Of a DNA stretch of 64,000 bases, positions 1-64,000 are shown piece by piece. This stretch comes from Cyanobacteriota bacterium SRBZ.bins.94.201705 (lineage in GTDB: Bacteria; Cyanobacteriota; Cyanobacteriia; Cyanobacteriales; Cyanobacteriaceae), in contig JAUQQP010000044.1 in assembly GCA_030549855.1 (NCBI GenBank), forward strand, positions 246,196 to 310,195, read 5' to 3'. Below the pieces are notes generated by a model. It was not told where the DNA came from and searched no databases. It saw only the letters and a program-made list of their open reading frames with translations. The stretch's first letter is position 1. Each line of letters starts with the position of its first letter. The translations under genes and the position numbers were made by a program.

Positions 1-960
1 TGGCAAAAAAAAGGCTATGGCTATTCTCCATAGGGTGACAAACAAAAAGGAAAGGGATTGTAATCCGCAAAAGAGAATCTGGAGGAGGCGGTGGGATAGG
101 GGGTTGATTATAGTTTGTGTTGGCAGACAGAAGGATGCAGGGGTGAGGCTGAGGAGGATTATAGTCTACTAATCTTCTCTGTGAGAGACAGTGGCAAGAG
201 AGAAAGCCTTAAACAATCCTAGTCTGTATTGATGAGAAGAGGTTGGGGTTTCGTTTTCTGTAACAACAAGATGGTAGAAATTGGATTGGTGTCTTTAGTG
301 ACAGACATGCGGAAATTAGATGATGAGGAAAAATAAACGAAAGGGAATAACGGCAGTAGAATAGTATGTGAAAGTCTATGGTGGTAGTGCGGCCTACAGC
401 AGAAGACAGACAGAGACACCAGGGGAGTAATCTGCAAGAAAAGAAGGGGATTTATGAGGTGAGGGAATAGGGGGATTATGGGGGAAAAGACAGACAAAAA
501 CACTCTAAGGAGAAAAAAATTCTAGTTTCCGGCAGAATGTAGACAGGGAAAGAGGTATATGGCAGATACAAGACTATCCCCTACAAGGTGACAGACAGAA
601 GGGAGAAAAAGGTGGTGGCAGGAATAGAAAAAGAGGTGATGGGAAGGGGATTATAGTCTATGGCAGAGGATAAGCAGAAAGAGGTGGCGGCAAAAAAGGG
701 GATTACAGTTTATACAGCAGAGGATAAACAGAAGGGGTGACGGCAAAAGGGGATTACAGTCTACGGCGAGGGTGTCAATAGAAGAGGGTGGAGGGAAAAA
801 GACAATAGTCTAAGGGAGGTATAGACGGAAAAAAGCTACAGGAGAGGGGATTATAGTCTATAAAAGTATAGATACAAAAGGTTGTGGCAGAAAAGAAAAA
901 GGTGACTCTGGCAACTGGTGGCAGACAGAGACAAAAAGATACGCCAGTGGCTAATGTTGT
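1..960. repeat. Non-coding, purine-rich degenerate repeat region
   Basis: No convincing gene is seen here. The plus strand is strongly purine-rich, and short recurring words such as GGGGATTA, TATAGTCTA, GGCAGA and ACAGA return at irregular intervals, for example near 107, 151, 646 and 846. Reading frames that happen to be open give biased, low-complexity peptides unlike any protein. The stretch looks like a decayed field of short tandem repeats. The most regular part (646-870) is listed separately. Confidence 0.55.
646..870. repeat. Minisatellite of ~50-bp units
   Basis: Copies of a motif beginning GGGGATTAYAGTYTA start at 646, 698, 749 and 846, and a more decayed copy (CAATAGTCTA) lies near 798, so the spacing is about 50 bp. 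In the first copies the motif is followed by a GCAGAGGATAA-like segment and a GGTGGCGGCAAA-like segment. Copies diverge by several substitutions and small indels, so this is an old or fast-evolving array. No coding function is seen. Confidence 0.6.
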
Positions 961-1048
961 CTAGGGTGATAGAAAAGGGATGAGAGGTAGGGGATAAGGC
1001 AAAGGGAAAGACAGGCTATTGCCTTCTTTTGCCTGGAATATTCTCCCT

Positions 1049-1540
1049 CGGCGATAATATCGAGTATAAACACCTAATATTATCAGCAAAGATAAGTAAT
1101 TGTTGCCTTCCCCGGTAAAAAGTCGTAGCCTGCCTGGAAGGGGTGATACCCTTCTCCTTCGGCGATAACCTCGAGTATAAACACCTAATATTATCGGCAA
1201 AGACAAGCTGTTGCCTTCCCTGGTAGGCATAGTCTACTGGGAGGGGATGATCCGCTTCTCCTTCGGCGATAACCTCGAGTATAAATACCTAATATTATCG
1301 GCAGAGACAAGTGGTGGTGGCCTTCCCTGGTAGTCATAGTCTACCTGGAGGGGATGATACCCTTCTCCTTCGGCGATAATATCGAGTATAAATACCTAAT
1401 ATTATCGGCAAAGACAAGTGGTGGTGGCCTTCCCTGGTAGTCATAGTCTACCTGGAGGGGATGATACCCTTCTCCTTCGGCGATAATATCGAGTATAAAT
1501 ACCTAATATTATCGGCAGAGACAAGTGGTGGTGGCCTTAC
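1049..1540. repeat. Five ~107-bp tandem repeats with hairpins
   Basis: Five units start at 1049, 1160, 1264, 1371 and 1478, with spacings of 111, 104, 107 and 107 bp. Units 3 to 5 are nearly identical, while unit 1 is the most diverged. Each unit carries the words CGGCGATAA, GAGTATAAA and CTAATATTATC. In units 1, 4 and 5, CGATAATAT and ATATTATCG form a 9-bp stem; units 2 and 3 carry AACC instead and keep only CGATAA/TTATCG. Between the later units lies a second hairpin, GGTAG-tcatagt-CTACC. The array ends about 37 bp before the stop codon of the DJ-1-like gene. Confidence 0.85.
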
Positions 1541-1576
1541 CCTTTCCTCCAACCCCCAACTGCCACCACAGGAGGT

Positions 1577-2161
1577 TCAAATTTCCACTTTAGCCCCTAA
1601 CATTTTAATAAATTCCGCTAACCAACGGGGATGGGCTGGCCAGGCTGGTGCGGTTACTAGATTCCCATCTACCACTGCTTCTTCATATGGTACACTGACA
1701 TAGTCCCCACCGGCCAGTTTTACTTCCACACTGCAGGCGGGATAGGCTGTGCATTTTTTACCTTTCAAGGCTGAATTGGTGGCGGCTAATAACTGTAATC
1801 CATGACAGATAGCAGCTATAGGCTTGTTGTTGTTCACAAAATGCTCTACAATCTCTACCACCTTGCTATTGAGACGGAGATATTCTGGTGCCCTTCCCCC
1901 GGGAATTACCAATCCTATGTAATCATTGGGGTTTATTTTGTCAAAATCGGCGTTTAACTGGAAATAATGCCCTAATTTCTCACTGTAGGTTTGATCTCCT
2001 TCTTCAAAGTCATGCACAGCGGTTTTTACTGTCTCTCCCGCTTTTTTTCCAGGACAAACGGCATCCACCTGGTATCCTAACATTTGTAGTGCCTGGAATG
2101 GCACCATTACTTCATAGTCTTCTACAAAATCCCCAGCTAGTAATAGAATTTTTTTACTCAT
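1577..2161 (-). CDS. DJ-1/PfpI family protein
   Basis: A 194-residue protein of the DJ-1/PfpI (class I glutamine amidotransferase-like) superfamily, whose members include proteases, chaperones and glyoxalase/deglycase-type enzymes. The sequence shows the flavodoxin-like start [15 protein letters not shown], the [12 protein letters not shown] segment and the nucleophile elbow [10 protein letters not shown], whose Cys is the expected catalytic residue. The length is normal for a single-domain member. I chose the ATG at 2161 because AGGAGG lies just before it; an in-frame extension upstream to 2257 has no family similarity. The gene stands alone, flanked on both sides by repeat-rich non-coding DNA. 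The exact substrate cannot be told from sequence. Confidence 0.9.
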
Positions 2162-3365
2162 AAGCCTCCTGCAGTAAATTCCATTTTCTTCTCCTATTAA
2201 ACCACACGGACTAATAATCTTCACGCCGACGGCTATAGCCACTGGAGGTGAAAACAAGGTAATATTGAGAGGGAAACAATTGTCGGCAGCATGGATGATT
2301 TTCCTCTTCTGCCATGATAATAATCCCTTCCCCTCACTACCAATACCTAAGGGGGTATGATAGTCTTTAGGGAAAGCTATTGCCGGCGACAGGGTGGGGA
2401 TATTGAGTGTTTCCAGCAGTATAGTCTCTCATCTCAACAATAAAAAGTTAACGGCAGGGAAAAATTGACAGGCAAAGTGTCAACAGATAGATTCTTTTAC
2501 TCCTTCGCCATGACAATAATCTTTCCCCCTCACCAGTGATACCTGAAAGAAGAGAAGTAATATAGATAATTGCCAGTAACAACACAGAAATAGAAACTGA
2601 TATTGAGTCTTTCCAGCTATATAATCTCCCCAAGGCGGGGAGTCGGTGAAGACTGTCGGTAAAAATAGTGGCTAGAGGCAAGACAAAACAGCAACCCTTC
2701 CAGTAGTTTTATCTTTCTGCCATGACAATCCTTCTGTCTTACTCCCGATGCTAGCCTACAAAAGGGGAAATAATTGCCAGTAACAGGAGAAAAAATAAAC
2801 CCCCCAGTCTCTTAGTATAACAGTGGGCAGTGACTGGCGGGGAAAATTGACATTCTTTAGTTATATGGAAAAAATTATCGGCATTGCCATTAGGAATTTT
2901 TTCTCCCTGTGGCATGATAGTCTTCCCCTCTCCCCACAGATACCCGCCAGCAGACGTTAATCTTCAGGGGGATGACTGCAAGTAAGTGGAAAGGGGATTT
3001 TACTCTCCCCGCCATTACAATCTATCAGTCTAACAATCCCTGGTAGCTGATTTAGGAGGAAAATGGTATTCTCCAGGCAAACACAATTGTCGGTAGCCAA
3101 AAAAGTTTTACCTTTCCGGCATAATAAACCCTACCTACCGGCTAGAAGAAAGTGGTATTCTTGGGGGAAGAATAGATGAGGGGTTTTTCCCTTCTGTTAG
3201 GATATAAGTCAAGTGGTAGTCTTAGGGAGAAGGGGGGATGAGAGGAAAACCTCTCCTGTCAGGATTTTTTTTCCATCTAACGGCTAATACCAGCTAACTG
3301 GAAAGGGTTGATAGTCTTCAGAAATGATAATGCCATTAACCCCCCTGATGCAATCCTTCTCCCCC
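2162..3365. repeat. Non-coding stretch with diffuse degenerate repeats
   Basis: About 1.2 kb without a convincing gene. Recurrent words include GCCATGACAAT-like segments (near 2508, 2718 and 3010), GATAGTCTT-like segments (near 2360, 2927 and 3310) and GTGATACC/GATACC. They resemble the ATAGTCT words upstream of position 960 but are not in regular tandem order. Possible short frames on either strand are low complexity. I see no promoter or terminator I would defend. Confidence 0.5.
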
Positions 3366-5048
3366 CTAGAAAGGGGTGACGGTTTTTAGGTGGAGACAGT
3401 CGCCGGTAGCCGGGTGAAAGAATTTAATCTCCCTGGCATGAAGATATAATCTAGGAGAATCATCCTCTTTTTTTCCATAGATTCTATCCCCCTTTATAGC
3501 TACCCCCAAACCAAAAGCACAATGTATCCTTAATTGATGAGTCCTACCTGTATGAGGTATCAACTGCAAACGTGTTTCAGACGAGGTGGCTTCTAGAAGG
3601 CGATAACTGGTAATACTGGGTTTGCCTTTTAACCAGTTAACTTCTTGTCTTGGACGGGTAGCAGGATTTGCCCACAGTGGTAAACTAATTATACCTTCCT
3701 TACTGTCAATGACTCCATCTAAAATTGCCTCGTATATCTTTTCCACTTCCCTGTTGGCAAATAGTTTTTGCAACCTACCCAGTATTTCCTTCTTTTTAGC
3801 CAGTATCAGTATCCCCGAGGTGTCTTTGTCTAGCCGATGCACGGCTGTAATTTCTTTGTACTCTTCTATTTGTGAAAGACGGGCTACTACACTATCATAA
3901 TGCTCGATGCCTCTCCCTGGCACAGAAGATAATCCGCTTGGTTTGTCTACCACCAGCAGATACTCGTCTTCGTATATAATGGGCATATGTTCAGGGGGAT
4001 GTTGTTTTGGCAAAAGGGGGAGGTTAGACAATCCTGATAGTAGAAATCCTAACAGAGGTTGACAACGTTCCTTACAAGCCGGGTAGAATTTCCCTGCCAC
4101 TTTTTCCCCATTGGGGGATGTTTCTCCCCACCATACTTCCGCCATGGCAATGGGAGTCAATTGGTTGACAGCCGCATGGTGAAGCAGTTTTGGTGCACAA
4201 CAATCCCCTGTGCCAGTAGGTATAAATTCCTTCCCCAGTATCCTGCCTACACTCAGACTTTCCCCGGCAAAGTTGGTGATAGTATAGCCCATTTGCATTT
4301 GTTTTTGTAATTTTCTCGATAATTCCTTTCTTCTGCCCTTCAATTCTATTATCTCTGCATCTGCCTTATCTATTTCTGTTTTTAGAGGTTCCAGTTTTTC
4401 CTTCCATTTTTGCTTAAATCTTCTCCTCTCCCAATCGTCTTTTCTGCTTTCGTCATCTAATAAAAGCATTTTTTGATTAATTATATCCGGGGGCAATGAA
4501 GAATTTTTTAATGCATCTCTTTGTCTATCTCTTGCTTCTTTTTTCTGACGGTGTAGTTGTTTTAACTCCTCCCATTCTCTTTGAAATTGTTGGTTTAATT
4601 GGTCGTAATCGCGGCGGATTGGTAAATTTTCTAACTGGATAATCCGCCATTTTATCTCATTTAACTCCTTTAATGTCATCTTTTCGGCAAAACGCAGCAA
4701 GGAGGAGGAGGGAATTTGGCTTACCCATCCTGTTTTTTCCCTTTCCCCATTCCAGAAACCGGAAAATGCCTTAATAACCCCTGTATTTCCTTCCCTATCC
4801 CTGACAATTAAAACTCCTATCATCTTGCCTTTAGCTACTTTCAGATTGGCTTCGTCTAACTGTCTACATAGACTCAAGGCCACTTTTTCTGCTAGAATCG
4901 TCCTTGGGAGTTTTAGTGTTTTTCCAGTTTTTGGGCAAATCCCCTCGTAGTAGTAGGTGACTTTATCAGCATCGGGGTGGTTAATCTCTTCCTCTCCCAC
5001 GAAGTCTGTTAGGGGGTGTATTATCTTCTCCAACTTGTTTCCACTCAT
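3366..5048 (-). CDS. RluA-family pseudouridine synthase, long form
   Basis: A 560-residue protein. The C-terminal third (about 350-560) is an RluA-type RNA pseudouridine synthase: it contains HRLDKDTSG with the catalytic Asp at residue 407, then PHTGRTHQLRIH and the closing RLYLHA segment. The N-terminal ~340 residues are not an S4 domain. They hold a mixed domain, a highly charged coiled-coil stretch at roughly 130-260, and a conserved-looking GTGDCCAPKLL block near 278-290. From family knowledge, long RluA proteins with this block occur in cyanobacteria and some proteobacteria and modify uridine in rRNA or tRNA; the exact site is unknown. It begins with ATG at 5048 without a strong ribosome-binding site. 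It reads away from the upstream signalling gene, separated by 325 bp. Confidence 0.88.
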   Translation of the reverse strand: MSGNKLEKIIHPLTDFVGEEEINHPDADKVTYYYEGICPKTGKTLKLPRTILAEKVALSLCRQLDEANLKVAKGKMIGVLIVRDREGNTGVIKAFSGFWNGEREKTGWVSQIPSSSLLRFAEKMTLKELNEIKWRIIQLENLPIRRDYDQLNQQFQREWEELKQLHRQKKEARDRQRDALKNSSLPPDIINQKMLLLDDESRKDDWERRRFKQKWKEKLEPLKTEIDKADAEIIELKGRRKELSRKLQKQMQMGYTITNFAGESLSVGRILGKEFIPTGTGDCCAPKLLHHAAVNQLTPIAMAEVWWGETSPNGEKVAGKFYPACKERCQPLLGFLLSGLSNLPLLPKQHPPEHMPIIYEDEYLLVVDKPSGLSSVPGRGIEHYDSVVARLSQIEEYKEITAVHRLDKDTSGILILAKKKEILGRLQKLFANREVEKIYEAILDGVIDSKEGIISLPLWANPATRPRQEVNWLKGKPSITSYRLLEATSSETRLQLIPHTGRTHQLRIHCAFGLGVAIKGDRIYGKKEDDSPRLYLHAREIKFFHPATGDCLHLKTVTPF

Positions 5049-5373
5049 ATCTGCTAGGAAATGTCTGTTTCACCTGTCTTTTCTACTCACTGAGAGAGGG
5101 TAAGTTGTCTCCTTGTGAAAATTAGATGTGACAGTTAGAATTGTACTATTTTTACCCCTCTGGAGTCTTGTTGTCTTCCTCCACCACCCCCGGCGACACA
5201 ACTGATGATGGTATTCAGGCTTAAAAGATAGCTAAAATCCAAGATTATGGTTTAAAACTGGCAGTTTAACTTCCATAAGACTATAGGCTAAACCTACATC
5301 TTTAGTAAAAAAACGCCATGATGCGGCAAAGGGAGGGTTATGATTCTCTTTTTGGTTTCCAAGAATGGTAATT
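5049..5373. other. Intergenic stretch, nothing recognised
   Basis: 325 bp between the RluA-type gene and the FHA-PAS-GGDEF-EAL gene, both on the minus strand. It presumably holds the promoter of the RluA-type gene. I see no convincing -35/-10 pair, hairpin or small gene. Confidence 0.4.
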
Positions 5374-7530
5374 CTAAGGGGAGATTAATTTAGCGAAGTT
5401 TTGTCTACAGAAGCTACCCACTTCACAGGATAACAGGGGGGTATAAAACAAGTCTCCCTGCATCTTTTCGCAACCGAGACTCAGGAGTATTTCCCTCTGG
5501 TTTGGATTGTTTACCCCTTCGGCTATTACTTCTAACCCCAGAGAATTTGCCAAATTTATGATACCAGATACTGTTATTTTTGCATGGGGGTCTAACTGCA
5601 TACTTTCTACCAGGGAGGGGGGAATTTTTATTCTCTTCACCTTCAAAATATCTAACATTGCCTGGAAAGTCTCGCCAAATACCATATCCCATAAACATAC
5701 CTCTAGGGATAGATTTTTCAGGAAACTCCCCTTAGTTTCCATCTCTTTCTTACTCCAGGAAAAGGGGTGACAAACTAAGTCCAATTCCATGGGAAAATTA
5801 TTTTCCTCATCAGCCAGCAAGTCATTTATAACATTAACTGTGTGGGGATTTAACAGAGTGGAAAGCAATACTTTGATGTTGACTTTAAAATTCCATTCCC
5901 CACTGCTGCTAATCCCTTGCCAGGATTGGTAGTCTTTGATAACCTCCTGTAGACACCACCTTAAAATCTTGGTGTCGCTATTTACCTCCCTGATGGCTTT
6001 TAAAATTTCAATTTCGGGTATAAATTCGGTTTCTGCTTCTATCCCCAGCTGGGTGGTAAATCCGTGTAGATTTCCTGTTTTGGCATTTACCACTGGCACG
6101 TATCTTAGCTGTAAATTTTGCCTTTCTATGGCGGAAACCACAAAACTGTTTACTTTTTGGCGGTATTTATGTTCATTCAAAATTTCTTGATAATAGGCAT
6201 AACTATTGCCGGAGTAGTGGTAACTGACATCCAAGGCTTTGCCTGCATTTTTCAGCAACTCGGGCAGGGTTTTTCCATCATCTGGATAGAAAGATATTCC
6301 CAGATTTACACTGAAAATAATAGTCTTGTTGCCGACAACAAATGGCGTTTCTATTTTGGCCAATAGTCTTTGAATGAGATTCTCTACTTCTGCCTTGTTT
6401 TTCACTTCCTCCTTCAGTATAATGTACTCATCCTCGGAATAACGTCCTAAACAGTCTAGGGAGGATAAAGACTCTTTTAAAGCGGTAACCCATAGTTGTA
6501 GAATCTTATCGGGTGTGTCTTTTTCTCCCTCATCGATTTCATTAACAATTTTTCGCCAATTGTTGATTTTTATTCTGATTACTGCTATCTTATTGGAGTT
6601 AACACTATTGTATCCAGACAGCCAAGCAAATTGTTTCTCCAGGAGATTTTTGTTGGGGAGGTTGGTGAGAGAATCGTGACAGACTTGGTATTTTAAAACC
6701 TCTTCTAGTTTTCTAACTTGACTTACATCTTCTACGGACATCAAAACACATATTTTGCCATTGTAGTTAACTGGCACAGATTTAATAATCACGGGGAATG
6801 GTTTTCTATTTTTGCCAAGATGAAAAGACTCCCTGTAGCTTACCACTGGGTATTTTTTCAGTACGAGGTTGTTGTAGGCAAATATCTCCCTTTCCAATAG
6901 GTCTATTTCTGTTAATTTTAGGCTGGTAATTTCCGAAGCATTATAGCCGGATAGGGAACAGTAACTGCTGTTGGCTTTAATAATCTTATTGTCGTCTATA
7001 TTCGCCAGGATAATTCCTTGGGAGACCACCTCAAAAAACTCCAATCTCTCGTCGCTAATTTCTGATAGTATATAAGGGTCATAACCTTTGGCATTAGCGA
7101 GATTTTCTAGACTGAAACTGTCGTCATTTTTCTCAAGGGAAACACTGGAAAAACTCTTATCTTTGGGGTTGAACAAATCATATTTGGCCTTTACATCCAT
7201 TCCTCCCAAAAAAATAATATCCCCTGGCAACAACAAGGCGGAGGTACATTTTCGGCCATTCACATAAATACCATTAGTGCTTCTGTTACCGAGGAAATCC
7301 CCATCTAATATCCAGAAAACACTGTTTTTCTCCTGGGGATTCAACATGTTTTGATATTGAAGTCGGATAAGACAGGCGTGGAGGCGAGACACTATACGGT
7401 GGTGACAAAAGATAGTATTGGTGGAATTCCTGCCTAAAGAGTGAATATTTCTGTCTAGAAAAAAAGTCTTTTTCCAACTGCCGCATTCCAGGATGAGTAT
7501 GGGTTTTAGCGACAAATCATTCCCAGCCAT
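5374..7530 (-). CDS. FHA-PAS-GGDEF-EAL signalling protein, degenerate motifs
   Basis: A 718-residue soluble multi-domain protein. An FHA domain covers about 10-120, with GR at 33-34, SR.H at 48-51 and N.STNG at 82-87, the residues that bind phosphothreonine peptides. A PAS domain follows (about 158-270), then a GGDEF-type domain (about 275-440) and an EAL-type domain (about 455-715). The GGDEF signature reads SEDEY at 365-369, and the EAL signature position near 491-495 reads FTTQL. Later EAL landmarks are partly kept (AEGVNN). Diguanylate cyclase and phosphodiesterase activities are therefore both probably lost; a role as a sensor or scaffold that binds phosphoproteins and perhaps cyclic di-GMP is an inference. 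It diverges from a TPR gene across a short promoter region and lies close to an HD-GYP gene, another protein of cyclic di-GMP signalling. Confidence 0.87.
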   Translation of the reverse strand: MAGNDLSLKPILILECGSWKKTFFLDRNIHSLGRNSTNTIFCHHRIVSRLHACLIRLQYQNMLNPQEKNSVFWILDGDFLGNRSTNGIYVNGRKCTSALLLPGDIIFLGGMDVKAKYDLFNPKDKSFSSVSLEKNDDSFSLENLANAKGYDPYILSEISDERLEFFEVVSQGIILANIDDNKIIKANSSYCSLSGYNASEITSLKLTEIDLLEREIFAYNNLVLKKYPVVSYRESFHLGKNRKPFPVIIKSVPVNYNGKICVLMSVEDVSQVRKLEEVLKYQVCHDSLTNLPNKNLLEKQFAWLSGYNSVNSNKIAVIRIKINNWRKIVNEIDEGEKDTPDKILQLWVTALKESLSSLDCLGRYSEDEYIILKEEVKNKAEVENLIQRLLAKIETPFVVGNKTIIFSVNLGISFYPDDGKTLPELLKNAGKALDVSYHYSGNSYAYYQEILNEHKYRQKVNSFVVSAIERQNLQLRYVPVVNAKTGNLHGFTTQLGIEAETEFIPEIEILKAIREVNSDTKILRWCLQEVIKDYQSWQGISSSGEWNFKVNIKVLLSTLLNPHTVNVINDLLADEENNFPMELDLVCHPFSWSKKEMETKGSFLKNLSLEVCLWDMVFGETFQAMLDILKVKRIKIPPSLVESMQLDPHAKITVSGIINLANSLGLEVIAEGVNNPNQREILLSLGCEKMQGDLFYTPLLSCEVGSFCRQNFAKLISP

Positions 7531-7576
7531 TAACCTTTTTACCCTTGTTTTTCCTATAATCTGAAGATAACATAAA

Positions 7577-7608
7577 TTGTTGAGGAAAATCGCTACAATA
7601 TTATTGTA
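7577..7608 (+). promoter_or_regulatory. Promoter with perfect 15-bp palindrome over the -10
   Basis: TTGTTG (7577-7582), a 16-bp spacer and TATTAT (7599-7604) form a plausible promoter pointing at the TPR gene. A perfect palindrome, TACAATA-T-TATTGTA (7594-7608), covers the -10 box, a typical place for a repressor operator. The regulator is unknown. The site lies in the divergent region shared with the FHA-PAS-GGDEF-EAL gene. Confidence 0.4.
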
Positions 7609-7677
7609 AGAGTGGGAATCTACTTGCTTTACTAAGGGTGGTCAAATATTTTCCTCCCCCCAGGGAGAGTGGAGACA

Positions 7678-8463
7678 ATGGTAGGAATGAGTGGCTGTAT
7701 GTGGCTAGAGTGTTGTCCAGACAGTTATAGACAATGGTATCAAAAGGGAGAGGAGTTTAGGGGTAAGGGCTATCCGGAGGAGGCGTTATTTTGTTACAAC
7801 AAGGCCCTAGAATACTATCCTGGGGACTATTATGCCTGGTATTATCGTGGTAAGGTGTTAGAAGAGATGGGGGAATACTCCCAGGCGGTGGAAAGTTGGA
7901 AAGTCGCCTGCCAGATACAACCGAATAACTATTGGGCATGGTATGAACAGGGCTGTTTACTACAAGATAAACTAGAAAAACTACAAGAGGCGGAGTCTTG
8001 TTTCCTGAAGGCTTTAAACACTAGACCCAATGACTACTGGGTCAATTATCGTTTAGCTAGAATTAATATATCCCAGAAAAAATACCTTGTGGCTTTGGAT
8101 TATCTTAACAAATGTTTACAACTGAGGCCGGAAGACTATTGGAGTTATTATTGGCAGGGATTTTGTCGTCAACAGTTGGACCAGTGGTGGTATGCTAAAT
8201 GTAGTTATTGGGAGGCGTTGAAAATCAAACCCGGAGACTATTGGACAATCAAACAGTTAGCGGCAATAGCAGAAAAAGAGTGCGCCTATGGTGAGGCAAT
8301 AGGGTATTACAAACAACTGTTGGCCATGGGGGAAGACGAGGAAACAGTATATCAGAAATTGACCACCTACAGTCTAATTTTGGGGCAGAAAGAGGAGGCG
8401 CAATTGTATCAACAGAAGCTAAGGGAAATCAGACACCATCTTTTACAGAGTAGTGGTGGGTGA
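7678..8463 (+). CDS. TPR repeat protein with recurring DYW motifs
   Basis: A protein of about 261 residues built almost wholly of tetratricopeptide repeats of 34-36 residues. Helix pairs of the form YxxGxxxxxxGxYxxAxxxxxxAL repeat through the chain. The turn between repeats is unusually constant: GDYYAW, NNYWAW, NDYWVN, EDYWSY and GDYWTI. TPR arrays bind other proteins; the partner here is unknown. I chose ATG 7678, 3 nt after GGAG; GTG 7669 and ATG 7687 are in frame and possible. The last 35 bp overlap the 3' end of the convergent HD-GYP gene. It contains no signal peptide or membrane segment. Confidence 0.82.
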   Translation: MVGMSGCMWLECCPDSYRQWYQKGEEFRGKGYPEEALFCYNKALEYYPGDYYAWYYRGKVLEEMGEYSQAVESWKVACQIQPNNYWAWYEQGCLLQDKLEKLQEAESCFLKALNTRPNDYWVNYRLARINISQKKYLVALDYLNKCLQLRPEDYWSYYWQGFCRQQLDQWWYAKCSYWEALKIKPGDYWTIKQLAAIAEKECAYGEAIGYYKQLLAMGEDEETVYQKLTTYSLILGQKEEAQLYQQKLREIRHHLLQSSGG

Positions 8464-9457
8464 TGAAATCATAGAATCTCTCCCACAGTTTTGGGTTTCG
8501 CCAGCCTCTGTTTACTTCTTCAGCCATAATAGCCAGGGAGGTGGCGGGGGTGTAGGCGGGTTTATGATGGCGTTTTTGGGTTAAGGCATAGTAGATGTCC
8601 ACCATTTGAAACACTTGGGCTAGATAGGGTATTTCTTCTCCTGTCAACTTGTCGGGGTAACCGCTGCCATCCCATCTTTCGTGGTGATGACGGATTATTT
8701 TAAGCAATTGTGGTCGGTGACTGAGGGATTTACAGATATTTTCGCCTATAATTACGTGCTGGTGGATAATATCCCTTTCTGCTGCTGTTAGGGGTTCTGA
8801 TTTCAGTAGGATATGATCGGGGACAGCTATGGTGCCAATATCATGGAGGTAGGCGGCGTAAACCAAGTCTTCTACGTCCCTTTCAGACAGCTGTAAATAT
8901 TCGCCAAAACTTCTTGCCAGATTTGCCAGCTGGAGACAACTATTGGTGTCATAACCACTTCTTACTTCATTCATTAAAGCCAGGGTTAGTAACACCTTTT
9001 GGGTTTGATTTAGCACATCTTGCAGTCGTTTTTGTTGAATCAGATTTTTGAGTTTTGGGTAGAGGGTAATACTATCTAGCGGCTTAACAATTACTTCTTC
9101 TATTCCTATTTTCAGGGCTTTTTGGCGCAGATGGGGACTTTCTTCCAGACATGTTAGGATTATAGGGATATACTGGGTGTTGGGGTCAGATTTTAGATTC
9201 CTTGCCAACTGTAAACCTTCTATTCCTCCCATTGACTCCTCGGCGATAATTACGTCTGGTTGCTGCCGGAGGGCTATTTCCATTGCATTTGTACTATCGT
9301 CTACTTCAATCACCTCATGGCCTTGACAGCGAAGTAGGTCTACGGCATGTAATAGACTCAGGGGGTTTTCGTCTACTACCATAACCTTTGCCACGGGAGT
9401 GGGGTGGATTTTTATTTCTGTTTTGCTTAACCTTTGTACCTGTTGGCATGGAATCAT
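8429..9457 (-). CDS. Response regulator with HD-GYP domain, non-canonical receiver
   Basis: A 342-residue protein with an N-terminal receiver domain (about 24-145) and a C-terminal HD-GYP domain (about 155-335), the RpfG-like architecture that hydrolyses cyclic di-GMP. The phosphorylated Asp of the receiver is replaced by Glu73 (motif VIIAEE), while the conserved Lys-Pro (125-126) is kept, so the receiver may be locked or phosphorylation-independent. The output domain keeps HD (205-206), the HHHE cluster (257-260) and GYP (266-268). The position that normally holds the first His of the GHSxRV helix appears to be Ser173. Activity is therefore possible but not certain. It lies 67 bp downstream of the MnmC-like gene on the same strand and overlaps the TPR gene tail to tail. 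Confidence 0.87.
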   Translation of the reverse strand: MIPCQQVQRLSKTEIKIHPTPVAKVMVVDENPLSLLHAVDLLRCQGHEVIEVDDSTNAMEIALRQQPDVIIAEESMGGIEGLQLARNLKSDPNTQYIPIILTCLEESPHLRQKALKIGIEEVIVKPLDSITLYPKLKNLIQQKRLQDVLNQTQKVLLTLALMNEVRSGYDTNSCLQLANLARSFGEYLQLSERDVEDLVYAAYLHDIGTIAVPDHILLKSEPLTAAERDIIHQHVIIGENICKSLSHRPQLLKIIRHHHERWDGSGYPDKLTGEEIPYLAQVFQMVDIYYALTQKRHHKPAYTPATSLAIMAEEVNRGWRNPKLWERFYDFITHHYSVKDGV

Positions 9458-9524
9458 AGTCTCTAACTTCCCCTCTACTGGCCCTCACTTCTATTGTTGT
9501 CTTTTTTCCCTTTTTATCCATCAG

Positions 9525-10403
9525 TTAATCTACGTATTTTTCTTGGGGAAACCATCTTTTTCTCCACTTAGTTGTTGGCTCCAAATTACTTAGTAGTTGT
9601 TCTTTTCTGCGTCTTTCTATTATAATTTCTCGGCTATCTTTTAGGGATGGATCCCGATAGGGGATAGCCGCTTTGGTGTTTAGGTGTTCTAATTCCATCT
9701 GGGATAATGGAGGCAATAATTCTCCGTTATAACTGGCTATTGTCCCTGGTGTTCTTCTTCCTACACAAAAATTTACACCTATTTCCAACCCGGCCATTTT
9801 CAAGGCAGTTCGCACCGCGGCGGCGGCAGAATAGGTGGCAATTATGCCATCTTCCTTGAGACATTTAGCCACCAAACCCAAAAATTCTACTGTCCAAAGT
9901 TGAGGGCATTTAGGGGGAGAAAAAGGGTCTAAAAAAACCGCATCTGCCTGCCAATTTTTTTTCACCACTTCTTGGATAGTTTGTCTAGCATCGCCGATTA
10001 TTAAAGTTATGTTTAAATTAGGTGTTATCACTTGTTTTTTTTCTAGTAATGCGGCAAGAGTTTCAGTAATTTCCCCCGGCCAAAGGGATAATAAACCGCA
10101 ATCCAATGCCTGACGAGGTACTGTTTCATCTAATTCTAAGGCAATTATTTCCAGATGGGATTGGGGATGGAAAGTGAAAAGATAATCTATGGCAGCAGCT
10201 GTATTGTATCCTAACCCATAGCAAATATCCAGAATTCTAATTTGCTTTTGCTTGTGGAATTTTTCTGGAAGACGACACCCCTTGATGTAGGTTATTTCTG
10301 CTTCACTTTTTGCCCCATATTTGGTATGGAAAGTTTCGCCGAATTCCTCTGAATAAAAAGTTTTTGAGCCATCGGCGGTTATAATTGTCTCTAGCTTTCC
10401 CAT
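9525..10403 (-). CDS. MnmC-type SAM-dependent methyltransferase
   Basis: A protein of about 292 residues with the methyltransferase half of MnmC (MnmC1/MnmD-like family). Seen are the SAM-binding motif LDICYGLGYNT and the family hallmark VFLDPFSPPKCPQLW. In bacteria this domain methylates the aminomethyl group of wobble uridine in tRNA (mnm5s2U). The FAD-dependent second half of E. coli MnmC is absent, as is common outside gammaproteobacteria. ATG 10403 is preferred; GTG 10409 is two codons upstream. No strong ribosome-binding site is visible. The HD-GYP gene follows on the same strand. Confidence 0.82.
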   Translation of the reverse strand: MGKLETIITADGSKTFYSEEFGETFHTKYGAKSEAEITYIKGCRLPEKFHKQKQIRILDICYGLGYNTAAAIDYLFTFHPQSHLEIIALELDETVPRQALDCGLLSLWPGEITETLAALLEKKQVITPNLNITLIIGDARQTIQEVVKKNWQADAVFLDPFSPPKCPQLWTVEFLGLVAKCLKEDGIIATYSAAAAVRTALKMAGLEIGVNFCVGRRTPGTIASYNGELLPPLSQMELEHLNTKAAIPYRDPSLKDSREIIIERRRKEQLLSNLEPTTKWRKRWFPQEKYVD

Positions 10404-10851
10404 AGACACTATTTATCATGGTGGCAATGGCTATTATAGTCTAATCCTCTGTTGTGCTTCTACTTCCAAAGGAAAAATATTTTAATATTTTCTTAACTGT
10501 TTGGTGGTCCTCAGGAGACTTGGAAAGTGAAGGAGGCAAACGGATGGTTAACATGGATAAATTCTTGTTAAGAAAAATAATAAATCCCCCTAAGTTGACC
10601 CCATTAGTGTTAAAAAAAAAGTTAGAATTGTTATTGGGTACACTAGCCCGTTGTTTAGAAAATCTTAAGAAAATATATAGAACCGAGCTGAATCCTGGTC
10701 GGGGGCTCGTGCTTTCGGTTAAATTAGAATTTGTTGGTTTGTCATCACTGCTCCCATTGTGTATTCATAATTACAAAAAATGAAATAAAAAAAAAACAAT
10801 AAAGGGAATAGTGATGGCAAGCCTGACAATACCAAAAAGAGGAGTTATCCC
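10404..10851. other. Intergenic region upstream of sigma factor gene
   Basis: About 450 bp. An open frame of 109 codons (10454-10783, plus strand) exists, but its product is not recognisable, and I do not call it a gene. A stem CGAGC/GCTCG (10684-10688 with 10705-10709), overlapping an alternative AACC/GGTT pairing (10681-10684 with 10717-10720), might fold in the sigma factor leader. An ATTATAGTCTA word near 10434 matches the motif of the first 960 bp. Confidence 0.35.
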
Positions 10852-11940
10852 ATGAATCCAACCAGCGGTACTGCAGATTTCGGCCCTGAAGAATTATTCC
10901 GGGAAAAAGAGGAAGACTTGAATAAAGTCATGGCCTATTTTTCCCAGGAGGAGGTGGAAGACGACTCCTCCGGCAGAAGAAGGAGGGGAGTAGAAGACTC
11001 CGTAGGGTCATTCTTTAAGGAAATGGCCCGTTATCCCCTTCTAACCCCCGAGGAGGAGTTGAGTCTAGCCCAGGCAGTCAGATTTTTGACTGAGTGTGAG
11101 GAGAAACAACAGGAGTTGCACCGTCAGTTGGAAAGGACACCTACTAAATTGGAACTTGCCCGGGCAATGGGGCTGGAAAATGAACGGCAGTTGGAGAGTC
11201 GTCTCTACAAGGGCAGAATTGCCAAGAGGAAGATGATTCGCTCCAATCTGCGGCTGGTGGTGTCTATTGCCAAACGTTATTTGAATAGGGGTGTCCCCTT
11301 TTTGGATCTAATCCAGGAGGGGGCCATTGGTTTAAATCGTGCTGCTGAGAAATTTGACCCCAACAAGGGTTATAAATTCTCTACCTATGCCTACTGGTGG
11401 ATTCGACAGGCCATCACCCGCACCATTGCCAATGACTCCCGCACCATCCGTCTTCCCATTCACATCGTCGAAAAACTCAACAAACTCAAAAAGGCACAAC
11501 GGACTTTAAAACAAAAACTGCAAAGACCACCTACGGAGGCGGAAATCGCCGAGGAAATGGGCATCTCTACGCAAGCCCTACATCAATTACTACAACTGAA
11601 GAGACAGTCTCTCTCCTTAAACCACAGGGTGGGCAAGGGGGAGGACACAGAGTTGATGGAATTACTGGAAGATCCTAACACCGTCTCCCCAGAGGAGAAA
11701 ATCAATGAGTCTATGTTACATCAAGAACTGGTCTCTGTCCTCAGAGATGTTTTGAGTGAGAGAGAAAGGGAAGTAATCATTTTGCGCTACGGTCTAAATA
11801 GTTCTAGGGCCCATACCCTTGAGGAGGTGGGCAAGATTTTCGACTTGTCTAGGGAAAGAGTGAGACAAATCCAAACCAAGGCCATGCGCAAGTTGAGGAG
11901 GCCACAGGTAGCCCGACGTCTCAAGGGGTGGCTTTCTTAA
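10852..11940 (+). CDS. RNA polymerase sigma factor, RpoD/SigA group 2
   Basis: A 362-residue sigma-70 family factor, shorter than the primary SigA. The parts are region 1.2 (SFFKEMARYPLLTPEEE), region 2 (RSNLRLVVSIAKRYLNRG, IQEGAIGLNRA, KFSTYAYWWIRQAI), region 3 and region 4 with the helix-turn-helix ending SRERVRQIQTKAMRKLRR. Such group 2 factors are non-essential and direct responses to stress, nitrogen or stationary phase in cyanobacteria. The region 1.2 wording reminds me of SigC-type proteins, but I cannot fix the subtype without a tree. A ribosome-binding site (GAGG) precedes the ATG. thrS follows after about 200 bp. Confidence 0.92.
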   Translation: MNPTSGTADFGPEELFREKEEDLNKVMAYFSQEEVEDDSSGRRRRGVEDSVGSFFKEMARYPLLTPEEELSLAQAVRFLTECEEKQQELHRQLERTPTKLELARAMGLENERQLESRLYKGRIAKRKMIRSNLRLVVSIAKRYLNRGVPFLDLIQEGAIGLNRAAEKFDPNKGYKFSTYAYWWIRQAITRTIANDSRTIRLPIHIVEKLNKLKKAQRTLKQKLQRPPTEAEIAEEMGISTQALHQLLQLKRQSLSLNHRVGKGEDTELMELLEDPNTVSPEEKINESMLHQELVSVLRDVLSEREREVIILRYGLNSSRAHTLEEVGKIFDLSRERVRQIQTKAMRKLRRPQVARRLKGWLS

Positions 11941-12137
11941 ATCAGAGGGTTTTTGCTATTAAATCTTTGTATTTTCTCCTTGATTCCCTCTTTTCCCTCT
12001 TCACCTTTGTCTTTTGTTCCTGTTTTTTTTGTCCTTTTTCTCCTCCATGGGGGGCTTCTGTAAGTGGTAGCAATTTTGGCTAAGATCAACAGAAAGATAG
12101 CAATTAATAGTTAGAGGAGTCAAGCCAATTCTAAATC

Positions 12138-13937
12138 ATGTCAAAGGAAGGGATTAAACTGCCTCGCACCAGTGAGTCGGAAAAATTGAAGAGGATTCGC
12201 CACAGCGCCTCCCATGTGATGGCAATGGCAGTACAAAAGCTTTTCCCCCACGCCCAAGTTACAATTGGCCCTTGGACTGAAACTGGCTTTTACTACGATT
12301 TTGACCTGCCTGAGCCTCTCACGGAGAAGGATTTAAAGGCAATCCAGAAGGAAATGGTAAAGATAATCAACCGGAAACTGCCCATTATAAGGGAAGAGGT
12401 AACCAGAGAGGAGGCTATATCCCGTATTCGTAAAATCAATGAGCCTTACAAGCTGGAGATTCTGGAGAGTATTAAGGAGGAGCCCATTACCATATATCAT
12501 ATTGGGGACGAGTGGTGGGATTTGTGTGCTGGCCCTCACGTAGAAAACACCGGTGATTTAAATCCCAAGGCCATCGAGTTGGAATCCGTAGCGGGGGCTT
12601 ATTGGCGCGGTGATGCCAGAAATAAACAGTTACAGAGGATATATGGTACTGCTTGGGAAACTCCAGAACAACTGGCAGAATACAAGAGACGTAAACAGGA
12701 GGCCCAAAGACGAGATCATCGCAGGCTGGGGAAGGAGTTGGGACTGTTTATTTTTGCCGATTCTGTAGGCCCAGGATTACCCTTGTGGACGCCAAAGGGT
12801 ACTATCTTGCGTTATACTCTGGAGGAGTTTTTAAGACAGGAACAGATTAAAAGGGGCTATCTGCCAGTAGTCACCCCCCACATTGCCAAGGTGGACTTGT
12901 TTAAAACCTCCGGCCATTGGCAAAAATACAAGGAGGATATGTTCCCCCTGATGGCAGAAAGTGAGGAGGATGCCCTGTCGGAGATAGGATTTGTCCTTAA
13001 ACCCATGAATTGCCCCTTCCACATCCAAATATACAAAAGTCAAATTCGCTCCTGGCGGGATTTGCCCATGCGGCTAGCGGAATTTGGTACAGTTTACCGC
13101 TATGAACAGTCAGGGGAATTGGGGGGACTAACCAGAGTTAGGGGCTTTACCGTTGATGACTCTCATATTTTTGTCACCCCCGAACAGCTGGAGTCGGAGT
13201 TTCTCAATGTAGTCGATTTGATTTTATATGTATTTAAAGTATTACGACTCAATAAATTCAAGGCCCGTCTCAGTTTCCGAGACCCGAACTCCGATAAATA
13301 CATAGGTAGTGACGAGGTATGGGAAAAAGCGGAAAACGCCATCCGCAATGCTGTCCAACACCTGGGGATGGAGTATTTTGAGGCAAAAGGAGAGGCGGCT
13401 TTTTATGGCCCCAAATTGGACTTCATCTTCCAGGATGCCTTGGAAAGGGAGTGGCAACTGGGAACAGTACAAGTAGACTACAACCTACCGGAAAGATTTG
13501 ACCTGGAATACACCGCCCCAGATGGCAGTCGTCGACGCCCTGTAATGATTCACCGTGCCCCCTTTGGCTCTTTGGAGCGCCTTATTGGTATACTCATTGA
13601 AGAATATGCGGGGGATTTCCCTATCTGGCTTGCCCCAGTACAGGTGCGTCTTTTGCCCGTCTCCGACGAGTTTCGGGAATATGCCCAACAGGTGTGTCAA
13701 AAAATGGTCAGTCTGGGTATCCGCGCCGAGGTGGATACCAGTGGGGATAGACTGGCCAAAATGATTCGCACCAGTGAGAAGGAAAAAATCCCCGTCATGG
13801 CGGTGGTTGGGGCCAAAGAGCAAGAAAATAATACTCTCAGCATACGCACCCGTGCCCAGGGAGACTTGGGCGCCATCCCCCTGGACCAGGTAATACAGCG
13901 ATTACTTAATGCTATCCAGTCCTACGGTGACTTTTAA
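12138..13937 (+). CDS. thrS: Threonyl-tRNA synthetase
   Basis: A class II threonyl-tRNA synthetase of 599 residues. The N-terminal editing domain (about 1-190) carries HSASH and the later WWDLCAGPH segment; the catalytic core follows with MNCPFH, FRYEQSG-like motif 2 (YRYEQSGELGGLTRVRGF) and motif 3 (IHRAPFGSLERLIGILIE). The C-terminal anticodon-binding domain starts near 500. The TGS domain at the N-terminus of the E. coli enzyme is missing, which accounts for the short length and is usual in cyanobacteria as far as I recall. The gene is convergent with pstB, the stop codons being 18 bp apart. Confidence 0.97.
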   Translation: MSKEGIKLPRTSESEKLKRIRHSASHVMAMAVQKLFPHAQVTIGPWTETGFYYDFDLPEPLTEKDLKAIQKEMVKIINRKLPIIREEVTREEAISRIRKINEPYKLEILESIKEEPITIYHIGDEWWDLCAGPHVENTGDLNPKAIELESVAGAYWRGDARNKQLQRIYGTAWETPEQLAEYKRRKQEAQRRDHRRLGKELGLFIFADSVGPGLPLWTPKGTILRYTLEEFLRQEQIKRGYLPVVTPHIAKVDLFKTSGHWQKYKEDMFPLMAESEEDALSEIGFVLKPMNCPFHIQIYKSQIRSWRDLPMRLAEFGTVYRYEQSGELGGLTRVRGFTVDDSHIFVTPEQLESEFLNVVDLILYVFKVLRLNKFKARLSFRDPNSDKYIGSDEVWEKAENAIRNAVQHLGMEYFEAKGEAAFYGPKLDFIFQDALEREWQLGTVQVDYNLPERFDLEYTAPDGSRRRPVMIHRAPFGSLERLIGILIEEYAGDFPIWLAPVQVRLLPVSDEFREYAQQVCQKMVSLGIRAEVDTSGDRLAKMIRTSEKEKIPVMAVVGAKEQENNTLSIRTRAQGDLGAIPLDQVIQRLLNAIQSYGDF

Positions 13938-13955
13938 CAGTTTGTAGACATGCCC

Positions 13956-14753
13956 CTATTTGGCTAAACCTGTCAATCCGGCAGTAGTATACTCGTATGT
14001 CCTCCTACTGTCGGGGTTTAGGAATATTTTTTCTACTGTATTATGTTCAACTACATAACCAGTCTTACCGCCTCTAGCATTCTCTTCTACGTCCATGTAG
14101 ACTACCTCATCGCAAATGCGGGCAACCTGTCTAAGATCGTGACTGGTCATGATGATGGTATAGTCTTCTTTGAGTTTTAACAGCAGTTTTTCAATTTCTA
14201 GGGTGGAAACCGGATCTAATGCTGAACAGGGCTCATCTAATAGTAACACCTCTGGTTGGATGGCGATGGCCCTAGCGATACACAAACGCTGCTGTTGTCC
14301 ACCAGAGAGGGTTAGGGCATTGTGGTTAAGACGGTATTTTACCTCATCCCACAGGCCCACCTTTGTCAGGGCTAATTCTACCATTTCCCTGATTTGTGCC
14401 CGGGGATAGCCGTTTGCCCTCAGGGGGAAGGCGATGTTGTCGTAGATGGAGGTAGGGAAGGGGGCTGGCCTTTGAAACACCATTCCTATTCTACGACGTA
14501 ATTCTACCAGGTCCATGCCCCGCCGATATATGTCCTCCCCTTTGAATAAGACTTTTCCTTGTACCCTCATCCCTTCAACCAGGTCGTTTAGGCGATTTAA
14601 ACAACGCAGCAGCGTGGTTTTGCCACAGCCAGAACGTCCTATAATACCTGTAATTTGATGGGCTTTAAAGTCTATGAATACCCCGGCTATTAGTACTTGT
14701 TTGTAGCAGGTTACGGAGACATTTTCCAGTCTGAGGATTACATTTTCTTCCAT
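13956..14753 (-). CDS. pstB: Phosphate ABC transporter ATP-binding protein
   Basis: A 265-residue ATPase that powers high-affinity phosphate import through PstC/PstA. It shows Walker A GRSGCGKTT, the ABC signature LSGGQQQR and Walker B LLLDEP followed by CSALDP, all in the order and wording typical of PstB. ATG 14753 has AGGGAGG six bases upstream; the GTG two codons earlier would sit on that site. It is the last gene of the operon, starting 12 bp after the permease fusion, and is convergent with thrS. Confidence 0.96.
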   Translation of the reverse strand: MEENVILRLENVSVTCYKQVLIAGVFIDFKAHQITGIIGRSGCGKTTLLRCLNRLNDLVEGMRVQGKVLFKGEDIYRRGMDLVELRRRIGMVFQRPAPFPTSIYDNIAFPLRANGYPRAQIREMVELALTKVGLWDEVKYRLNHNALTLSGGQQQRLCIARAIAIQPEVLLLDEPCSALDPVSTLEIEKLLLKLKEDYTIIMTSHDLRQVARICDEVVYMDVEENARGGKTGYVVEHNTVEKIFLNPDSRRTYEYTTAGLTGLAK

Positions 14754-14765
14754 AGACACCTCCCT

Positions 14766-16649
14766 CTAGGTACTAGTTTTTGGTTTTAACAATTCCCGTG
14801 CCACCACGGAGAGAATATTGATAACCAGCAAAATGATAACCAAAACTATAATGGCTGCTGCTGCCTGGGATTGAACTTCTGCTTTTGGACTTTGTAACCA
14901 GTAGAAAATCTGTACCGGCAAAGTCGAGTAGCTGCTTTGTAATCCCTGCAGCGATAAGGGAGGAAGAAAACGAACTATGACTTTGGCGCCTACGCCTATC
15001 AGGGCAGCCGTTTCTGCTAAAGCCCTCCCTTGGGCAATTAAAATCCCTGTCAGGATGCCGGAGAGGGCATTAGGCAGTAGAATTCTTATTATCACCTGTT
15101 CCCTTGTCATCCCTAGGGCGTAACCACTTTGTCGCAAAACTGGATCTACACTTCTCAGGGCATTCCTGCTGGTTACTATTACTGTGGGTAGGGAAATCAA
15201 GGTTAACACCAAGGCGCCACTGAGGATACTGTTGCCTCCTGTGATTGGTTTGCCCAAATGTACAAACAATTCTAGTCCCAACAAACCGTAGAGGATGGTG
15301 GGTATTGCGGCTAGATTGGCAATACAAATATCTAAAAGGCGGGCGAAGGTATCTCGTTTTTGGTATTCTTCCAGATAAATGGCACTACCCACCCCCAGTG
15401 GTGTTACCATTAGCAGGGTGAGGACAAATAGCCATAAACTGCCTACTAGGGGTGATAGAATCCCTGACTCTTTGGGGTTACGGGAGGGAAGACTAGTGAG
15501 GAATTTCCAATTTAGGTGGCCAATTCCATCTCTTAGTAAGGCTATGAACAATATTGTTATAAAAATTACCCCCATGCTGGCACAAATAAAACCTGCAATT
15601 CCCAGGATTTTTTCCAGGATTCTTCTGCTTTTTAGTTCATTTCTCTCGTAGTTTTTGTGGGCGACCGTCTCTTTTTTCTCCAGAGTTACCCGGTATTTTT
15701 CCTCAGGCGTGCCCTTTTTTCTCTCGGTTTTGTAAAGTATTCTTCCAATTTGGCTCACATCATAATTCTGTAGCCAATAACTTATACTGTTGAGGATTAA
15801 AGTAACTAGAAATAGAACAAATCCTAGGGTAAAAATCGTTTTGAACAGGAGGGAGTCGTATTCCACTGTGCCCAAACTAATTCTAAGAATAAAACTAGTC
15901 ATAGTTTCAATGGGCACAAAGGGATTAAAAGTCAAATTGGGTTTTTGTCCAGCTGCCACTGCTACAATCATAGTTTCCCCAATAGCCAGGGAAGCTGCCA
16001 GGGAGACTGCGGCTATTATTCGGGGGAGAATAGAGGGAAGGAGTATGCGGAAAATCGCCTCTGGTTTAGTTAGGGCAAGGGCGTAGCCGGAATTGCGTAA
16101 ATGTTGGGGGAGGGATTTGAGGGCGTCTTCTGTCAGGGAGGCGATTACTGGTGTTATAAATATACCGATACAGATACCGGCACTGAGGGCATTAAAGCTG
16201 GAGATAAAGGGGATAAAAGTGCTTTTTACAAAGGGGGTTAACACTAGGAGGGCAAAATAACCATAAACCACTGCCGGTATGCCTCCCAGAGACTCCAGGG
16301 TTATTTTCAGAAAACGACGGAGAAAAGGGGGTGCATATTCTGACAGATAAACTGCCGCCAGTATCCCCACTGGGATTGCAAATAATAGGGCAATCGTGGT
16401 GGTTAAAAATGTGCCTGACAACAGTACAATTACGCCGAATTTGGCATTGGCATAGTTGGGAGTCCACTCCCTGCTGGTAAAGAATTCTACGGGGGATACT
16501 TCCTGGAAAAATTCATAAGTTTGAATGAGGAAAACCAGAAAAATCCCCACCACAATTACAATGGGCACTATTCCCACAATTGTCAGGACTATCTCCAACC
16601 AGGATTTAGAGGCCATCTTTGTTTTTGCGGTTAAAATTCTACTACTCAT
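14766..16649 (-). CDS. Fused PstC-PstA phosphate permease
   Basis: A 627-residue inner-membrane protein that unites both permease subunits of the phosphate ABC transporter. Residues about 1-315 match PstC (ASLAIGETMIVAVAAGQ and the EAA-loop segment NSGYALALTKPEAIFRILLP). A charged, basic linker spans about 316-345, and residues about 350-627 match PstA (LRQSGYALGMTREQVIIRILLP, GRALAETAALIGVGA). Each half has its own set of roughly six membrane helices. The frame is open throughout and both EAA loops are intact, so this looks like a working fusion. Its ATG lies in ATGAGTAG, overlapping the stop of the upstream CBS gene by 8 bp, with GGAGGAGG before it, so translation is probably coupled. Confidence 0.92.
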   Translation of the reverse strand: MSSRILTAKTKMASKSWLEIVLTIVGIVPIVIVVGIFLVFLIQTYEFFQEVSPVEFFTSREWTPNYANAKFGVIVLLSGTFLTTTIALLFAIPVGILAAVYLSEYAPPFLRRFLKITLESLGGIPAVVYGYFALLVLTPFVKSTFIPFISSFNALSAGICIGIFITPVIASLTEDALKSLPQHLRNSGYALALTKPEAIFRILLPSILPRIIAAVSLAASLAIGETMIVAVAAGQKPNLTFNPFVPIETMTSFILRISLGTVEYDSLLFKTIFTLGFVLFLVTLILNSISYWLQNYDVSQIGRILYKTERKKGTPEEKYRVTLEKKETVAHKNYERNELKSRRILEKILGIAGFICASMGVIFITILFIALLRDGIGHLNWKFLTSLPSRNPKESGILSPLVGSLWLFVLTLLMVTPLGVGSAIYLEEYQKRDTFARLLDICIANLAAIPTILYGLLGLELFVHLGKPITGGNSILSGALVLTLISLPTVIVTSRNALRSVDPVLRQSGYALGMTREQVIIRILLPNALSGILTGILIAQGRALAETAALIGVGAKVIVRFLPPLSLQGLQSSYSTLPVQIFYWLQSPKAEVQSQAAAAIIVLVIILLVINILSVVARELLKPKTST

Positions 16650-17787
16650 TTTCCTCCTCCCTTCCCTCTATTAAAGCCGTCAGTTTAGCCAACGCCGACT
16701 GGACGCCTTGGAAATTTCGTGCCAGGCTTCTCACTGTTTTTTGATTTTCCTCGGCGGCACTAGATAGATTATTTATTTCCGCCTTTAATTCTTCTGCTAC
16801 ACCATTAATGTTACTACTTGCTTGGTTTATTTGCACACTTAATTTTTCTATTTCCTGGGTGACCATATCGAAGGGCAGTTTTCGTTTTTCTTCTGTGGAT
16901 ATACCCGACACCATTTTGCCTACTTTCTGGGATAGGAAATCTACTCTTTTGCTTATTTGCGATATTATTTCCGTAGACTGGTTTATCAGCCTGAACTTAT
17001 ACTTAAATCCGGAAGAGGCCAGGGATATTTGCTGGTTTATGGCCGCTATTTTGTCTACAGTTTTCGCCAGGGAATCTAGGGTTTTTCCCCCTTGCTGTGA
17101 CAGCAGCAAGCCTACTTCTGCAAAGCGCTCATTTAATCTAGATATTTCCTGGTTTCTAATCTCTAGGTCTTTTTGTTTTTCTTCTAGTTGCTTGGCCTGT
17201 TTTTCTAGCAGTTTGTTGGCTCTTCTGAGCTGCTCTTTTTGATGTTCTAATTCCTTGGCATATTCGCTGACTACTTCTTTCTCTTTTTCCAGTCTTTCCG
17301 CATAGCTTTTCAACACTTCTCCCTGTTTTAAGAGTAGCTGGTTTATTTCTGAGAAGGCATTTGCTTCTGCCAGGATTAAAACACTCAATTCCAGCATGCC
17401 GATATATTCATCTTCCTCTACAACCACAACTGGTTCATAGATGTATTTTGGGTCTCGTTTTAATGCCAGCTTGACTGCTTCGTTAATTTCTGTATCGGCG
17501 GGGATAGTTAGTGGCTTATAGTCAAGGGTTTTTACCAGGACTTTTATGGGCCGTTTGCTGTAAATGTCCCGGGCATACTCCCTGCTCATTTTTTCAAAGA
17601 AAACTCGCCGAGAAATGGTGGCCACCACCTCGTTTTTTTTGGTTACAAATACTCCCGACAGTTTAGGATTATCTAAAAGGGTTTCTTCCACCATTTCGGT
17701 AATTGTGCTGATGTCTACTCTATAGTTGTCTAAGGGGAGGTCTTTAATTTTCCCCACATTTACCTGACTATCCACTTCCCTGGCCAT
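16642..17787 (-). CDS. CBS-pair/coiled-coil protein of the pst operon
   Basis: A 381-residue soluble protein that I do not recognise by name. Residues about 10-140 look like a pair of CBS domains (SGVFVTKKNEVVATISRR, then YEPVVVVEEDEYIGMLEL), a module that usually binds adenine nucleotides. Residues about 150-225 form a strongly charged coiled coil rich in Glu, Lys and Gln. Residues about 225-375 are a long helical region with heptads resembling the signalling part of methyl-accepting proteins, but without a clear receptor tip. No membrane helix is seen. It is the first gene of the pst operon and overlaps pstCA by 8 bp. A role in sensing energy or phosphate state and modulating the transporter is inference from context only. 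Confidence 0.8.
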   Translation of the reverse strand: MAREVDSQVNVGKIKDLPLDNYRVDISTITEMVEETLLDNPKLSGVFVTKKNEVVATISRRVFFEKMSREYARDIYSKRPIKVLVKTLDYKPLTIPADTEINEAVKLALKRDPKYIYEPVVVVEEDEYIGMLELSVLILAEANAFSEINQLLLKQGEVLKSYAERLEKEKEVVSEYAKELEHQKEQLRRANKLLEKQAKQLEEKQKDLEIRNQEISRLNERFAEVGLLLSQQGGKTLDSLAKTVDKIAAINQQISLASSGFKYKFRLINQSTEIISQISKRVDFLSQKVGKMVSGISTEEKRKLPFDMVTQEIEKLSVQINQASSNINGVAEELKAEINNLSSAAEENQKTVRSLARNFQGVQSALAKLTALIEGREEENE

Positions 17788-17810
17788 GGTCTTTTTTTCC
17801 GATACACTTA

Positions 17811-17839
17811 ATTATTGGCTAACACCTATGATATGTCAA
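17811..17839 (-). promoter_or_regulatory. Promoter of the CBS-pstCA-pstB operon
   Basis: Read on the minus strand: TTGACA (17839-17834), a 17-bp spacer, then AATAAT (17816-17811), a close match to a sigma-70 promoter. The start codon of the CBS gene lies 24 bp downstream of the -10. The Pho box begins 18 bp upstream of the -35 and could activate or modulate this promoter as well as pstS. Confidence 0.6.
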
Positions 17840-17856
17840 CATTTTTTCTTCCAGAT

Positions 17857-17911
17857 TTTAATCTTAACTTAAACTTTTCTTAAAGAAAAAATAACTAAAC
17901 AAGGGTATATT
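17857..17911 (+). promoter_or_regulatory. Pho box and -10 element of pstS
   Basis: Three 8-bp repeats, TTTAATCT, CTTAAACT and CTTAAAGA (17857-17864, 17868-17875, 17879-17886), are each separated by 3 bp, giving the 11-bp period of a cyanobacterial Pho box recognised by the PhoB-type regulator SphR. A -10 box, TATATT, lies at 17906-17911, with 19 bp between the last repeat and it, so the box takes the place of a -35. This predicts induction of pstS under phosphate limitation. Confidence 0.75.
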
Positions 17912-17968
17912 CTAGCAGGGGGAAATAAACAGACAAATTATAACTAAATTAGCAAGGAGGAAACAAAC

Positions 17969-18994
17969 ATGAAAAGAAAAATTGGCAGAGGCATAGCAAC
18001 AATATTAGCTTTACTGGGATTGACGGCTTGTGGAGGTGGTACTGGACAGCAAGGGACAGGAGAGGGTGGCTCTTTGAGTGGTAGCATAACTATAGACGGA
18101 TCTAGTACAGTTGCCCCCATTACCGAGGCTATGGCGGAGGAGTTTCAAAAACAACAAAAGCAGGTGCAGATTGCTATTGGGGTATCAGGTACTGGTGGTG
18201 GCTTTAAGAAGTTTTGTGGGGGGGAAACGGATATTTCCAATGCCTCTCGTCCCATCAAACCAGAGGAGATGCAGAAGTGTCAGGAAAACGGTATAGAATT
18301 TGTGGAACTGCCCGTAGCCTATGATGCTATTTCCGTAGTGGTAAATCCCCAAAATGACTGGGTTAGCTGCCTTAAGGTGGAGGAGTTGAAGAAGATATGG
18401 GAGCCAGAGGCCCAGGGGAAAATAACTAAGTGGAAACAAGTAAATGACAAATTCCCTGATGAGCCTTTGAATTTGTACGGCCCAGGCACAGACTCTGGTA
18501 CCTTTGACTACTTTACAGAGGCCATTGTGGGCGAGGCGGATAAGAGTAGAGGGGATTATACTGCCAGTGAGGATGACAATGTGATAGTCCAGGGAGTAGC
18601 CAATGACAAGGGGGCATTGGGGTACTTTGGGCTGGCTTACCTGGAGGAGAATATAGACAAGGTGAAACCGGTGGCTATAGATGACGGTGATCCTAAAAAT
18701 GGGGAGGGATGTATTGAACCAAATGTTACAACTGTAGAAGACGGGACCTATCAGCCCCTATCTCGTCCACTGTTTATCTACGTGAAAAAGGAGTCTTTGA
18801 ATCGTCCTGAGGTGAAGGCTTTCGTGGAGTTTTATCTACAAAAAGAAAATAAACCCCTCGTCAACAAGGTGGGATATGTTCACCTACCCGATACGGTCTA
18901 TGATAAGGTACAGGCCCGTTTCAAGGAACAAAAGACTGGTACTGTGTTTACCAAGGGGTCAGCTAAGGGGGTGAAACTGGAGTCTGTGTTATAA
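17969..18994 (+). CDS. pstS: Phosphate-binding lipoprotein PstS
   Basis: A 341-residue periplasmic phosphate-binding protein. The signal peptide ends in the lipobox LTAC, so Cys21 should be lipid-anchored. The mature part starts with the family landmark [15 protein letters not shown], followed by [10 protein letters not shown] and the [12 protein letters not shown] segment, whose Ser, Thr and Asp residues bind phosphate. AGGAGG precedes the ATG. The gene diverges from the CBS-pstCA-pstB operon and has a Pho box upstream. Confidence 0.95.
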
Positions 18995-19032
18995 GTGTAT
19001 CTTCATAGGTTCTAGAGAAAAAAAAAGAAGGT

Positions 19033-19072
19033 GTATAAATAGCTACAAAATTTTGGGAAGGGGTTGTATAGG
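19033..19072 (+). promoter_or_regulatory. NtcA-type promoter of glnA
   Basis: A perfect NtcA box GTA-N8-TAC is found at 19033-19046, and a -10-like TATAGG at 19067-19072, 20 bp further on. This is close to the class II NtcA-activated promoter spacing known for cyanobacterial glnA genes (usually 20-23 bp). It predicts activation under nitrogen limitation, responsive to 2-oxoglutarate. Confidence 0.75.
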
Positions 19073-19131
19073 ATGATAGGTTTGAACAGAAAAACAACAG
19101 ACAGTAAGAGTAGTAAAGGAGAAGAAGATTA

Positions 19132-20562
19132 ATGCCATCAACGCCACAGACACCACAGGACGTGCTGAAACTGATACAGGAGAGGGATATTAAGATTATC
19201 GATCTGAAGTTTATTGACTTGCCGGGGACATGGCAACACTGTTCCTTCTACAGCAGCCAACTGGACGAGTCTTCTTTTGAGGATGGGGTACCCTTTGATG
19301 GTTCCAGCATTCGTGGGTGGAAGGCCATCAACGAGTCGGACATGTGTATGGTACCTGATCCGACTACTGCCTGGATTGATCCCTTCTGCAAAGAGCCTAC
19401 TCTCAGTATGATTTGTAGTATAAAAGAACCACGGACTGGAGAGTGGTATTCTAGAGACCCTCGTAGTATTGCCAAAAAGGCGGTGGAATACCTAAAGAGT
19501 ACGGGGATAGCGGATACTGCTTATTTTGGCCCCGAGGCGGAGTTTTTTGTGTTTGACGATGTACGGTTTGACCAGACGGAGAATAAGGGTTACTATTACG
19601 TAGACAGTATTGAGGGGCGTTGGAATTCTGGTAGAGAGGAGGAGGGAGGCAACCTGGGATATAAACCCAATTACAAACAGGGCTATTTCCCGGTTTCTCC
19701 CAGCGACACTTTGCAGGACATGCGCACGGAGATGCTGTTGACCATGGCGGAGTGCGGTGTGCCTGTAGAAAAACACCACCACGAGGTAGCCACGGGGGGG
19801 CAATGCGAGTTGGGTTTCCGTTTTGCTACCTTGGTGAAGGCGGCTGACTATCTGATGACCTACAAATATGTAGTCAAGAATGTAGCAAGGAAATACGGGA
19901 AGACGGCCACCTTCATGCCCAAACCCCTGTTTAACGACAATGGGTCAGGGATGCACACTCACCAGTCTCTTTGGAAGGATGGCCAGCCTCTATTTTGGGG
20001 TGATGGCTATGCCAATTTGAGTAAACTTGCCCTTCACTACATTGGTGGTATTTTAAAACACGCTCCTGCTATTTTGGCCTTCAGCAACCCCACCACCAAC
20101 TCTTATAAACGCCTTGTCCCCGGTTTTGAGGCTCCTGTCAATCTTGCCTATTCTCAGGGCAATCGTTCTGCTTCCATTCGTATTCCTCTCTCTGGTCCCA
20201 ATCCCAAGGCCAAGCGGATTGAATTCCGTTGTCCTGATGCCAGTTGCAATCCTTACCTCGCCTTTGCCGCTATGCTTTGTGCTGGCATTGATGGCATCAA
20301 GAATGAAATTGATCCGGGTGAGCCTTTGGATGTAGACATTTACGACCTTTCTCCTGAGGAGTTGAGCAAAATCCCCTCCACTCCTGGTTCCCTAGAACAG
20401 GCTTTAGAGGCTTTGGAGGAGGATCATGAATTTCTGACTGCTGGTGGCGTCTTCACCGAGGAATTTATCCAAAACTGGATCGAATACAAACTAGACAACG
20501 AAGTCAACCCCATGCGCCTTCGTCCCCATCCCTACGAGTTTGCCCTTTATTACGACGTCTAG
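19132..20562 (+). CDS. glnA: Glutamine synthetase type I
   Basis: A 476-residue GSI enzyme, the main ammonium-assimilating enzyme; it forms glutamine from glutamate, ammonium and ATP in the cytoplasm as a dodecamer. Landmarks are [19 protein letters not shown], the ATP-binding and catalytic block [28 protein letters not shown] and the C-terminal tail. An AAGGAGA ribosome-binding site precedes the ATG. The gene is monocistronic: an NtcA promoter is upstream and an intrinsic terminator follows directly. In cyanobacteria this enzyme is usually inhibited by the small proteins GifA and GifB; no gif gene lies in this window. Confidence 0.98.
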
Positions 20563-20581
20563 TTTCTTCTAACTGTTTGTT

Positions 20582-20614
20582 GGCACGGCTCTTTCCTTGC
20601 TGTGCCCCCTTTTT
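20582..20614 (+). terminator. Intrinsic terminator of glnA
   Basis: GGCACGGC (20582-20589) pairs with GCTGTGCC (20599-20606), an 8-bp stem with one G-T pair and a 9-nt loop, followed by CCC and five T residues (20610-20614). It begins 20 bp after the glnA stop codon. Confidence 0.75.
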
Positions 20615-20620
20615 GCTATT

Positions 20621-20678
20621 TATTTTCATCTAAAAAATGCGCAGCCCAAATGTCTTGGTAGTCTCTCCACCTACCGCC
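20621..20678 (+). repeat. 58-bp hairpin repeat, copy 1 (behind glnA)
   Basis: This 58-bp element aligns without gaps to 22220-22277, with about 49 of 58 positions identical. Both copies contain AAAAAATGCGC, then GCCCA, and end in a hairpin GGTAG-loop-CTACC followed by GCC. The loop bases differ between the copies while the stem is identical, which suggests that structure is conserved. This copy sits just after the glnA terminator. Confidence 0.8.
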
Positions 20679-20848
20679 GGTCACCCCAACCCCATTCTAG
20701 CACGGCCGCCCCGCAGGGTGGGAAAATTTGATACAAAAATTAATAGAAGGGAAAAAAGGAGGGTATAATCATAAACCCGTACTGATGCCGGAAGGGTCAA
20801 AAACTGGTATCTTAACTGAAGAAAATTTAAAGGACATTCAGTAAGACA

Positions 20849-21568
20849 ATGTACCAGAGAATATTACTAAAATTGAGTGGGGAAGCCCTAATGGGGGATT
20901 TGGGGTATGGTATAGATCCCAAAGTAGTAGCACAAGTGGCAGAGGAGATAGCCCAGGTGGTAAGGGAGAATGTGCAGGTAGCGATAGTGGTGGGAGGAGG
21001 GAACATTTTTAGAGGGGTACAGGCGGCAGCAGCGGGGATGGACAGGGCTACAGCGGATTACGTGGGGATGATTGCCACGGTAATGAATGCGATGACACTA
21101 CAAGACGCCCTGGAGAGGATAAATATTCCTACTAGGGTACAAACGGCCATCGCCATGCAGGAGGTGGCTGAGCCTTATATTAGAAGGAAGGCTATTAGAC
21201 ACCTGGAATTGGGTAGGGTGGTTATTTTTGGGGCCGGTTCTGGTAATCCGTTTTTCACCACTGATACTACTGCTGCTCTTAGGGCTGCCGAGATTGATGC
21301 TCAAGTAATATTTAAAGCCACAAAAGTAGATGGGGTATATGACTCAGATCCAATGAAAAATCCCAATGCCCGTAGATATGAGACTTTGCATTATAATGAT
21401 GTTTTGACTAAGGATTTAAAGGTAATGGACTGGACTGCCATTACCCTTTGTAAGGAGAATAACATCCCTATAGTGGTATTTAATCTTTTCCAACGTGGTA
21501 ATATTATCCGAGCAGTAAGAGGCGAAAAAGTTGGAACTATAGTAGGAGGTTTCTGTGAAAATAACTGA
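20849..21568 (+). CDS. pyrH: UMP kinase
   Basis: A 239-residue hexameric bacterial UMP kinase of the amino-acid kinase fold, which makes UDP from UMP and ATP. Landmarks are [21 protein letters not shown], the [14 protein letters not shown] segment, and [20 protein letters not shown]. The length is standard. A -10-like TATAAT lies at 20764-20769, but no clear -35 is seen. The gene overlaps frr by 14 bp; the pair is a conserved bacterial arrangement. Confidence 0.97.
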
Positions 21569-22106
21569 GGAGATTCAAAATTTAATGCAAAAAAGTGTCG
21601 ATAAGACTCAACAGGACTTGAATACCATCCGTACCGGTCGCGCTAATGCTAGCCTTCTGGATAGGATTATGGTGGACTATTATGGCACGGAAACGCCTTT
21701 GAAGGCACTAGCCAGTATTACTACCCCTGATGCTACTACTCTCCTCATCCAGCCTTACGACAAAAATAGTCTTCCCCAAATCGAAAAGGCCATCTCTACT
21801 TCTGATTTGGGTTTGACTCCCAACAATGATGGCCAGGTTATCCGTTTGAATATCCCTCCTCTTACCACCGAACGTCGTAAGGAGTTTGTCAAAATTGCTG
21901 CTAAGTATGCCGAGGAGGGAAGGGTTGCTATCCGGAATATCCGCCGTGACGCTATCGACAAAGTCCGTAAACAGGAGAAAAATGGCGAAATCTCCGAAGA
22001 CGAGTCTCGCGCCTTGCAGGAGGAAATTCAAAAAATCACTGACAAGTATATTGCTAAAATTGACGAACTCTTAAAACAAAAAGAAAAGGAGTTAACTACT
22101 GTTTAG
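21555..22106 (+). CDS. frr: Ribosome recycling factor
   Basis: A 183-residue ribosome recycling factor, which with EF-G splits post-termination ribosomes. It shows the family start ([19 protein letters not shown]), the central YYGTETPL block and the charged C-terminal helix. It starts with GTG at 21555, inside the last codons of pyrH, so translational coupling is likely. Its length matches the family norm. Confidence 0.97.
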
Positions 22107-22219
22107 TCTTCCCCTTCTCTCCCATAGCCTAGTTTCCTCTCCCTTGTTTCATCCTTCGCCCCTCCCCCCTCCTCTCTTCTCAACTACTTCTCTCTATCTT
22201 TACCCACTCTATCTACATT

Positions 22220-22277
22220 TATTCTCATATAAAAAATGCGCTGCCCAGATGTTTTGGTAGTACCTTCGCCTACCGCC
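22220..22277 (+). repeat. 58-bp hairpin repeat, copy 2 (behind frr)
   Basis: The second copy of the element at 20621-20678, in the same orientation and again behind a plus-strand gene, here 114 bp after the frr stop codon. Differences cluster in the hairpin loop; GGTAG and CTACC are unchanged. Downstream, a GC-rich pyrimidine stretch continues to the convergent SDR gene. Confidence 0.8.
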
Positions 22278-22343
22278 CTCTTGTGATATTATAGCGCCCC
22301 CCGCCCCGTTTTGTCAAGGGGGACTTTTAAAGAAAGGAGGTTT

Positions 22344-23042
22344 TTAGGCTTTGCCGTAGACGGGGATGGAGGCGCCACGGATGTCTCTGGCGGCTTCACT
22401 GGCGAGGAAACAAATAACTTCACTGAGGGATTGGGGGGAAACCCAGTTGTCATCATAGCCCATGGCCTCCCGGTTTTTGGGGGTGTCAATGATGCTGGGA
22501 AGGACAGTATTGGCGGTGATGTCTAAATGTTTGGCTTTTGTCTCCTCAGCAATGGTGGCAATGAGATGACAAACCCCGGCTTTGGCGGCACCATAGGCAG
22601 AGAGTTGGGGGGTGGGAGAAAGAGCAGCACGAGAAGCTACAGCGACAATACGACCATAACCAGTCTGTTTCATCTTGGGAAGGCAGTATTTAGTAACAAG
22701 AAAGGTGGAATGGAGGTTGAGGTTAAACATGTGTTGCCACTGTTGGAAGCTGAAGTCTTCTACATAACCCATGTCAAAACCCCCCACCAGGTGAATTAAT
22801 ACGTCTACCTGGGGCATTTGGGCAACCATGGTTTTAACTTGGTTTTCGTCAGTGACATCACAGGCAACCGGTTTTAGTCTAGACATGTCTGAGGGGGTTA
22901 GACTTTTTTGGAGGAGGGAGAGGGATTCTTCCTGACGATAGGTTATTGTCACCTGCCGGGGGTTTCTCTTTAAGACGGCTTTAGTCACTGCTACCCCCAA
23001 ACCCCCAGTGGCGCCAGTAATCAACACAAATTTGTCCTCCAT
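22344..23042 (-). CDS. Short-chain dehydrogenase/reductase
   Basis: A 232-residue classical SDR enzyme. The NAD(P)-binding motif TGATGGLG opens the protein, HLVGG stands at the NNAG position, and the active site shows Ser in VASRAALSP with YGAAK as the YxxxK pair. The substrate cannot be predicted. The protein ends in GASIPVYGKA, the usual SDR C-terminal region. It is convergent with frr, and the next gene upstream (ppsA) is divergent. Its own ribosome-binding site is weak. Confidence 0.88.
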   Translation of the reverse strand: MEDKFVLITGATGGLGVAVTKAVLKRNPRQVTITYRQEESLSLLQKSLTPSDMSRLKPVACDVTDENQVKTMVAQMPQVDVLIHLVGGFDMGYVEDFSFQQWQHMFNLNLHSTFLVTKYCLPKMKQTGYGRIVAVASRAALSPTPQLSAYGAAKAGVCHLIATIAEETKAKHLDITANTVLPSIIDTPKNREAMGYDDNWVSPQSLSEVICFLASEAARDIRGASIPVYGKA

Positions 23043-23527
23043 AATGGCTTCTTTTTGATTTGAGATTTTATCCTGGAATTGTAGTTAATCCTATATTATA
23101 GGCGTCCAAGAAAAAAGTGGAGCACCTTATTTTGGGCCCAAGAGAGAGAATTTGGACAAGAAGTGCCAAAATAGCAATAACAAAACCCGGAAATGTCAGG
23201 AAAATATAAACAGGGTGCAAACAGGGATTTCTCAGAAGAAGAAAACTATGTGAAAGTATGTATAAGGGCATTTTGACGGAGTAGGCCCACTAATTTAATA
23301 CTGGGAAAAATGAAATAAATTAAATATTTGTAGCGGGATGTAAAGAAAAATTTGGCAGAAGCGCAAAAAAAAGAGGTAAAGGTGTTATAATGAAGAAGGT
23401 GTCAGGGATTGATAACCAGAAAAAGGAAAAAAATTAAACAAAAATTAATGATTGGGAGGGGAAAGAATAAGTACAATGTAGTCAGAAGGGCAAGGAAATA
23501 GCAAAAGAACAAAAGGAGATAGAAAGT
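23043..23527 (+). promoter_or_regulatory. Divergent intergenic region with candidate ppsA promoter
   Basis: 485 bp between the SDR gene and ppsA. A good promoter pair on the plus strand is TTGACG (23273-23278), 17 bp, TAATAC (23296-23301). It would give a leader of about 220 nt for ppsA. A TATAAT at 23386-23391 lacks a matching -35. AAGGAG precedes the ppsA ATG. I see no gene or known riboswitch here. Confidence 0.45.
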
Positions 23528-26032
23528 ATGGTAAGTGTAGCACCAGAACAAGTAAAAGAACCACAAAAAAGCGAAAAATTCGTACTGTGGTTTGAAGAGG
23601 TGGGCATAGAAGACATACCCCTAGTAGGGGGAAAAAATGCTTCCCTAGGGGAGATGATTCGACAGTTGAGCCCAAAAGGAGTAAATGTACCTAGTGGGTT
23701 TGCAACCACCGCCTATGCCTATCGCTACTTTATCGAAAAGGCGGGGTTGGAAGAGAAACTGCGTAAGATTTTTGAAGACTTGGATGTGGAAGATTTGCAA
23801 AACCTCCAAGAAAGAGGTAAGCAGGCAAGGGCATTGATTCTAAACACTCCCTTTCCCAAGGAGTTGGAATTGGCAATCTCCCAAGCCTATTTTAAACTGT
23901 GTGAACGCTACGGGGCAAACCCGAAACTGTGTGAGAGAATGGATGATCCGGAAAAATGTAGGGAGTACAGCTATGACACAGATGTAGCGGTAAGGTCAAG
24001 TGCAACGGCAGAAGACTTGCCAGATGCCAGTTTCGCCGGGCAACAGGAAACCTATTTGAATGTACACGGGGTAAAAAACGTTTTGGAAGCCTGTCACAAG
24101 TGTTTTGCCTCCATTTTCACCGATAGGGCAATATCCTACCGCACCGTGAAGGGATTTGACCATTTCCAAGTAGCCTTGTCGGTGGGGGTACAGAAAATGG
24201 TACGCTCTGACTTAGCCTCTTCCGGGGTAATGTTTAGTATTGATACGGAGACAGGCTTCAAAAATGCGGTGTTTATCACTGCCGCCTACGGGTTAGGGGA
24301 AAACGTAGTACAAGGGGCGGTAAACCCGGATGAGTATTTCGTATTCAAACCCACCCTGAAACAGGGATACCGGCCGATTTTACATAAACGGCTGGGGAGC
24401 AAGGAAATCAAAATGGTGTATGATATAGGGGGACAAAAACAGGTGAAGAACGTCCCTGTGCCCCTCTCGGAAAGACAAAAATATGCCCTCACCGATGATG
24501 AGGTGCTTACCCTGGCGAAATGGGCTTGTATTATAGAAGAACACTACAGTGAAAAAAGAGGACAATACACCCCCATGGACATAGAATGGGCTAAAGACGG
24601 CCTTACCGGGGAGTTGTATATTGTCCAAGCTCGTCCGGAAACTGTACAATCCCAGAAGTCTACCAATGTCCTAAAAGCCTACAAACTCAAGGAAAGGGGT
24701 AATGTCCTTGTAACCGGACGTGCTGTAGGTGAAATGATCGGGCAGGGAAGGGCTCGTGTAATACTGGATGTACACAGGATTGGCGAGTTTAAGGCAGGGG
24801 AGGTATTGGTAACTAACAAGACAGACCCGGATTGGGAGCCTATAATGAAGAAGGCTAGTGCTATTGTCACCAATCAGGGGGGACGTACCTGTCATGCCGC
24901 CATTATTGCTAGGGAGTTGGGCATTCCGGCTATTGTAGGTTGCGGTAATGCTACAGGAGTAATTAAGACGGGACAAGACATAACGGTATGTTGTGCGGAA
25001 GGGGAAGAAGGGAAGGTATACGAGGGGTTGTTGCCGTTTGAGATTGAGGAGACTCCCCTGGACAGCTTGCCCAAGACTCGTACTAAGATTATGATGAATG
25101 TGGGCAATCCGGAGGAGGCTTTCAAGCTGGCGTCTATACCCTGTGATGGGGTAGGGTTAGCCCGTTTAGAGTTTATCATTGCCAATCACATCAAGGCGCA
25201 CCCCTTAGCCTTAATGAAATTTGACCAGTTGAAGGATGAGGCAGCCAAGGAGGAAATCGCCAAGTTAACTGTTGGTTATGATAACAAAGCGGACTTCTTT
25301 GTAGACCAGTTGGCACAGGGGATTGGCACAATTGCGGCGGCTTTCTATCCCAATCCGGTGATTGTGAGGATGTCTGACTTTAAGTCCAATGAGTATGCTA
25401 ACCTGTTAGGGGGTGCAGAATTTGAGCCCAAGGAAGAAAACCCGATGATTGGTTGGCGTGGTGCTTCTCGTTATTATGATGAGAAGTATCGTGACGCCTT
25501 TGGGCTAGAATGTAAAGCCTTGAAACGGGTGCGTGACGAGATGGGATTAACCAATGTGATTCCCATGATTCCCTTCTGTCGCACACCTTATGAAGGGCGT
25601 CGGGTATTAGAGGAGATGGAAAAACATGGCCTCAAGCGGGGTGAAAATGGGCTACAAGTATATGTGATGTGTGAGATTCCCAGTAATGTCATCCTAGCCG
25701 ACGAGTTTAGTGAGGTGTTTGACGGTTTCTCCATTGGCTCAAACGACTTAACTCAGTTAACCTTAGGATTAGACAGGGATTCTTCACTGGTAGCACATAT
25801 TTTCGACGAACGTAATGAGGCTGTCAAGGAAATGGTGCGGATGGTGATAGAAAAAGCCAAACGCAACAATCGTAAAATAGGTATTTGTGGACAGGCGCCC
25901 AGTGACTATCCCGAATTTGCCCGTTTCCTAGTAGAATTGGGTATTGATTCTATCAGCTTAAACCCCGATTCTGTACTGAAAACCCTTTTAGACATTGCCA
26001 AATTAGAGGAAAGACTGGCTGCCAAACAGTAG
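23528..26032 (+). CDS. ppsA: Phosphoenolpyruvate synthase
   Basis: An 834-residue PEP synthase (pyruvate, water dikinase), which turns pyruvate and ATP into PEP, AMP and phosphate. The domains are an N-terminal ATP-grasp domain (FEEVGIEDIPLVGGKNASLGEM, VAVRSSATAEDLPDASFAGQQET), a central phospho-histidine domain with GGRTCHAAIIARELG and the phosphorylated His456, and a C-terminal PEP-binding barrel (VMCEIPSN, GSNDLTQLTLGLDRDS). It is slightly longer than E. coli PpsA (792). It allows gluconeogenic carbon flow and perhaps a pyruvate-PEP cycle. Confidence 0.96.
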   Translation: MVSVAPEQVKEPQKSEKFVLWFEEVGIEDIPLVGGKNASLGEMIRQLSPKGVNVPSGFATTAYAYRYFIEKAGLEEKLRKIFEDLDVEDLQNLQERGKQARALILNTPFPKELELAISQAYFKLCERYGANPKLCERMDDPEKCREYSYDTDVAVRSSATAEDLPDASFAGQQETYLNVHGVKNVLEACHKCFASIFTDRAISYRTVKGFDHFQVALSVGVQKMVRSDLASSGVMFSIDTETGFKNAVFITAAYGLGENVVQGAVNPDEYFVFKPTLKQGYRPILHKRLGSKEIKMVYDIGGQKQVKNVPVPLSERQKYALTDDEVLTLAKWACIIEEHYSEKRGQYTPMDIEWAKDGLTGELYIVQARPETVQSQKSTNVLKAYKLKERGNVLVTGRAVGEMIGQGRARVILDVHRIGEFKAGEVLVTNKTDPDWEPIMKKASAIVTNQGGRTCHAAIIARELGIPAIVGCGNATGVIKTGQDITVCCAEGEEGKVYEGLLPFEIEETPLDSLPKTRTKIMMNVGNPEEAFKLASIPCDGVGLARLEFIIANHIKAHPLALMKFDQLKDEAAKEEIAKLTVGYDNKADFFVDQLAQGIGTIAAAFYPNPVIVRMSDFKSNEYANLLGGAEFEPKEENPMIGWRGASRYYDEKYRDAFGLECKALKRVRDEMGLTNVIPMIPFCRTPYEGRRVLEEMEKHGLKRGENGLQVYVMCEIPSNVILADEFSEVFDGFSIGSNDLTQLTLGLDRDSSLVAHIFDERNEAVKEMVRMVIEKAKRNNRKIGICGQAPSDYPEFARFLVELGIDSISLNPDSVLKTLLDIAKLEERLAAKQ

Positions 26033-26149
26033 TAAACCACAACAGATGACAGACTAGTGGGGGGTGAGTGGGGGTGTATCGTTATTTGCCCCTACCATTC
26101 CCCCGAGAGACAGGCTTTTCCCTCTATGGGGGAGACGCCCTTTTCCCTA

Positions 26150-27073
26150 CTAAATGTTATACTTCTTGCAGTACTTATGGGCTCTCACTTGTAGTTCTTT
26201 GTATGCTTGTATATCGTTGAACTGATAACCCTGTGTTTTCATGGAATAGTATACGGCTGCAACCAAAGCGGTAAATCTGCTTGTCTTGATGTAGGAGTCT
26301 TCTTGGGAGAAGGGGGTTATTATAGACTTCTTTTCGGAGACAAGGGGGGGGTAGGGATAAGAGAGTGGTGGATATTATTTCTGAGGGGTTTATTTTATCC
26401 TTCTGCTGCCCATAAACCTCACCTACTCTCCAGATGTTTAGGGAAGACAATAAGGGATAGTAAAATAAACCAGTAGGTAAATTTATCAAGCTAATAGCAC
26501 TTTGTATTATCTTAAATTCTATTCTTTCTAGTAGTACCTCATGGGGGGTAATGGCTTTGAATAAACGTTTTGCCGAGAAGTTTTTTATGTTAGTCTGGAA
26601 TAGAGCCTCTTGTGTAACGGTGGCAAATTTTTCGTAGATTTTTGGAGTTATTTTTGGCAAAAGCAAGTCTAAAATCTTATTTTCCAAAAAGGGTATTATT
26701 GGGAAGATAACAAATTCTTTTGCCACACTGGCCACCCTTCCTGGCAAAGTGTTAGAAGTGGAGAATATTATGTCTGCGATTTTCTCTCCGAATCAAGGGA
26801 ATTGTTTTGGTTGTTGATAAGGGATAACAGGGAATCGGCTATTTGTTGTTGTAAGAAATAAATTACTTCTCCTGCTATAATCCTACTGGCGGATAACAGT
26901 ATGTCCTTAAATTTAGCCTCAATCTCCTGTTTATACTTCTCTATTTCATCAAGGAAGGATAATAAATCATCGAAAGACTGCAATAAGGGGGGAGGGAATT
27001 CAATAGTCTCATGTTTACCCTTCTCTGTTTCCTCTCCTATGGTAAGAGGGGAAAAGGGATTCAATAGTCTCAT
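26150..27073 (-). pseudogene. Decayed or frameshifted hypothetical gene
   Basis: Three minus-strand pieces look like one broken coding sequence. The first (27073-26768) encodes a helical segment, DDLLSFLDEIEKYKQEIEAK. The reading then shifts near 26790 into a frame running through FGEKIADIIF, TLPGRVASVAKEF and FLENKILDLLLPKI to about 26440. After about 150 bp of low-complexity sequence with a G8 run (26344-26351) and a TATAGACTT word, a third frame gives a protein-like end, RFTALVAAVYYSMKTQ, DIQAYKELQVRAHKYC, with its stop at 26150. I know no family for it. Two or more separate small genes are the alternative. Confidence 0.5.
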
Positions 27074-27179
27074 GTTTATACTACTCTATTTCCCCTCTTG
27101 TGGTAGAGGGGGAAAGGGATTCAATAATCTCAAACTGGGTAACCCAGATACCAATTTTTCCCTCTTGTGGCATAATGAA
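26999..27179. repeat. Three 60-bp tandem copies of a gene end
   Basis: TTCAATARTCTCA starts copies at 26999, 27060 and 27120, so the period is 60-61 bp. The copy at 27120-27179 is the coding 3' end of the next gene (codons for MPQEGKIGIWVTQFEIIE on the minus strand). The other two are diverged copies of it that no longer code for the same peptide and carry a stop. This is a tandem duplication of a gene end followed by decay. Confidence 0.7.
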
Positions 27180-27362
27180 CACGTGGAGTGGCTTGTCGGC
27201 GAAAGTAGCTACGGCTGTTATTCTACCCGTGACAGTATTCTCCTCAATGGTAGCACGGGCGTTTTTCCCCAGCATGGATGCTGTTTCCGGTTTTGATGCC
27301 AGTTGTGTTTCCATAGCCACAATCATAGCGGGTAGGAGTTTTTCGCCCCAAGTATAACACAA
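27081..27362 (-). CDS. Small conserved-looking hypothetical protein
   Basis: A protein of about 93 residues with a compact sequence: WGEKLLPAMIVAMETQL, GKNARATIEENTVTG, VATFADKPLHVFIMPQEGKIGIWVTQFEIIE. It has no membrane segment or signal peptide, and I do not recognise its family. The start is uncertain: only TTG (27362) or the internal ATG codons near residue 13 are available. The last ~11 residues (SLSPSTTRGEIE) are encoded in the first of two decayed 60-bp duplications of the gene end, so the original protein probably stopped near FEIIE. It is divergent from the pipY-like gene. Confidence 0.6.
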   Translation of the reverse strand: MCYTWGEKLLPAMIVAMETQLASKPETASMLGKNARATIEENTVTGRITAVATFADKPLHVFIMPQEGKIGIWVTQFEIIESLSPSTTRGEIE

Positions 27363-27442
27363 AATTACTGGCCTGTTACCTTGGGAAGAAAACAGGAAAG
27401 GGGGATATGATGATGTAAGGGATACATAAGAGGGAAAAAAAG

Positions 27443-28153
27443 ATGAAACAGGATAGTTGGAGAGAGAATCTAAGGGTGAGATGGCAGAAGATTAGAGAGG
27501 AAATACCAGCCACGGTGAGATTGATTGCGGTAACCAAGACTGTGGGGGTGGAAACGATAAAATTGGCTTACCAGGAGGGGATTAAGGATTTTGGAGAGAA
27601 TCGACTACAAGACGCCACCCCCAAACAGGAACAACTCAAGGATTATAATGACATCTGTTGGCATTTCATCGGACATCTTCAAACCAATAAGGCCAAAAGG
27701 GTAGTAGAATGTTTTTCCTGGATTCATTCGGTAGACAGTCTTAAACTGGCGCAAAAGCTAGATGAATACAGTAGACAGGCAAAAGAGGCAGGTAGAATAG
27801 CTGATTATTCCCAGGTGTGTTTGCAGGTAAAACTACTGCCGGATGAGAATAAGTATGGTTGGCATCCCCAACAACTGTGGCAGGATTTAGACTCCTTGCA
27901 GTCTCTTTCCCATCTCCATTTTCGCGGCTTGATGACGATTTTGCCGTTGGGATTGTCACAGGAGGAGATGTTTTCTGCCTTCACTCGTCTAAGGGAATTG
28001 AAGGAGGAAATTAGACAAGCAGGTTATTTTGATGATAAATTCGATCAACTTTCTATGGGAATGTCTGACGACTACAAGTTAGCCATCAAGGCTGGTGCGA
28101 CTATGATTCGCCTGGGGAGAATTCTTTTCCATGAGGCTTATCCCCTGCCTTAG
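27443..28153 (+). CDS. YggS/PROSC-family PLP-binding protein (PipY-like)
   Basis: A 236-residue pyridoxal-phosphate-binding homeostasis protein. Landmarks are IAVTKTV with the PLP-binding Lys, FGENRLQDATPK, WHFIGHLQTNKAK, the RGLMTILPLG segment, and the phosphate-binding end LSMGMSDDYKLAIKAGATMIRLGRILF. In cyanobacteria the orthologue is PipY, often next to the nitrogen regulator gene pipX; no pipX is seen next to it here. AGAGGG precedes the ATG. Confidence 0.92.
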   Translation: MKQDSWRENLRVRWQKIREEIPATVRLIAVTKTVGVETIKLAYQEGIKDFGENRLQDATPKQEQLKDYNDICWHFIGHLQTNKAKRVVECFSWIHSVDSLKLAQKLDEYSRQAKEAGRIADYSQVCLQVKLLPDENKYGWHPQQLWQDLDSLQSLSHLHFRGLMTILPLGLSQEEMFSAFTRLRELKEEIRQAGYFDDKFDQLSMGMSDDYKLAIKAGATMIRLGRILFHEAYPLP

Positions 28154-28359
28154 CCTTATAATTCAGCCTATCATTGGGCAAAATCCTGTGTTATTATTCC
28201 TGCTTATTTAGACATTTACTATTGTTTATACCAGGCATTTGTTGATTTTTATGTGTACTAGTAAGGGAAAAATTGAGTGGGGCATTTTTGTGACGGCTTT
28301 TTTTGAGGGGGAAATTAAGGTAAAATCAATCAGAGGTGGTGGTAACCTCAAAAGGGACA

Positions 28360-30249
28360 ATGGTTGATTTTTTGATAAAACACATCTGGTGGATACCCCT
28401 ATATGGCTTGCTAGGGGCAATTTTAACCTTACCCTGGGCATTGGGGTTAATCCGTGAGACAGGACAAAGGCCGGCGGCCTACATAAATCTTTTAATGACA
28501 TTTTTGTCCTTTTTACATGGTAGCATTGTTTTTCTGAATATCAATCAAAGACCATCGGAAACGTTAGATTTTCCCTGGTTTACCATTGCAGATTTGCACT
28601 TATCCTTTACCATTGAAATCTCTCCTATTAGCAGTGGTGCCCTAGAATTAGTAACTACTATTAGCCTGGTAGCCCAATTGTTTGCCCTAGGATACATGGA
28701 AAAAGACTGGTCATTAGCAAGATTTTACGGGCTAATGGGCTTTTTTGAGGCTGCCTTAGGGGGGATTGCCATAAGTGACTCCCTACTGCTAAGCTATGGC
28801 CTACTAGAAATGCTAACTCTGTCCACTTATCTGCTGGTAGGATTTTGGTATGCACAACCGTTGGTAGTAGAAGCCGCCAGGGATGCCTTCTTAACCAAAA
28901 GGGTGGGAGACATCTTATTGTTAATGGGCATTGTAGCACTATCCAGCTATGGTGCGGGCTTGAATTTTTCCCAGTTACGGGAATGGGCACAATCCCACCC
29001 CTTATCTGATTTTACCGCTACTCTGGTAGGTTTAGCTCTAATTGCCGGCCCTACCGGTAAATGTGCCCAATTTCCCCTCAATCTCTGGTTAGACGAGGCT
29101 ATGGAGGCGCCCAATCCCGCCAGTGTCATGCGTAATTCTATCGTAGTATGCGCAGGGGCCTATATACTGATAAAACTACAACCTGTATTTACAATATCTA
29201 GGATAGCATCAGACACGTTGATAATTATAGGGACAATTACTGCCATTGGGGCGTCTTTAATTGCTTTGGCACAGATAGACATAAAGAGGGCATTATCCCA
29301 TTCTACCAGTGCCTACTTAGGGTTAGTATTCATTGCGGTGGGGTTAGGGCATACAGACATTGCCTTTTTGATTCTATTCAGTCATGGGGTTGCCAAGGCG
29401 TTGTTGTTTTTGAGTGTGGGTGCAGTCATTTACACCACCAATGATCAGAATATAACAGAAATGGGGGGATTATGGTCAAAAATGCCGGCTACCACTCTGG
29501 CTTATATGACTGGTAGTGGTGGCATTGTAGGCTTGTTGCCGTTGGGGATGTTAATTACATTTTCCCGCTGGTTTGATGGCAGACTAGAGGTATCCTGGTG
29601 GTTGTTATCAATCTTGATAGTGGTAAATTTCCTAAATGCCTTGAATTTTACTCGGGTTTTTCGGGCAGTTTTCTTAGGGGATTGTCAACCTAAAACCCGT
29701 CGCGCGCCAGAGGTGCCCTGGCCCATGGCACTGCCCATGGTATCTCTAACTATTATTACACTTATTGCTCCTCTTGTGCCACTACAGTATAATCTTTGGC
29801 TTAGTCCTAATCCCCCGATTCTGGAAAATCACAATCCCGTTGTTTTCTATGCTATTCCCCTAATTATTCTTTCCGGCTTGGCTGGAGTAGTAGTAGCCTG
29901 TTTTATTCCCTTATATCGTGGTTTTTCCCGTCCTGTCCAAAAAACCTTGCGTTTACTACAAGACTTGTTAGCCTATGACTTTTATCTAGACAGAATTTAT
30001 AAGATGACAGTGGTTTCCCTGGTGGCTAATATTTCCAGGTTTACTAGTTGGTGTGATAGATACATAGTAGACGGTGTGGTTAACCTGGTTACCTTGATGA
30101 CTATTTTTGGAGGCAATACCCTCAGATATAATACTTCTGGCCAGTCTCAATTTTATCTTCTCACCATCCTAATGGGGGTTACCCTCCTCATCTGGTGGGT
30201 TTTAAGTAGCCAGTGGCAGAATATCATTAACTATTGGTCGTCATTTTGA
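28360..30249 (+). CDS. ndhF4: NDH-1 subunit NdhF4, CO2 uptake
   Basis: A membrane protein of about 629 residues, homologous to the proton-pumping subunit NuoL/NdhF. Many helices are seen, including FGLMGFFEAALGG-like and GLALIAGPTGKCAQFPLNLWLDEAMEAPNPASVMRNS segments of the CO2-uptake subfamily. The order ndhF-ndhD, and the difference from the second pair at 50-53 kb, suggest the constitutive, low-affinity CO2-hydrating NDH-1 complex on the thylakoid. ATG 28360 is chosen (AAGGGA upstream, VDFLIKH fits the family start); GTG 28336 is an in-frame alternative. ndhD4 follows after 51 bp. The partner cupB/chpX is not in this window. Confidence 0.88.
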   Translation: MVDFLIKHIWWIPLYGLLGAILTLPWALGLIRETGQRPAAYINLLMTFLSFLHGSIVFLNINQRPSETLDFPWFTIADLHLSFTIEISPISSGALELVTTISLVAQLFALGYMEKDWSLARFYGLMGFFEAALGGIAISDSLLLSYGLLEMLTLSTYLLVGFWYAQPLVVEAARDAFLTKRVGDILLLMGIVALSSYGAGLNFSQLREWAQSHPLSDFTATLVGLALIAGPTGKCAQFPLNLWLDEAMEAPNPASVMRNSIVVCAGAYILIKLQPVFTISRIASDTLIIIGTITAIGASLIALAQIDIKRALSHSTSAYLGLVFIAVGLGHTDIAFLILFSHGVAKALLFLSVGAVIYTTNDQNITEMGGLWSKMPATTLAYMTGSGGIVGLLPLGMLITFSRWFDGRLEVSWWLLSILIVVNFLNALNFTRVFRAVFLGDCQPKTRRAPEVPWPMALPMVSLTIITLIAPLVPLQYNLWLSPNPPILENHNPVVFYAIPLIILSGLAGVVVACFIPLYRGFSRPVQKTLRLLQDLLAYDFYLDRIYKMTVVSLVANISRFTSWCDRYIVDGVVNLVTLMTIFGGNTLRYNTSGQSQFYLLTILMGVTLLIWWVLSSQWQNIINYWSSF

Positions 30250-30300
30250 ATCTAGTTTAGTTTCCTCTACCTTCTAAAATAAATTTGGCTGACAAAAGAT

Positions 30301-31806
30301 ATGTTGAGTTTTCTAATTTGGTTTCCTATTTTTGCCGCTATAATCATATTTCTGATACCTGGCAAGAGAGGCAGTTATTTTTACTGTTTTTTTGCCCTTT
30401 CTGTCTCTCTGATAACATTCGTTTACAGTTTGGTGGTTGCAGGAAAGTTTGATGTCAGCTTGCCGGCGATTCAACTGAGAGAAAGTTTTGTTTGGTTGAA
30501 GTGGTTGGGTTTGACTTATGACTTGGGTATTGATGGACTGTCTTTGCCTCTTGTTATTCTTAATTCTTTCCTGACGTCAATTGCTATATATGTATCTAAG
30601 AGGGAAACTGAACGTCCTCGTTTTTATTATGCCCTAATACTCCTGTTAATGGGTAGTGTAAATGGTGCATTTTTAGCACAGAATCTACTGCTGTTTTTCC
30701 TGTTTTATGAGATAGAAATAGTGCCCTTATATTTTTTGATAGCAGTCTGGGGTGGTAGCAGAAGGGGTTATGCGGCAACCAAATTTCTTCTATATACTGC
30801 CTTGTCGGGAATACTGATATTGATTAGTTTTTTGGGATTAGTTTGGTTTAGCGGTGAATCCACTTTCGCCTTTGAGGCGTTGAAATCTCATTCCTTGCCG
30901 GTGAAAACACAAATTCTCCTTCTCATCCCCCTGTTGATTGGATTATTCATCAAAATTCCCATTTTCCCTTTCCACACCTGGCTGCCAGATGCCCATGTGG
31001 AGGCTAGTACCCCTATTTCGGTATTATTAGCTGGGGTATTATTAAAACTGGGGACATATGCCCTATTGCGTTTTGGGGTAGGATTGTTTTTACAGGGGTG
31101 GGTGGCTATTGCGCCATATTTGGCATACATTGCCGCCAATAGTGCATTATACGGTGCCATGTGCGCCATTTCCCAAAAGGACATGAAAAAGGTGGTAGCA
31201 TTTTCTTCTATTGCCCATATGGCATATGTATTGTTGGCGGCTGCGGCTACTACTAGACTCAGTCTTCAGGCTTCCATTTTGCAGATGGTGAGTCATGGTT
31301 TAATTTCAGCCTTATTGTTTATCTTGGTGGGGATAGTTTATGAGACTACAGGTAGTAGGGATGTGGATTATTTAAGGGGTTTACTGAATCCCCAGAAAGG
31401 CTTGCCGATAACAGGCAGTCTAATGATTTTGGGGGTGATGGCTAGTGCGGGTATTCCTGGTATGATTGGTTTCATTTCCGAGTTTTTAGTTTTCCGCGGC
31501 AGTTTTCCCATTTTCCCCATTCCCACTTTACTCTGTATGGTAGGCACTGGCCTAACTGCTGTTTATTTCCTTCTGATGGTGAATAAGGTCTTTTTTGGCC
31601 GTTTAACACCAGAATTAGCCAATTTACCTCCAGTTTCTTGGTTAGATGAGGCGCCTGCCATTATTATAGCCTCATTGATTGTCTTATTCGGTTTACAACC
31701 TCATTTTGTCACTGGTTGGAGTGATAATGAAGCAGTCATACTGTTTTATGGTAGTCAGGAGACTGTTTCCACTGTTATCCCGGGTGTGAGTCAAAACAGC
31801 ATGTAG
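30301..31806 (+). CDS. ndhD4: NDH-1 subunit NdhD4, CO2 uptake
   Basis: A 501-residue membrane protein of the NuoM/NdhD family, with about 14 helices. The conserved Glu in LLFFLFYEIEIVP, the Lys in FIKIPIFPFHTWLPDAHVEA and the Lys in VLLKLGTY mark the proton channel. It pairs with NdhF4 upstream in the NDH-1 complex that hydrates CO2 in the thylakoid membrane. Assignment to D4 rather than D3 rests on the other NdhF/NdhD pair lying with cupA at 49-53 kb. Confidence 0.88.
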   Translation: MLSFLIWFPIFAAIIIFLIPGKRGSYFYCFFALSVSLITFVYSLVVAGKFDVSLPAIQLRESFVWLKWLGLTYDLGIDGLSLPLVILNSFLTSIAIYVSKRETERPRFYYALILLLMGSVNGAFLAQNLLLFFLFYEIEIVPLYFLIAVWGGSRRGYAATKFLLYTALSGILILISFLGLVWFSGESTFAFEALKSHSLPVKTQILLLIPLLIGLFIKIPIFPFHTWLPDAHVEASTPISVLLAGVLLKLGTYALLRFGVGLFLQGWVAIAPYLAYIAANSALYGAMCAISQKDMKKVVAFSSIAHMAYVLLAAAATTRLSLQASILQMVSHGLISALLFILVGIVYETTGSRDVDYLRGLLNPQKGLPITGSLMILGVMASAGIPGMIGFISEFLVFRGSFPIFPIPTLLCMVGTGLTAVYFLLMVNKVFFGRLTPELANLPPVSWLDEAPAIIIASLIVLFGLQPHFVTGWSDNEAVILFYGSQETVSTVIPGVSQNSM

Positions 31807-33458
31807 AAAGGGGGGAGAATGGGGAGGAAAAAACCATTTAATTTCCCATTGCCTTCTTCTTGTATTGTCGTTGCCACTGTCAAAAGATAATAACAGACAT
31901 ACTAATCCAGGTGATTATGCTACCAATTCTCTCGGCCAAACTGCCTTTATAACAGATAAAAACTTGGTATTCCCCCCGGGAGGCAATGGAAACACTATTC
32001 TTCCATCCCACCACTCGGAGGGGGTGGTAGGTGTCTGTCATTATAAACCCATGGTAATGTTGTGGGGGGGAAAGGGAGATATATATACCATGCCAGCCGG
32101 GGTAAAAAAAGTCTTTACGATTACTGGCGTGGCTTGTGGCAGAGACAGTCGCCAGACTCTTTTACCCGCTTTCCAGACTCCCACATAATACCCCCCTTAT
32201 ATATTTATTGTCTCCACTGGCGAACATAGTCTGAGGGCTTTAAACGGGTCAGGATATGACATCTCTGACCATCCTAACACATTTATTCTCTTTGGTAAAT
32301 AGTCAGGCACTTCTAATTGAATTAAACCCAATTTGCTATCAAATATGAATAATCTTTATCCTACTAGCAATACCCTATATCCCTAAAGGTAAGATAATTT
32401 TCCTACTCATAATTTCTGGGTTTCCCTATCACAGTTATCTTGGCTTATTCCCTTAACAAAACTCTTGTCAAAACCATTGTGACAGGGTTAAGAAATTTTC
32501 CCTCCCAAACCATGATAGAATCCAATCACAGGTATGTGCCAGCATCGTTGGGAGTGAAGGAAATTTTTTAGTGTTGTTGTCGTCAGGGATTATTCCTATA
32601 CTTTTGGCAAACAGGTAGGGGATTATAGCTTGAGTAACGACGGAGAATCTCTGGGAAAACTGTATTTCTTGGAAAACCTTTATTTCTCGATAAACTAGTT
32701 CAGCAACTGGTATAATCATGCCTGGGGAAAGAGGCACATCACCACTGCAAGGGAGATAAAGTTTTTGGAGATATTATTCCCTATTTCCCGGTATTCGCCG
32801 GTTAATAGATACAAAAACATTCCCAGGAGGGCAATTAGGAAATTTTTTGCTACTATTAGACAATAAGGCCTGTTACTGGAGTCAAAGAAGTGACTATTAT
32901 ACCAGTGGAAAAGTGGCTTTTGAATCAACCCATTATACCCCAAAAAGCAAGCAGAAATAAACTGGTTATTCCCTAGGCCAATGTAGGAGGTATTATAGAA
33001 AAATTGATAGCAGTTTCTATAGTAATTTTATTTTAACAAGCAGGTAGGATACTCCCACAAAGAGGGATGACAGTAGAATTAGAATGCTGGAAATACGATA
33101 CAGAAGAATTAGGTCAATAAAAATGACATTTACAGGGGGTATTCCCTTCGGTAATTGCAGCAATTTAAAGAGAGACATCATTCCCCACGGTAACAGGGCG
33201 CCTCTGACTAAAATGTCTACCTTAAAGTAGGGATTAATAGTGCCAAAAACAATAGCAATCCTGGAGCAAATTTCAGAAAATAGAAGGGAAAAATAGAGAA
33301 ATAAATGATTATAACTTCTATAATTACTCCTTTTATCTTTCGTCGTTAATATATATTTATCCGGGAGATTTGAAGGGATAAAAAACAAGAAAATGGGGGA
33401 ATAAAAAGTAAAACTGAAGGCTTCAAACTCCCCCAAAAGCCTCCTAAAACTCCTTGGA
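31807..33458. other. Gene-poor 1.65-kb stretch
   Basis: No confident gene is found between ndhD4 and the remnant at 33459. The sequence is AT-rich, with words such as GGGGATTATAG (near 32622), ATTATACCAG and GTATAATCATG like those in the first 3.4 kb. Minus-strand fragments such as KNFLIALLGMFLYLLTGEYREIGNN (about 32848-32774) look like membrane protein pieces in broken frames, so decayed genes are possible. A 139-codon frame at 33017-33436 is listed separately. Confidence 0.45.
33017..33436 (-). CDS. Doubtful hydrophobic open reading frame
   Basis: A possible protein of 139 residues with several hydrophobic stretches (FYSPIFLFFI, YRISSILILLSSLFVGVSYLLV). It resembles no family I know. It lies in a stretch with broken frames just downstream of a frameshifted remnant on the same strand, so it may itself be a fragment of a decayed membrane protein gene. 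Confidence 0.2.
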   Translation of the reverse strand: MGEFEAFSFTFYSPIFLFFIPSNLPDKYILTTKDKRSNYRSYNHLFLYFSLLFSEICSRIAIVFGTINPYFKVDILVRGALLPWGMMSLFKLLQLPKGIPPVNVIFIDLILLYRISSILILLSSLFVGVSYLLVKIKLL

Positions 33459-33712
33459 TTATATCTGCCCTTCTAGTATTTGTTTGACATGATGGTATTC
33501 CCAAACAGAATAGGTGTAGCCGTCATGAAGTTTTAAAAATGTTATAATCAACTACAGCCACCAACAAAGCCGTGGTGAGACAAAAGGATAAAAAAGTTGT
33601 CTTCGGCCAAAAACAGTCATATGCCTCGAACCAGTATTGGTAACAAGGATAGTATTTTAGGGGATTTTTGTCAACAAATAAATGGCCACATGTTGGCGAA
33701 AAAATGGTAAAA
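33459..33712 (-). pseudogene. Frameshifted remnant of a small membrane protein gene
   Basis: Read on the minus strand, one frame gives VDKNPLKYYPCYQYWFEAYD, WPKTTFLSFCLTTALLVAVV and DYNI, then reaches a stop near 33530. Shifting by one base in the T/A run at about 33530-33541 continues as KLHDGYTYSVWEYHHVKQIL-EGQI and ends at TAA (33459). The joined product looks protein-like, with one membrane helix and a polar tail. No start codon is evident, and the 5' end runs into the Hsp70-like promoter region. The family is unknown. Confidence 0.5.
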
Positions 33713-33740
33713 TGTACCTTTGATTGTTTGGTGTGAGCCT

Positions 33741-35327
33741 ATGACAGTCGCAATCGATTTTGGCACCAGTAATACTGTAGTGGCGCGGATTAATTCGGAG
33801 ACGAAAGAGACGGAAATTATAAAACTGGTTGAGATAGCCCAGAAGAATCCAAATATCCCCCCGGTTATCCCGAGTCTGGTGTATGTAAACAATGCCAAGG
33901 AAGATGATGTGATTATTGGGCAAAAAGTGAGAGATAGGGGATTAGACTACAAGGGAAATGAAAGATTTTTCTACAATTTCAAAAGAGGTATAGGCAGTGA
34001 AATTCAAGGCTTTCTGCCGGTTTTAGATGGGGTAAGAGTAAGTTTTGAAAAGATTGGCGAATGGTTTTTAAATAGCATAATCAGTCAATTAGGGGAAATT
34101 GATTCCTTAATTTTAACAGTGCCGGTGGACAGTTTTGAAAAATACCGCCAATGGCTGACACAAGTTTGTAAAAAATGGCAGGTGGAGAGGGTTAAAATCA
34201 TAGATGAGCCGACAGCTGCTGCCTTAGGATATGGAAGGGTAGAAGTGGGGGATGGTTTAATTTTAGTGATGGACTTTGGGGGAGGCACATTGGATTTTTC
34301 TTTGGTAAAATTAGACTGGGGCGTTAGTAGAAAAAACCAGGGTTTCATCCTTAAATGGGGGGATAAACTGCTAGGCAAAAATTCAAGTCAAAAAACAAAA
34401 TTAGCAAGGGTAATAGCAAAGGCTGGTACTAATTTAGGGGGATGCGATATAGACAATTGGATTGTGGATTATTTCCAGCAACAACAGGGAATAGTTAAGT
34501 CTTCTTTGACAACCCGTCTGGCAGAAAGACTGAAGATTAAACTTTCCAGCGAAACTGAGGCACAAGAGGTGTATTTTAATGATGAGACTCTAGAAACTTA
34601 TGACTTGCGACTAAATCGGGCAACTTTTGGCAAAATTTTGCGAAATAATCAGTTTTTTGAGCGTTTATCCGCCCTGATGGAAAATGTGTTACAACAAGCC
34701 AAGGCTAATGGCATTGAGAAGGAGGCAATTGATACTGTTTTGCTAGTAGGGGGGAGTGTACAAATACCTGCCGTGAGAGAATGGTTACAAAAATATTTCC
34801 CGGAAGAGAAGATAAAATGTGAACATCCCTTTGATGCCATTGCCAGGGGAGCATTAAAATTAGAACAGCAACTAGAAGTAAGAGACTTTCTGTATCACAG
34901 TTACGGCATAAGATATTGGAATAAAAGGAAAAATGCCCACGATTGGCACATAATTATACCCAAAGGACAACCTATCCCCATGACAGAGGCAAGGGAGTTG
35001 ATTCTGGGGGCCTCAACGCCCAATCAGCCCAGTATAGAATTGATAGTAGGGGAATTGGCAGGAGATGAAACGGCTACAGAGGTTTACTTTGATGGTGAGA
35101 GACTGGTAACTCGTAGTATAGAGCGAGGGACAAAAGTGGTACAACCGTTAAATGATAGGGAAGATGGGAAAACCATAGCGAAATTGGAACCGCCCGGCAA
35201 CCCCGGTCAGGACAGGATTAGGGTATTATTTAGAGTGGATGAGAATAAGCGTTTGCGGATAACGGTAGAAGACTTACTCACTGAGAGGATTTTGTTGGAA
35301 AATGTAGTAGTAGCGGAATTGAGGTAG
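33741..35327 (+). CDS. Hsp70-family ATPase without lid domain
   Basis: A 528-residue actin-fold chaperone-like protein. The phosphate-1 motif is AIDFGTSNTVVARI, the connect region IIDEPTAAALGYG, phosphate-2 VMDFGGGTLDFSLV and the adenosine motif VLLVGGSVQIPAVREWL. The nucleotide-binding domain covers about 1-385. The rest (about 385-528) is beta-rich and may match the substrate-binding domain, but the alpha-helical lid and EEVD-type tail of DnaK are missing. It is therefore an atypical Hsp70, not DnaK itself. ATG 33741 fits the family; an upstream TTG does not. scpB follows after 22 bp. Confidence 0.85.
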   Translation: MTVAIDFGTSNTVVARINSETKETEIIKLVEIAQKNPNIPPVIPSLVYVNNAKEDDVIIGQKVRDRGLDYKGNERFFYNFKRGIGSEIQGFLPVLDGVRVSFEKIGEWFLNSIISQLGEIDSLILTVPVDSFEKYRQWLTQVCKKWQVERVKIIDEPTAAALGYGRVEVGDGLILVMDFGGGTLDFSLVKLDWGVSRKNQGFILKWGDKLLGKNSSQKTKLARVIAKAGTNLGGCDIDNWIVDYFQQQQGIVKSSLTTRLAERLKIKLSSETEAQEVYFNDETLETYDLRLNRATFGKILRNNQFFERLSALMENVLQQAKANGIEKEAIDTVLLVGGSVQIPAVREWLQKYFPEEKIKCEHPFDAIARGALKLEQQLEVRDFLYHSYGIRYWNKRKNAHDWHIIIPKGQPIPMTEARELILGASTPNQPSIELIVGELAGDETATEVYFDGERLVTRSIERGTKVVQPLNDREDGKTIAKLEPPGNPGQDRIRVLFRVDENKRLRITVEDLLTERILLENVVVAELR

Positions 35328-35349
35328 TAGTGTAGCCTGGATTAAACCC

Positions 35350-35886
35350 ATGACGGTGGCAGAGGATGAAAAAGACAGAGGAGGGGGGAAAAGAAAGGAG
35401 GAAGGTAAAAGGCAAGGCAATAGTAATTTGATTCGACAGATAGAGGCGATTTTATATCTGAAAGCCAAACCCACCACCCTTAGAGAAATTGCCTCCATTA
35501 CCGGTTATCCCCTCCAGGAGGTGGAGGAAGCATTGATGGGATTAATGGCAGACTATGCCTATAGAGAGACAGCCTTAGAAATTGTAGAGAGGGAGGGAGG
35601 CTATTGCCTGCAACTCCAACCCGTTTACCATTCCTTGCTAGAAAACCTCATGCCAGCAGAGTTGAATAAAGCCACACTAAAAACCCTAGCAGCTATTGCC
35701 TTAAAAAGTCCTATTCTTCAGAGTGAGTTGGTATCCCTTCGTGGGAGTGTAGCCTATCAACATGTCAACGAGTTAGTAGCATTGGGGTTTGTGCGAAAAC
35801 GTCGTCAAAAGGATGGCAAGTCTTACTGGTTGGAGGTTACAGACAAGTTTCGTAGGTATTTTGAAATCAAATCCCCTCCCCCATAG
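35350..35886 (+). CDS. scpB: Chromosome segregation protein ScpB
   Basis: A 178-residue ScpB subunit of the SMC-ScpA-ScpB condensin. Two winged-helix domains are seen: IRQIEAILYLKAKPTTLREIASITGYP at about 28-55 and the second from LKTLAAIALKSPILQSEL with the family-like RGSVAYQHVNELVALGFV. The first ~25 residues are a charged, low-complexity extension. Codons follow the Hsp70-like gene closely, suggesting one transcript. The stop is 8 bp from that of the convergent petE. Confidence 0.85.
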   Translation: MTVAEDEKDRGGGKRKEEGKRQGNSNLIRQIEAILYLKAKPTTLREIASITGYPLQEVEEALMGLMADYAYRETALEIVEREGGYCLQLQPVYHSLLENLMPAELNKATLKTLAAIALKSPILQSELVSLRGSVAYQHVNELVALGFVRKRRQKDGKSYWLEVTDKFRRYFEIKSPPP

Positions 35887-35894
35887 AGGACTTG

Positions 35895-36266
35895 TTATTC
35901 TACAATAACTTTCCCTATCATACCAGCGCCCCGGTGGGGTTCACAATAGTAGGGATACACTCCAGGATCAGTGAATTTTATCTCAAAAGACTCACCGGGG
36001 GCAAAGGCCAAAGCCTTATGACTCAACTTGTCGGCATTTTTCACACTAGAATCAAAAACCACGTTATGGGGCGCCAGTTTATTATTCACCCATCTCACAG
36101 TATCCCCCACTTTTATTCTAACCTCTGCTGGCTCAAAGGCCAACATGCCACTGTCAGTACCCATTTTCACCACTACAGTATCTGCCAAAGCCGGGGTGGC
36201 TACTAGTGCTATACTCCCAAACAGGATTACGGCTAAGCTGCCCAACAGTACACCCAGTTTCCTCAT
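35895..36266 (-). CDS. petE: Plastocyanin precursor
   Basis: A 123-residue precursor of the copper protein that carries electrons from cytochrome b6f to photosystem I (or cytochrome oxidase) in the thylakoid lumen. A signal peptide ends at ALA28, giving a mature protein of about 95 residues. The copper ligands are His67, Cys108, His111 and Met116, in the pattern [18 protein letters not shown] ribosome-binding site precedes ATG 36266. It is convergent with scpB. Confidence 0.97.
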
Positions 36267-36354
36267 TTTTTCCCTCTATTACTCGACAGTTCGTCATATA
36301 TTATGATATCCGAAGTTTGACGCTTTGTCTTCCACTGGCGAAAAAAAAATAACC

Positions 36355-36383
36355 CTGTCAAAAAAGAGAAAATGGGTTATAAT
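36355..36383 (+). promoter_or_regulatory. Promoter of the SRP RNA gene
   Basis: CTGTCA (36355-36360), a 17-bp spacer and a perfect TATAAT (36378-36383), placed 7 bp before the inferred 5' end of the SRP RNA. Confidence 0.75.
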
Positions 36384-36390
36384 AGTGTAT

Positions 36391-36489
36391 GACTCGGACT
36401 AACGCTGCCATGACTCTCAAACCTTGTCAGGACCGGAAGGTAGCAGCAATACGAGATGCTCATGGTAGGCGTCAGTTCCGGGTCTTTTT
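36391..36489 (+). ncRNA. ffs: Signal recognition particle RNA (4.5S type)
   Basis: A bacterial small SRP RNA of about 94 nt. The strongly conserved Ffh-binding apical region is present: GTCAGGACCGGAAGGTAGCA with GCAATACG after it. The ends GACTCGGA (36391) and TCCGGGTC (to 36484) pair to close the rod. A run of T residues (36484-36489) follows as terminator. It works with Ffh (SRP54) to target membrane proteins. Confidence 0.93.
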
Positions 36490-36506
36490 AAGTGCTAGGA
36501 TAGGGA

Positions 36507-37937
36507 CTAGGATAGTGCCATCCAAAACAGTCCAATAAGAGTGAGACTCATCATCCCCAGGAGGTTTTCTAGGTTTTCCCAGGAGGTTGGCAGTTGTATT
36601 TCTTTCCCTCTTAACGATAGGGAAACCATTAAACCAGTGGCTGTAGGGATAAGGCTTTTGACTACCTTATCAAGGGTGTAGGCGGATGGGATGACAAAGC
36701 CGGAGATTATTGTCACTACTGTGAGGAGGGAGAAAGCTAGCCAGTGATTTAAATGAATGCCTGTCTTTTCCTCTTTGTGGGGTATGACTAGTATTTTGGC
36801 GAAGGCAATAACAGTAAAGAGGGTGGCAAGAGTAAGGGGTAGACTTTGCCAGGGTAAAAGTTGTTGGAAGGTGAGTGTTTTGGCTACAAAGCCGGCAAGT
36901 GGGGGTATTCCCATCAGGGATAAACTAGATACTGTCATCACCCACCACAGATGTCTATTAATTCCGGTTTGCCATAATTCTTTCAGATTGCGACTGGGGA
37001 GTTTGCCGGTTGTCAAAAATAAGGCAGCCTTTGCCAAACCGTGACTTAGGGCATAAAATCCCGCTACTTTTGGTGAAGCTATAATATAACCTAACTGGGA
37101 AAGGGTACTAAGGGCAAGGAGTCGTTTTATGTCTTTTGCCCATATTATTTGAATCCCTCCTAAGTATACAGCCGCCAGGGCAATGAATCTAATGATTACC
37201 TCTAAGTCTTCCCCTAGGCTAGCGAGACGAATAAGTGGGAAGACTCCCGCCTTGACTACAATTCCAGAAAGTAATGCGGATAGGGGTGTTTCTACGGAGG
37301 CATGGGTGAGGGGTAACCACAAGCCGGAGACAAATACGCCGCCTTTTACTGTTAATCCCAGTAGAATTAGGGCAATAGCTTCTGGGGGGGAATTAGCCAA
37401 TCCCTGGAAACTAAAACTATGGTTTGCCTTATATACCAACACCGCCCCTATGAGGTAGAATAACATGGACACATTGCTGACAAAAAGATACCGCAAGCCA
37501 ATCCAAATGCTGTGGCTGTTGCGGTTGTAGGTTATAAGGAGAAAGGCGGCGATACTCAATACCTCGATAGCCACATAAAAGGTTATAAAATCATAACTGA
37601 GAAAGGCACCATTGACACTAGCAAACAGAATCATCAGCTGGCTGTAAAAAAAGACACTCCTTCCCTCCTGCCAGCAGTAAATAAGAGTTGCCAGCGTCAC
37701 TAGACTGTTTGTCAACAAAAAGTAACCGGTGGTGGCATCCAGGTAGAGGGTAACGCCAAAATTGTTTTTCAGGGTTAAAAACACACTACTATCGTTTAGA
37801 ATCAGGTATAAAGGGAAACTAAGAGAAACAGACAACACCCCCACACAGATGAGACGATACCCTTTTGGCAGGAGGTAGACGAGGAAGCCTACCACAAAGG
37901 GCAAGGCTAAATGGATTAGAGTCGCGCTTTTAATCAT
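36507..37937 (-). CDS. MrpD/NdhD-like cation antiporter subunit
   Basis: A 476-residue membrane protein with about 13 helices of the NuoM/NuoN/MrpD superfamily. It has a Glu-containing helix (FYVAIEVLSIAAFLL) and a Lys-containing segment (TVKGGVFVSGLWLPLTHASVETPLSALLSGIVVKAG). The neighbour just upstream is MrpC/NuoK-like, and the pair resembles subunits D and C of Mrp Na+/H+ antiporters more than NDH-1. The other Mrp subunits (A, B, E, F, G) are not nearby. A role in Na+ or H+ balance is inferred from the family. Confidence 0.8.
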   Translation of the reverse strand: MIKSATLIHLALPFVVGFLVYLLPKGYRLICVGVLSVSLSFPLYLILNDSSVFLTLKNNFGVTLYLDATTGYFLLTNSLVTLATLIYCWQEGRSVFFYSQLMILFASVNGAFLSYDFITFYVAIEVLSIAAFLLITYNRNSHSIWIGLRYLFVSNVSMLFYLIGAVLVYKANHSFSFQGLANSPPEAIALILLGLTVKGGVFVSGLWLPLTHASVETPLSALLSGIVVKAGVFPLIRLASLGEDLEVIIRFIALAAVYLGGIQIIWAKDIKRLLALSTLSQLGYIIASPKVAGFYALSHGLAKAALFLTTGKLPSRNLKELWQTGINRHLWWVMTVSSLSLMGIPPLAGFVAKTLTFQQLLPWQSLPLTLATLFTVIAFAKILVIPHKEEKTGIHLNHWLAFSLLTVVTIISGFVIPSAYTLDKVVKSLIPTATGLMVSLSLRGKEIQLPTSWENLENLLGMMSLTLIGLFWMALS

Positions 37938-37942
37938 TTGCC

Positions 37943-38278
37943 CTACTGTCCTTCTATTTCCTCTACATCTAGGGTGGGGTTATCTACTGCTAATTTCATC
38001 GCCCCCACCAACATCAAAGCCTGGATGGAAAAGCCTATGACAATGGCTGTCAAAATCACAGCTTGAGGCACCGGGTCTGCATAGGCTAAACCCTGTTTGT
38101 TTTCCATCAAAATTGGTGTCAACACCCCCTTTCTTGCTGCTATTAGCACATAATATGCCACTACCCCTGTGCTCATCACATCCATACTCATTATTTTCAT
38201 CAATAGATTTCGTTTTAATACCATCCCCAGGAAACCTACAATTATCGTCAGTAGAATCAATGCTTCTAGGATTCTCAT
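37943..38278 (-). CDS. MrpC/NuoK-like antiporter subunit
   Basis: A 111-residue protein with three membrane helices, typical for MrpC and NuoK/NdhE. The segment GLAYADPVPQAVILTAIVIGFSIQALMLVGAMKL is characteristic of MrpC (DPLPQALVLTAIVI-type). GAGGGAG precedes the ATG. It ends 5 bp before the MrpD-like gene, so the two are co-transcribed. Confidence 0.85.
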   Translation of the reverse strand: MRILEALILLTIIVGFLGMVLKRNLLMKIMSMDVMSTGVVAYYVLIAARKGVLTPILMENKQGLAYADPVPQAVILTAIVIGFSIQALMLVGAMKLAVDNPTLDVEEIEGQ

Positions 38279-38405
38279 TTTCTCCCTCTATGGAACTCCG
38301 TCTATCATAACATATTTTTCGATAGTTTTTTATCTATATAACTCTTCTCTCTCGAAAAAAAATATTTTCTGTTAAAAAATGGGGCAAAAAATTTTGGAAA
38401 AACAC

Positions 38406-38434
38406 TTGACAAAAGAAGCTAAAAACAGTACTAT
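38406..38434 (+). promoter_or_regulatory. Strong-looking plus-strand promoter with no gene ahead
   Basis: TTGACA (38406-38411), a 17-bp spacer and TACTAT (38429-38434) match a sigma-70 promoter very well. Reading right, the transcript would start near 38441, hold only a 9-codon frame (ATG at 38440) and run antisense into the 3' end of the M16 peptidase gene. It may drive a small or antisense RNA. Confidence 0.45.
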
Positions 38435-38506
38435 TTTACATGTTAGAAAAGGACAGTGGGGTAATCTGACCAAAATTGGCCCAGAGGGGAGGGATTGGCG
38501 GTTTGT

Positions 38507-38531
38507 GGTGAAGATGGGGCTTATCTTCACC
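38507..38531. terminator. 9-bp perfect hairpin at the M16 gene end
   Basis: GGTGAAGAT (38507-38515) and ATCTTCACC (38523-38531) form a perfect 9-bp stem with a 7-nt loop. It overlaps the stop codon region of the M16 peptidase gene (minus strand). No T run follows on either strand, so it may protect an mRNA end or halt the antisense transcript rather than act as a classical terminator. Confidence 0.4.
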
Positions 38532-40074
38532 CGGGGGGATTGGCGGGGATAAGGCGGGCAATGACTCGGTTTTCGGGGGTGAAGACGAGGCGGGCAACTG
38601 TTTGAATGTCTTGAGGGGTAACGGCGGCGATTTTGTCCAGGGTGAAAAACAGGTTACGCCAGTCGCCGGTGATAGCCTCGTATTTGGCCAAAAGTCTGGC
38701 CATTCCCATGTTGGAATCAAGTGTGCGGAGAAGACTTGCTTTGGCTTGGGTTTTGACTTTTGCTAATTCTTCCGATGACACCAATTGGTGGGTTAACCTA
38801 TTAATTTCCTCATGGAGGGATGTTTCTAGGGTGGCGAGGGGGGTGTTAGGGGTGGGGATGGCGTAGAATACCATTAGGTTTGGGTATTTCTCTCCAGGAA
38901 AGCCGGTAAAGGCGGAGACAGAAAGGGCTATTTTTTGTTTCTCCACTAGGGATTGATACAATCGAGAGGTACGCCCATCTGCTAGAATTGAGCCTATTAG
39001 GTCACATATTATGTAGTCGGGATGATTGATGTCGGGGATATGGTAGCCTTCTAAATACAGTGGCTGAGAGGGGTATTGTATAGTTATTTCCCTAGTGCTA
39101 GTTTGTGGTGGCTCGTTTATCATAGGTGGAGTTGATTTGTTACCCGGTGGGAAACGTCCAAAGTATTTCCTTGCCAGTCTTTTTACTTCCTCCGCTTCTA
39201 CGTCTCCTACTATAGCTATTGTTATGTTTTTGCCACCATAGTATTTTTCAAAGAAATCCTGAACATTTTGCCTTGTCAAGTTGCTGATGTCTTCCTGGTA
39301 GCCAATTACAGGGCGTTTGTAGGGGTGGGAAACAAAGGCAACGTCTAAAAATGCTTCTAGTAGTTTGCCTATGGGGGAGTTATCAACTCTTAGTTTCCTC
39401 TCCTCTAAAATTACCTGTCTTTCTTCATAGAATTCTCGGAAAACCGGGTGTAAGAAACGCTCTGATTCTAAATACATCCAAAGTTCTAATTTGTTGGCGG
39501 GGAAATTATAGTAGTAAATAGTAGCATCAGCAGAGGTAGTAGCATTCAACCCCACCCCTCCTTCTAATTCTACTATTTGCCCAAACTCATTCTGTTTTAC
39601 CAGTTGGTGTGCCTGGCTATTTAGTTGTTCAAATTCCGCTTCCAACTGTCTTACTTTTTCCAGGTTATTTTCCCTTTTTGCCTGTTTTATTTCCTCAAAC
39701 AATCTGTCCAATTCCTTAAATATCTTTTTCTCCTTCTGATAGTCAAATGTGCCTATTTCTTCTGTGCCTTTAAAGGCTAGATGTTCGAGGAAATGGGCGA
39801 CTCCCGTTTGGCCTTTTGGCTCATTTACCGCCCCTACATCCACATAGGTTACAAAAGAAATAACGGGGGCGCGGTAATTTTTTAACACTATAAACTTGAT
39901 TCCGTTGTCAAGGGTAAACTCGGTTATATTTTCCTTTACTCTTTCTAGATAGGGCAAAATTGACTGACTAATTGACTGATTATATGCCAGGGCTTCCAGG
40001 GAGTTAAAATTCCAGCATATACCCAAAATAAAGAGAAATGATACCAGGAAAAAAGCTACTATTTTCTTGAGCAT
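38527..40074 (-). CDS. M16 (pitrilysin) family zinc peptidase
   Basis: A 515-residue secreted or membrane-anchored metallopeptidase. A hydrophobic signal segment (LKKIVAFFLVSFLFILGIC) opens the protein. The inverted zinc motif HFLEH lies in GVAHFLEHLAFKG, and a downstream Glu in the EERQVILEER region fits the third ligand. A charged coiled insert at about 120-150 separates the motif from the usual downstream helix. Catalytic residues are intact, so this is an active-type subunit; many cyanobacteria pair it with an inactive partner, and none is adjacent here. It starts 14 bp after the bilin lyase gene on the same strand. Confidence 0.92.
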   Translation of the reverse strand: MLKKIVAFFLVSFLFILGICWNFNSLEALAYNQSISQSILPYLERVKENITEFTLDNGIKFIVLKNYRAPVISFVTYVDVGAVNEPKGQTGVAHFLEHLAFKGTEEIGTFDYQKEKKIFKELDRLFEEIKQAKRENNLEKVRQLEAEFEQLNSQAHQLVKQNEFGQIVELEGGVGLNATTSADATIYYYNFPANKLELWMYLESERFLHPVFREFYEERQVILEERKLRVDNSPIGKLLEAFLDVAFVSHPYKRPVIGYQEDISNLTRQNVQDFFEKYYGGKNITIAIVGDVEAEEVKRLARKYFGRFPPGNKSTPPMINEPPQTSTREITIQYPSQPLYLEGYHIPDINHPDYIICDLIGSILADGRTSRLYQSLVEKQKIALSVSAFTGFPGEKYPNLMVFYAIPTPNTPLATLETSLHEEINRLTHQLVSSEELAKVKTQAKASLLRTLDSNMGMARLLAKYEAITGDWRNLFFTLDKIAAVTPQDIQTVARLVFTPENRVIARLIPANPPG

Positions 40075-40088
40075 CTGTGGGGGAATAA

Positions 40089-40607
40089 CTAGTTTTTTAC
40101 TATCCTTCTAATTTCGGAATAAAAACAGGTTTGTCTTACCATATTGTCTTGTTTTAGCACAGTATTTCTAAGGCGAAGGTTATCACTGGCAAAGACTATT
40201 CTTTCCTCCAAGGATTGACTGTCATTGTTGATTCTTAAAGTAAGGGATTCATCTTCTGCTAAAATGTAGGTGCCTTTGACGATTTGTTGTGGATTAATAA
40301 CCCTTACTACTGTACCCTGATTGAGGTGATTTTCGTCGCGGAAAAATAATAGTAGAGTCTCTCCTTTTTGTTTAGGCTTACCCCAGTCGGGGGAGTTATC
40401 CCACTGGGAGAGGATGCCTGTCAGAAACAAATCAAAATTGAGATTATGAGACTGAGACAGGGAAGAGACACGACTGTCTTCCACAGAAACGGGGGTAAGG
40501 GTAATATTGGCTTTGCTGTTGTCTACCTTGTTTTCCGGAAGATGATACATGGTGCGTTGGGAAAACCAATCACCCAGGAATTTGTCGAGAAAGGTATGAA
40601 TATCCAT
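40089..40607 (-). CDS. Phycobiliprotein lyase, CpcS/CpeS family
   Basis: A 172-residue lipocalin-like chromophore lyase that attaches phycobilin to a Cys of phycobiliproteins (usually Cys84 of beta subunits or of allophycocyanin). The family signature FLGDWFSQRTMYHL is present near the N-terminus, together with DWGKPKQKGETLLLFF and the final RQTCFYSEIRRI strand. ATG 40607 gives the normal family start and length; an in-frame extension to 40676 does not. Whether it is CpcS, CpcU or CpeS cannot be settled by eye. It is followed by the M16 peptidase gene. Confidence 0.87.
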   Translation of the reverse strand: MDIHTFLDKFLGDWFSQRTMYHLPENKVDNSKANITLTPVSVEDSRVSSLSQSHNLNFDLFLTGILSQWDNSPDWGKPKQKGETLLLFFRDENHLNQGTVVRVINPQQIVKGTYILAEDESLTLRINNDSQSLEERIVFASDNLRLRNTVLKQDNMVRQTCFYSEIRRIVKN

Positions 40608-40721
40608 TGTCTTGTTATGATGAGTGACAACAACAACCCTATAGATTATAGGACATTCGGGGATACAAAGGTGCAAGAGAAACAGGGTAGAGGTGTGGAG
40701 AGGGTAATACTGTATGCCCCA

Positions 40722-42083
40722 CTAGGGATTTATGGCGACACGGCTGGGGGGTGTAAGAGGCAGTCCATGGGCAGAAATAAAATCCTCCAGATGACTCAAG
40801 GCGCGATGGGCATAGGCGCGATAACGCTGGGGCTTGGAGCGGATTTTTGTGTCAAGAGGTGGTAGAATACCAAAATTGGGGGGCATAGGCTGAAAATGTC
40901 TACTATCGGCTGTGGTAATATAATCAATAAGGGCTCCCAGCATGGTAGTCTTGGGGAAGACTAAGGGAGGCAGACTGCGCATTATCCTAGCAGCATTTGT
41001 GCCTGCCAGCCATCCCCCCGCCACTGCCGCAGTGTAACCCTCGGTGCCTACCAGCTGCCCACAGGCGAAGAGGGTATGCCTACGCTTGAATTGTAGGGTG
41101 GGTAAGAGCAATTTTGGGGCATTGAGGAAGATATTTTTGTGCATCACCCCAAAACGGACAAACTCAGCGTTTTCCAAGCCTGGGATTAAGCGAAATACCC
41201 GTTTTTGTTCCCCCCAACGTAAATTGGTTTGAAATCCTACCATATTCCACAATTGCCCCTCTTTGTCTTCCGGTCTAAGTTGTACTACCGCATAATACTT
41301 CTTGTGGGGGAAGCGGGGGTCAACTAGGCCAACGGGTTTGAGTGGGCCAAAACGCATTGTATCTTCGCCTCTTCGGGCTAATTCTTCAATAGGCAGACAA
41401 GCCTCAAAAAAGGTAGCATTTTCTCGCTCAAAGTCTTTTAATTCTGCCTGTTGGGCATTGCACAATTCTCGCCAAAACAGGAGATATTGTTCCCTATCCA
41501 TGGGACAATTGAGATAGGCGGCTTCTCCCCTGCCATACCTGGAGGCTAAAAAGGCAATGTCCTTATTGATGGACTCTCCTAGTATAATAGGGCTAGCGGC
41601 GTCAAAGAAGTTTAAATACTCCATGCCGGTGAATTTTTGTAACTCCCTGGCGAGGGTATTTGCCGTGAGGGGGCCTGTTGCCAATACTACAACCCCGTTA
41701 CTAGGTATAGTCTTCACCTCCTCCCGTTTAAGGGTAATAAGGGGGTGACTGGCAATAGTTTCCGTCAACTCCTTGCTAAACATCACCCTGTCTACTGCCA
41801 ACGCCCCTCCTGCCGGCACCCTATTTTTGTCAGCTACTTGTATTACTATCGACCCTAACCTTCGCAGTTCTTCATGTAGTAAACCAGAAGCACGGTCAAG
41901 AGATTCTGCCCCAAAGGAGTTGCTACACACCAACTCTGCCAAATCGCCACTGTGATGAGCGGGGGTTTGTGTTACCGGGCGCATTTCATAAAGAGTTACG
42001 GGTATACCCGCCCTTGCGATTTGCCAGGCGGCTTCTGTGCCAGCCAACCCGCCGCCAATCACAGTAATTGACTCGCCACTCAT
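40722..42083 (-). CDS. trmFO: tRNA m5U54 methyltransferase TrmFO
   Basis: A 453-residue folate- and FAD-dependent enzyme that makes ribothymidine at position 54 of tRNA. The FAD-binding motif [13 protein letters not shown] opens the protein, and the family block [26 protein letters not shown] follows. The C-terminal part has the second nucleotide-binding landmark [20 protein letters not shown]. The length is as expected. It lies 6 bp downstream of the response regulator gene. Confidence 0.96.
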
Positions 42084-42089
42084 CTTTTG

Positions 42090-42467
42090 TTATACTTGGT
42101 TGGTTTGTTTTAGTAGGTACTTGATTGTTTTCAACAGGTCCATGGTTTTAAAGGGTTTTACTATATAGGCATCTGCCCCTTGTTTTGTTGCCCAGTGGAT
42201 GTCAAACTCCTCCCCTTTTGTAGAGCATATTATTACTGGTATATTCTCCGTCTTTGGATTACTTTTGATCCACCGGCATAATTCATAGCCATTCATTTCT
42301 GGCATCACCACGTCTGTGATTATAAGATTGAATTTCTCCTTCTCGATTAGCTGAGTTGCCTCCACTCCGTTGGACGCCTCTACCACCTGGATATTGTACT
42401 GTTTGAGGGCCTCACTAATTACTTCTCTTGGGGTGTGATTATCGTCGACTACGAGGATTTTAATCAT
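42090..42467 (-). CDS. Single-domain response regulator
   Basis: A 125-residue CheY-like receiver with no output domain. The acidic pair is VVDDN at the start, the phosphorylated Asp lies in LIITDVVMPEMNG, a Thr/Ser switch in ICSTKG, and the conserved Lys in IVKPF. The wording resembles PilH/PixH-type receivers that act in phototaxis or pilus control, but the partner kinase is not in the window. ATG 42467 gives the family start; the open frame extends further upstream only through unrelated sequence. Confidence 0.9.
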   Translation of the reverse strand: MIKILVVDDNHTPREVISEALKQYNIQVVEASNGVEATQLIEKEKFNLIITDVVMPEMNGYELCRWIKSNPKTENIPVIICSTKGEEFDIHWATKQGADAYIVKPFKTMDLLKTIKYLLKQTNQV

Positions 42468-42540
42468 GACGGGATTAGAAATAATGCAGGAACTGGGGGA
42501 GTAAGAGTCGAAGACAAATGGCACACATTTCGGGCTATAA

Positions 42541-43530
42541 CTAGTATACCCCAAAATGCTGAAAAGTTTTCTGTTGTTCTAAGTTTTCTTGCGGATAAAC
42601 CCCTAGGGAGTCGTACACTACAATTTCTGGCTGGGAGGTAATTTCACCGATAATCTGACAATCCCCCCCGAATCTTTGTTGAAGGGAGGTGGCTTTTTCT
42701 GGTTCTAAACACAATACTAACTCAAAGTCCTCGCCGCCGTAAAGTACCCATTCAAAGGCGGTTTCACTGTCGGTAAGCTGGAGGAGACAGTTATCCACAT
42801 TAATTCTTCTTCGGTCTATTCTAGCACCCACGCCACTGCTGCGACAGATTTGGATTATAGCATCTGCCAGGCCATCACTGGTATCCATACCGGCAATGCG
42901 GTGATGGGGGAATTGACTGTTTATGTATTCAATCACATCCAGACGGGGGTAGGGGGTGGCATGGGCGGCAATCAGTTTTTTCCTGGTGGTGGATGGTATG
43001 TTATCATAGTCCCCGGTTAGCAGTGCCAATCCCCCCCTAGACAAGCCGTGGTTGCCGGTGACTAGGATTAAATCTCCTACTCTAGCCTGGTGGCGATAGA
43101 TGATCTGTCCGGGGTTAACCTCTCCTACAATGGTGATGGCAATGGTATTGGTTTGAGACCTTGTTACATCACCTCCTACAATTTTACAGGAGTAGTTAGC
43201 AAAAAGATTACTCATCCCCTCATATAGTCTTTCCACCCAGGCTACTTCTGTCTCCCCTCTCAAGGATAATCCCACCGTGGCATATAAAGGCTTTCCTCCC
43301 ATGGCGGCTATGTCTGAGAGATTAGTTGTTGCCGCGCGATGCCCAATTTCTTGTGGTTTTAGGGTTTTGCTGGAAAAATGAACATCCTCCACCAACAAAT
43401 CCGTGGAAACTATTAGTTGTTTTCCCTCACTTACTGACAGTATAGCCCCATCATCCCCATTTTTCTCCCTGTCGCAGTAGGCAAAAAGTATTTTTAGTAA
43501 TCCTTGTTCCCCTATATCTTTTATTTGCAT
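42541..43530 (-). CDS. thiL: Thiamine-monophosphate kinase
   Basis: A 329-residue kinase that makes thiamine diphosphate, the last step of the pathway. Landmarks are GDDGAIL, STDLLVEDVHF, RAATTNLSDIAAMGG, IVGGDVTRS and the late GMDTSDGLADA and YGGEDFEL blocks. The length is normal. It starts 1 bp after the ycf37 stop codon, so the two are translationally close. Confidence 0.96.
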   Translation of the reverse strand: MQIKDIGEQGLLKILFAYCDREKNGDDGAILSVSEGKQLIVSTDLLVEDVHFSSKTLKPQEIGHRAATTNLSDIAAMGGKPLYATVGLSLRGETEVAWVERLYEGMSNLFANYSCKIVGGDVTRSQTNTIAITIVGEVNPGQIIYRHQARVGDLILVTGNHGLSRGGLALLTGDYDNIPSTTRKKLIAAHATPYPRLDVIEYINSQFPHHRIAGMDTSDGLADAIIQICRSSGVGARIDRRRINVDNCLLQLTDSETAFEWVLYGGEDFELVLCLEPEKATSLQQRFGGDCQIIGEITSQPEIVVYDSLGVYPQENLEQQKTFQHFGVY

Positions 43531-43531
43531 A

Positions 43532-44065
43532 CTAACTGGTTACTAGTCTTTTTTCCAGGGATTCGATTTTTTTCAAAGCTACTGGATTTTGTGGGTCATA
43601 TTCCAAGCATTTTTTATAAGTTTCTATAGCCAGTTTAGTCATTTGTTTTTTTTCATAGGCGTTGGCTAAGTTGTTAATAGCAATGGTATAGGCAGGGAAA
43701 AGTTTTAGGGCTTCCTTGTAGTGGCGAATAGCCATGTCATATTGTTCCTGGGCAAAATAGGCGTATCCAAGGGCATTGTAAATTAGGGCTACGTTTTCTG
43801 GCTCAACTTTTTCGTTTTCCGCTTTTTTCAGGGCCTTTTGTAATAGTTGTACTGCCTGAAAGAACAGTTTTTTATCTAGGTATAAACTGGCTAATTCGTA
43901 ATATTCTTTTGCTGGGCCATCTTCCTTTTTTAGTTTATTTTCAAGTTGGAAAAGACGAGACTCAATCCTCCTGGCTTTAATTATCTGTCGAAAGAGAATA
44001 ACAGCTACGGTGGAGAGAAATACAAGCAGGAGGGAAAGGTATATGATAGGCAGATAATCTTCCAT
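43532..44065 (-). CDS. ycf37: Ycf37-like photosystem I assembly protein
   Basis: A 177-residue protein with one N-terminal membrane helix (about 7-28) followed by a charged linker and three TPR motifs (ALGYAYFAQEQYDMAIRHYKEAL and neighbours). Order, length and wording match Ycf37, which assists assembly or stability of photosystem I trimers in the thylakoid. It heads a minus-strand run with thiL. The metallophosphoesterase gene diverges from it. Confidence 0.82.
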   Translation of the reverse strand: MEDYLPIIYLSLLLVFLSTVAVILFRQIIKARRIESRLFQLENKLKKEDGPAKEYYELASLYLDKKLFFQAVQLLQKALKKAENEKVEPENVALIYNALGYAYFAQEQYDMAIRHYKEALKLFPAYTIAINNLANAYEKKQMTKLAIETYKKCLEYDPQNPVALKKIESLEKRLVTS

Positions 44066-44155
44066 AATACTAGTTGAATTTATAAGGGAATCTGATTTGG
44101 TTCTAACAGCTTTGTTATCTTAGCACATCCCGAGAAGAGAGGAAGAGATGGTAGA

Positions 44156-45109
44156 ATGACAGGGAGTGTGGGTGTAACCGTCATGAAGGAGAAGAGGATA
44201 AAGATAGCAGTAGTAGGAGATGTGCATCAACTCTGGAATGACTACGATTCAGAGGCATTGGAGTTTTTGGGGATAGATTTGGTGTTGTTTGTGGGGGATT
44301 TTGGCAATGAAGATGTGGAGGTGGTGAGAAAAATCGCTGAATTACCCTTGCCAAAGGCAGCCATTTGTGGCAATCATGACGCCTGGTATACAGCAACAGA
44401 ATGGGGGAGGAAAAAGTGTCCCTATGACCGTAATTTAGAAGATAGGGTACAAGTGCAATTAGACTTGTTAGGAGACTGTCATGTGGGTTATGGTTTCCTA
44501 GACTTGCCTCAGTTTAGTCTAACAATAGTAGGGAGTCGCCCTTTTAGTTGGGGTGGGGGGGAATGGAAGTGTGAAGAATTCTACCGCCAACGTTATGGGG
44601 TGAATAACTTTAGGGAGTCGGTAGCTAAAATTCTAGAATCTGTGTCCCGGGCGAGATTCAATGATATTATCTTTATAGGGCACAATGGACCTTTTGGCCT
44701 GGGAGACAAACCAGAAGACAGTTGTGGTAGAGACTGGCAACCAGTGGGGGGGGATTTTGGTGACCCAGACTTTCAGCAGGCTATTATCCTTAGCAAGAGA
44801 ATGGGTAAAGTAGTGCCTTTAGTAGCCTTTGGGCATATGCATCACACCCTCCGACATACCAAGGAAAAATTTCGCACTATTGTCAATATAGACCAAGAGG
44901 GCACTGTTTATCTTAACGCCGCTGTCACCCCCCGCATCCAGGAGGGAATCCATAAATTTTCTGTGGTGCACATTGTCAATGGCAAAGTAGAGGAAATAAA
45001 TCTGATAGGCATTAGCGAGACTATGGAAATCATCGAAAAACGAAATATATATCACATCTTTTCGCCACCTCCACCCCGGAATATGTCTATGGCAGACTCG
45101 TGCCTTTAA
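44156..45109 (+). CDS. Metallophosphoesterase (TIGR04168-like)
   Basis: A 317-residue calcineurin-like phosphoesterase. Metal-binding motifs are GDVHQLW, GDFGNED, GNHDAW, FIGHNGP and FGHMHH in the right order. The architecture fits the cyanobacterial/plant family TIGR04168, whose substrate is unknown to me. The start is uncertain: ATG 44156 has GAGGAAGAG upstream, while ATG 44183 (KEKRIKIAVVGDVH) fits the conserved start better. Confidence 0.85.
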   Translation: MTGSVGVTVMKEKRIKIAVVGDVHQLWNDYDSEALEFLGIDLVLFVGDFGNEDVEVVRKIAELPLPKAAICGNHDAWYTATEWGRKKCPYDRNLEDRVQVQLDLLGDCHVGYGFLDLPQFSLTIVGSRPFSWGGGEWKCEEFYRQRYGVNNFRESVAKILESVSRARFNDIIFIGHNGPFGLGDKPEDSCGRDWQPVGGDFGDPDFQQAIILSKRMGKVVPLVAFGHMHHTLRHTKEKFRTIVNIDQEGTVYLNAAVTPRIQEGIHKFSVVHIVNGKVEEINLIGISETMEIIEKRNIYHIFSPPPPRNMSMADSCL

Positions 45110-45156
45110 ATCCTTTTTCCCCTCAATTGTCTGCCTCCAATTTTTCAGATTATTCC

Positions 45157-45185
45157 TTGTTTTTTTTGCATGTATTTGTTACAAT
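45157..45185 (+). promoter_or_regulatory. Candidate promoter of rpsD
   Basis: TTGTTT (45157-45162), a 17-bp spacer and TACAAT (45180-45185). It would give an rpsD leader of about 160 nt, long enough for the autogenous S4 control known in other bacteria, although no S4-binding structure was recognised. Confidence 0.45.
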
Positions 45186-45351
45186 AGTGTAGGGCTTTTT
45201 TTTCTCTCAAATAGTGGCATTAGGCGTCAATTTTATAATTCTGGTGTCCAGGGGAGTGGGGAATTGAGAAAAAGGGGGCTTTTGCTGTAAAATGGTGTAT
45301 TTGGGTCTAAAAGTCAAAAGCGAGAAGTGAGATAAGGAGAGAAATACAAGT

Positions 45352-45960
45352 ATGGCACGATATACCGGCCCTCGTTTAAGAATAGTACGTCGTCTGGGGG
45401 ATTTGCCTGGCTTGACGAGAAAGACTCCCCGTCGTCAATATCCCCCTGGGCAACATGGACAAACTCGTCGCAAACGCTCAGAATATGCCATCCGTCTGGA
45501 AGAGAAGCAAAAACTACGTTATAACTACGGGGTCAGTGAAAGACAGTTGATTCGTTATGTAAGACAAGCTCGTCGTGTTACAGGTTCGACGGGTTTAGCC
45601 TTGCTCCGACTGCTTGAAATGCGTTTGGACAACACTGTATTTAGACTGGGGATGGCACCAACAATACCGGCGGCACGTCAGTTGGTAAACCACGGGCATA
45701 TAATGGTAAACGGGAAGGTGGTGAATATTCCCAGTTACCAGTGTAAACCAGGAGATGTAATTAGTGTTAGACCTAGAGAAAAATCCATTAACCTGGTGAA
45801 AACCAATCTGTTAAACCCGGGGTTAGCTAATATCCCCAGCCACTTGGAATTCGATAAGGAGAAACTGGTGGGCAAAGTCAATGGTTTAATTGAAAGGGAA
45901 TGGGTGGCACTCAATGTGAATGAGCTACTGGTAATCGAGTACTACTCTCGTAAAGCCTAA
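45352..45960 (+). CDS. rpsD: Ribosomal protein uS4
   Basis: A 202-residue small-subunit protein that nucleates 30S assembly. It has [22 protein letters not shown] at the start (given in part), QYPPGQHG, the S4 RNA-binding domain [20 protein letters not shown] with [10 protein letters not shown], and the tail VIEYYSRKA. The N-terminal Cys cluster is absent, the common cyanobacterial and plastid form. It stands alone, as in other cyanobacteria, with AAGGAGA upstream. Confidence 0.97.
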
Positions 45961-46036
45961 CGGCAGGAAGGGGAAGGCAAAGGGATTTTACCACCAGGTT
46001 ATCTTTATCCTTATTCCTTGTCTTCCTTTTTTCTTA

Positions 46037-46867
46037 TTATTGCTGACATTGAGGACAAAAATAGGTTGCCCTGCCGCTTACCTTTATCTTGCTAATGGGA
46101 TTGCCACAAATACGACAGGCTTGGTTTTGACGGCGATACACCCATGCCTTTTCCCCATAGTTACCATTAACCCCATGGATATTCAGAAAGTCACTAAAGG
46201 TGGTGCCTCCCTCCATAATAGCCTCTTCTAACACCCGGATTATAGCGGCATGCAGTCGTTTTAGCCGGGGGAAAGACAACTCAGAGGCGGGGGTAAGGGG
46301 GTGTATCCCGCTTAGAAACAAAGCCTCGTCGGCATATATGTTGCCTATTCCCGCTATTATTTCTTGTGCCAATAATATAGCCTTAATGGGGCGGTTAGTC
46401 TTAGATAATTTTTCCTGCAGGTATTGAGGGGAAAAACTAGATGACAACGGCTCTACCCCCAATTTACCCAAACCGGGTATAATAGCCTCCAGGGGGGTAT
46501 TTTCAGGGCAATACCACCATCTGCCAAAAGTGCGAGTGTCAATAAAACGCAACTCTCGCTGTTGGGGGAAAAAGAGGCGAACTCTAGTATGATTCTGTAG
46601 AGGGGTAGTTTGGGATAACCACAACAGTTTCCCCGTCATTCTCAGATGAATCCCTAGATACCCGCTTTCCAGATTTGCCAGGAGATACTTCCCCCGTCGC
46701 TGCCACTGGAGGATTTTTTGCCCTATTATCCCCCTTAGGAAGAGTTGGGGGGTTTGGGGATAAGCCAGAATACGAGGCAGCAATACCTCCATCCCCATTA
46801 TAACAAGTCCCGAGGTCTTTTGGTTTAGACCTCGACAGACTGTTTCCACTTCAGGCAATTCTGGCAT
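46037..46867 (-). CDS. mutM: Formamidopyrimidine-DNA glycosylase
   Basis: A 276-residue base-excision repair enzyme that removes 8-oxoguanine and cleaves at AP sites. The catalytic N-terminus is PELPEVETV (Pro2, Glu3), the helix-two-turn-helix includes QEIIAGIGNIYADEALF, and the C-terminal zinc finger CRICG...CPQC is complete. It begins 8 bp after psaE on the same strand, so the two may be co-transcribed; repair of oxidative damage beside a photosystem gene is plausible but may be chance. Confidence 0.96.
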   Translation of the reverse strand: MPELPEVETVCRGLNQKTSGLVIMGMEVLLPRILAYPQTPQLFLRGIIGQKILQWQRRGKYLLANLESGYLGIHLRMTGKLLWLSQTTPLQNHTRVRLFFPQQRELRFIDTRTFGRWWYCPENTPLEAIIPGLGKLGVEPLSSSFSPQYLQEKLSKTNRPIKAILLAQEIIAGIGNIYADEALFLSGIHPLTPASELSFPRLKRLHAAIIRVLEEAIMEGGTTFSDFLNIHGVNGNYGEKAWVYRRQNQACRICGNPISKIKVSGRATYFCPQCQQ

Positions 46868-46875
46868 GGGGTAGG

Positions 46876-47109
46876 TTATTTATCGTTTTTGGGGGGTGGT
46901 GCCACCTCTTCCAACTCGTCTTCGGCAAAGTTGTTGGTGTTTACACCACTGGGAGACCCACTATAACCAGTATAGTTCACTTTGTCAAAACGAACAATCA
47001 CTGGATAGCGGATGCCGCTTTTGTCTATACTGGCCACAGTACCGATTTCATTATACCAGTAGGACTCTTTCCGTTTTACTCTTACTTTTGAACCACGTTG
47101 AATTGCCAT
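46876..47109 (-). CDS. psaE: Photosystem I subunit IV PsaE
   Basis: A 77-residue stromal-side subunit of photosystem I that supports ferredoxin docking and cyclic electron flow. The SH3-like fold is clear: [40 protein letters not shown] and [16 protein letters not shown] 47109 with AAAGGA upstream gives the standard start; a ten-residue extension is not part of the family. A proline- and lysine-containing tail ends the protein. mutM follows. Confidence 0.97.
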
Positions 47110-47190
47110 AGAATTCCTTTCCCAATATTGCAAGAACACTTTTAAATAAAAGATTACTACTTGTTTGTCTCTCTGACACCACTTTGTACT

Positions 47191-48849
47191 TTAAGTTTTA
47201 TTAAGAGGAAAACCCCTAACCAGCTGGTAGACTCCCTCCCTAGCAAGGATTTGACTGGAGGAAAAAGGTGATAGGGAGAAAAATTTTTTCATATTGTCAC
47301 TATCGGCAATCACCAGACAGGGAAGGGGATTGTTGCGGAGATATTGGATGGCATCTTCTGGGGTGGGCAGAAAAATAACTGGTTTCTGGGTGTAGAATAC
47401 TAGACTGGGGCGGATAAAGCCAATCATTATCAATTTCTCTTCCGGTTGCCTTACATTGGTGATTTCTGCTGCCAATCTCCTGACAGGGAGTTGGAGATGG
47501 GTGTCAATAATAGAGGCTGCTGGTAAGGCAAAAAACAACATAAAAAAGGCAAAACAAGAGACTCCCACACCCCACAACCATTTCCGCCATTGGGGTTTTA
47601 CTAGTAGGATTATACAAACAATAACTCCTATTCCCCAGATACAGACACCAATTGTTGCTATACCGGAAGAGGCTAATGCCTCTGTTATACCCGGGGTTAG
47701 GGGGTTGCCACCTAAAAGGGAGGGGGTTAAACCGCTGGCAATGGCTAGTATGAGAAAAAAGATTGTATACAACAGGCCACTAGCTATAAAATGGGGCATA
47801 GATGGGGAATCCCTAATAACATCACCCCATAACAAGGCAACCAGAATTATGGCAGCTGGCATGGCGGGGAGGATATAACTGGGAAGTTTGGTAGCGGAGG
47901 CAGAAAAGAAGGTGAAAACCACCACTAGCCAGAAGAAGGCATATAATCCCAGGTGGGATGGGGGGGATTGTCTTAGCCAGGAATGTCTTTTCCAGGGTTT
48001 GAGGTGGTAAATAGCTAGGGGAAGATAGGCAGACCAGGGTATAATGCCTACTATCAACACTGGGAAGAAATAATACCATGGCCCAGGGTGATTACTTACT
48101 ACCGAAGTAAATCTCTGCAGATTGTGATAGCCGAAAAAAGTATTGATATATTCCCATCCATGCCTCAGGGTTATGGCTATATACCAGGGAAGTGTCACCA
48201 CTGCAATCACTAGCAATCCCCATCCCAGACGCATTCTGTTAAGAATTTTCCTACTGCTTTCCCTCCCTAGGTATAACAAAAAACAGGTAATAATCAAAAA
48301 AGGCAGTAACAAACCAACAGGGCCTTTACTTAGTACTGCCAGGCCGATGAAAATATAAAAACTGAGATACCATCCCCACTGGTTTTGACTATAAGCCAGA
48401 AAAAAAGAGAGTAGGGCTATGGTAATGGTAGCAGATAAGTACATGTCAGAAACAGCAGTACGCCCCCAGGCAATCCAAGCTGGGTTAAAAGTCATCATGA
48501 CGCCTCCAATCCCCGCCACCAACTGAGAAGAAGTTACTCGCCGGAGGGTGTAGAATACCAAAAACACCGTAACCGTTGCTAGGATTGCAGAGGGTATTCT
48601 GGCAGCTACCTCATTGACACCCCCCATCTTCATAGACAATGCCATACACCAATAACTAAGAGGCGGCTTGTCAAAACGGGTGGCATTATTCCAATAGGGG
48701 GTAATCCAATCCCCCGTCACTAACATCTGTCTTGCCGCCTCCACAAACATCGCCTCGGTTTTATCCAACAAGCCTATGTTGCCTAAACCAAGGAAAAAGG
48801 CAATCCCACACAATAGCAATAACCCCAGGATGACAAGCAATTCTACCAT
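47191..48849 (-). CDS. ArnT-like glycosyltransferase (GT39/PMT_2 type)
   Basis: A membrane glycosyltransferase of about 552 residues with roughly 11 helices. The N-terminal loop has DKTEAMFVEAARQML and RFDKPPLSYW, the acidic and Lys-Pro-Pro landmarks of the ArnT/PMT group, which transfer sugars from polyprenyl phosphate carriers to lipid or protein. Which acceptor is used is unknown. ATG 48849 is preferred over TTG 48858. It follows cupA on the same strand after 97 bp, at the place where cupS lies in some other cyanobacteria. Confidence 0.85.
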   Translation of the reverse strand: MVELLVILGLLLLCGIAFFLGLGNIGLLDKTEAMFVEAARQMLVTGDWITPYWNNATRFDKPPLSYWCMALSMKMGGVNEVAARIPSAILATVTVFLVFYTLRRVTSSQLVAGIGGVMMTFNPAWIAWGRTAVSDMYLSATITIALLSFFLAYSQNQWGWYLSFYIFIGLAVLSKGPVGLLLPFLIITCFLLYLGRESSRKILNRMRLGWGLLVIAVVTLPWYIAITLRHGWEYINTFFGYHNLQRFTSVVSNHPGPWYYFFPVLIVGIIPWSAYLPLAIYHLKPWKRHSWLRQSPPSHLGLYAFFWLVVVFTFFSASATKLPSYILPAMPAAIILVALLWGDVIRDSPSMPHFIASGLLYTIFFLILAIASGLTPSLLGGNPLTPGITEALASSGIATIGVCIWGIGVIVCIILLVKPQWRKWLWGVGVSCFAFFMLFFALPAASIIDTHLQLPVRRLAAEITNVRQPEEKLIMIGFIRPSLVFYTQKPVIFLPTPEDAIQYLRNNPLPCLVIADSDNMKKFFSLSPFSSSQILAREGVYQLVRGFPLNKT

Positions 48850-48946
48850 TACTCTCAAAGTTGAGCCTGAAAGGGGGCGTAAAAAAAAAAGCCACCAATG
48901 ACGAGGAGTATTATAAACAAATGGGGCACTGGTGACTACTGTTTTC

Positions 48947-50242
48947 TTAGCGGTAGTTGGGATTTTGAATGTCTCTGAGTCTGGCTTCTTGCCGCTTAAA
49001 TCTGTCTAATTGCTTTTCAAAGAATTGTCGGTTTTCCCACAGGTGTTGGGGATTGTCGTCATCGAGGGGATGATGCAATGCCTGTCTTAGGGCTTGGATT
49101 ACTGCTGAGGTAACATTATACATGGAACGTTGGAAGCTGATGCCCAGTTGGATAAGCATATCATCTTCCCCACGACAGTGTTGACGATAGTATTCCACTA
49201 AGTAGGGGGGGAGGAAATGCAGCATGTCATACATTAAGAAAGTGGGGGGAATCCCGGCACTACCTACTGGGAATACATCAGCATATAGGATACCATAATG
49301 GAAGTCCTTTTGTTCCCGGGGGATTTGACGGGCTTGAGCATTGTAAGATTTCGTCCCACGGAAGGGAGCAGTGCGATAAAATACTGCTTCTACATAGGGT
49401 AAAGCGGCATCATGTAGCCAGGTAAAGCCTTTGGATTTGGGGATAATTTCATAACACTTGCCATCAATATAAACGTGGTGGTATATAGGACGATTAGCTA
49501 CAGCAAAAATCCCCTTAACCAGAAAATTCATGGCATCGGTGACGGTTTTAAATCCCCCCTCGTCGTATATATCTGACATTTCCAGGAATACCGGACACAT
49601 TACCTCCCAGAATAGTCCTAGATTAGCATAGTAGGACAACTGCCGCACCTGTTCCAAAAACATTTCTGGGAAAAGTTTATACAATCCCAACATGAGGGGG
49701 TTATTTTTGAAGTAGGCTTTGATGGCAATGTCGGCGTTGGCTTTATACTCTTGGGAGTCTAAATAGGCGTCAAATTGGCCATACCCCATGTCTCTGCCAT
49801 GCCATAACATGGCGCGCATACAGGCTTCTGCAAATTCCATATTAATACGATCGTGTAACAGGTGATGAAGCCATCTTGGCAGTTTTCCTAACTCTCCTTT
49901 TTCAATAAAAGCCAACAATTCCGGATGCGCGGTGGCTTCTCCTCGCCATATTCTCAATTCTGCCTTATCTCCCGCATAACTGTTAGGCCTTTCCAGATAT
50001 TCCTTTGGCAGAAAATACTTAAAAAATGGGAGAGGATTGAGGAATACCCTCTCGGCGATGTATAATAAGTCCCGCCAATAAAAATCCATGGGGATGGCAT
50101 AGGCTTTGTATATGCCGATGATTTGCATTAAATTTTCCGGCGTATCCGGCAACATGCTACCGCCGGCTTCTAGACGGTGAATTACCTCTGCGAATTCATG
50201 TTTACTTGGTGGCAGTTTTTGTTTTACTGGTGTTGTTGTCAT
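48947..50242 (-). CDS. cupA: CO2 hydration protein CupA/ChpY
   Basis: A 431-residue protein of the ChpXY family, which together with NdhF3 and NdhD3 forms the inducible high-affinity CO2 uptake complex (NDH-1MS) and converts CO2 to bicarbonate on the cytoplasmic side. Recognised segments are YWRDLLYIAERVFLNPLPFFKYFLPKEY, the HHLLHDRINMEFAEACMRAMLWHGRDMG helix and many His, Glu and Cys residues that could bind zinc. No membrane helix is seen. It lies 22 bp downstream of ndhD3. The usual small partner gene cupS is not next to it. Confidence 0.9.
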   Translation of the reverse strand: MTTTPVKQKLPPSKHEFAEVIHRLEAGGSMLPDTPENLMQIIGIYKAYAIPMDFYWRDLLYIAERVFLNPLPFFKYFLPKEYLERPNSYAGDKAELRIWRGEATAHPELLAFIEKGELGKLPRWLHHLLHDRINMEFAEACMRAMLWHGRDMGYGQFDAYLDSQEYKANADIAIKAYFKNNPLMLGLYKLFPEMFLEQVRQLSYYANLGLFWEVMCPVFLEMSDIYDEGGFKTVTDAMNFLVKGIFAVANRPIYHHVYIDGKCYEIIPKSKGFTWLHDAALPYVEAVFYRTAPFRGTKSYNAQARQIPREQKDFHYGILYADVFPVGSAGIPPTFLMYDMLHFLPPYLVEYYRQHCRGEDDMLIQLGISFQRSMYNVTSAVIQALRQALHHPLDDDNPQHLWENRQFFEKQLDRFKRQEARLRDIQNPNYR

Positions 50243-50264
50243 AGTTTTTTTCTTCTACACCCTT

Positions 50265-51755
50265 TTAAAATATGTTGGAATTATACTGTATCCCTTGAGC
50301 TATCATTTGGCTGGTGGCGAGGCTGAAGTGGGTTAGTAGAGACGGTTGCAAACCGAAGAAAATAATCATTACTGCTAAGACTACTGCAGGTATCCTCTCA
50401 TACCCCGCCACTTTAGGATAATACCCCTTATAGTTATCCAGTCTGCCAAAGAAAACCCGGTTGATGAGGATAACAAAGTAGACGGCAGTCAAGCCGGTGG
50501 CAATAAGGCAGAGGAGGGTATAGAGAGGGAATACTGTAAAACTACCTTGGAAACAGATAAATTCCCCCACAAAACCTATCATACCGGGAATACCGGCACC
50601 AGCCATCACCGCCGTTATCATTAATCCCCCGACGAAGGGGAAGCCGCGATAGGGATTCATCAATCCCTGTAATTCTGACATTTCCCTGGTGCCAGTTTTT
50701 TCTTCTATGATTCCCACTAAATGGAATAGTAGGGCTACTATTAAACCGTGGGCTACCATTTGTACTATAGCACCGGTAATAGCCAATTGGGTGGCGGCGG
50801 CTGTGGCTAAAACTACAAAGTTGATGTGTGCCAGGGAGGCATATGCTACCATCTTCTTGATGTCTGTTTGAGATACTGCCACTAGGGAACCGTAAATGGC
50901 ACTTATCACTGCTATTATGGCTAGGTAGGGGGAGATTTCTTGCCACAGTTGGGGGAATAATTGTAAGCCGAAACGGATTAAACCATAGGTACCCAGTTTA
51001 GATACAATTCCCCCTAACAACATAGACACTGGAGTGGCAGATTCCGTGTAGGCTGGAGGCAACCATGTATGGAGGGGGAAGATGGGTATCTTGATGGCAA
51101 AACCAATAACAATACTAGCCAGCAGGATTATTTGTTTGCTTTCCGGGAGGATAGTAGTATTGATTTTGTCTATGTCAAAACTCCCACTGCCATTGAGGAA
51201 GTATAACGCCAGAAAGGCAGTCAAGACGAAAATACCCGAAAATGCCGTATACAACAGGTATTTTATCCCTGCATAGCCGCTTTTATCCCTTCCCCAGGTA
51301 GAAATCAAAAGGTAGGTAGGTACTAGTTTTACTTCGTATAAGATGAAGAATAGTAGTAGATTTTGGGCAATTAAGGCGCCATTAACGCAGGCGGCTAGCA
51401 GTAATACCATTATACAATATAGTTTCGGCTTAGATAGCTTTTTCCCCTCCAACTCCCCATTTAAGAAGGATAGTGTTACCAACAGGCAATTGAGGAGAAT
51501 TAATGGTAGGGATAAGCCATCTATGCCGACGGTGTAATTTAATCCTAAAAATGGCAACCATTCTACGGATAACTGTTGCTGTAAACCTGGTTGGTTAGGG
51601 TTAAAATCGGCAGCTATTATCCCGCCAACTATCAGAGTTAATAAGCAGGTAGTAAGGGCAATATTTTTGGCATTGTTACCTTCTTTATCGTTGGGAATAA
51701 TACCTATTATTATTGCCCCTATTATTGGAAGGGCTAGCAGCAGATTAATCCTCAT
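50265..51755 (-). CDS. ndhD3: NDH-1 subunit NdhD3, high-affinity CO2 uptake
   Basis: A 496-residue NuoM/NdhD homologue with about 14 membrane helices. The functional Glu lies in LLFFILYEVKLVPTYLL, and the Lys residues in FAIKIPIFPLHTWLPPAYTESATP and GGIVSKLGTYG. It sits between ndhF3 (26 bp upstream) and cupA (22 bp downstream), the arrangement of the inducible CO2-uptake operon. Confidence 0.93.
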   Translation of the reverse strand: MRINLLLALPIIGAIIIGIIPNDKEGNNAKNIALTTCLLTLIVGGIIAADFNPNQPGLQQQLSVEWLPFLGLNYTVGIDGLSLPLILLNCLLVTLSFLNGELEGKKLSKPKLYCIMVLLLAACVNGALIAQNLLLFFILYEVKLVPTYLLISTWGRDKSGYAGIKYLLYTAFSGIFVLTAFLALYFLNGSGSFDIDKINTTILPESKQIILLASIVIGFAIKIPIFPLHTWLPPAYTESATPVSMLLGGIVSKLGTYGLIRFGLQLFPQLWQEISPYLAIIAVISAIYGSLVAVSQTDIKKMVAYASLAHINFVVLATAAATQLAITGAIVQMVAHGLIVALLFHLVGIIEEKTGTREMSELQGLMNPYRGFPFVGGLMITAVMAGAGIPGMIGFVGEFICFQGSFTVFPLYTLLCLIATGLTAVYFVILINRVFFGRLDNYKGYYPKVAGYERIPAVVLAVMIIFFGLQPSLLTHFSLATSQMIAQGIQYNSNIF

Positions 51756-51781
51756 ATACTCTTCCTATATTTTTATACAAT

Positions 51782-53605
51782 TTATGCTGGAATTAAACCC
51801 AGGATAATACTGAGTAGAATTAAGCCCAACATTATAGAGAAAACATACAACTGTGATTGACCAGAGGTAGTATACCTAAGGGCTTGACCTCCAAATACTG
51901 TGCCTAAACCCACCAAATTTACCACCCCGTCTACGATATATTTATCAAACCAGTCGCTGACGGCTGATAAAGAGTTTACCAAGGCAGCAACGGTGTTTTT
52001 ATAGAGGGGCTGAGTATATAAATCATAGGCAAAGAAATCTCTCAAACCCTGGGGAATTATGGCTATATTTTCATTAGCCGGTTTTCTCCCGTAAATTATT
52101 AGGGCAGAGACGGCCCCTAACGCAGTGGAAATGCTAAGAATAGTACCCATCTTCCAGTCTAAATAAATCAAATTAAACTGGTTGAAAATAAAGGTTAAAT
52201 GGAGAGTAATCCCCATCATAATCATCATAGGTAATACCATAGCCCATAATACCTCTGGCGAGCGAACTGTCATCGGTTTGACATCGCCGAGGAATATGAG
52301 ATGGAAGGCGCGCATTAGACTAAAGGCGGTGACTGCATTGACAAACAACAATACCCCCAATAACCAGGGTTGGGAGGAAAGAAACTCATTAGCAAGACGA
52401 GGCAATACCCAAAAGCCTCCTAGGGGGGGAAAGGCTACTAAGCCCCAACTGCCTACCAGAAAGGCCATGGCTGGGAGTGGACGACGTTTCCATAATCCTC
52501 CCATCAGGGTCAAATCCTGTGTAATATTGCTCCATACAATTACCCCTATACTCATACATAACAAAGCCATAGCGGGTGCATAGGCGGCAATCACTAGTAA
52601 TGCTGTCCTTTCGTGGTTGGTGCCTACAGCCATGAATACTAAACCCATGTAGGTACTAACCAGGTAGGAAAGTACCCTTTTTACGTCTATCTGGGCTACG
52701 GAAATCAGAGATGTCAACACGGCGGTTGTCGCACCCACCAATACTACTATTTGTGATACTATAGGTGATATTTCCAGGACTGGCTGTAGCTGGATTAATA
52801 CATAGGCCCCTGTCCCTACTACTATAGAATTACGCAGTATTGTAGCCGGTATAGGCCCTTCCATGGCCTCGTCTAGCCAAAGGTGGAGAGGTATCTGGGC
52901 GCATTTAGCCATAGGCCCGGCAATGAGGCCCAAACATACTACAGTGGCGAAAGTGAAGTCTATGGGGGAATTTTGGGCCCAGTATCCCAGATAATTGTAG
53001 TTCCAGGTTTTGGCAAAGGGATAAATGGCGATTACTGCCATCAAAAGGAGTATATCCCCCACCCGTTTTGTCCAAAAGGCGTCTCTGGCGCCTGAAACCA
53101 CCAGGGGTTGGGCAAACCAAAAACCTATTGCCAGATAGGTTCCTAGGGTTAAAATTTCTAGGTATACATAGCTAAAAAACAGGGAATTACACAGTACTAA
53201 ACCACACATCCCGGCCTCAAAAAAGCCCAACACGGCATAAAATCTTGCCCAAGCCCAATCCGTTTCTAGATAGCCCACTGCATAAATTTGACACAGTAAA
53301 TTTAGGCCGGTTATTAATGCTAGTGCCCCCACACTTATCGATGATATTTGCACATCAAAAGATATGGTTAAGCCGGCTATTTTTAACCAAGTAAATCGGT
53401 ATTCTTTTGCCGGTTCGCCCCAAATTTGGTCCAGGGCTATCATGCTATGTATAAAGGCCAGGGATGTCATTAATATATTGATGTACCCTGCTGGTCTTGT
53501 GCCTGTTCTCCTTATTATTCCCGGCGACCAGAGGATGGCCAAAATCCCACCTATTAGGGTGTAACAGGGAACAAACCACACTGTATTCTTTAAAAATTCC
53601 AGCAT
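51782..53605 (-). CDS. ndhF3: NDH-1 subunit NdhF3, high-affinity CO2 uptake
   Basis: A 607-residue NuoL/NdhF homologue. It aligns along its length with the NdhF4 product at 28.4-30.2 kb (shared blocks: TKRVGDILLLM, LIAGPMAKCAQIPLHLWLDEAMEGPIPATILRNSIVV in part, YIVDGVVNLV). The C-terminal long lateral helix region is present. It is the first gene of ndhF3-ndhD3-cupA and has a good promoter just upstream, which should be induced at low inorganic carbon. Confidence 0.93.
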   Translation of the reverse strand: MLEFLKNTVWFVPCYTLIGGILAILWSPGIIRRTGTRPAGYINILMTSLAFIHSMIALDQIWGEPAKEYRFTWLKIAGLTISFDVQISSISVGALALITGLNLLCQIYAVGYLETDWAWARFYAVLGFFEAGMCGLVLCNSLFFSYVYLEILTLGTYLAIGFWFAQPLVVSGARDAFWTKRVGDILLLMAVIAIYPFAKTWNYNYLGYWAQNSPIDFTFATVVCLGLIAGPMAKCAQIPLHLWLDEAMEGPIPATILRNSIVVGTGAYVLIQLQPVLEISPIVSQIVVLVGATTAVLTSLISVAQIDVKRVLSYLVSTYMGLVFMAVGTNHERTALLVIAAYAPAMALLCMSIGVIVWSNITQDLTLMGGLWKRRPLPAMAFLVGSWGLVAFPPLGGFWVLPRLANEFLSSQPWLLGVLLFVNAVTAFSLMRAFHLIFLGDVKPMTVRSPEVLWAMVLPMMIMMGITLHLTFIFNQFNLIYLDWKMGTILSISTALGAVSALIIYGRKPANENIAIIPQGLRDFFAYDLYTQPLYKNTVAALVNSLSAVSDWFDKYIVDGVVNLVGLGTVFGGQALRYTTSGQSQLYVFSIMLGLILLSIILGLIPA

Positions 53606-53638
53606 TTTTATTATTACGAAAAATTCTTATATGCTGCT

Positions 53639-53667
53639 ATGGTAAAAAAAATCAAAACTCTTGTCAA
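53639..53667 (-). promoter_or_regulatory. Promoter of ndhF3-ndhD3-cupA
   Basis: Minus strand: TTGACA (53667-53662), 17 bp, TACCAT (53644-53639). The ndhF3 start codon is 34 bp downstream. Two TATTATG words 15 bp apart lie just upstream of the -35 (about 53672-53695 on the plus strand) and might be half-sites for the adjacent LysR regulator. Confidence 0.6.
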
Positions 53668-53735
53668 GGGATATTATGTTTTGAGGTATTATGGTTTCTT
53701 TATGGCTAAAATTAGAAGATTTAATTAGCTGGTTT

Positions 53736-54635
53736 CTAAACTTGGACTAGTTGGGCTTTATCTAGGAGGAAATCGAGAAAAGTTTGGGCTATTACAGACA
53801 GTTGTTTGCCGCTGAGATAGGTGATGTACCAATGTCTAATAATGGGAAAATGTTGGACATCCAGAATAGTTAAATCTTCATGACAGGCGCCAGTAAGGGT
53901 ATGCTTTGATAAGACGGAAATACCTAACCCCCCCAAGATGGCTTGCTTAATGGCTTCGTTGCTGCCTAATTCCAGACGCACAGATACCTGGATATTGTGT
54001 TGCTTGAATAAATTTTGTACTGCCCTGCGAGTACCTGAGCCAGATTCCCTCATAATAAAAGGATAGGCCTGTAATTCTTCTAAGGGTATTTGTTGACGGT
54101 TAGCTAAAGGATGATCTTTTCTGGCTACTACTACTAGGGGGTTTTCGATAAAGGGTTGACTTTTCAAATCCATGTCTTCGGGGGGTTGACTGAGGATGTA
54201 CAAGTCGTCTTGATTATTCATCATCCTCTGTTGCATTTGTTCATGATTGGTTACCTGAAGGGAGATGTCAATGTTAGGATACAATTGGCAGAATGCCCCT
54301 AAAATCCTGGGCATGAAATAGGTGGCGGTGGTGATGACAGAAAGACGGAGTCTTCCCTCCTTCAAGCCTTTCATGTCGGCTATTTTCATTTCGAAGTTTT
54401 CCAGCTGGGAGAATACTTCTTGACAGGTGCGTAATAATTCCTTCCCAGCATCTGTTAGATATAGTTGTTTGCCTATTTGTTCAAATAAAGGCAATCCCAC
54501 TGCCTTTGTCAACTGTTTCACCTGACTGGAGACAGTGGGTTGGGTTATTTCTAATTCCTCTGCTGCCTTGGTAAAACTTCCTAGTCTGGCGGTGGTTTCA
54601 AATACTTTCAACTGATGTAGGGTTGCCTGAATCAA
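53736..54635 (-). CDS. LysR-type regulator, NdhR/CcmR-like
   Basis: A 299-residue LysR-family regulator. The N-terminal winged helix-turn-helix spans about 1-60 (LHQLKVFETTARLGSFTKAAEELEITQPTVSSQVKQL), followed by a linker helix and a two-lobe effector-binding domain. It starts with TTG at 54635 behind a very strong AGGAGG. It is followed by ndhF3-ndhD3-cupA in the same direction. NdhR/CcmR is known to repress this operon and respond to 2-oxoglutarate and 2-phosphoglycolate. CmpR and RbcR belong to the same subfamily, so the assignment rests partly on the neighbourhood. Confidence 0.85.
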   Translation of the reverse strand: MIQATLHQLKVFETTARLGSFTKAAEELEITQPTVSSQVKQLTKAVGLPLFEQIGKQLYLTDAGKELLRTCQEVFSQLENFEMKIADMKGLKEGRLRLSVITTATYFMPRILGAFCQLYPNIDISLQVTNHEQMQQRMMNNQDDLYILSQPPEDMDLKSQPFIENPLVVVARKDHPLANRQQIPLEELQAYPFIMRESGSGTRRAVQNLFKQHNIQVSVRLELGSNEAIKQAILGGLGISVLSKHTLTGACHEDLTILDVQHFPIIRHWYITYLSGKQLSVIAQTFLDFLLDKAQLVQV

Positions 54636-54650
54636 CTTTACCTCTCCTCC

Positions 54651-54691
54651 TTATCCATTGAACTTTACTTATCCATCATAATCCCTGGATA
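54651..54691. promoter_or_regulatory. Candidate LysR-type operator
   Basis: TATCCA (54670-54675) and TGGATA (54686-54691) form a perfect 6-bp inverted repeat with a 10-bp spacer, and a further direct half-site TTATCCAT lies near 54652. The site stands 35 bp upstream of the LysR start codon, where an autoregulatory operator is expected. Confidence 0.45.
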
Positions 54692-54727
54692 GATTAATGT
54701 CAATGGCTGTAGGAGAGGTGTCAGAAT

Positions 54728-55621
54728 TTACTTATCGGTTTTAGCCTTTTTCTTGGCCAATCTTTCCTCGGCGTTAGCCATTACTGCCTCTTTGTTTTCC
54801 AAAAATTCACCGGGGTAGGATTCGAGGATTTTGGTGGAAAGGGAAACGCGGTTTTTGTAGGTATCCACTTCCATTACTACTACCTTGATTTCCTCTCCCG
54901 GCTGAAAGAGAGTTTCTAGGGAGGTTATCTTGGCGCCGCTGATTTGGGTAATATGGAGTAGACCAGTAATCCCGTCTCCCAAGTCTACAAACACGCCATA
55001 GGGGGAAATGTTAGTCACCTTACCAGTAATTACCTCTCTCTCGTGTAACAGGGCAATGGCGGAGGATAGGGCCAAATTTTTCTGACTTAGTGTTAGTTTA
55101 TTCTCTTGTGGTTCTATCTGCAATATGTTAGCCTCTAAGGTTTGGCCTATGAGAGTTTCCAGGTTTTCCTTTTGTAATAGATGAGACTTGGGGATAAAAG
55201 CGGGAATCCCATTTACTTCCCCCACCACTCCTCCCCTGTTGACTTTTGTTACTAACATCTTGACAGTGGTGCCCTTTTCCTGTAACTGTTTTAGTTCGTC
55301 CCAGGCTTGATTGACTAAAAGTTGACGACGGGAGACTTTTAACTGTCCATCTTCTTTGCCTTCGCCGATAATAACAAAATCAAATTCCTGACCCAGTGGT
55401 AATATTTCCTTAACATCGGTTATAATCCCCATAGCTGCCTCTTTTAGGGGGAGAAAGGCTGGACACTTGCCTCCTATATCCACTAAAACTCCATTGGCTT
55501 GATAGTCAAACACCTTGCCTCTGACTACCTCTCCTACCTTAAAATGGTAATCGTACTTTTTGTCCTCTAGGGCTTTGGAAAATTCTTCTAGGGAAAAAGG
55601 GGGTTGAGGCTTATCACTCAT
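54728..55621 (-). CDS. Ribosomal protein bS1-like, three S1 domains
   Basis: A 297-residue RNA-binding protein with three S1 domains, at about 25-95 (VGEVVRGKVFDYQANGVLVDIG), 112-180 and 196-265 (GKVTNISPYGVFVDLGDGITGLLHITQI), and a Lys-rich tail. Cyanobacterial S1 is short compared with the six-domain E. coli protein, so this is either one of the two S1 paralogues (Rps1a/Rps1b). It helps to recruit mRNA to the 30S subunit. It diverges from psbZ. Confidence 0.88.
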   Translation of the reverse strand: MSDKPQPPFSLEEFSKALEDKKYDYHFKVGEVVRGKVFDYQANGVLVDIGGKCPAFLPLKEAAMGIITDVKEILPLGQEFDFVIIGEGKEDGQLKVSRRQLLVNQAWDELKQLQEKGTTVKMLVTKVNRGGVVGEVNGIPAFIPKSHLLQKENLETLIGQTLEANILQIEPQENKLTLSQKNLALSSAIALLHEREVITGKVTNISPYGVFVDLGDGITGLLHITQISGAKITSLETLFQPGEEIKVVVMEVDTYKNRVSLSTKILESYPGEFLENKEAVMANAEERLAKKKAKTDK

Positions 55622-55764
55622 GATTTGTTGTTGCCTTTCTTACACTGGTGTATATTATAACAATAGCACTTCCAGGAAAAATCCCCTTTAAAAAAGTACC
55701 AGTTTGGCCTAAACTTGATAAGAGAAAGTTAATGTAAAAAGTAATATTTTGGGGGACTAAGAAA

Positions 55765-55953
55765 ATGACTATCCTCTTTCAATTGGTGTTGACTGTTTTG
55801 GTGCTTTTCTCCTTCCTGATGATTGTATATGTGCCCGTGGCTTTTGCTACCCCTCAAAACTGGGATCAGTCAAAACCCTTATTATTCATAGGCTCTGGCC
55901 TTTGGATTCTTCTTGTAATTCTTGTTGCTATTCTTAACTCTTTTGTGGTTTAA
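55765..55953 (+). CDS. psbZ: Photosystem II subunit PsbZ
   Basis: A 62-residue protein with two membrane helices joined by a short loop ([17 protein letters not shown]), exactly as in PsbZ (Ycf9), which stabilises the PSII core and its contact with antenna proteins. The adjacency to ribH is often conserved in cyanobacteria as I recall. Confidence 0.96.
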
Positions 55954-55997
55954 TTCTTTTTGTCTTTTTGTAACAAAGTATTAAGATTAGTTACGGC

Positions 55998-56023
55998 GGT
56001 GGGCATGAGTATATTTGCTCACC
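55998..56023 (+). other. Hairpin between psbZ and ribH
   Basis: GGTGGGCA (55998-56005) pairs with TGCTCACC (56016-56023), 8 bp with one G-T pair and a 10-nt loop. No T run follows, so it is more likely a processing or stabilising structure, or a leader element of ribH, than a strong terminator. It is not an FMN riboswitch by size. Confidence 0.4.
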
Positions 56024-56048
56024 AGACAAAAGGGAAATATAAGAAAAT

Positions 56049-56594
56049 ATGGCAGTATTTGAGGGGAATTTTCAGGAAACATCTAGCCTGCGTCTGGCAA
56101 TAGTAATAGGGCGTTTTAATGATTTGATTACCAGTAGACTATTAAGTGGTTGTCAGGATTGTCTTAAAAGACACGGCATAGATACCAATCCGGAAGGAAA
56201 TCAGGTAGACTATGTATGGGTGCCAGGAAGTTTTGAAATTCCCATGGTGGCACGGAGACTGGCACTGACTGGTATTTATGATGCTATTATCTGTCTGGGG
56301 GCGGTTATTAGGGGAGATACCCCCCACTTCGACTATGTCTGCAATGAAGCCGCTAAGGGAATAGCAGCAGTGGCTTTGGAAACGGGTATACCGGTGATTT
56401 TTGGCATCCTCACCACTGATACCATGCAACAAGCCTTAGAAAGGGCAGGCATAAAAAACAATCTGGGTTGGCATTATGCCATGAATGCTATTGAGATGGC
56501 AACACTGATGAAAAGACTACCGCCTCGTCAAGGGGGGTTAATTCAAGAGACTGTACCATCACTGGTGGCAAAGAAAACTGACTCATTACCCTGA
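56049..56594 (+). CDS. ribH: 6,7-dimethyl-8-ribityllumazine synthase
   Basis: A 181-residue enzyme of riboflavin synthesis that joins the pyrimidine intermediate with the 4-carbon product of RibB. Landmarks are [52 protein letters not shown] with the catalytic His, and [17 protein letters not shown]. The C-terminal ~20 residues are a variable tail. The ribBA gene, which makes the other substrate, is about 5.4 kb away in the same window. Confidence 0.96.
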
Positions 56595-56675
56595 TGGACT
56601 TTTAAAAGGAAGCCTGCAGCTTGTTCTGTTTATGAGATAATAGGCATAGTGGTATTTAAGTCCAAGTAGACCATA

Positions 56676-57782
56676 GTGGAAATCTCGTCTAAAACACTGT
56701 TACGTACCCCCCTTTATCCCCTATTTGCAGAAGCCGGCGCGAAATTTACCCAGTTTGCCGGCTGGGAAATGCCTCTGCAGTTTAGTGGGGTGAAAAATGA
56801 GCATCTAGCTGTCAGACAGTCGGTGGGGATTTTTGATATTTCCCACATGGGCAAATTTTTCCTCAGAGGCGACAATCTACGGGGTTTCTTTAGCCATCTT
56901 ACCCCCACTAACCTAGCTAATCTTCAGGCAGATAGGGCTAAATACACAGTGTTGTTAAACCCCCAGGGAGGCATTGTGGATGATGTTATATTCTACTATT
57001 TGGGGAAGGACAAGGGGGAGGAGTCTGCAGTTTTAATTGTCAACGCTGCCACTAGGGAGAAAGACTTTGCCTGGCTTCAAACACACCTAGTACCACAAAA
57101 TGTATCGGTCGAGGATAAGACTCTAGATTTAGTTTTATTGGCATTGCAGGGGAAAAATGCCATAAAGGTGCTTTCTGAACTGGTAGAGGGCGAAATAGAG
57201 GCCATAGACAGCTTTTCTCACACTTATACCAGCCTTTATGGGGAAAAGGTATTTATTAGCCGCACGGGATATACAGGGGAAGACGGGTTTGAAATTATGA
57301 TGAGTGAAGAGGCAGGGAGAAAATTCTGGCAAGATTGTATGGCAAAAGGAGTTACTCCCTGTGGGTTAGGCGCCAGAGATACTCTTCGTCTGGAGGCGGG
57401 GATGTGTCTTTATGGACAGGATATTGATGAGAATACCACTCCCTTGGAGGCGGGGTTGAGTTGGCTAGTGGGTTTCCATCATGATTTTATAGGTAAGGAG
57501 GCACTTTCTCGTCAACAACAGGAGGGGGTTAAACGAAGACTGGTGGGATTAACCATGGATGACAGACATATTCCCCGTCATGGTTATTCTCTTGTGGCAG
57601 ATAATAACCCCGTGGGGGTGGTTACTAGTGGCACTTTTTCTCCTACCCTCCAACAGGGAATAGCCTTAGCCTATATTGACTCTCGTTACAGCAAGGTGGG
57701 GCAGAAGCTAATGGTGGCAATTAGAGGCAAATTAAACCCGGCGACAGTGGTTAAAAAACCTTTCTATCGCCGTAAGTACTAG
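56676..57782 (+). CDS. gcvT: Aminomethyltransferase, glycine cleavage T protein
   Basis: A 368-residue folate-dependent T protein. It takes the aminomethyl group from the H protein and releases ammonia and methylene-THF, an essential step of photorespiratory glycine breakdown. Landmarks are QFAGWEMPLQFSG, GIFDISHMGKF, YTGEDGFEIM, GLGARDTLRLEAGMCLYGQDIDENTTPLEAGL in part, and VVTSGTFSPTL. It starts with GTG at 56676; no good ribosome-binding site is seen. It lies 81 bp behind ribH. Confidence 0.96.
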   Translation: MEISSKTLLRTPLYPLFAEAGAKFTQFAGWEMPLQFSGVKNEHLAVRQSVGIFDISHMGKFFLRGDNLRGFFSHLTPTNLANLQADRAKYTVLLNPQGGIVDDVIFYYLGKDKGEESAVLIVNAATREKDFAWLQTHLVPQNVSVEDKTLDLVLLALQGKNAIKVLSELVEGEIEAIDSFSHTYTSLYGEKVFISRTGYTGEDGFEIMMSEEAGRKFWQDCMAKGVTPCGLGARDTLRLEAGMCLYGQDIDENTTPLEAGLSWLVGFHHDFIGKEALSRQQQEGVKRRLVGLTMDDRHIPRHGYSLVADNNPVGVVTSGTFSPTLQQGIALAYIDSRYSKVGQKLMVAIRGKLNPATVVKKPFYRRKY

Positions 57783-57810
57783 CCCCCCCATTGTGACAGA
57801 TTTTGCCTTT

Positions 57811-58797
<987 letters not shown>

Positions 58798-58816
58798 TTA
58801 TTTAAACCGACGATAA

Positions 58817-58836
58817 CTTTTATAATCTCATAAAAG
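58817..58836. promoter_or_regulatory. Palindrome in the por leader
   Basis: CTTTTAT (58817-58823) and ATAAAAG (58830-58836) form a perfect 7-bp inverted repeat 38 bp upstream of the por start codon. Read on the minus strand it includes a TATAAA -10-like box, so it may be an operator. Confidence 0.3.
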
Positions 58837-58890
58837 CCTTTTCTTAATTCCTAAGTTTTTTTAAGCAGGGAATTCTCCCCCTGACTACCA

Positions 58891-58919
58891 TTGTTATCTC
58901 CACATATCCCTCTTATAAT
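58891..58919 (+). promoter_or_regulatory. Promoter of the thioredoxin-like/permease operon
   Basis: TTGTTA (58891-58896), a 17-bp spacer and TATAAT (58914-58919). The first gene starts 36 bp downstream. Confidence 0.6.
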
Positions 58920-58954
58920 AATGACTGTCACTGGAGAGGGCCAGAAGCAAGAGG

Positions 58955-59185
58955 ATGAGGATAGAAATTTTGGGCACTGGTTGTAAGAAATGCACCCAGT
59001 TGGAACAAAATACGAGGGAGGCCATAAAACAAAAGAATCTAGAGGCGGAGGTAGTGCATGTAATGGATACCAATGAGATTATTAAAAGAGGTGTCATGAA
59101 AACCCCCGCCTTGGTGATTGACGGGAAGGTGGTGTCTCAGGGAAAAGTTTTAACGGTGGAGGAGATTAATACTCTCCTAAGCTAA
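58955..59185 (+). CDS. Small thioredoxin-like redox protein
   Basis: A 76-residue thioredoxin-fold protein of the archaeal-type 'redox-active disulfide protein' group (TM0996/MTH895-like, TIGR00412). The active site is GTGCKKC near residue 8-14, and the cis-proline motif is KTPAL. It is shorter than ordinary thioredoxin. It is followed after 22 bp by a permease of the YraQ/ArsP type, an association also seen in other bacteria, so the pair may act together on a thiol-reactive substrate. Confidence 0.88.
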   Translation: MRIEILGTGCKKCTQLEQNTREAIKQKNLEAEVVHVMDTNEIIKRGVMKTPALVIDGKVVSQGKVLTVEEINTLLS

Positions 59186-59207
59186 AAACTAGGATACCAG
59201 GTGTAAT

Positions 59208-60527
59208 ATGAGGGACGGTTTCTGGAGGCAGGAGGCTAAACCCCTAGCCTGGCTGGTGGTGGGGTTTTTAGTCTGTTTCTTCTTGCCAGTGGAGTGGCTA
59301 CAAGACTCGCCTCGTCTCGGCAACGCCTTCTGGGAGGCATTATACCTGCTGCGGTGGTATGCCCGAGAACATGTATTACTTTGTCTTATTCCGGCCTTCT
59401 TTATTGCTGGGGCTATTGCGGTTTTTGTCTCCCAGGATTCTGTTTTAAAATACCTGGGGGCCAAAGCCAACCCCTTTCTAGCCTACGGGGTAGCCTCAGT
59501 ATCTGGCAGCATCCTCGCTGTTTGCTCCTGTACTGTATTACCCCTGTTTGCAGGCATTTACAGAATGGGGGCAGGACTAGGGCCAGCAATAGCCTTTCTT
59601 TATTCCGGTCCTGCCATTAACGTGCTGGCTATAGTTCTAACAGCAAAGGTGCTCGGTGTCAAGGTGGGGGTAGCCCGGGCCACTGGTGCTATTGTTTTTA
59701 GTATCCTCATTGGTTTGATAATGGCTTGGATTTTCCGCCATGAACAGTTGGAAAAAATAGCCCCTGTTGACTTAGAAAACGAGGAAAACAGCCGTCCTCT
59801 CTGGCAAAATGCCGTTTTTTTTGGGACTCTCATTGCTATTGTTGTGTTTGCTAATTGGGCTAATCCCCAGGAAGCTAATAGTCTTTGGGGGTTGATATAC
59901 ACCTACAAATGGGTTTTGACTGGCATTAGCGGTGTAATTTTGGCCCTCATTTTGGTGTTTTGGTTTCATGTCAGGAGTAGGGATGTTTTGTTTGTGTCAA
60001 CAGTGGTGTTGCTATTGACTTTGAGATATGGGCAACAGCCAGTAATACCTTTTAGTGGGGCGGTGGTAGGTTTATCCTGGTTGCTAGCTAACACCAAGGG
60101 GGAGTGTAGACAGTGGTTTGAGGAATCCTGGGGGTTTGCTAAACAGATTATGCCCCTTCTACTTTTAGGTATATTAGCAGCAGGAGCCCTTTTAGGACGA
60201 CCTGGACATGAAGCTTTAATCCCCTCTCAGTGGGTATCTCAGGCGGTGGGGGGGAATTCTCTTCGGGCTAACTTTATTGCCTCTATAGTTGGAGCATTTA
60301 TGTATTTTGCTACTCTGACGGAAATCCCTATAATACAGGGGTTAGTGGGGAGTGGCATGGGAGAAGGCCCAGCTTTAGGACTCCTTTTGGCAGGCCCGGC
60401 TTTGTCCTTACCCAGTATACTAGTGTTGCGGGGTATTATAGGCTGGCGGAAAACTGCTGTGTTTGTCACCCTGGTGGTAGTCATGGCAACCCTGAGTGGC
60501 TTGTTATACGGTCATTTTTTCTCCTAG
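59208..60527 (+). CDS. YraQ/ArsP-type permease (DUF318)
   Basis: A 439-residue permease with 8 or more membrane helices in two half-repeats. The family landmark SVCSCTVLPLF-like (AVCSCTVLPLFAGIYRMGAG) carries two Cys residues, and the second half has ATLTEIPIIQGLVGSGMGEGPALGLLLAGPALSLPS in part. Members include ArsP, which exports trivalent organoarsenicals, but many have unknown substrates. The upstream thioredoxin-like protein could keep its cysteines or the substrate reduced. This is inference. Confidence 0.85.
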   Translation: MRDGFWRQEAKPLAWLVVGFLVCFFLPVEWLQDSPRLGNAFWEALYLLRWYAREHVLLCLIPAFFIAGAIAVFVSQDSVLKYLGAKANPFLAYGVASVSGSILAVCSCTVLPLFAGIYRMGAGLGPAIAFLYSGPAINVLAIVLTAKVLGVKVGVARATGAIVFSILIGLIMAWIFRHEQLEKIAPVDLENEENSRPLWQNAVFFGTLIAIVVFANWANPQEANSLWGLIYTYKWVLTGISGVILALILVFWFHVRSRDVLFVSTVVLLLTLRYGQQPVIPFSGAVVGLSWLLANTKGECRQWFEESWGFAKQIMPLLLLGILAAGALLGRPGHEALIPSQWVSQAVGGNSLRANFIASIVGAFMYFATLTEIPIIQGLVGSGMGEGPALGLLLAGPALSLPSILVLRGIIGWRKTAVFVTLVVVMATLSGLLYGHFFS

Positions 60528-60585
60528 GGGTAAGAGAAGACAACTGTGGTATAATCTAAGAGACTTTCATGGCAAACGGAAAACA

Positions 60586-61635
60586 ATGGTAGAGAAAAGG
60601 GCAAGAATAGCAGTGGATGCTATGGGGGGGGATAATGCCCCTGGGGAGATTGTCGCAGGTGCTATCCGGGCAGCCGCGGAATTGGATGTGGAAATACTGC
60701 TGGTGGGGGATGAAGAGGCGGTGTCTGCCGAGTTGGCACGTCATAACGTAAGTCTGAAGAATATTGAAATAGTGCCCTCGGAAGGTGTAGTAACCATGGA
60801 GGAGGAGGCTATAGCGGGGGTGCGTCGTAAACCAAAAGCCTCCATCAATGTGGCCATGAATTTAGTCAAGGAAAAAAGGGCAGAGGCGGTGGTATCTGCG
60901 GGGCATTCTGGGGCTGCCATGGCTTCTGCTTTACTCAGTTTAGGGCGGATTAAGGGAATTGATCGTCCAGCTATTGGGGCGGTTTTCCCTACCATGTGTC
61001 CTGGTAAGTCTGTTATTATCCTGGATGTAGGGGCTAATGTGGACTGCAAGCCTAAATATCTGGAACAATTCGCCCTCATGGGGACAGTTTACAGTAAGTA
61101 TGTCCTAGGGGTAGAAGAGCCAAAAGTTGCTTTAATGAATATTGGGGAGGAGTCTACCAAAGGCAATGAATTAGCCAAGGAAACCTACAAGCTACTGAGT
61201 CAGAATCGCAAAATCCCCTTTGTTGGCAACGCCGAGGGAAGAGACCTTCTTTCTGGTAAGTTTGATGTTATTGTTTGTGATGGGTTTGTGGGCAATGTGG
61301 TGCTGAAACTGGTGGAGGCTGTAGGGGAGATTATTTTACAAATTGTTAAGGAGGAGTTGCCCTACGGCTGGAGGGGGAAAATAGGCACTAGCATCTTAAA
61401 ACCCAATCTACAACGATTAAAGCAGAGAATTGACCACGCGGAACACGGGGGGGCATTACTTTTTGGGGTGAATGGTGTTTGTGTTATAAGTCATGGAAGT
61501 TCACAATCCCCCTCTATTTTCAATGCTATTCGCCTGGCTAAGGAAGCTGTAGATAATAGGGTTTTAGAGGAGATTCGCACGAGAGTTTACTCCCTTCACC
61601 AGGAGGAGATGGATTTCAGCAACTCCCTTACCTAG
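60586..61635 (+). CDS. plsX: Phosphate acyltransferase PlsX
   Basis: A 349-residue enzyme that makes acyl-phosphate from acyl-ACP for phospholipid synthesis. Landmarks are IAVDAMGGDNAPGEIVAGA, SAGHSGAAMASALLSLGRI, the metal-site-like LDVGANVDCKP, NIGEESTKGNEL, and HAEHGGALLFGVNGVCVISHGSS in part. ATG 60586 gives the usual start; an open extension upstream overlaps the permease and is not family-like. A TATAAT lies at 60550. The common partner fabH is not downstream; the next gene is convergent. Confidence 0.95.
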   Translation: MVEKRARIAVDAMGGDNAPGEIVAGAIRAAAELDVEILLVGDEEAVSAELARHNVSLKNIEIVPSEGVVTMEEEAIAGVRRKPKASINVAMNLVKEKRAEAVVSAGHSGAAMASALLSLGRIKGIDRPAIGAVFPTMCPGKSVIILDVGANVDCKPKYLEQFALMGTVYSKYVLGVEEPKVALMNIGEESTKGNELAKETYKLLSQNRKIPFVGNAEGRDLLSGKFDVIVCDGFVGNVVLKLVEAVGEIILQIVKEELPYGWRGKIGTSILKPNLQRLKQRIDHAEHGGALLFGVNGVCVISHGSSQSPSIFNAIRLAKEAVDNRVLEEIRTRVYSLHQEEMDFSNSLT

Positions 61636-61664
61636 AAAATTTCACTAACATGGGCTTTTTGCCC

Positions 61665-61976
61665 TCATCTTTCCTTCTCATTTAGGTTGAAAAATTCTTT
61701 GACTTTTTCTAGCCAGCTGTAAATATCTTGCCAGGAGATATTCAACAGGGAGAATATGCCGACTAGAATCAAAATTGCCCCCAAAAAGAAGTTGTCATCG
61801 AAGAGATATAGCCCTACAATGACGATGAAATAGGGTGAGATTATACTGCTGAGTTTTTCTGCTACTTTTATTATTTCCTGGGAGTCTTTCGCAGGTATTT
61901 GTTCAGCCAAAATCCTCCCCTCGTTATCGTTTAAGGGCTCGATTTCCTTTTCTTTCTCCTGGTCATCCCTGAACAT
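61665..61976 (-). CDS. Small hypothetical membrane protein
   Basis: A 103-residue protein that I do not recognise. An acidic, charged N-terminus (about 1-40) precedes two hydrophobic segments, about 45-60 (SPYFIVIVGLYLF) and 64-82 (FFLGAILILVGIFSLL), and a charged C-terminal amphipathic helix (WQDIYSWLEKVKEFFNL). It lies 26 bp downstream of ribBA on the same strand and could be co-transcribed with it. It is convergent with plsX. Confidence 0.7.
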   Translation of the reverse strand: MFRDDQEKEKEIEPLNDNEGRILAEQIPAKDSQEIIKVAEKLSSIISPYFIVIVGLYLFDDNFFLGAILILVGIFSLLNISWQDIYSWLEKVKEFFNLNEKER

Positions 61977-62002
61977 AACTTTCCTGGATAATGGGTCTTA
62001 TC

Positions 62003-63700
62003 CTATTCTAAACTGCTTTCCTCACATTTGTAGACATATATTTTCTGACTATCCAGTGTTTTTTTGAGGTTGAGAAAAGTGACGTCTTGCGGGAGGGTTT
62101 CCCTGGCCAGTTTCACCTGCAATCCTAACATGGGATCTTGTCCCTCTGCCATTAAAAATTGTAAACAATCCAAATTTTCCCAGTTGCTAATTTCGTCCAA
62201 GATTTCTAGAATGGCCCTCAGGTAGGGATGATGGGGGTTTTTATACCACTGGGGGGTTACGAGATTGCCTTTGTCAAAGCCCAGATGGAATATTATGGCA
62301 GGTTTACTAAACAAGGCAAGGGCTACAGGCCGTACTTCTTCTTGGATTAAAAAGCTGTGTTGTCTAGCTAGCCTCCTAATATTCTCTAGTTTCTCATACC
62401 TTTGCTGGTCAGATACCAGGGGGGTTTTCCAGTTTATGGCTACAGTACAAAGGTACGTTTGTAGCAGTAGGTGCCCCAATTTTTCTGCCTTGGTTACTAT
62501 ATAGTTACAATTGTATTCATTTGTTTCTACAATGAGGGGGACCCTTTCCACTATTTCGAGGCCATAACCCTTCAAACCGGCAATTTTACGGGGGTTGTTA
62601 GTGATAAGACGAATCTGTTTGATGCCCAAGTCGTTTAAAATCTGTGCCCCTACCCCGTAGTCTCTTAAATCGGCAGGGAATCCTAGTTTCTCATTGGCTT
62701 CTACGGTATCAAACCCTTGATCTTGTAAAGCATAAGCCTTGAGTTTGTTAATCAAACCTATACCTCTGCCTTCCTGTCGCAGATATACTACCACCCCCAA
62801 GCCGGCATTTTCGATCATTTTAAGGGCAGCCTGTAACTGCATTCTACAATCACACCGCAATGAGCCCAAGGCATCCCCCGTCAAACACTCGGAATGCATC
62901 CGCACTAACACCGGCTGGTGGGGAAATTTCTCTATGTCTCCCTTGACAATGGCTAGGTGTTCAGTATTATCTAGGGTGTTTTTGTAGGCGTATATCCTAA
63001 AATTGCCAAAGATGCTGGGGAAGTAACAAGAGGTTTCCCTATGGACGAAACGATCGTGTTTGAGACGATAACTGATTAAATCGGCAATGCTGATGAGTTT
63101 GAGGTGGTGTTTTTTGGCATACTCGTACAACTGGGGTAGTCTTGCCATACTGCCATCAGGGTTTTGAATCTCACAAATTACCCCTGCCGGATACAAACCT
63201 GCTAAACGGGCTAAATCCACGGCGGCTTCTGTATGTCCTGCCCGTTTTAACACTCCCCCATCCTTCGCCCTCAAGGGAAAGACATGGCCGGGCCTTGATA
63301 GGTCTTCTGGCCTGGTTTTCGGGTTTATTGCTATTTGTATTGTCCTTGCTCTATCTTCGGCTGAAATACCTGTAGTTACACCAGTATGAGGGGCTCCGTC
63401 AATACTAATGGTGAAGGCGGTTTGGTTGCTGTCTGTATTTTTGGATACCATCAGAGGCAGTTGTAACTCGTCTAGTCTTTCCCCTGTCATGGCTAAACAA
63501 ATCAATCCCCTGGCTTCCACCGCCATAAAGTTGATCATTTCTGGGGTGGCGAATTGGGCAGCACAGATAATATCCCCCTCGTTTTCCCTATTCTCATCGT
63601 CTACCACCACCACTGGGCGCCCCGCTTTTATATCTGCCAGGGCTTCTTCTATGGTGTCAAACTTAATCTCTGTCTCTGGTTTCCTTTCTACTTCCACCAC
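62003..63700 (-). CDS. ribBA: Bifunctional RibBA with C-terminal extension
   Basis: A 565-residue fused riboflavin enzyme. Residues about 10-215 are 3,4-dihydroxy-2-butanone-4-phosphate synthase ([33 protein letters not shown]); residues about 220-415 are GTP cyclohydrolase II with the zinc-binding Cys set [17 protein letters not shown] and RQEGRGIGL. The last ~140 residues are an extra domain of unknown role, which cyanobacterial RibBA proteins often have. It starts with GTG at 63700 (an upstream ATG is out of frame). It supplies both precursors of the pathway in which ribH acts. Confidence 0.94.
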
Positions 63701-63787
63701 GGGTATCTTCTCTGTCTTTGTCTTTCTTCCTTCTCATTTTACCTTACCCAATACAATGATTCCCTATAGTTCCATAAAAGAGGGCTT

Positions 63788-64000
63788 ATGAAAATTGGCA
63801 TTGTCGGTTTAGGTTTAATTGGGGGCTCGTTGGGGTTAGACTTGGTTGCTAAAGGTTATGAGGTGGTGGGGGTTTCGCGAAGACTTTCTACTTGTAACAC
63901 AGCGTTGGCCCGGGGCGCTGTGACTCGTGCTGGCACTGAAATGGGTCTTTTGGACAACTGTGACCTGATTGTTATTTGTACCCCCATCCAGGCCATCCTA
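63788..64000 (+). CDS. Prephenate/arogenate dehydrogenase, partial
   Basis: The first 71 codons of a gene cut by the window end. The dinucleotide-binding motif GIVGLGLIGGSLGLDL and ICTPIQAI are typical of TyrA, which makes tyrosine precursors; cyanobacterial TyrA prefers arogenate and NADP. GAGGG precedes the ATG. It diverges from ribBA. Completion needs sequence beyond position 64000. Confidence 0.85.
   Translation, partial: MKIGIVGLGLIGGSLGLDLVAKGYEVVGVSRRLSTCNTALARGAVTRAGTEMGLLDNCDLIVICTPIQAIL

Follow-up and report, generated by a model that had tools for sequence, protein, structure and literature searches.

The window, by which we mean the whole 64,000-nucleotide stretch of cyanobacterial DNA analysed here (from a genome of 2.87 Mb whose gene content, like the named relatives of the protein discussed below, is cyanobacterial), raises the question of what a protein combining a CBS domain pair with a long helical hairpin does at the head of an operon for the phosphate importer Pst. 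How the activity of Pst and the phosphate signalling based on it are controlled is still poorly resolved, and the only widespread Pst regulator known to us is PhoU (PF01895), a Pst-associated negative regulator that is encoded with pst in many bacteria and has a proposed role next to PstB.

Gene layout at the pst locus

The gene in question is an ORF of 381 amino acids with an ATG start at 16642-17787 on the minus strand, which was confirmed in the window. Annotation of the pst genes of the window with NCBIfam models places next to it, on the same strand, a gene for a fused PstC-PstA permease (pstCA; 14766-16649, 627 aa; TIGR02138 and TIGR00974, both above cut-off), followed downstream after 6 bp by the gene for the PstB ATPase (13956-14759, minus strand), whose best match is TIGR00972 at 321.7 bits (cut-off 343.2). 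The gene for PstS (17969-18994, plus strand; TIGR02136) is divergently oriented. The start of pstCA lies inside the 3' end of the CBS/hairpin gene, with the stop codon of the latter and the start codon of the former contained in an 8-bp overlap, ATGAGTAG (16642-16649, minus strand). An earlier, sequence-only reading of this DNA had described the gene as the first of the pst operon and as overlapping pstCA, and both points hold. Given that the encoded protein is conserved, showing 83% identity within its genus and having full-length orthologues in over 15 genomes besides, a chance ORF is excluded.

An uninterrupted fused PstC-PstA ORF is found in about 32 of the 389 genomes of the order. The window's genome additionally carries, on another contig, a second pst locus of the unfused type (L066; G000:C47:50779-54334), which codes for one pstC-like and two further pstA-like permease ORFs along with pstB.

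Architecture of the CBS/hairpin protein

An AlphaFold2 (AF2) model, computed from an alignment of 19 members, has a mean pLDDT of 80 (about 90 within the CBS pair) and a pTM of 0.43. It displays a CBS pair leading into one unbroken helix, after which the chain turns, at low confidence, and runs back as a second, antiparallel helix. The two helices span residues 134-295 and 304-374 in the numbering of the ORF (the model numbering is one less). The CBS pair spans ORF residues ~14-136 (17380-17748, minus strand) and is recognized by AF2, Foldseek and VIA; the Pfam CBS model detects only its second half, with a score below cut-off (21.5 versus 24 bits). Foldseek matched the AF2 model to CBS pairs in the PDB with E ~1e-5 and a probability of 1.00, and VIA aligned the CBS part over 129 residues (Z 12.7, rmsd 3.3). 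The solved CBS pairs matched in these comparisons are those of OpuCA, which is the best Foldseek match, CBSX1 and AcuB. A signalling helix or coiled coil (residues ~137-221; 17125-17379, minus strand) constitutes the next segment of the continuous AF2 helix. The CBS pair and the long coiled coil that had been proposed from the sequence are thus both recovered by the model.

The N-terminal CBS module (residues ~13-180) is also found, at roughly 28-35% identity, in cyanobacterial histidine kinases and GGDEF proteins. As it precedes histidine kinases and a diguanylate cyclase (GGDEF) elsewhere in the order, we regard it as an input module. At one locus (L041:5180-9237) three consecutive genes possess the same N-terminal CBS module, with outputs consisting of a HATPase domain only, a HisKA-HATPase combination and a GGDEF domain. 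Many, though not all, CBS proteins contain the adenosine-nucleotide motif GhxS/TxxDh. In the present family the ribose-binding Asp of GhxS/TxxD is missing from CBS1 in 12 of 13 aligned members and from CBS2 in all of them. A nucleotide sensor, as the sequence-only reading had envisaged, thus finds no support in the motif, the canonical Asp being lost in nearly all close members; other ligands may still be bound.

The C-terminal half is, as judged from profile comparisons, a short and degenerate MCP signalling hairpin (residues ~222-374, with the tip at ~295-303; 16666-17124, minus strand). In an hmmsearch of the family profile against PDB sequences, MCP signalling domains ranked first (E 8e-8), and the C-terminal half by itself also recovered MCP signalling domains (E 2.7e-8). 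The Pfam MCPsignal model matched 11 of the 19 members (best E 4.8e-7), the window protein itself scoring below cut-off. VIA-align of the hairpin returned generic antiparallel coiled coils only (SMC, PI3K p85) and was uninformative. A designed coiled coil reached E 2.6e-6 in the same PDB search with the C-terminal half. Part of the MCP signal is therefore coiled-coil background, and the E-values carry less weight than the in-register match of the tip, which is seen in an hhalign comparison with a genuine cyanobacterial MCP (91%, E 1.1e-6). Together, the MCPsignal matches, the PDB search and hhalign substantiate the receptor-like helices noted earlier.

This homology to the MCP signalling hairpin could be taken to indicate a cytoplasmic chemoreceptor, which would serve phosphate or energy taxis via CheA/CheW. 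We consider such a function highly improbable: alignments of the family show a tip without sequence conservation and with a loop of varying length, and the Asn, Glu and Arg positions, which in MCPs make the trimer and CheA/CheW contacts, are lost. A canonical chemoreceptor was rejected on the loss of this conserved CheA/CheW-contacting tip.

The protein is also distinct from PhoU. In agreement with the earlier statement that it has no PhoU-like fold, hhalign against the PhoU of the window's genome gave a probability of 0.2%, and the C-terminal part of the AF2 model consists of two long helices, as against the two three-helix bundles of PhoU; PhoU is also absent from the listed Pfam matches of the window protein. 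The accompanying statement that no phoU is nearby is correct within the window, but the genome encodes PhoU on a third contig, distinct from those of the window and of the unfused pst locus. There, at L042:3755-7533, the PhoU gene has a response regulator/histidine kinase pair of the SphR/SphS type nearby, and a creatininase-like ORF on the other strand lies between this pair and PhoU. Furthermore, PhoU is present in all 23 of the 23 genomes checked, irrespective of whether they have the CBS/hairpin gene. Hence, the protein does not replace PhoU, as had been hinted, and a role as PhoU substitute was rejected on this coexistence and on the lack of sequence similarity.

Linkage to pst genes and predicted Pho boxes

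In f1, the window's GTDB family, the gene lies directly before the fused pstCA, with pstS divergent, in 8 of 8 genomes having it; it occurs in all 8 genomes of the family with fused PstCA and in none of the 5 complete genomes without (Fisher p 8e-4). Elsewhere it is divergently placed between pstCA and pstS (f18) or divergent from a pstCA that is broken off by the contig end (f11). In f13, G140 has the gene divergent from pstCA, and in G093 it is separated from pstB by about 2 kb. Adjacency to pst is therefore seen in four families in at least three arrangements, and these differences in layout between families argue that the association amounts to more than the inheritance of a single arrangement. 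Across the order, fused-type Pst is present in 16 of the 19 genomes that carry a close orthologue versus 48 of 370 others (counts uncorrected for relatedness). However, a close orthologue accompanies the uninterrupted fused pstCA in only 13 of the 32 genomes of the order that have it; as the remaining 19 lack one, Pst can do without the protein, which is an accessory rather than a core subunit.

In f7, f8, f26, f39 and f40, and in two genomes of f13, the gene is unlinked to pst. Distant homologues are found away from pst, some of them (f2, f5) in the vicinity of large signalling ORFs with PAS or receiver domains. Clustering of the ORFs neighboring the non-adjacent and distant homologues revealed no single common partner. 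A search of genome contigs with the single protein gave no match, and one with the alignment recovered six named loci, of which the five at full length all come from metagenome-assembled genomes; a plasmid search gave no matches to the protein. A contig labelled as part of a Chloroflexaceae metagenome-assembled genome (L106 in G024, JAAUTE010000151.1) bears a cyanobacterial orthologue beside pstCA, which suggests mislabelling or mixed binning.

The SphR site comprises at least three tandem 8-bp repeats with 3-bp spacers and the consensus CTTAACCT (PMC1906773). We scored candidate sites with a simple weighting of our own (maximum 36), which had been set from the window and the known consensus prior to any look at the orthologues. 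The top-scoring triple repeat of the 64-kb window, TTTAATCT taa CTTAAACT ttt CTTAAAGA (17857-17886, plus strand), is a predicted Pho box in the divergent intergenic region between the CBS/hairpin gene and pstS. Given that this box could serve pstS alone, orthologues away from pst were examined. All eight of these score at least 31 of 36 upstream, and seven predicted boxes are well placed, some 75-145 bp upstream of the start codon, with the two f13 genomes scoring best on the opposite strand. The remaining one, in G071, lies at -309 on the other strand and is probably a chance match. Among the controls, 5 of 74 genes at the same loci score likewise, as do none of the 16 distant homologues; the difference between orthologues and controls gives a Fisher p of 4e-8, or 1.6e-6 without G071. 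The predicted box of the G161 orthologue has four tandem repeats, as do those of the f39 members, which belong to another order, and f40 shows a weaker pair of sites that is conserved among three genomes (p 0.02-0.05 singly). These predicted boxes at non-adjacent orthologues are the strongest test of the phosphate link, being independent of gene neighborhood.

A 19-member clade (support 100/99) contains every pst-adjacent gene and, of the eight non-adjacent genes with a predicted Pho box, seven; the box-less distant homologues fall outside it as a separate clade. Adding other orders to the tree leaves the box-less genes mainly in a single group. Pho control may thus go back to the ancestor and have been lost mainly once, which we offer as a suggestion only.

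Together, linkage and predicted Pho boxes link the gene genetically, in several lineages of cyanobacteria, to phosphate starvation. The coupling to Pst put forward earlier thus withstands a survey of homologue neighborhoods, given that close orthologues either adjoin pst in four families or keep predicted Pho boxes. That the gene is a chance neighbor with no role in phosphate metabolism would agree with the unlinked distant homologues lacking a Pho box, but it is extremely improbable in light of the several linked arrangements and the predicted boxes at unlinked sites, and we rejected it on these grounds.

Membership of a common regulon does not in itself imply that gene products interact. The gene might be an output of the Pho regulon with its own target outside Pst/Pho signalling, for example as a regulator of the phosphorus-starvation stress response, its adjacency to pst merely reflecting a common promoter region. 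The retention of only a predicted Pho box in f7, f8, part of f13, f26 and f39 and the absence of the gene from over half of the fused-pstCA genomes of the order are consistent with this. Set against these are the co-directional, overlapping layout in the window's genus, the association with pst in differing orientations and the exact co-occurrence with fused PstCA inside f1, and we regard this explanation as unlikely.

Possible role and comparison with known systems

We propose, with about even confidence, that the CBS/hairpin protein is an accessory regulator, itself part of the Pho regulon, with Pst, or what Pst reports, as its direct target. It would be a soluble, probably dimeric protein whose synthesis SphR (Pho) controls along with that of a high-affinity Pst importer, and in the window's genus the overlapping reading frame would hold its synthesis in step with that of the permease. 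The CBS pair could read a signal inside the cell that reflects its phosphate or energy status, and the state of the pair would be transmitted along the continuous helix to the repurposed chemoreceptor-type hairpin. The hairpin tip, having lost the CheA/CheW contact residues, might then touch PstB or PstCA within the Pst complex, adjusting uptake; alternatively, it might alter the report of Pst to PhoU/SphS. A more specific version, which we advance tentatively and think somewhat doubtful, is that of a dedicated, PhoU-independent allosteric subunit of Pst, with a CBS sensor on a protein of its own acting on an orphaned chemoreceptor hairpin, and with this hairpin either gating transport or reporting the state of the transporter.

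The target could instead be the SphS-SphR/PhoU signalling arm rather than the transporter, with the protein acting as a starvation-induced accessory that modulates the kinase. Consistent with this, the CBS module otherwise occurs on histidine kinases, some distant homologues neighbor PAS/receiver-domain signalling ORFs, and the non-adjacent orthologues keep a predicted Pho box without pst adjacency. However, linkage, where present, is to pst genes, and in the window's genome SphS-SphR and PhoU are encoded on another contig, so that we assign this possibility a low probability.

If the regulation of Pst or of its report is indeed the function of the protein, cyanobacteria would have a second control route beside PhoU, built from a CBS sensor and a chemoreceptor-type hairpin, and an MCP signalling hairpin would be employed away from CheA. 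Those orthologues that occur in complete genomes offer candidate strains for genetics. Our search of the open PMC literature found nothing on this protein and nothing relevant on CBS domains in connection with Pst, Pho or cyanobacteria.

Parallels to parts of this arrangement exist in several known systems. Like PhoU, the protein has a soluble, all-helical effector part and is coded with pst; it differs in having a CBS sensor and one long hairpin, and in coexisting with a true PhoU. With the MCP signalling domain (PF00015) it has in common an antiparallel C-terminal helical hairpin with the tip in register, but it is short (~70 residues per arm), has lost the CheA/CheW contacts, has a variable tip loop and is devoid of a membrane or HAMP part, and the Pfam score of the window protein is below cut-off. 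In OpuA/OpuC-type importers a CBS pair is likewise tied to an ABC importer; there, however, it resides on the ATPase, whereas here it belongs to a separate soluble protein unfused to PstB, and the match to OpuCA is one of fold only, at 13% identity. Finally, the cyanobacterial CBS-module histidine kinases and GGDEF proteins have the N-terminal CBS module in common with it, but couple this module to a HisKA/HATPase or GGDEF output, in place of which the present protein has a non-enzymatic hairpin.
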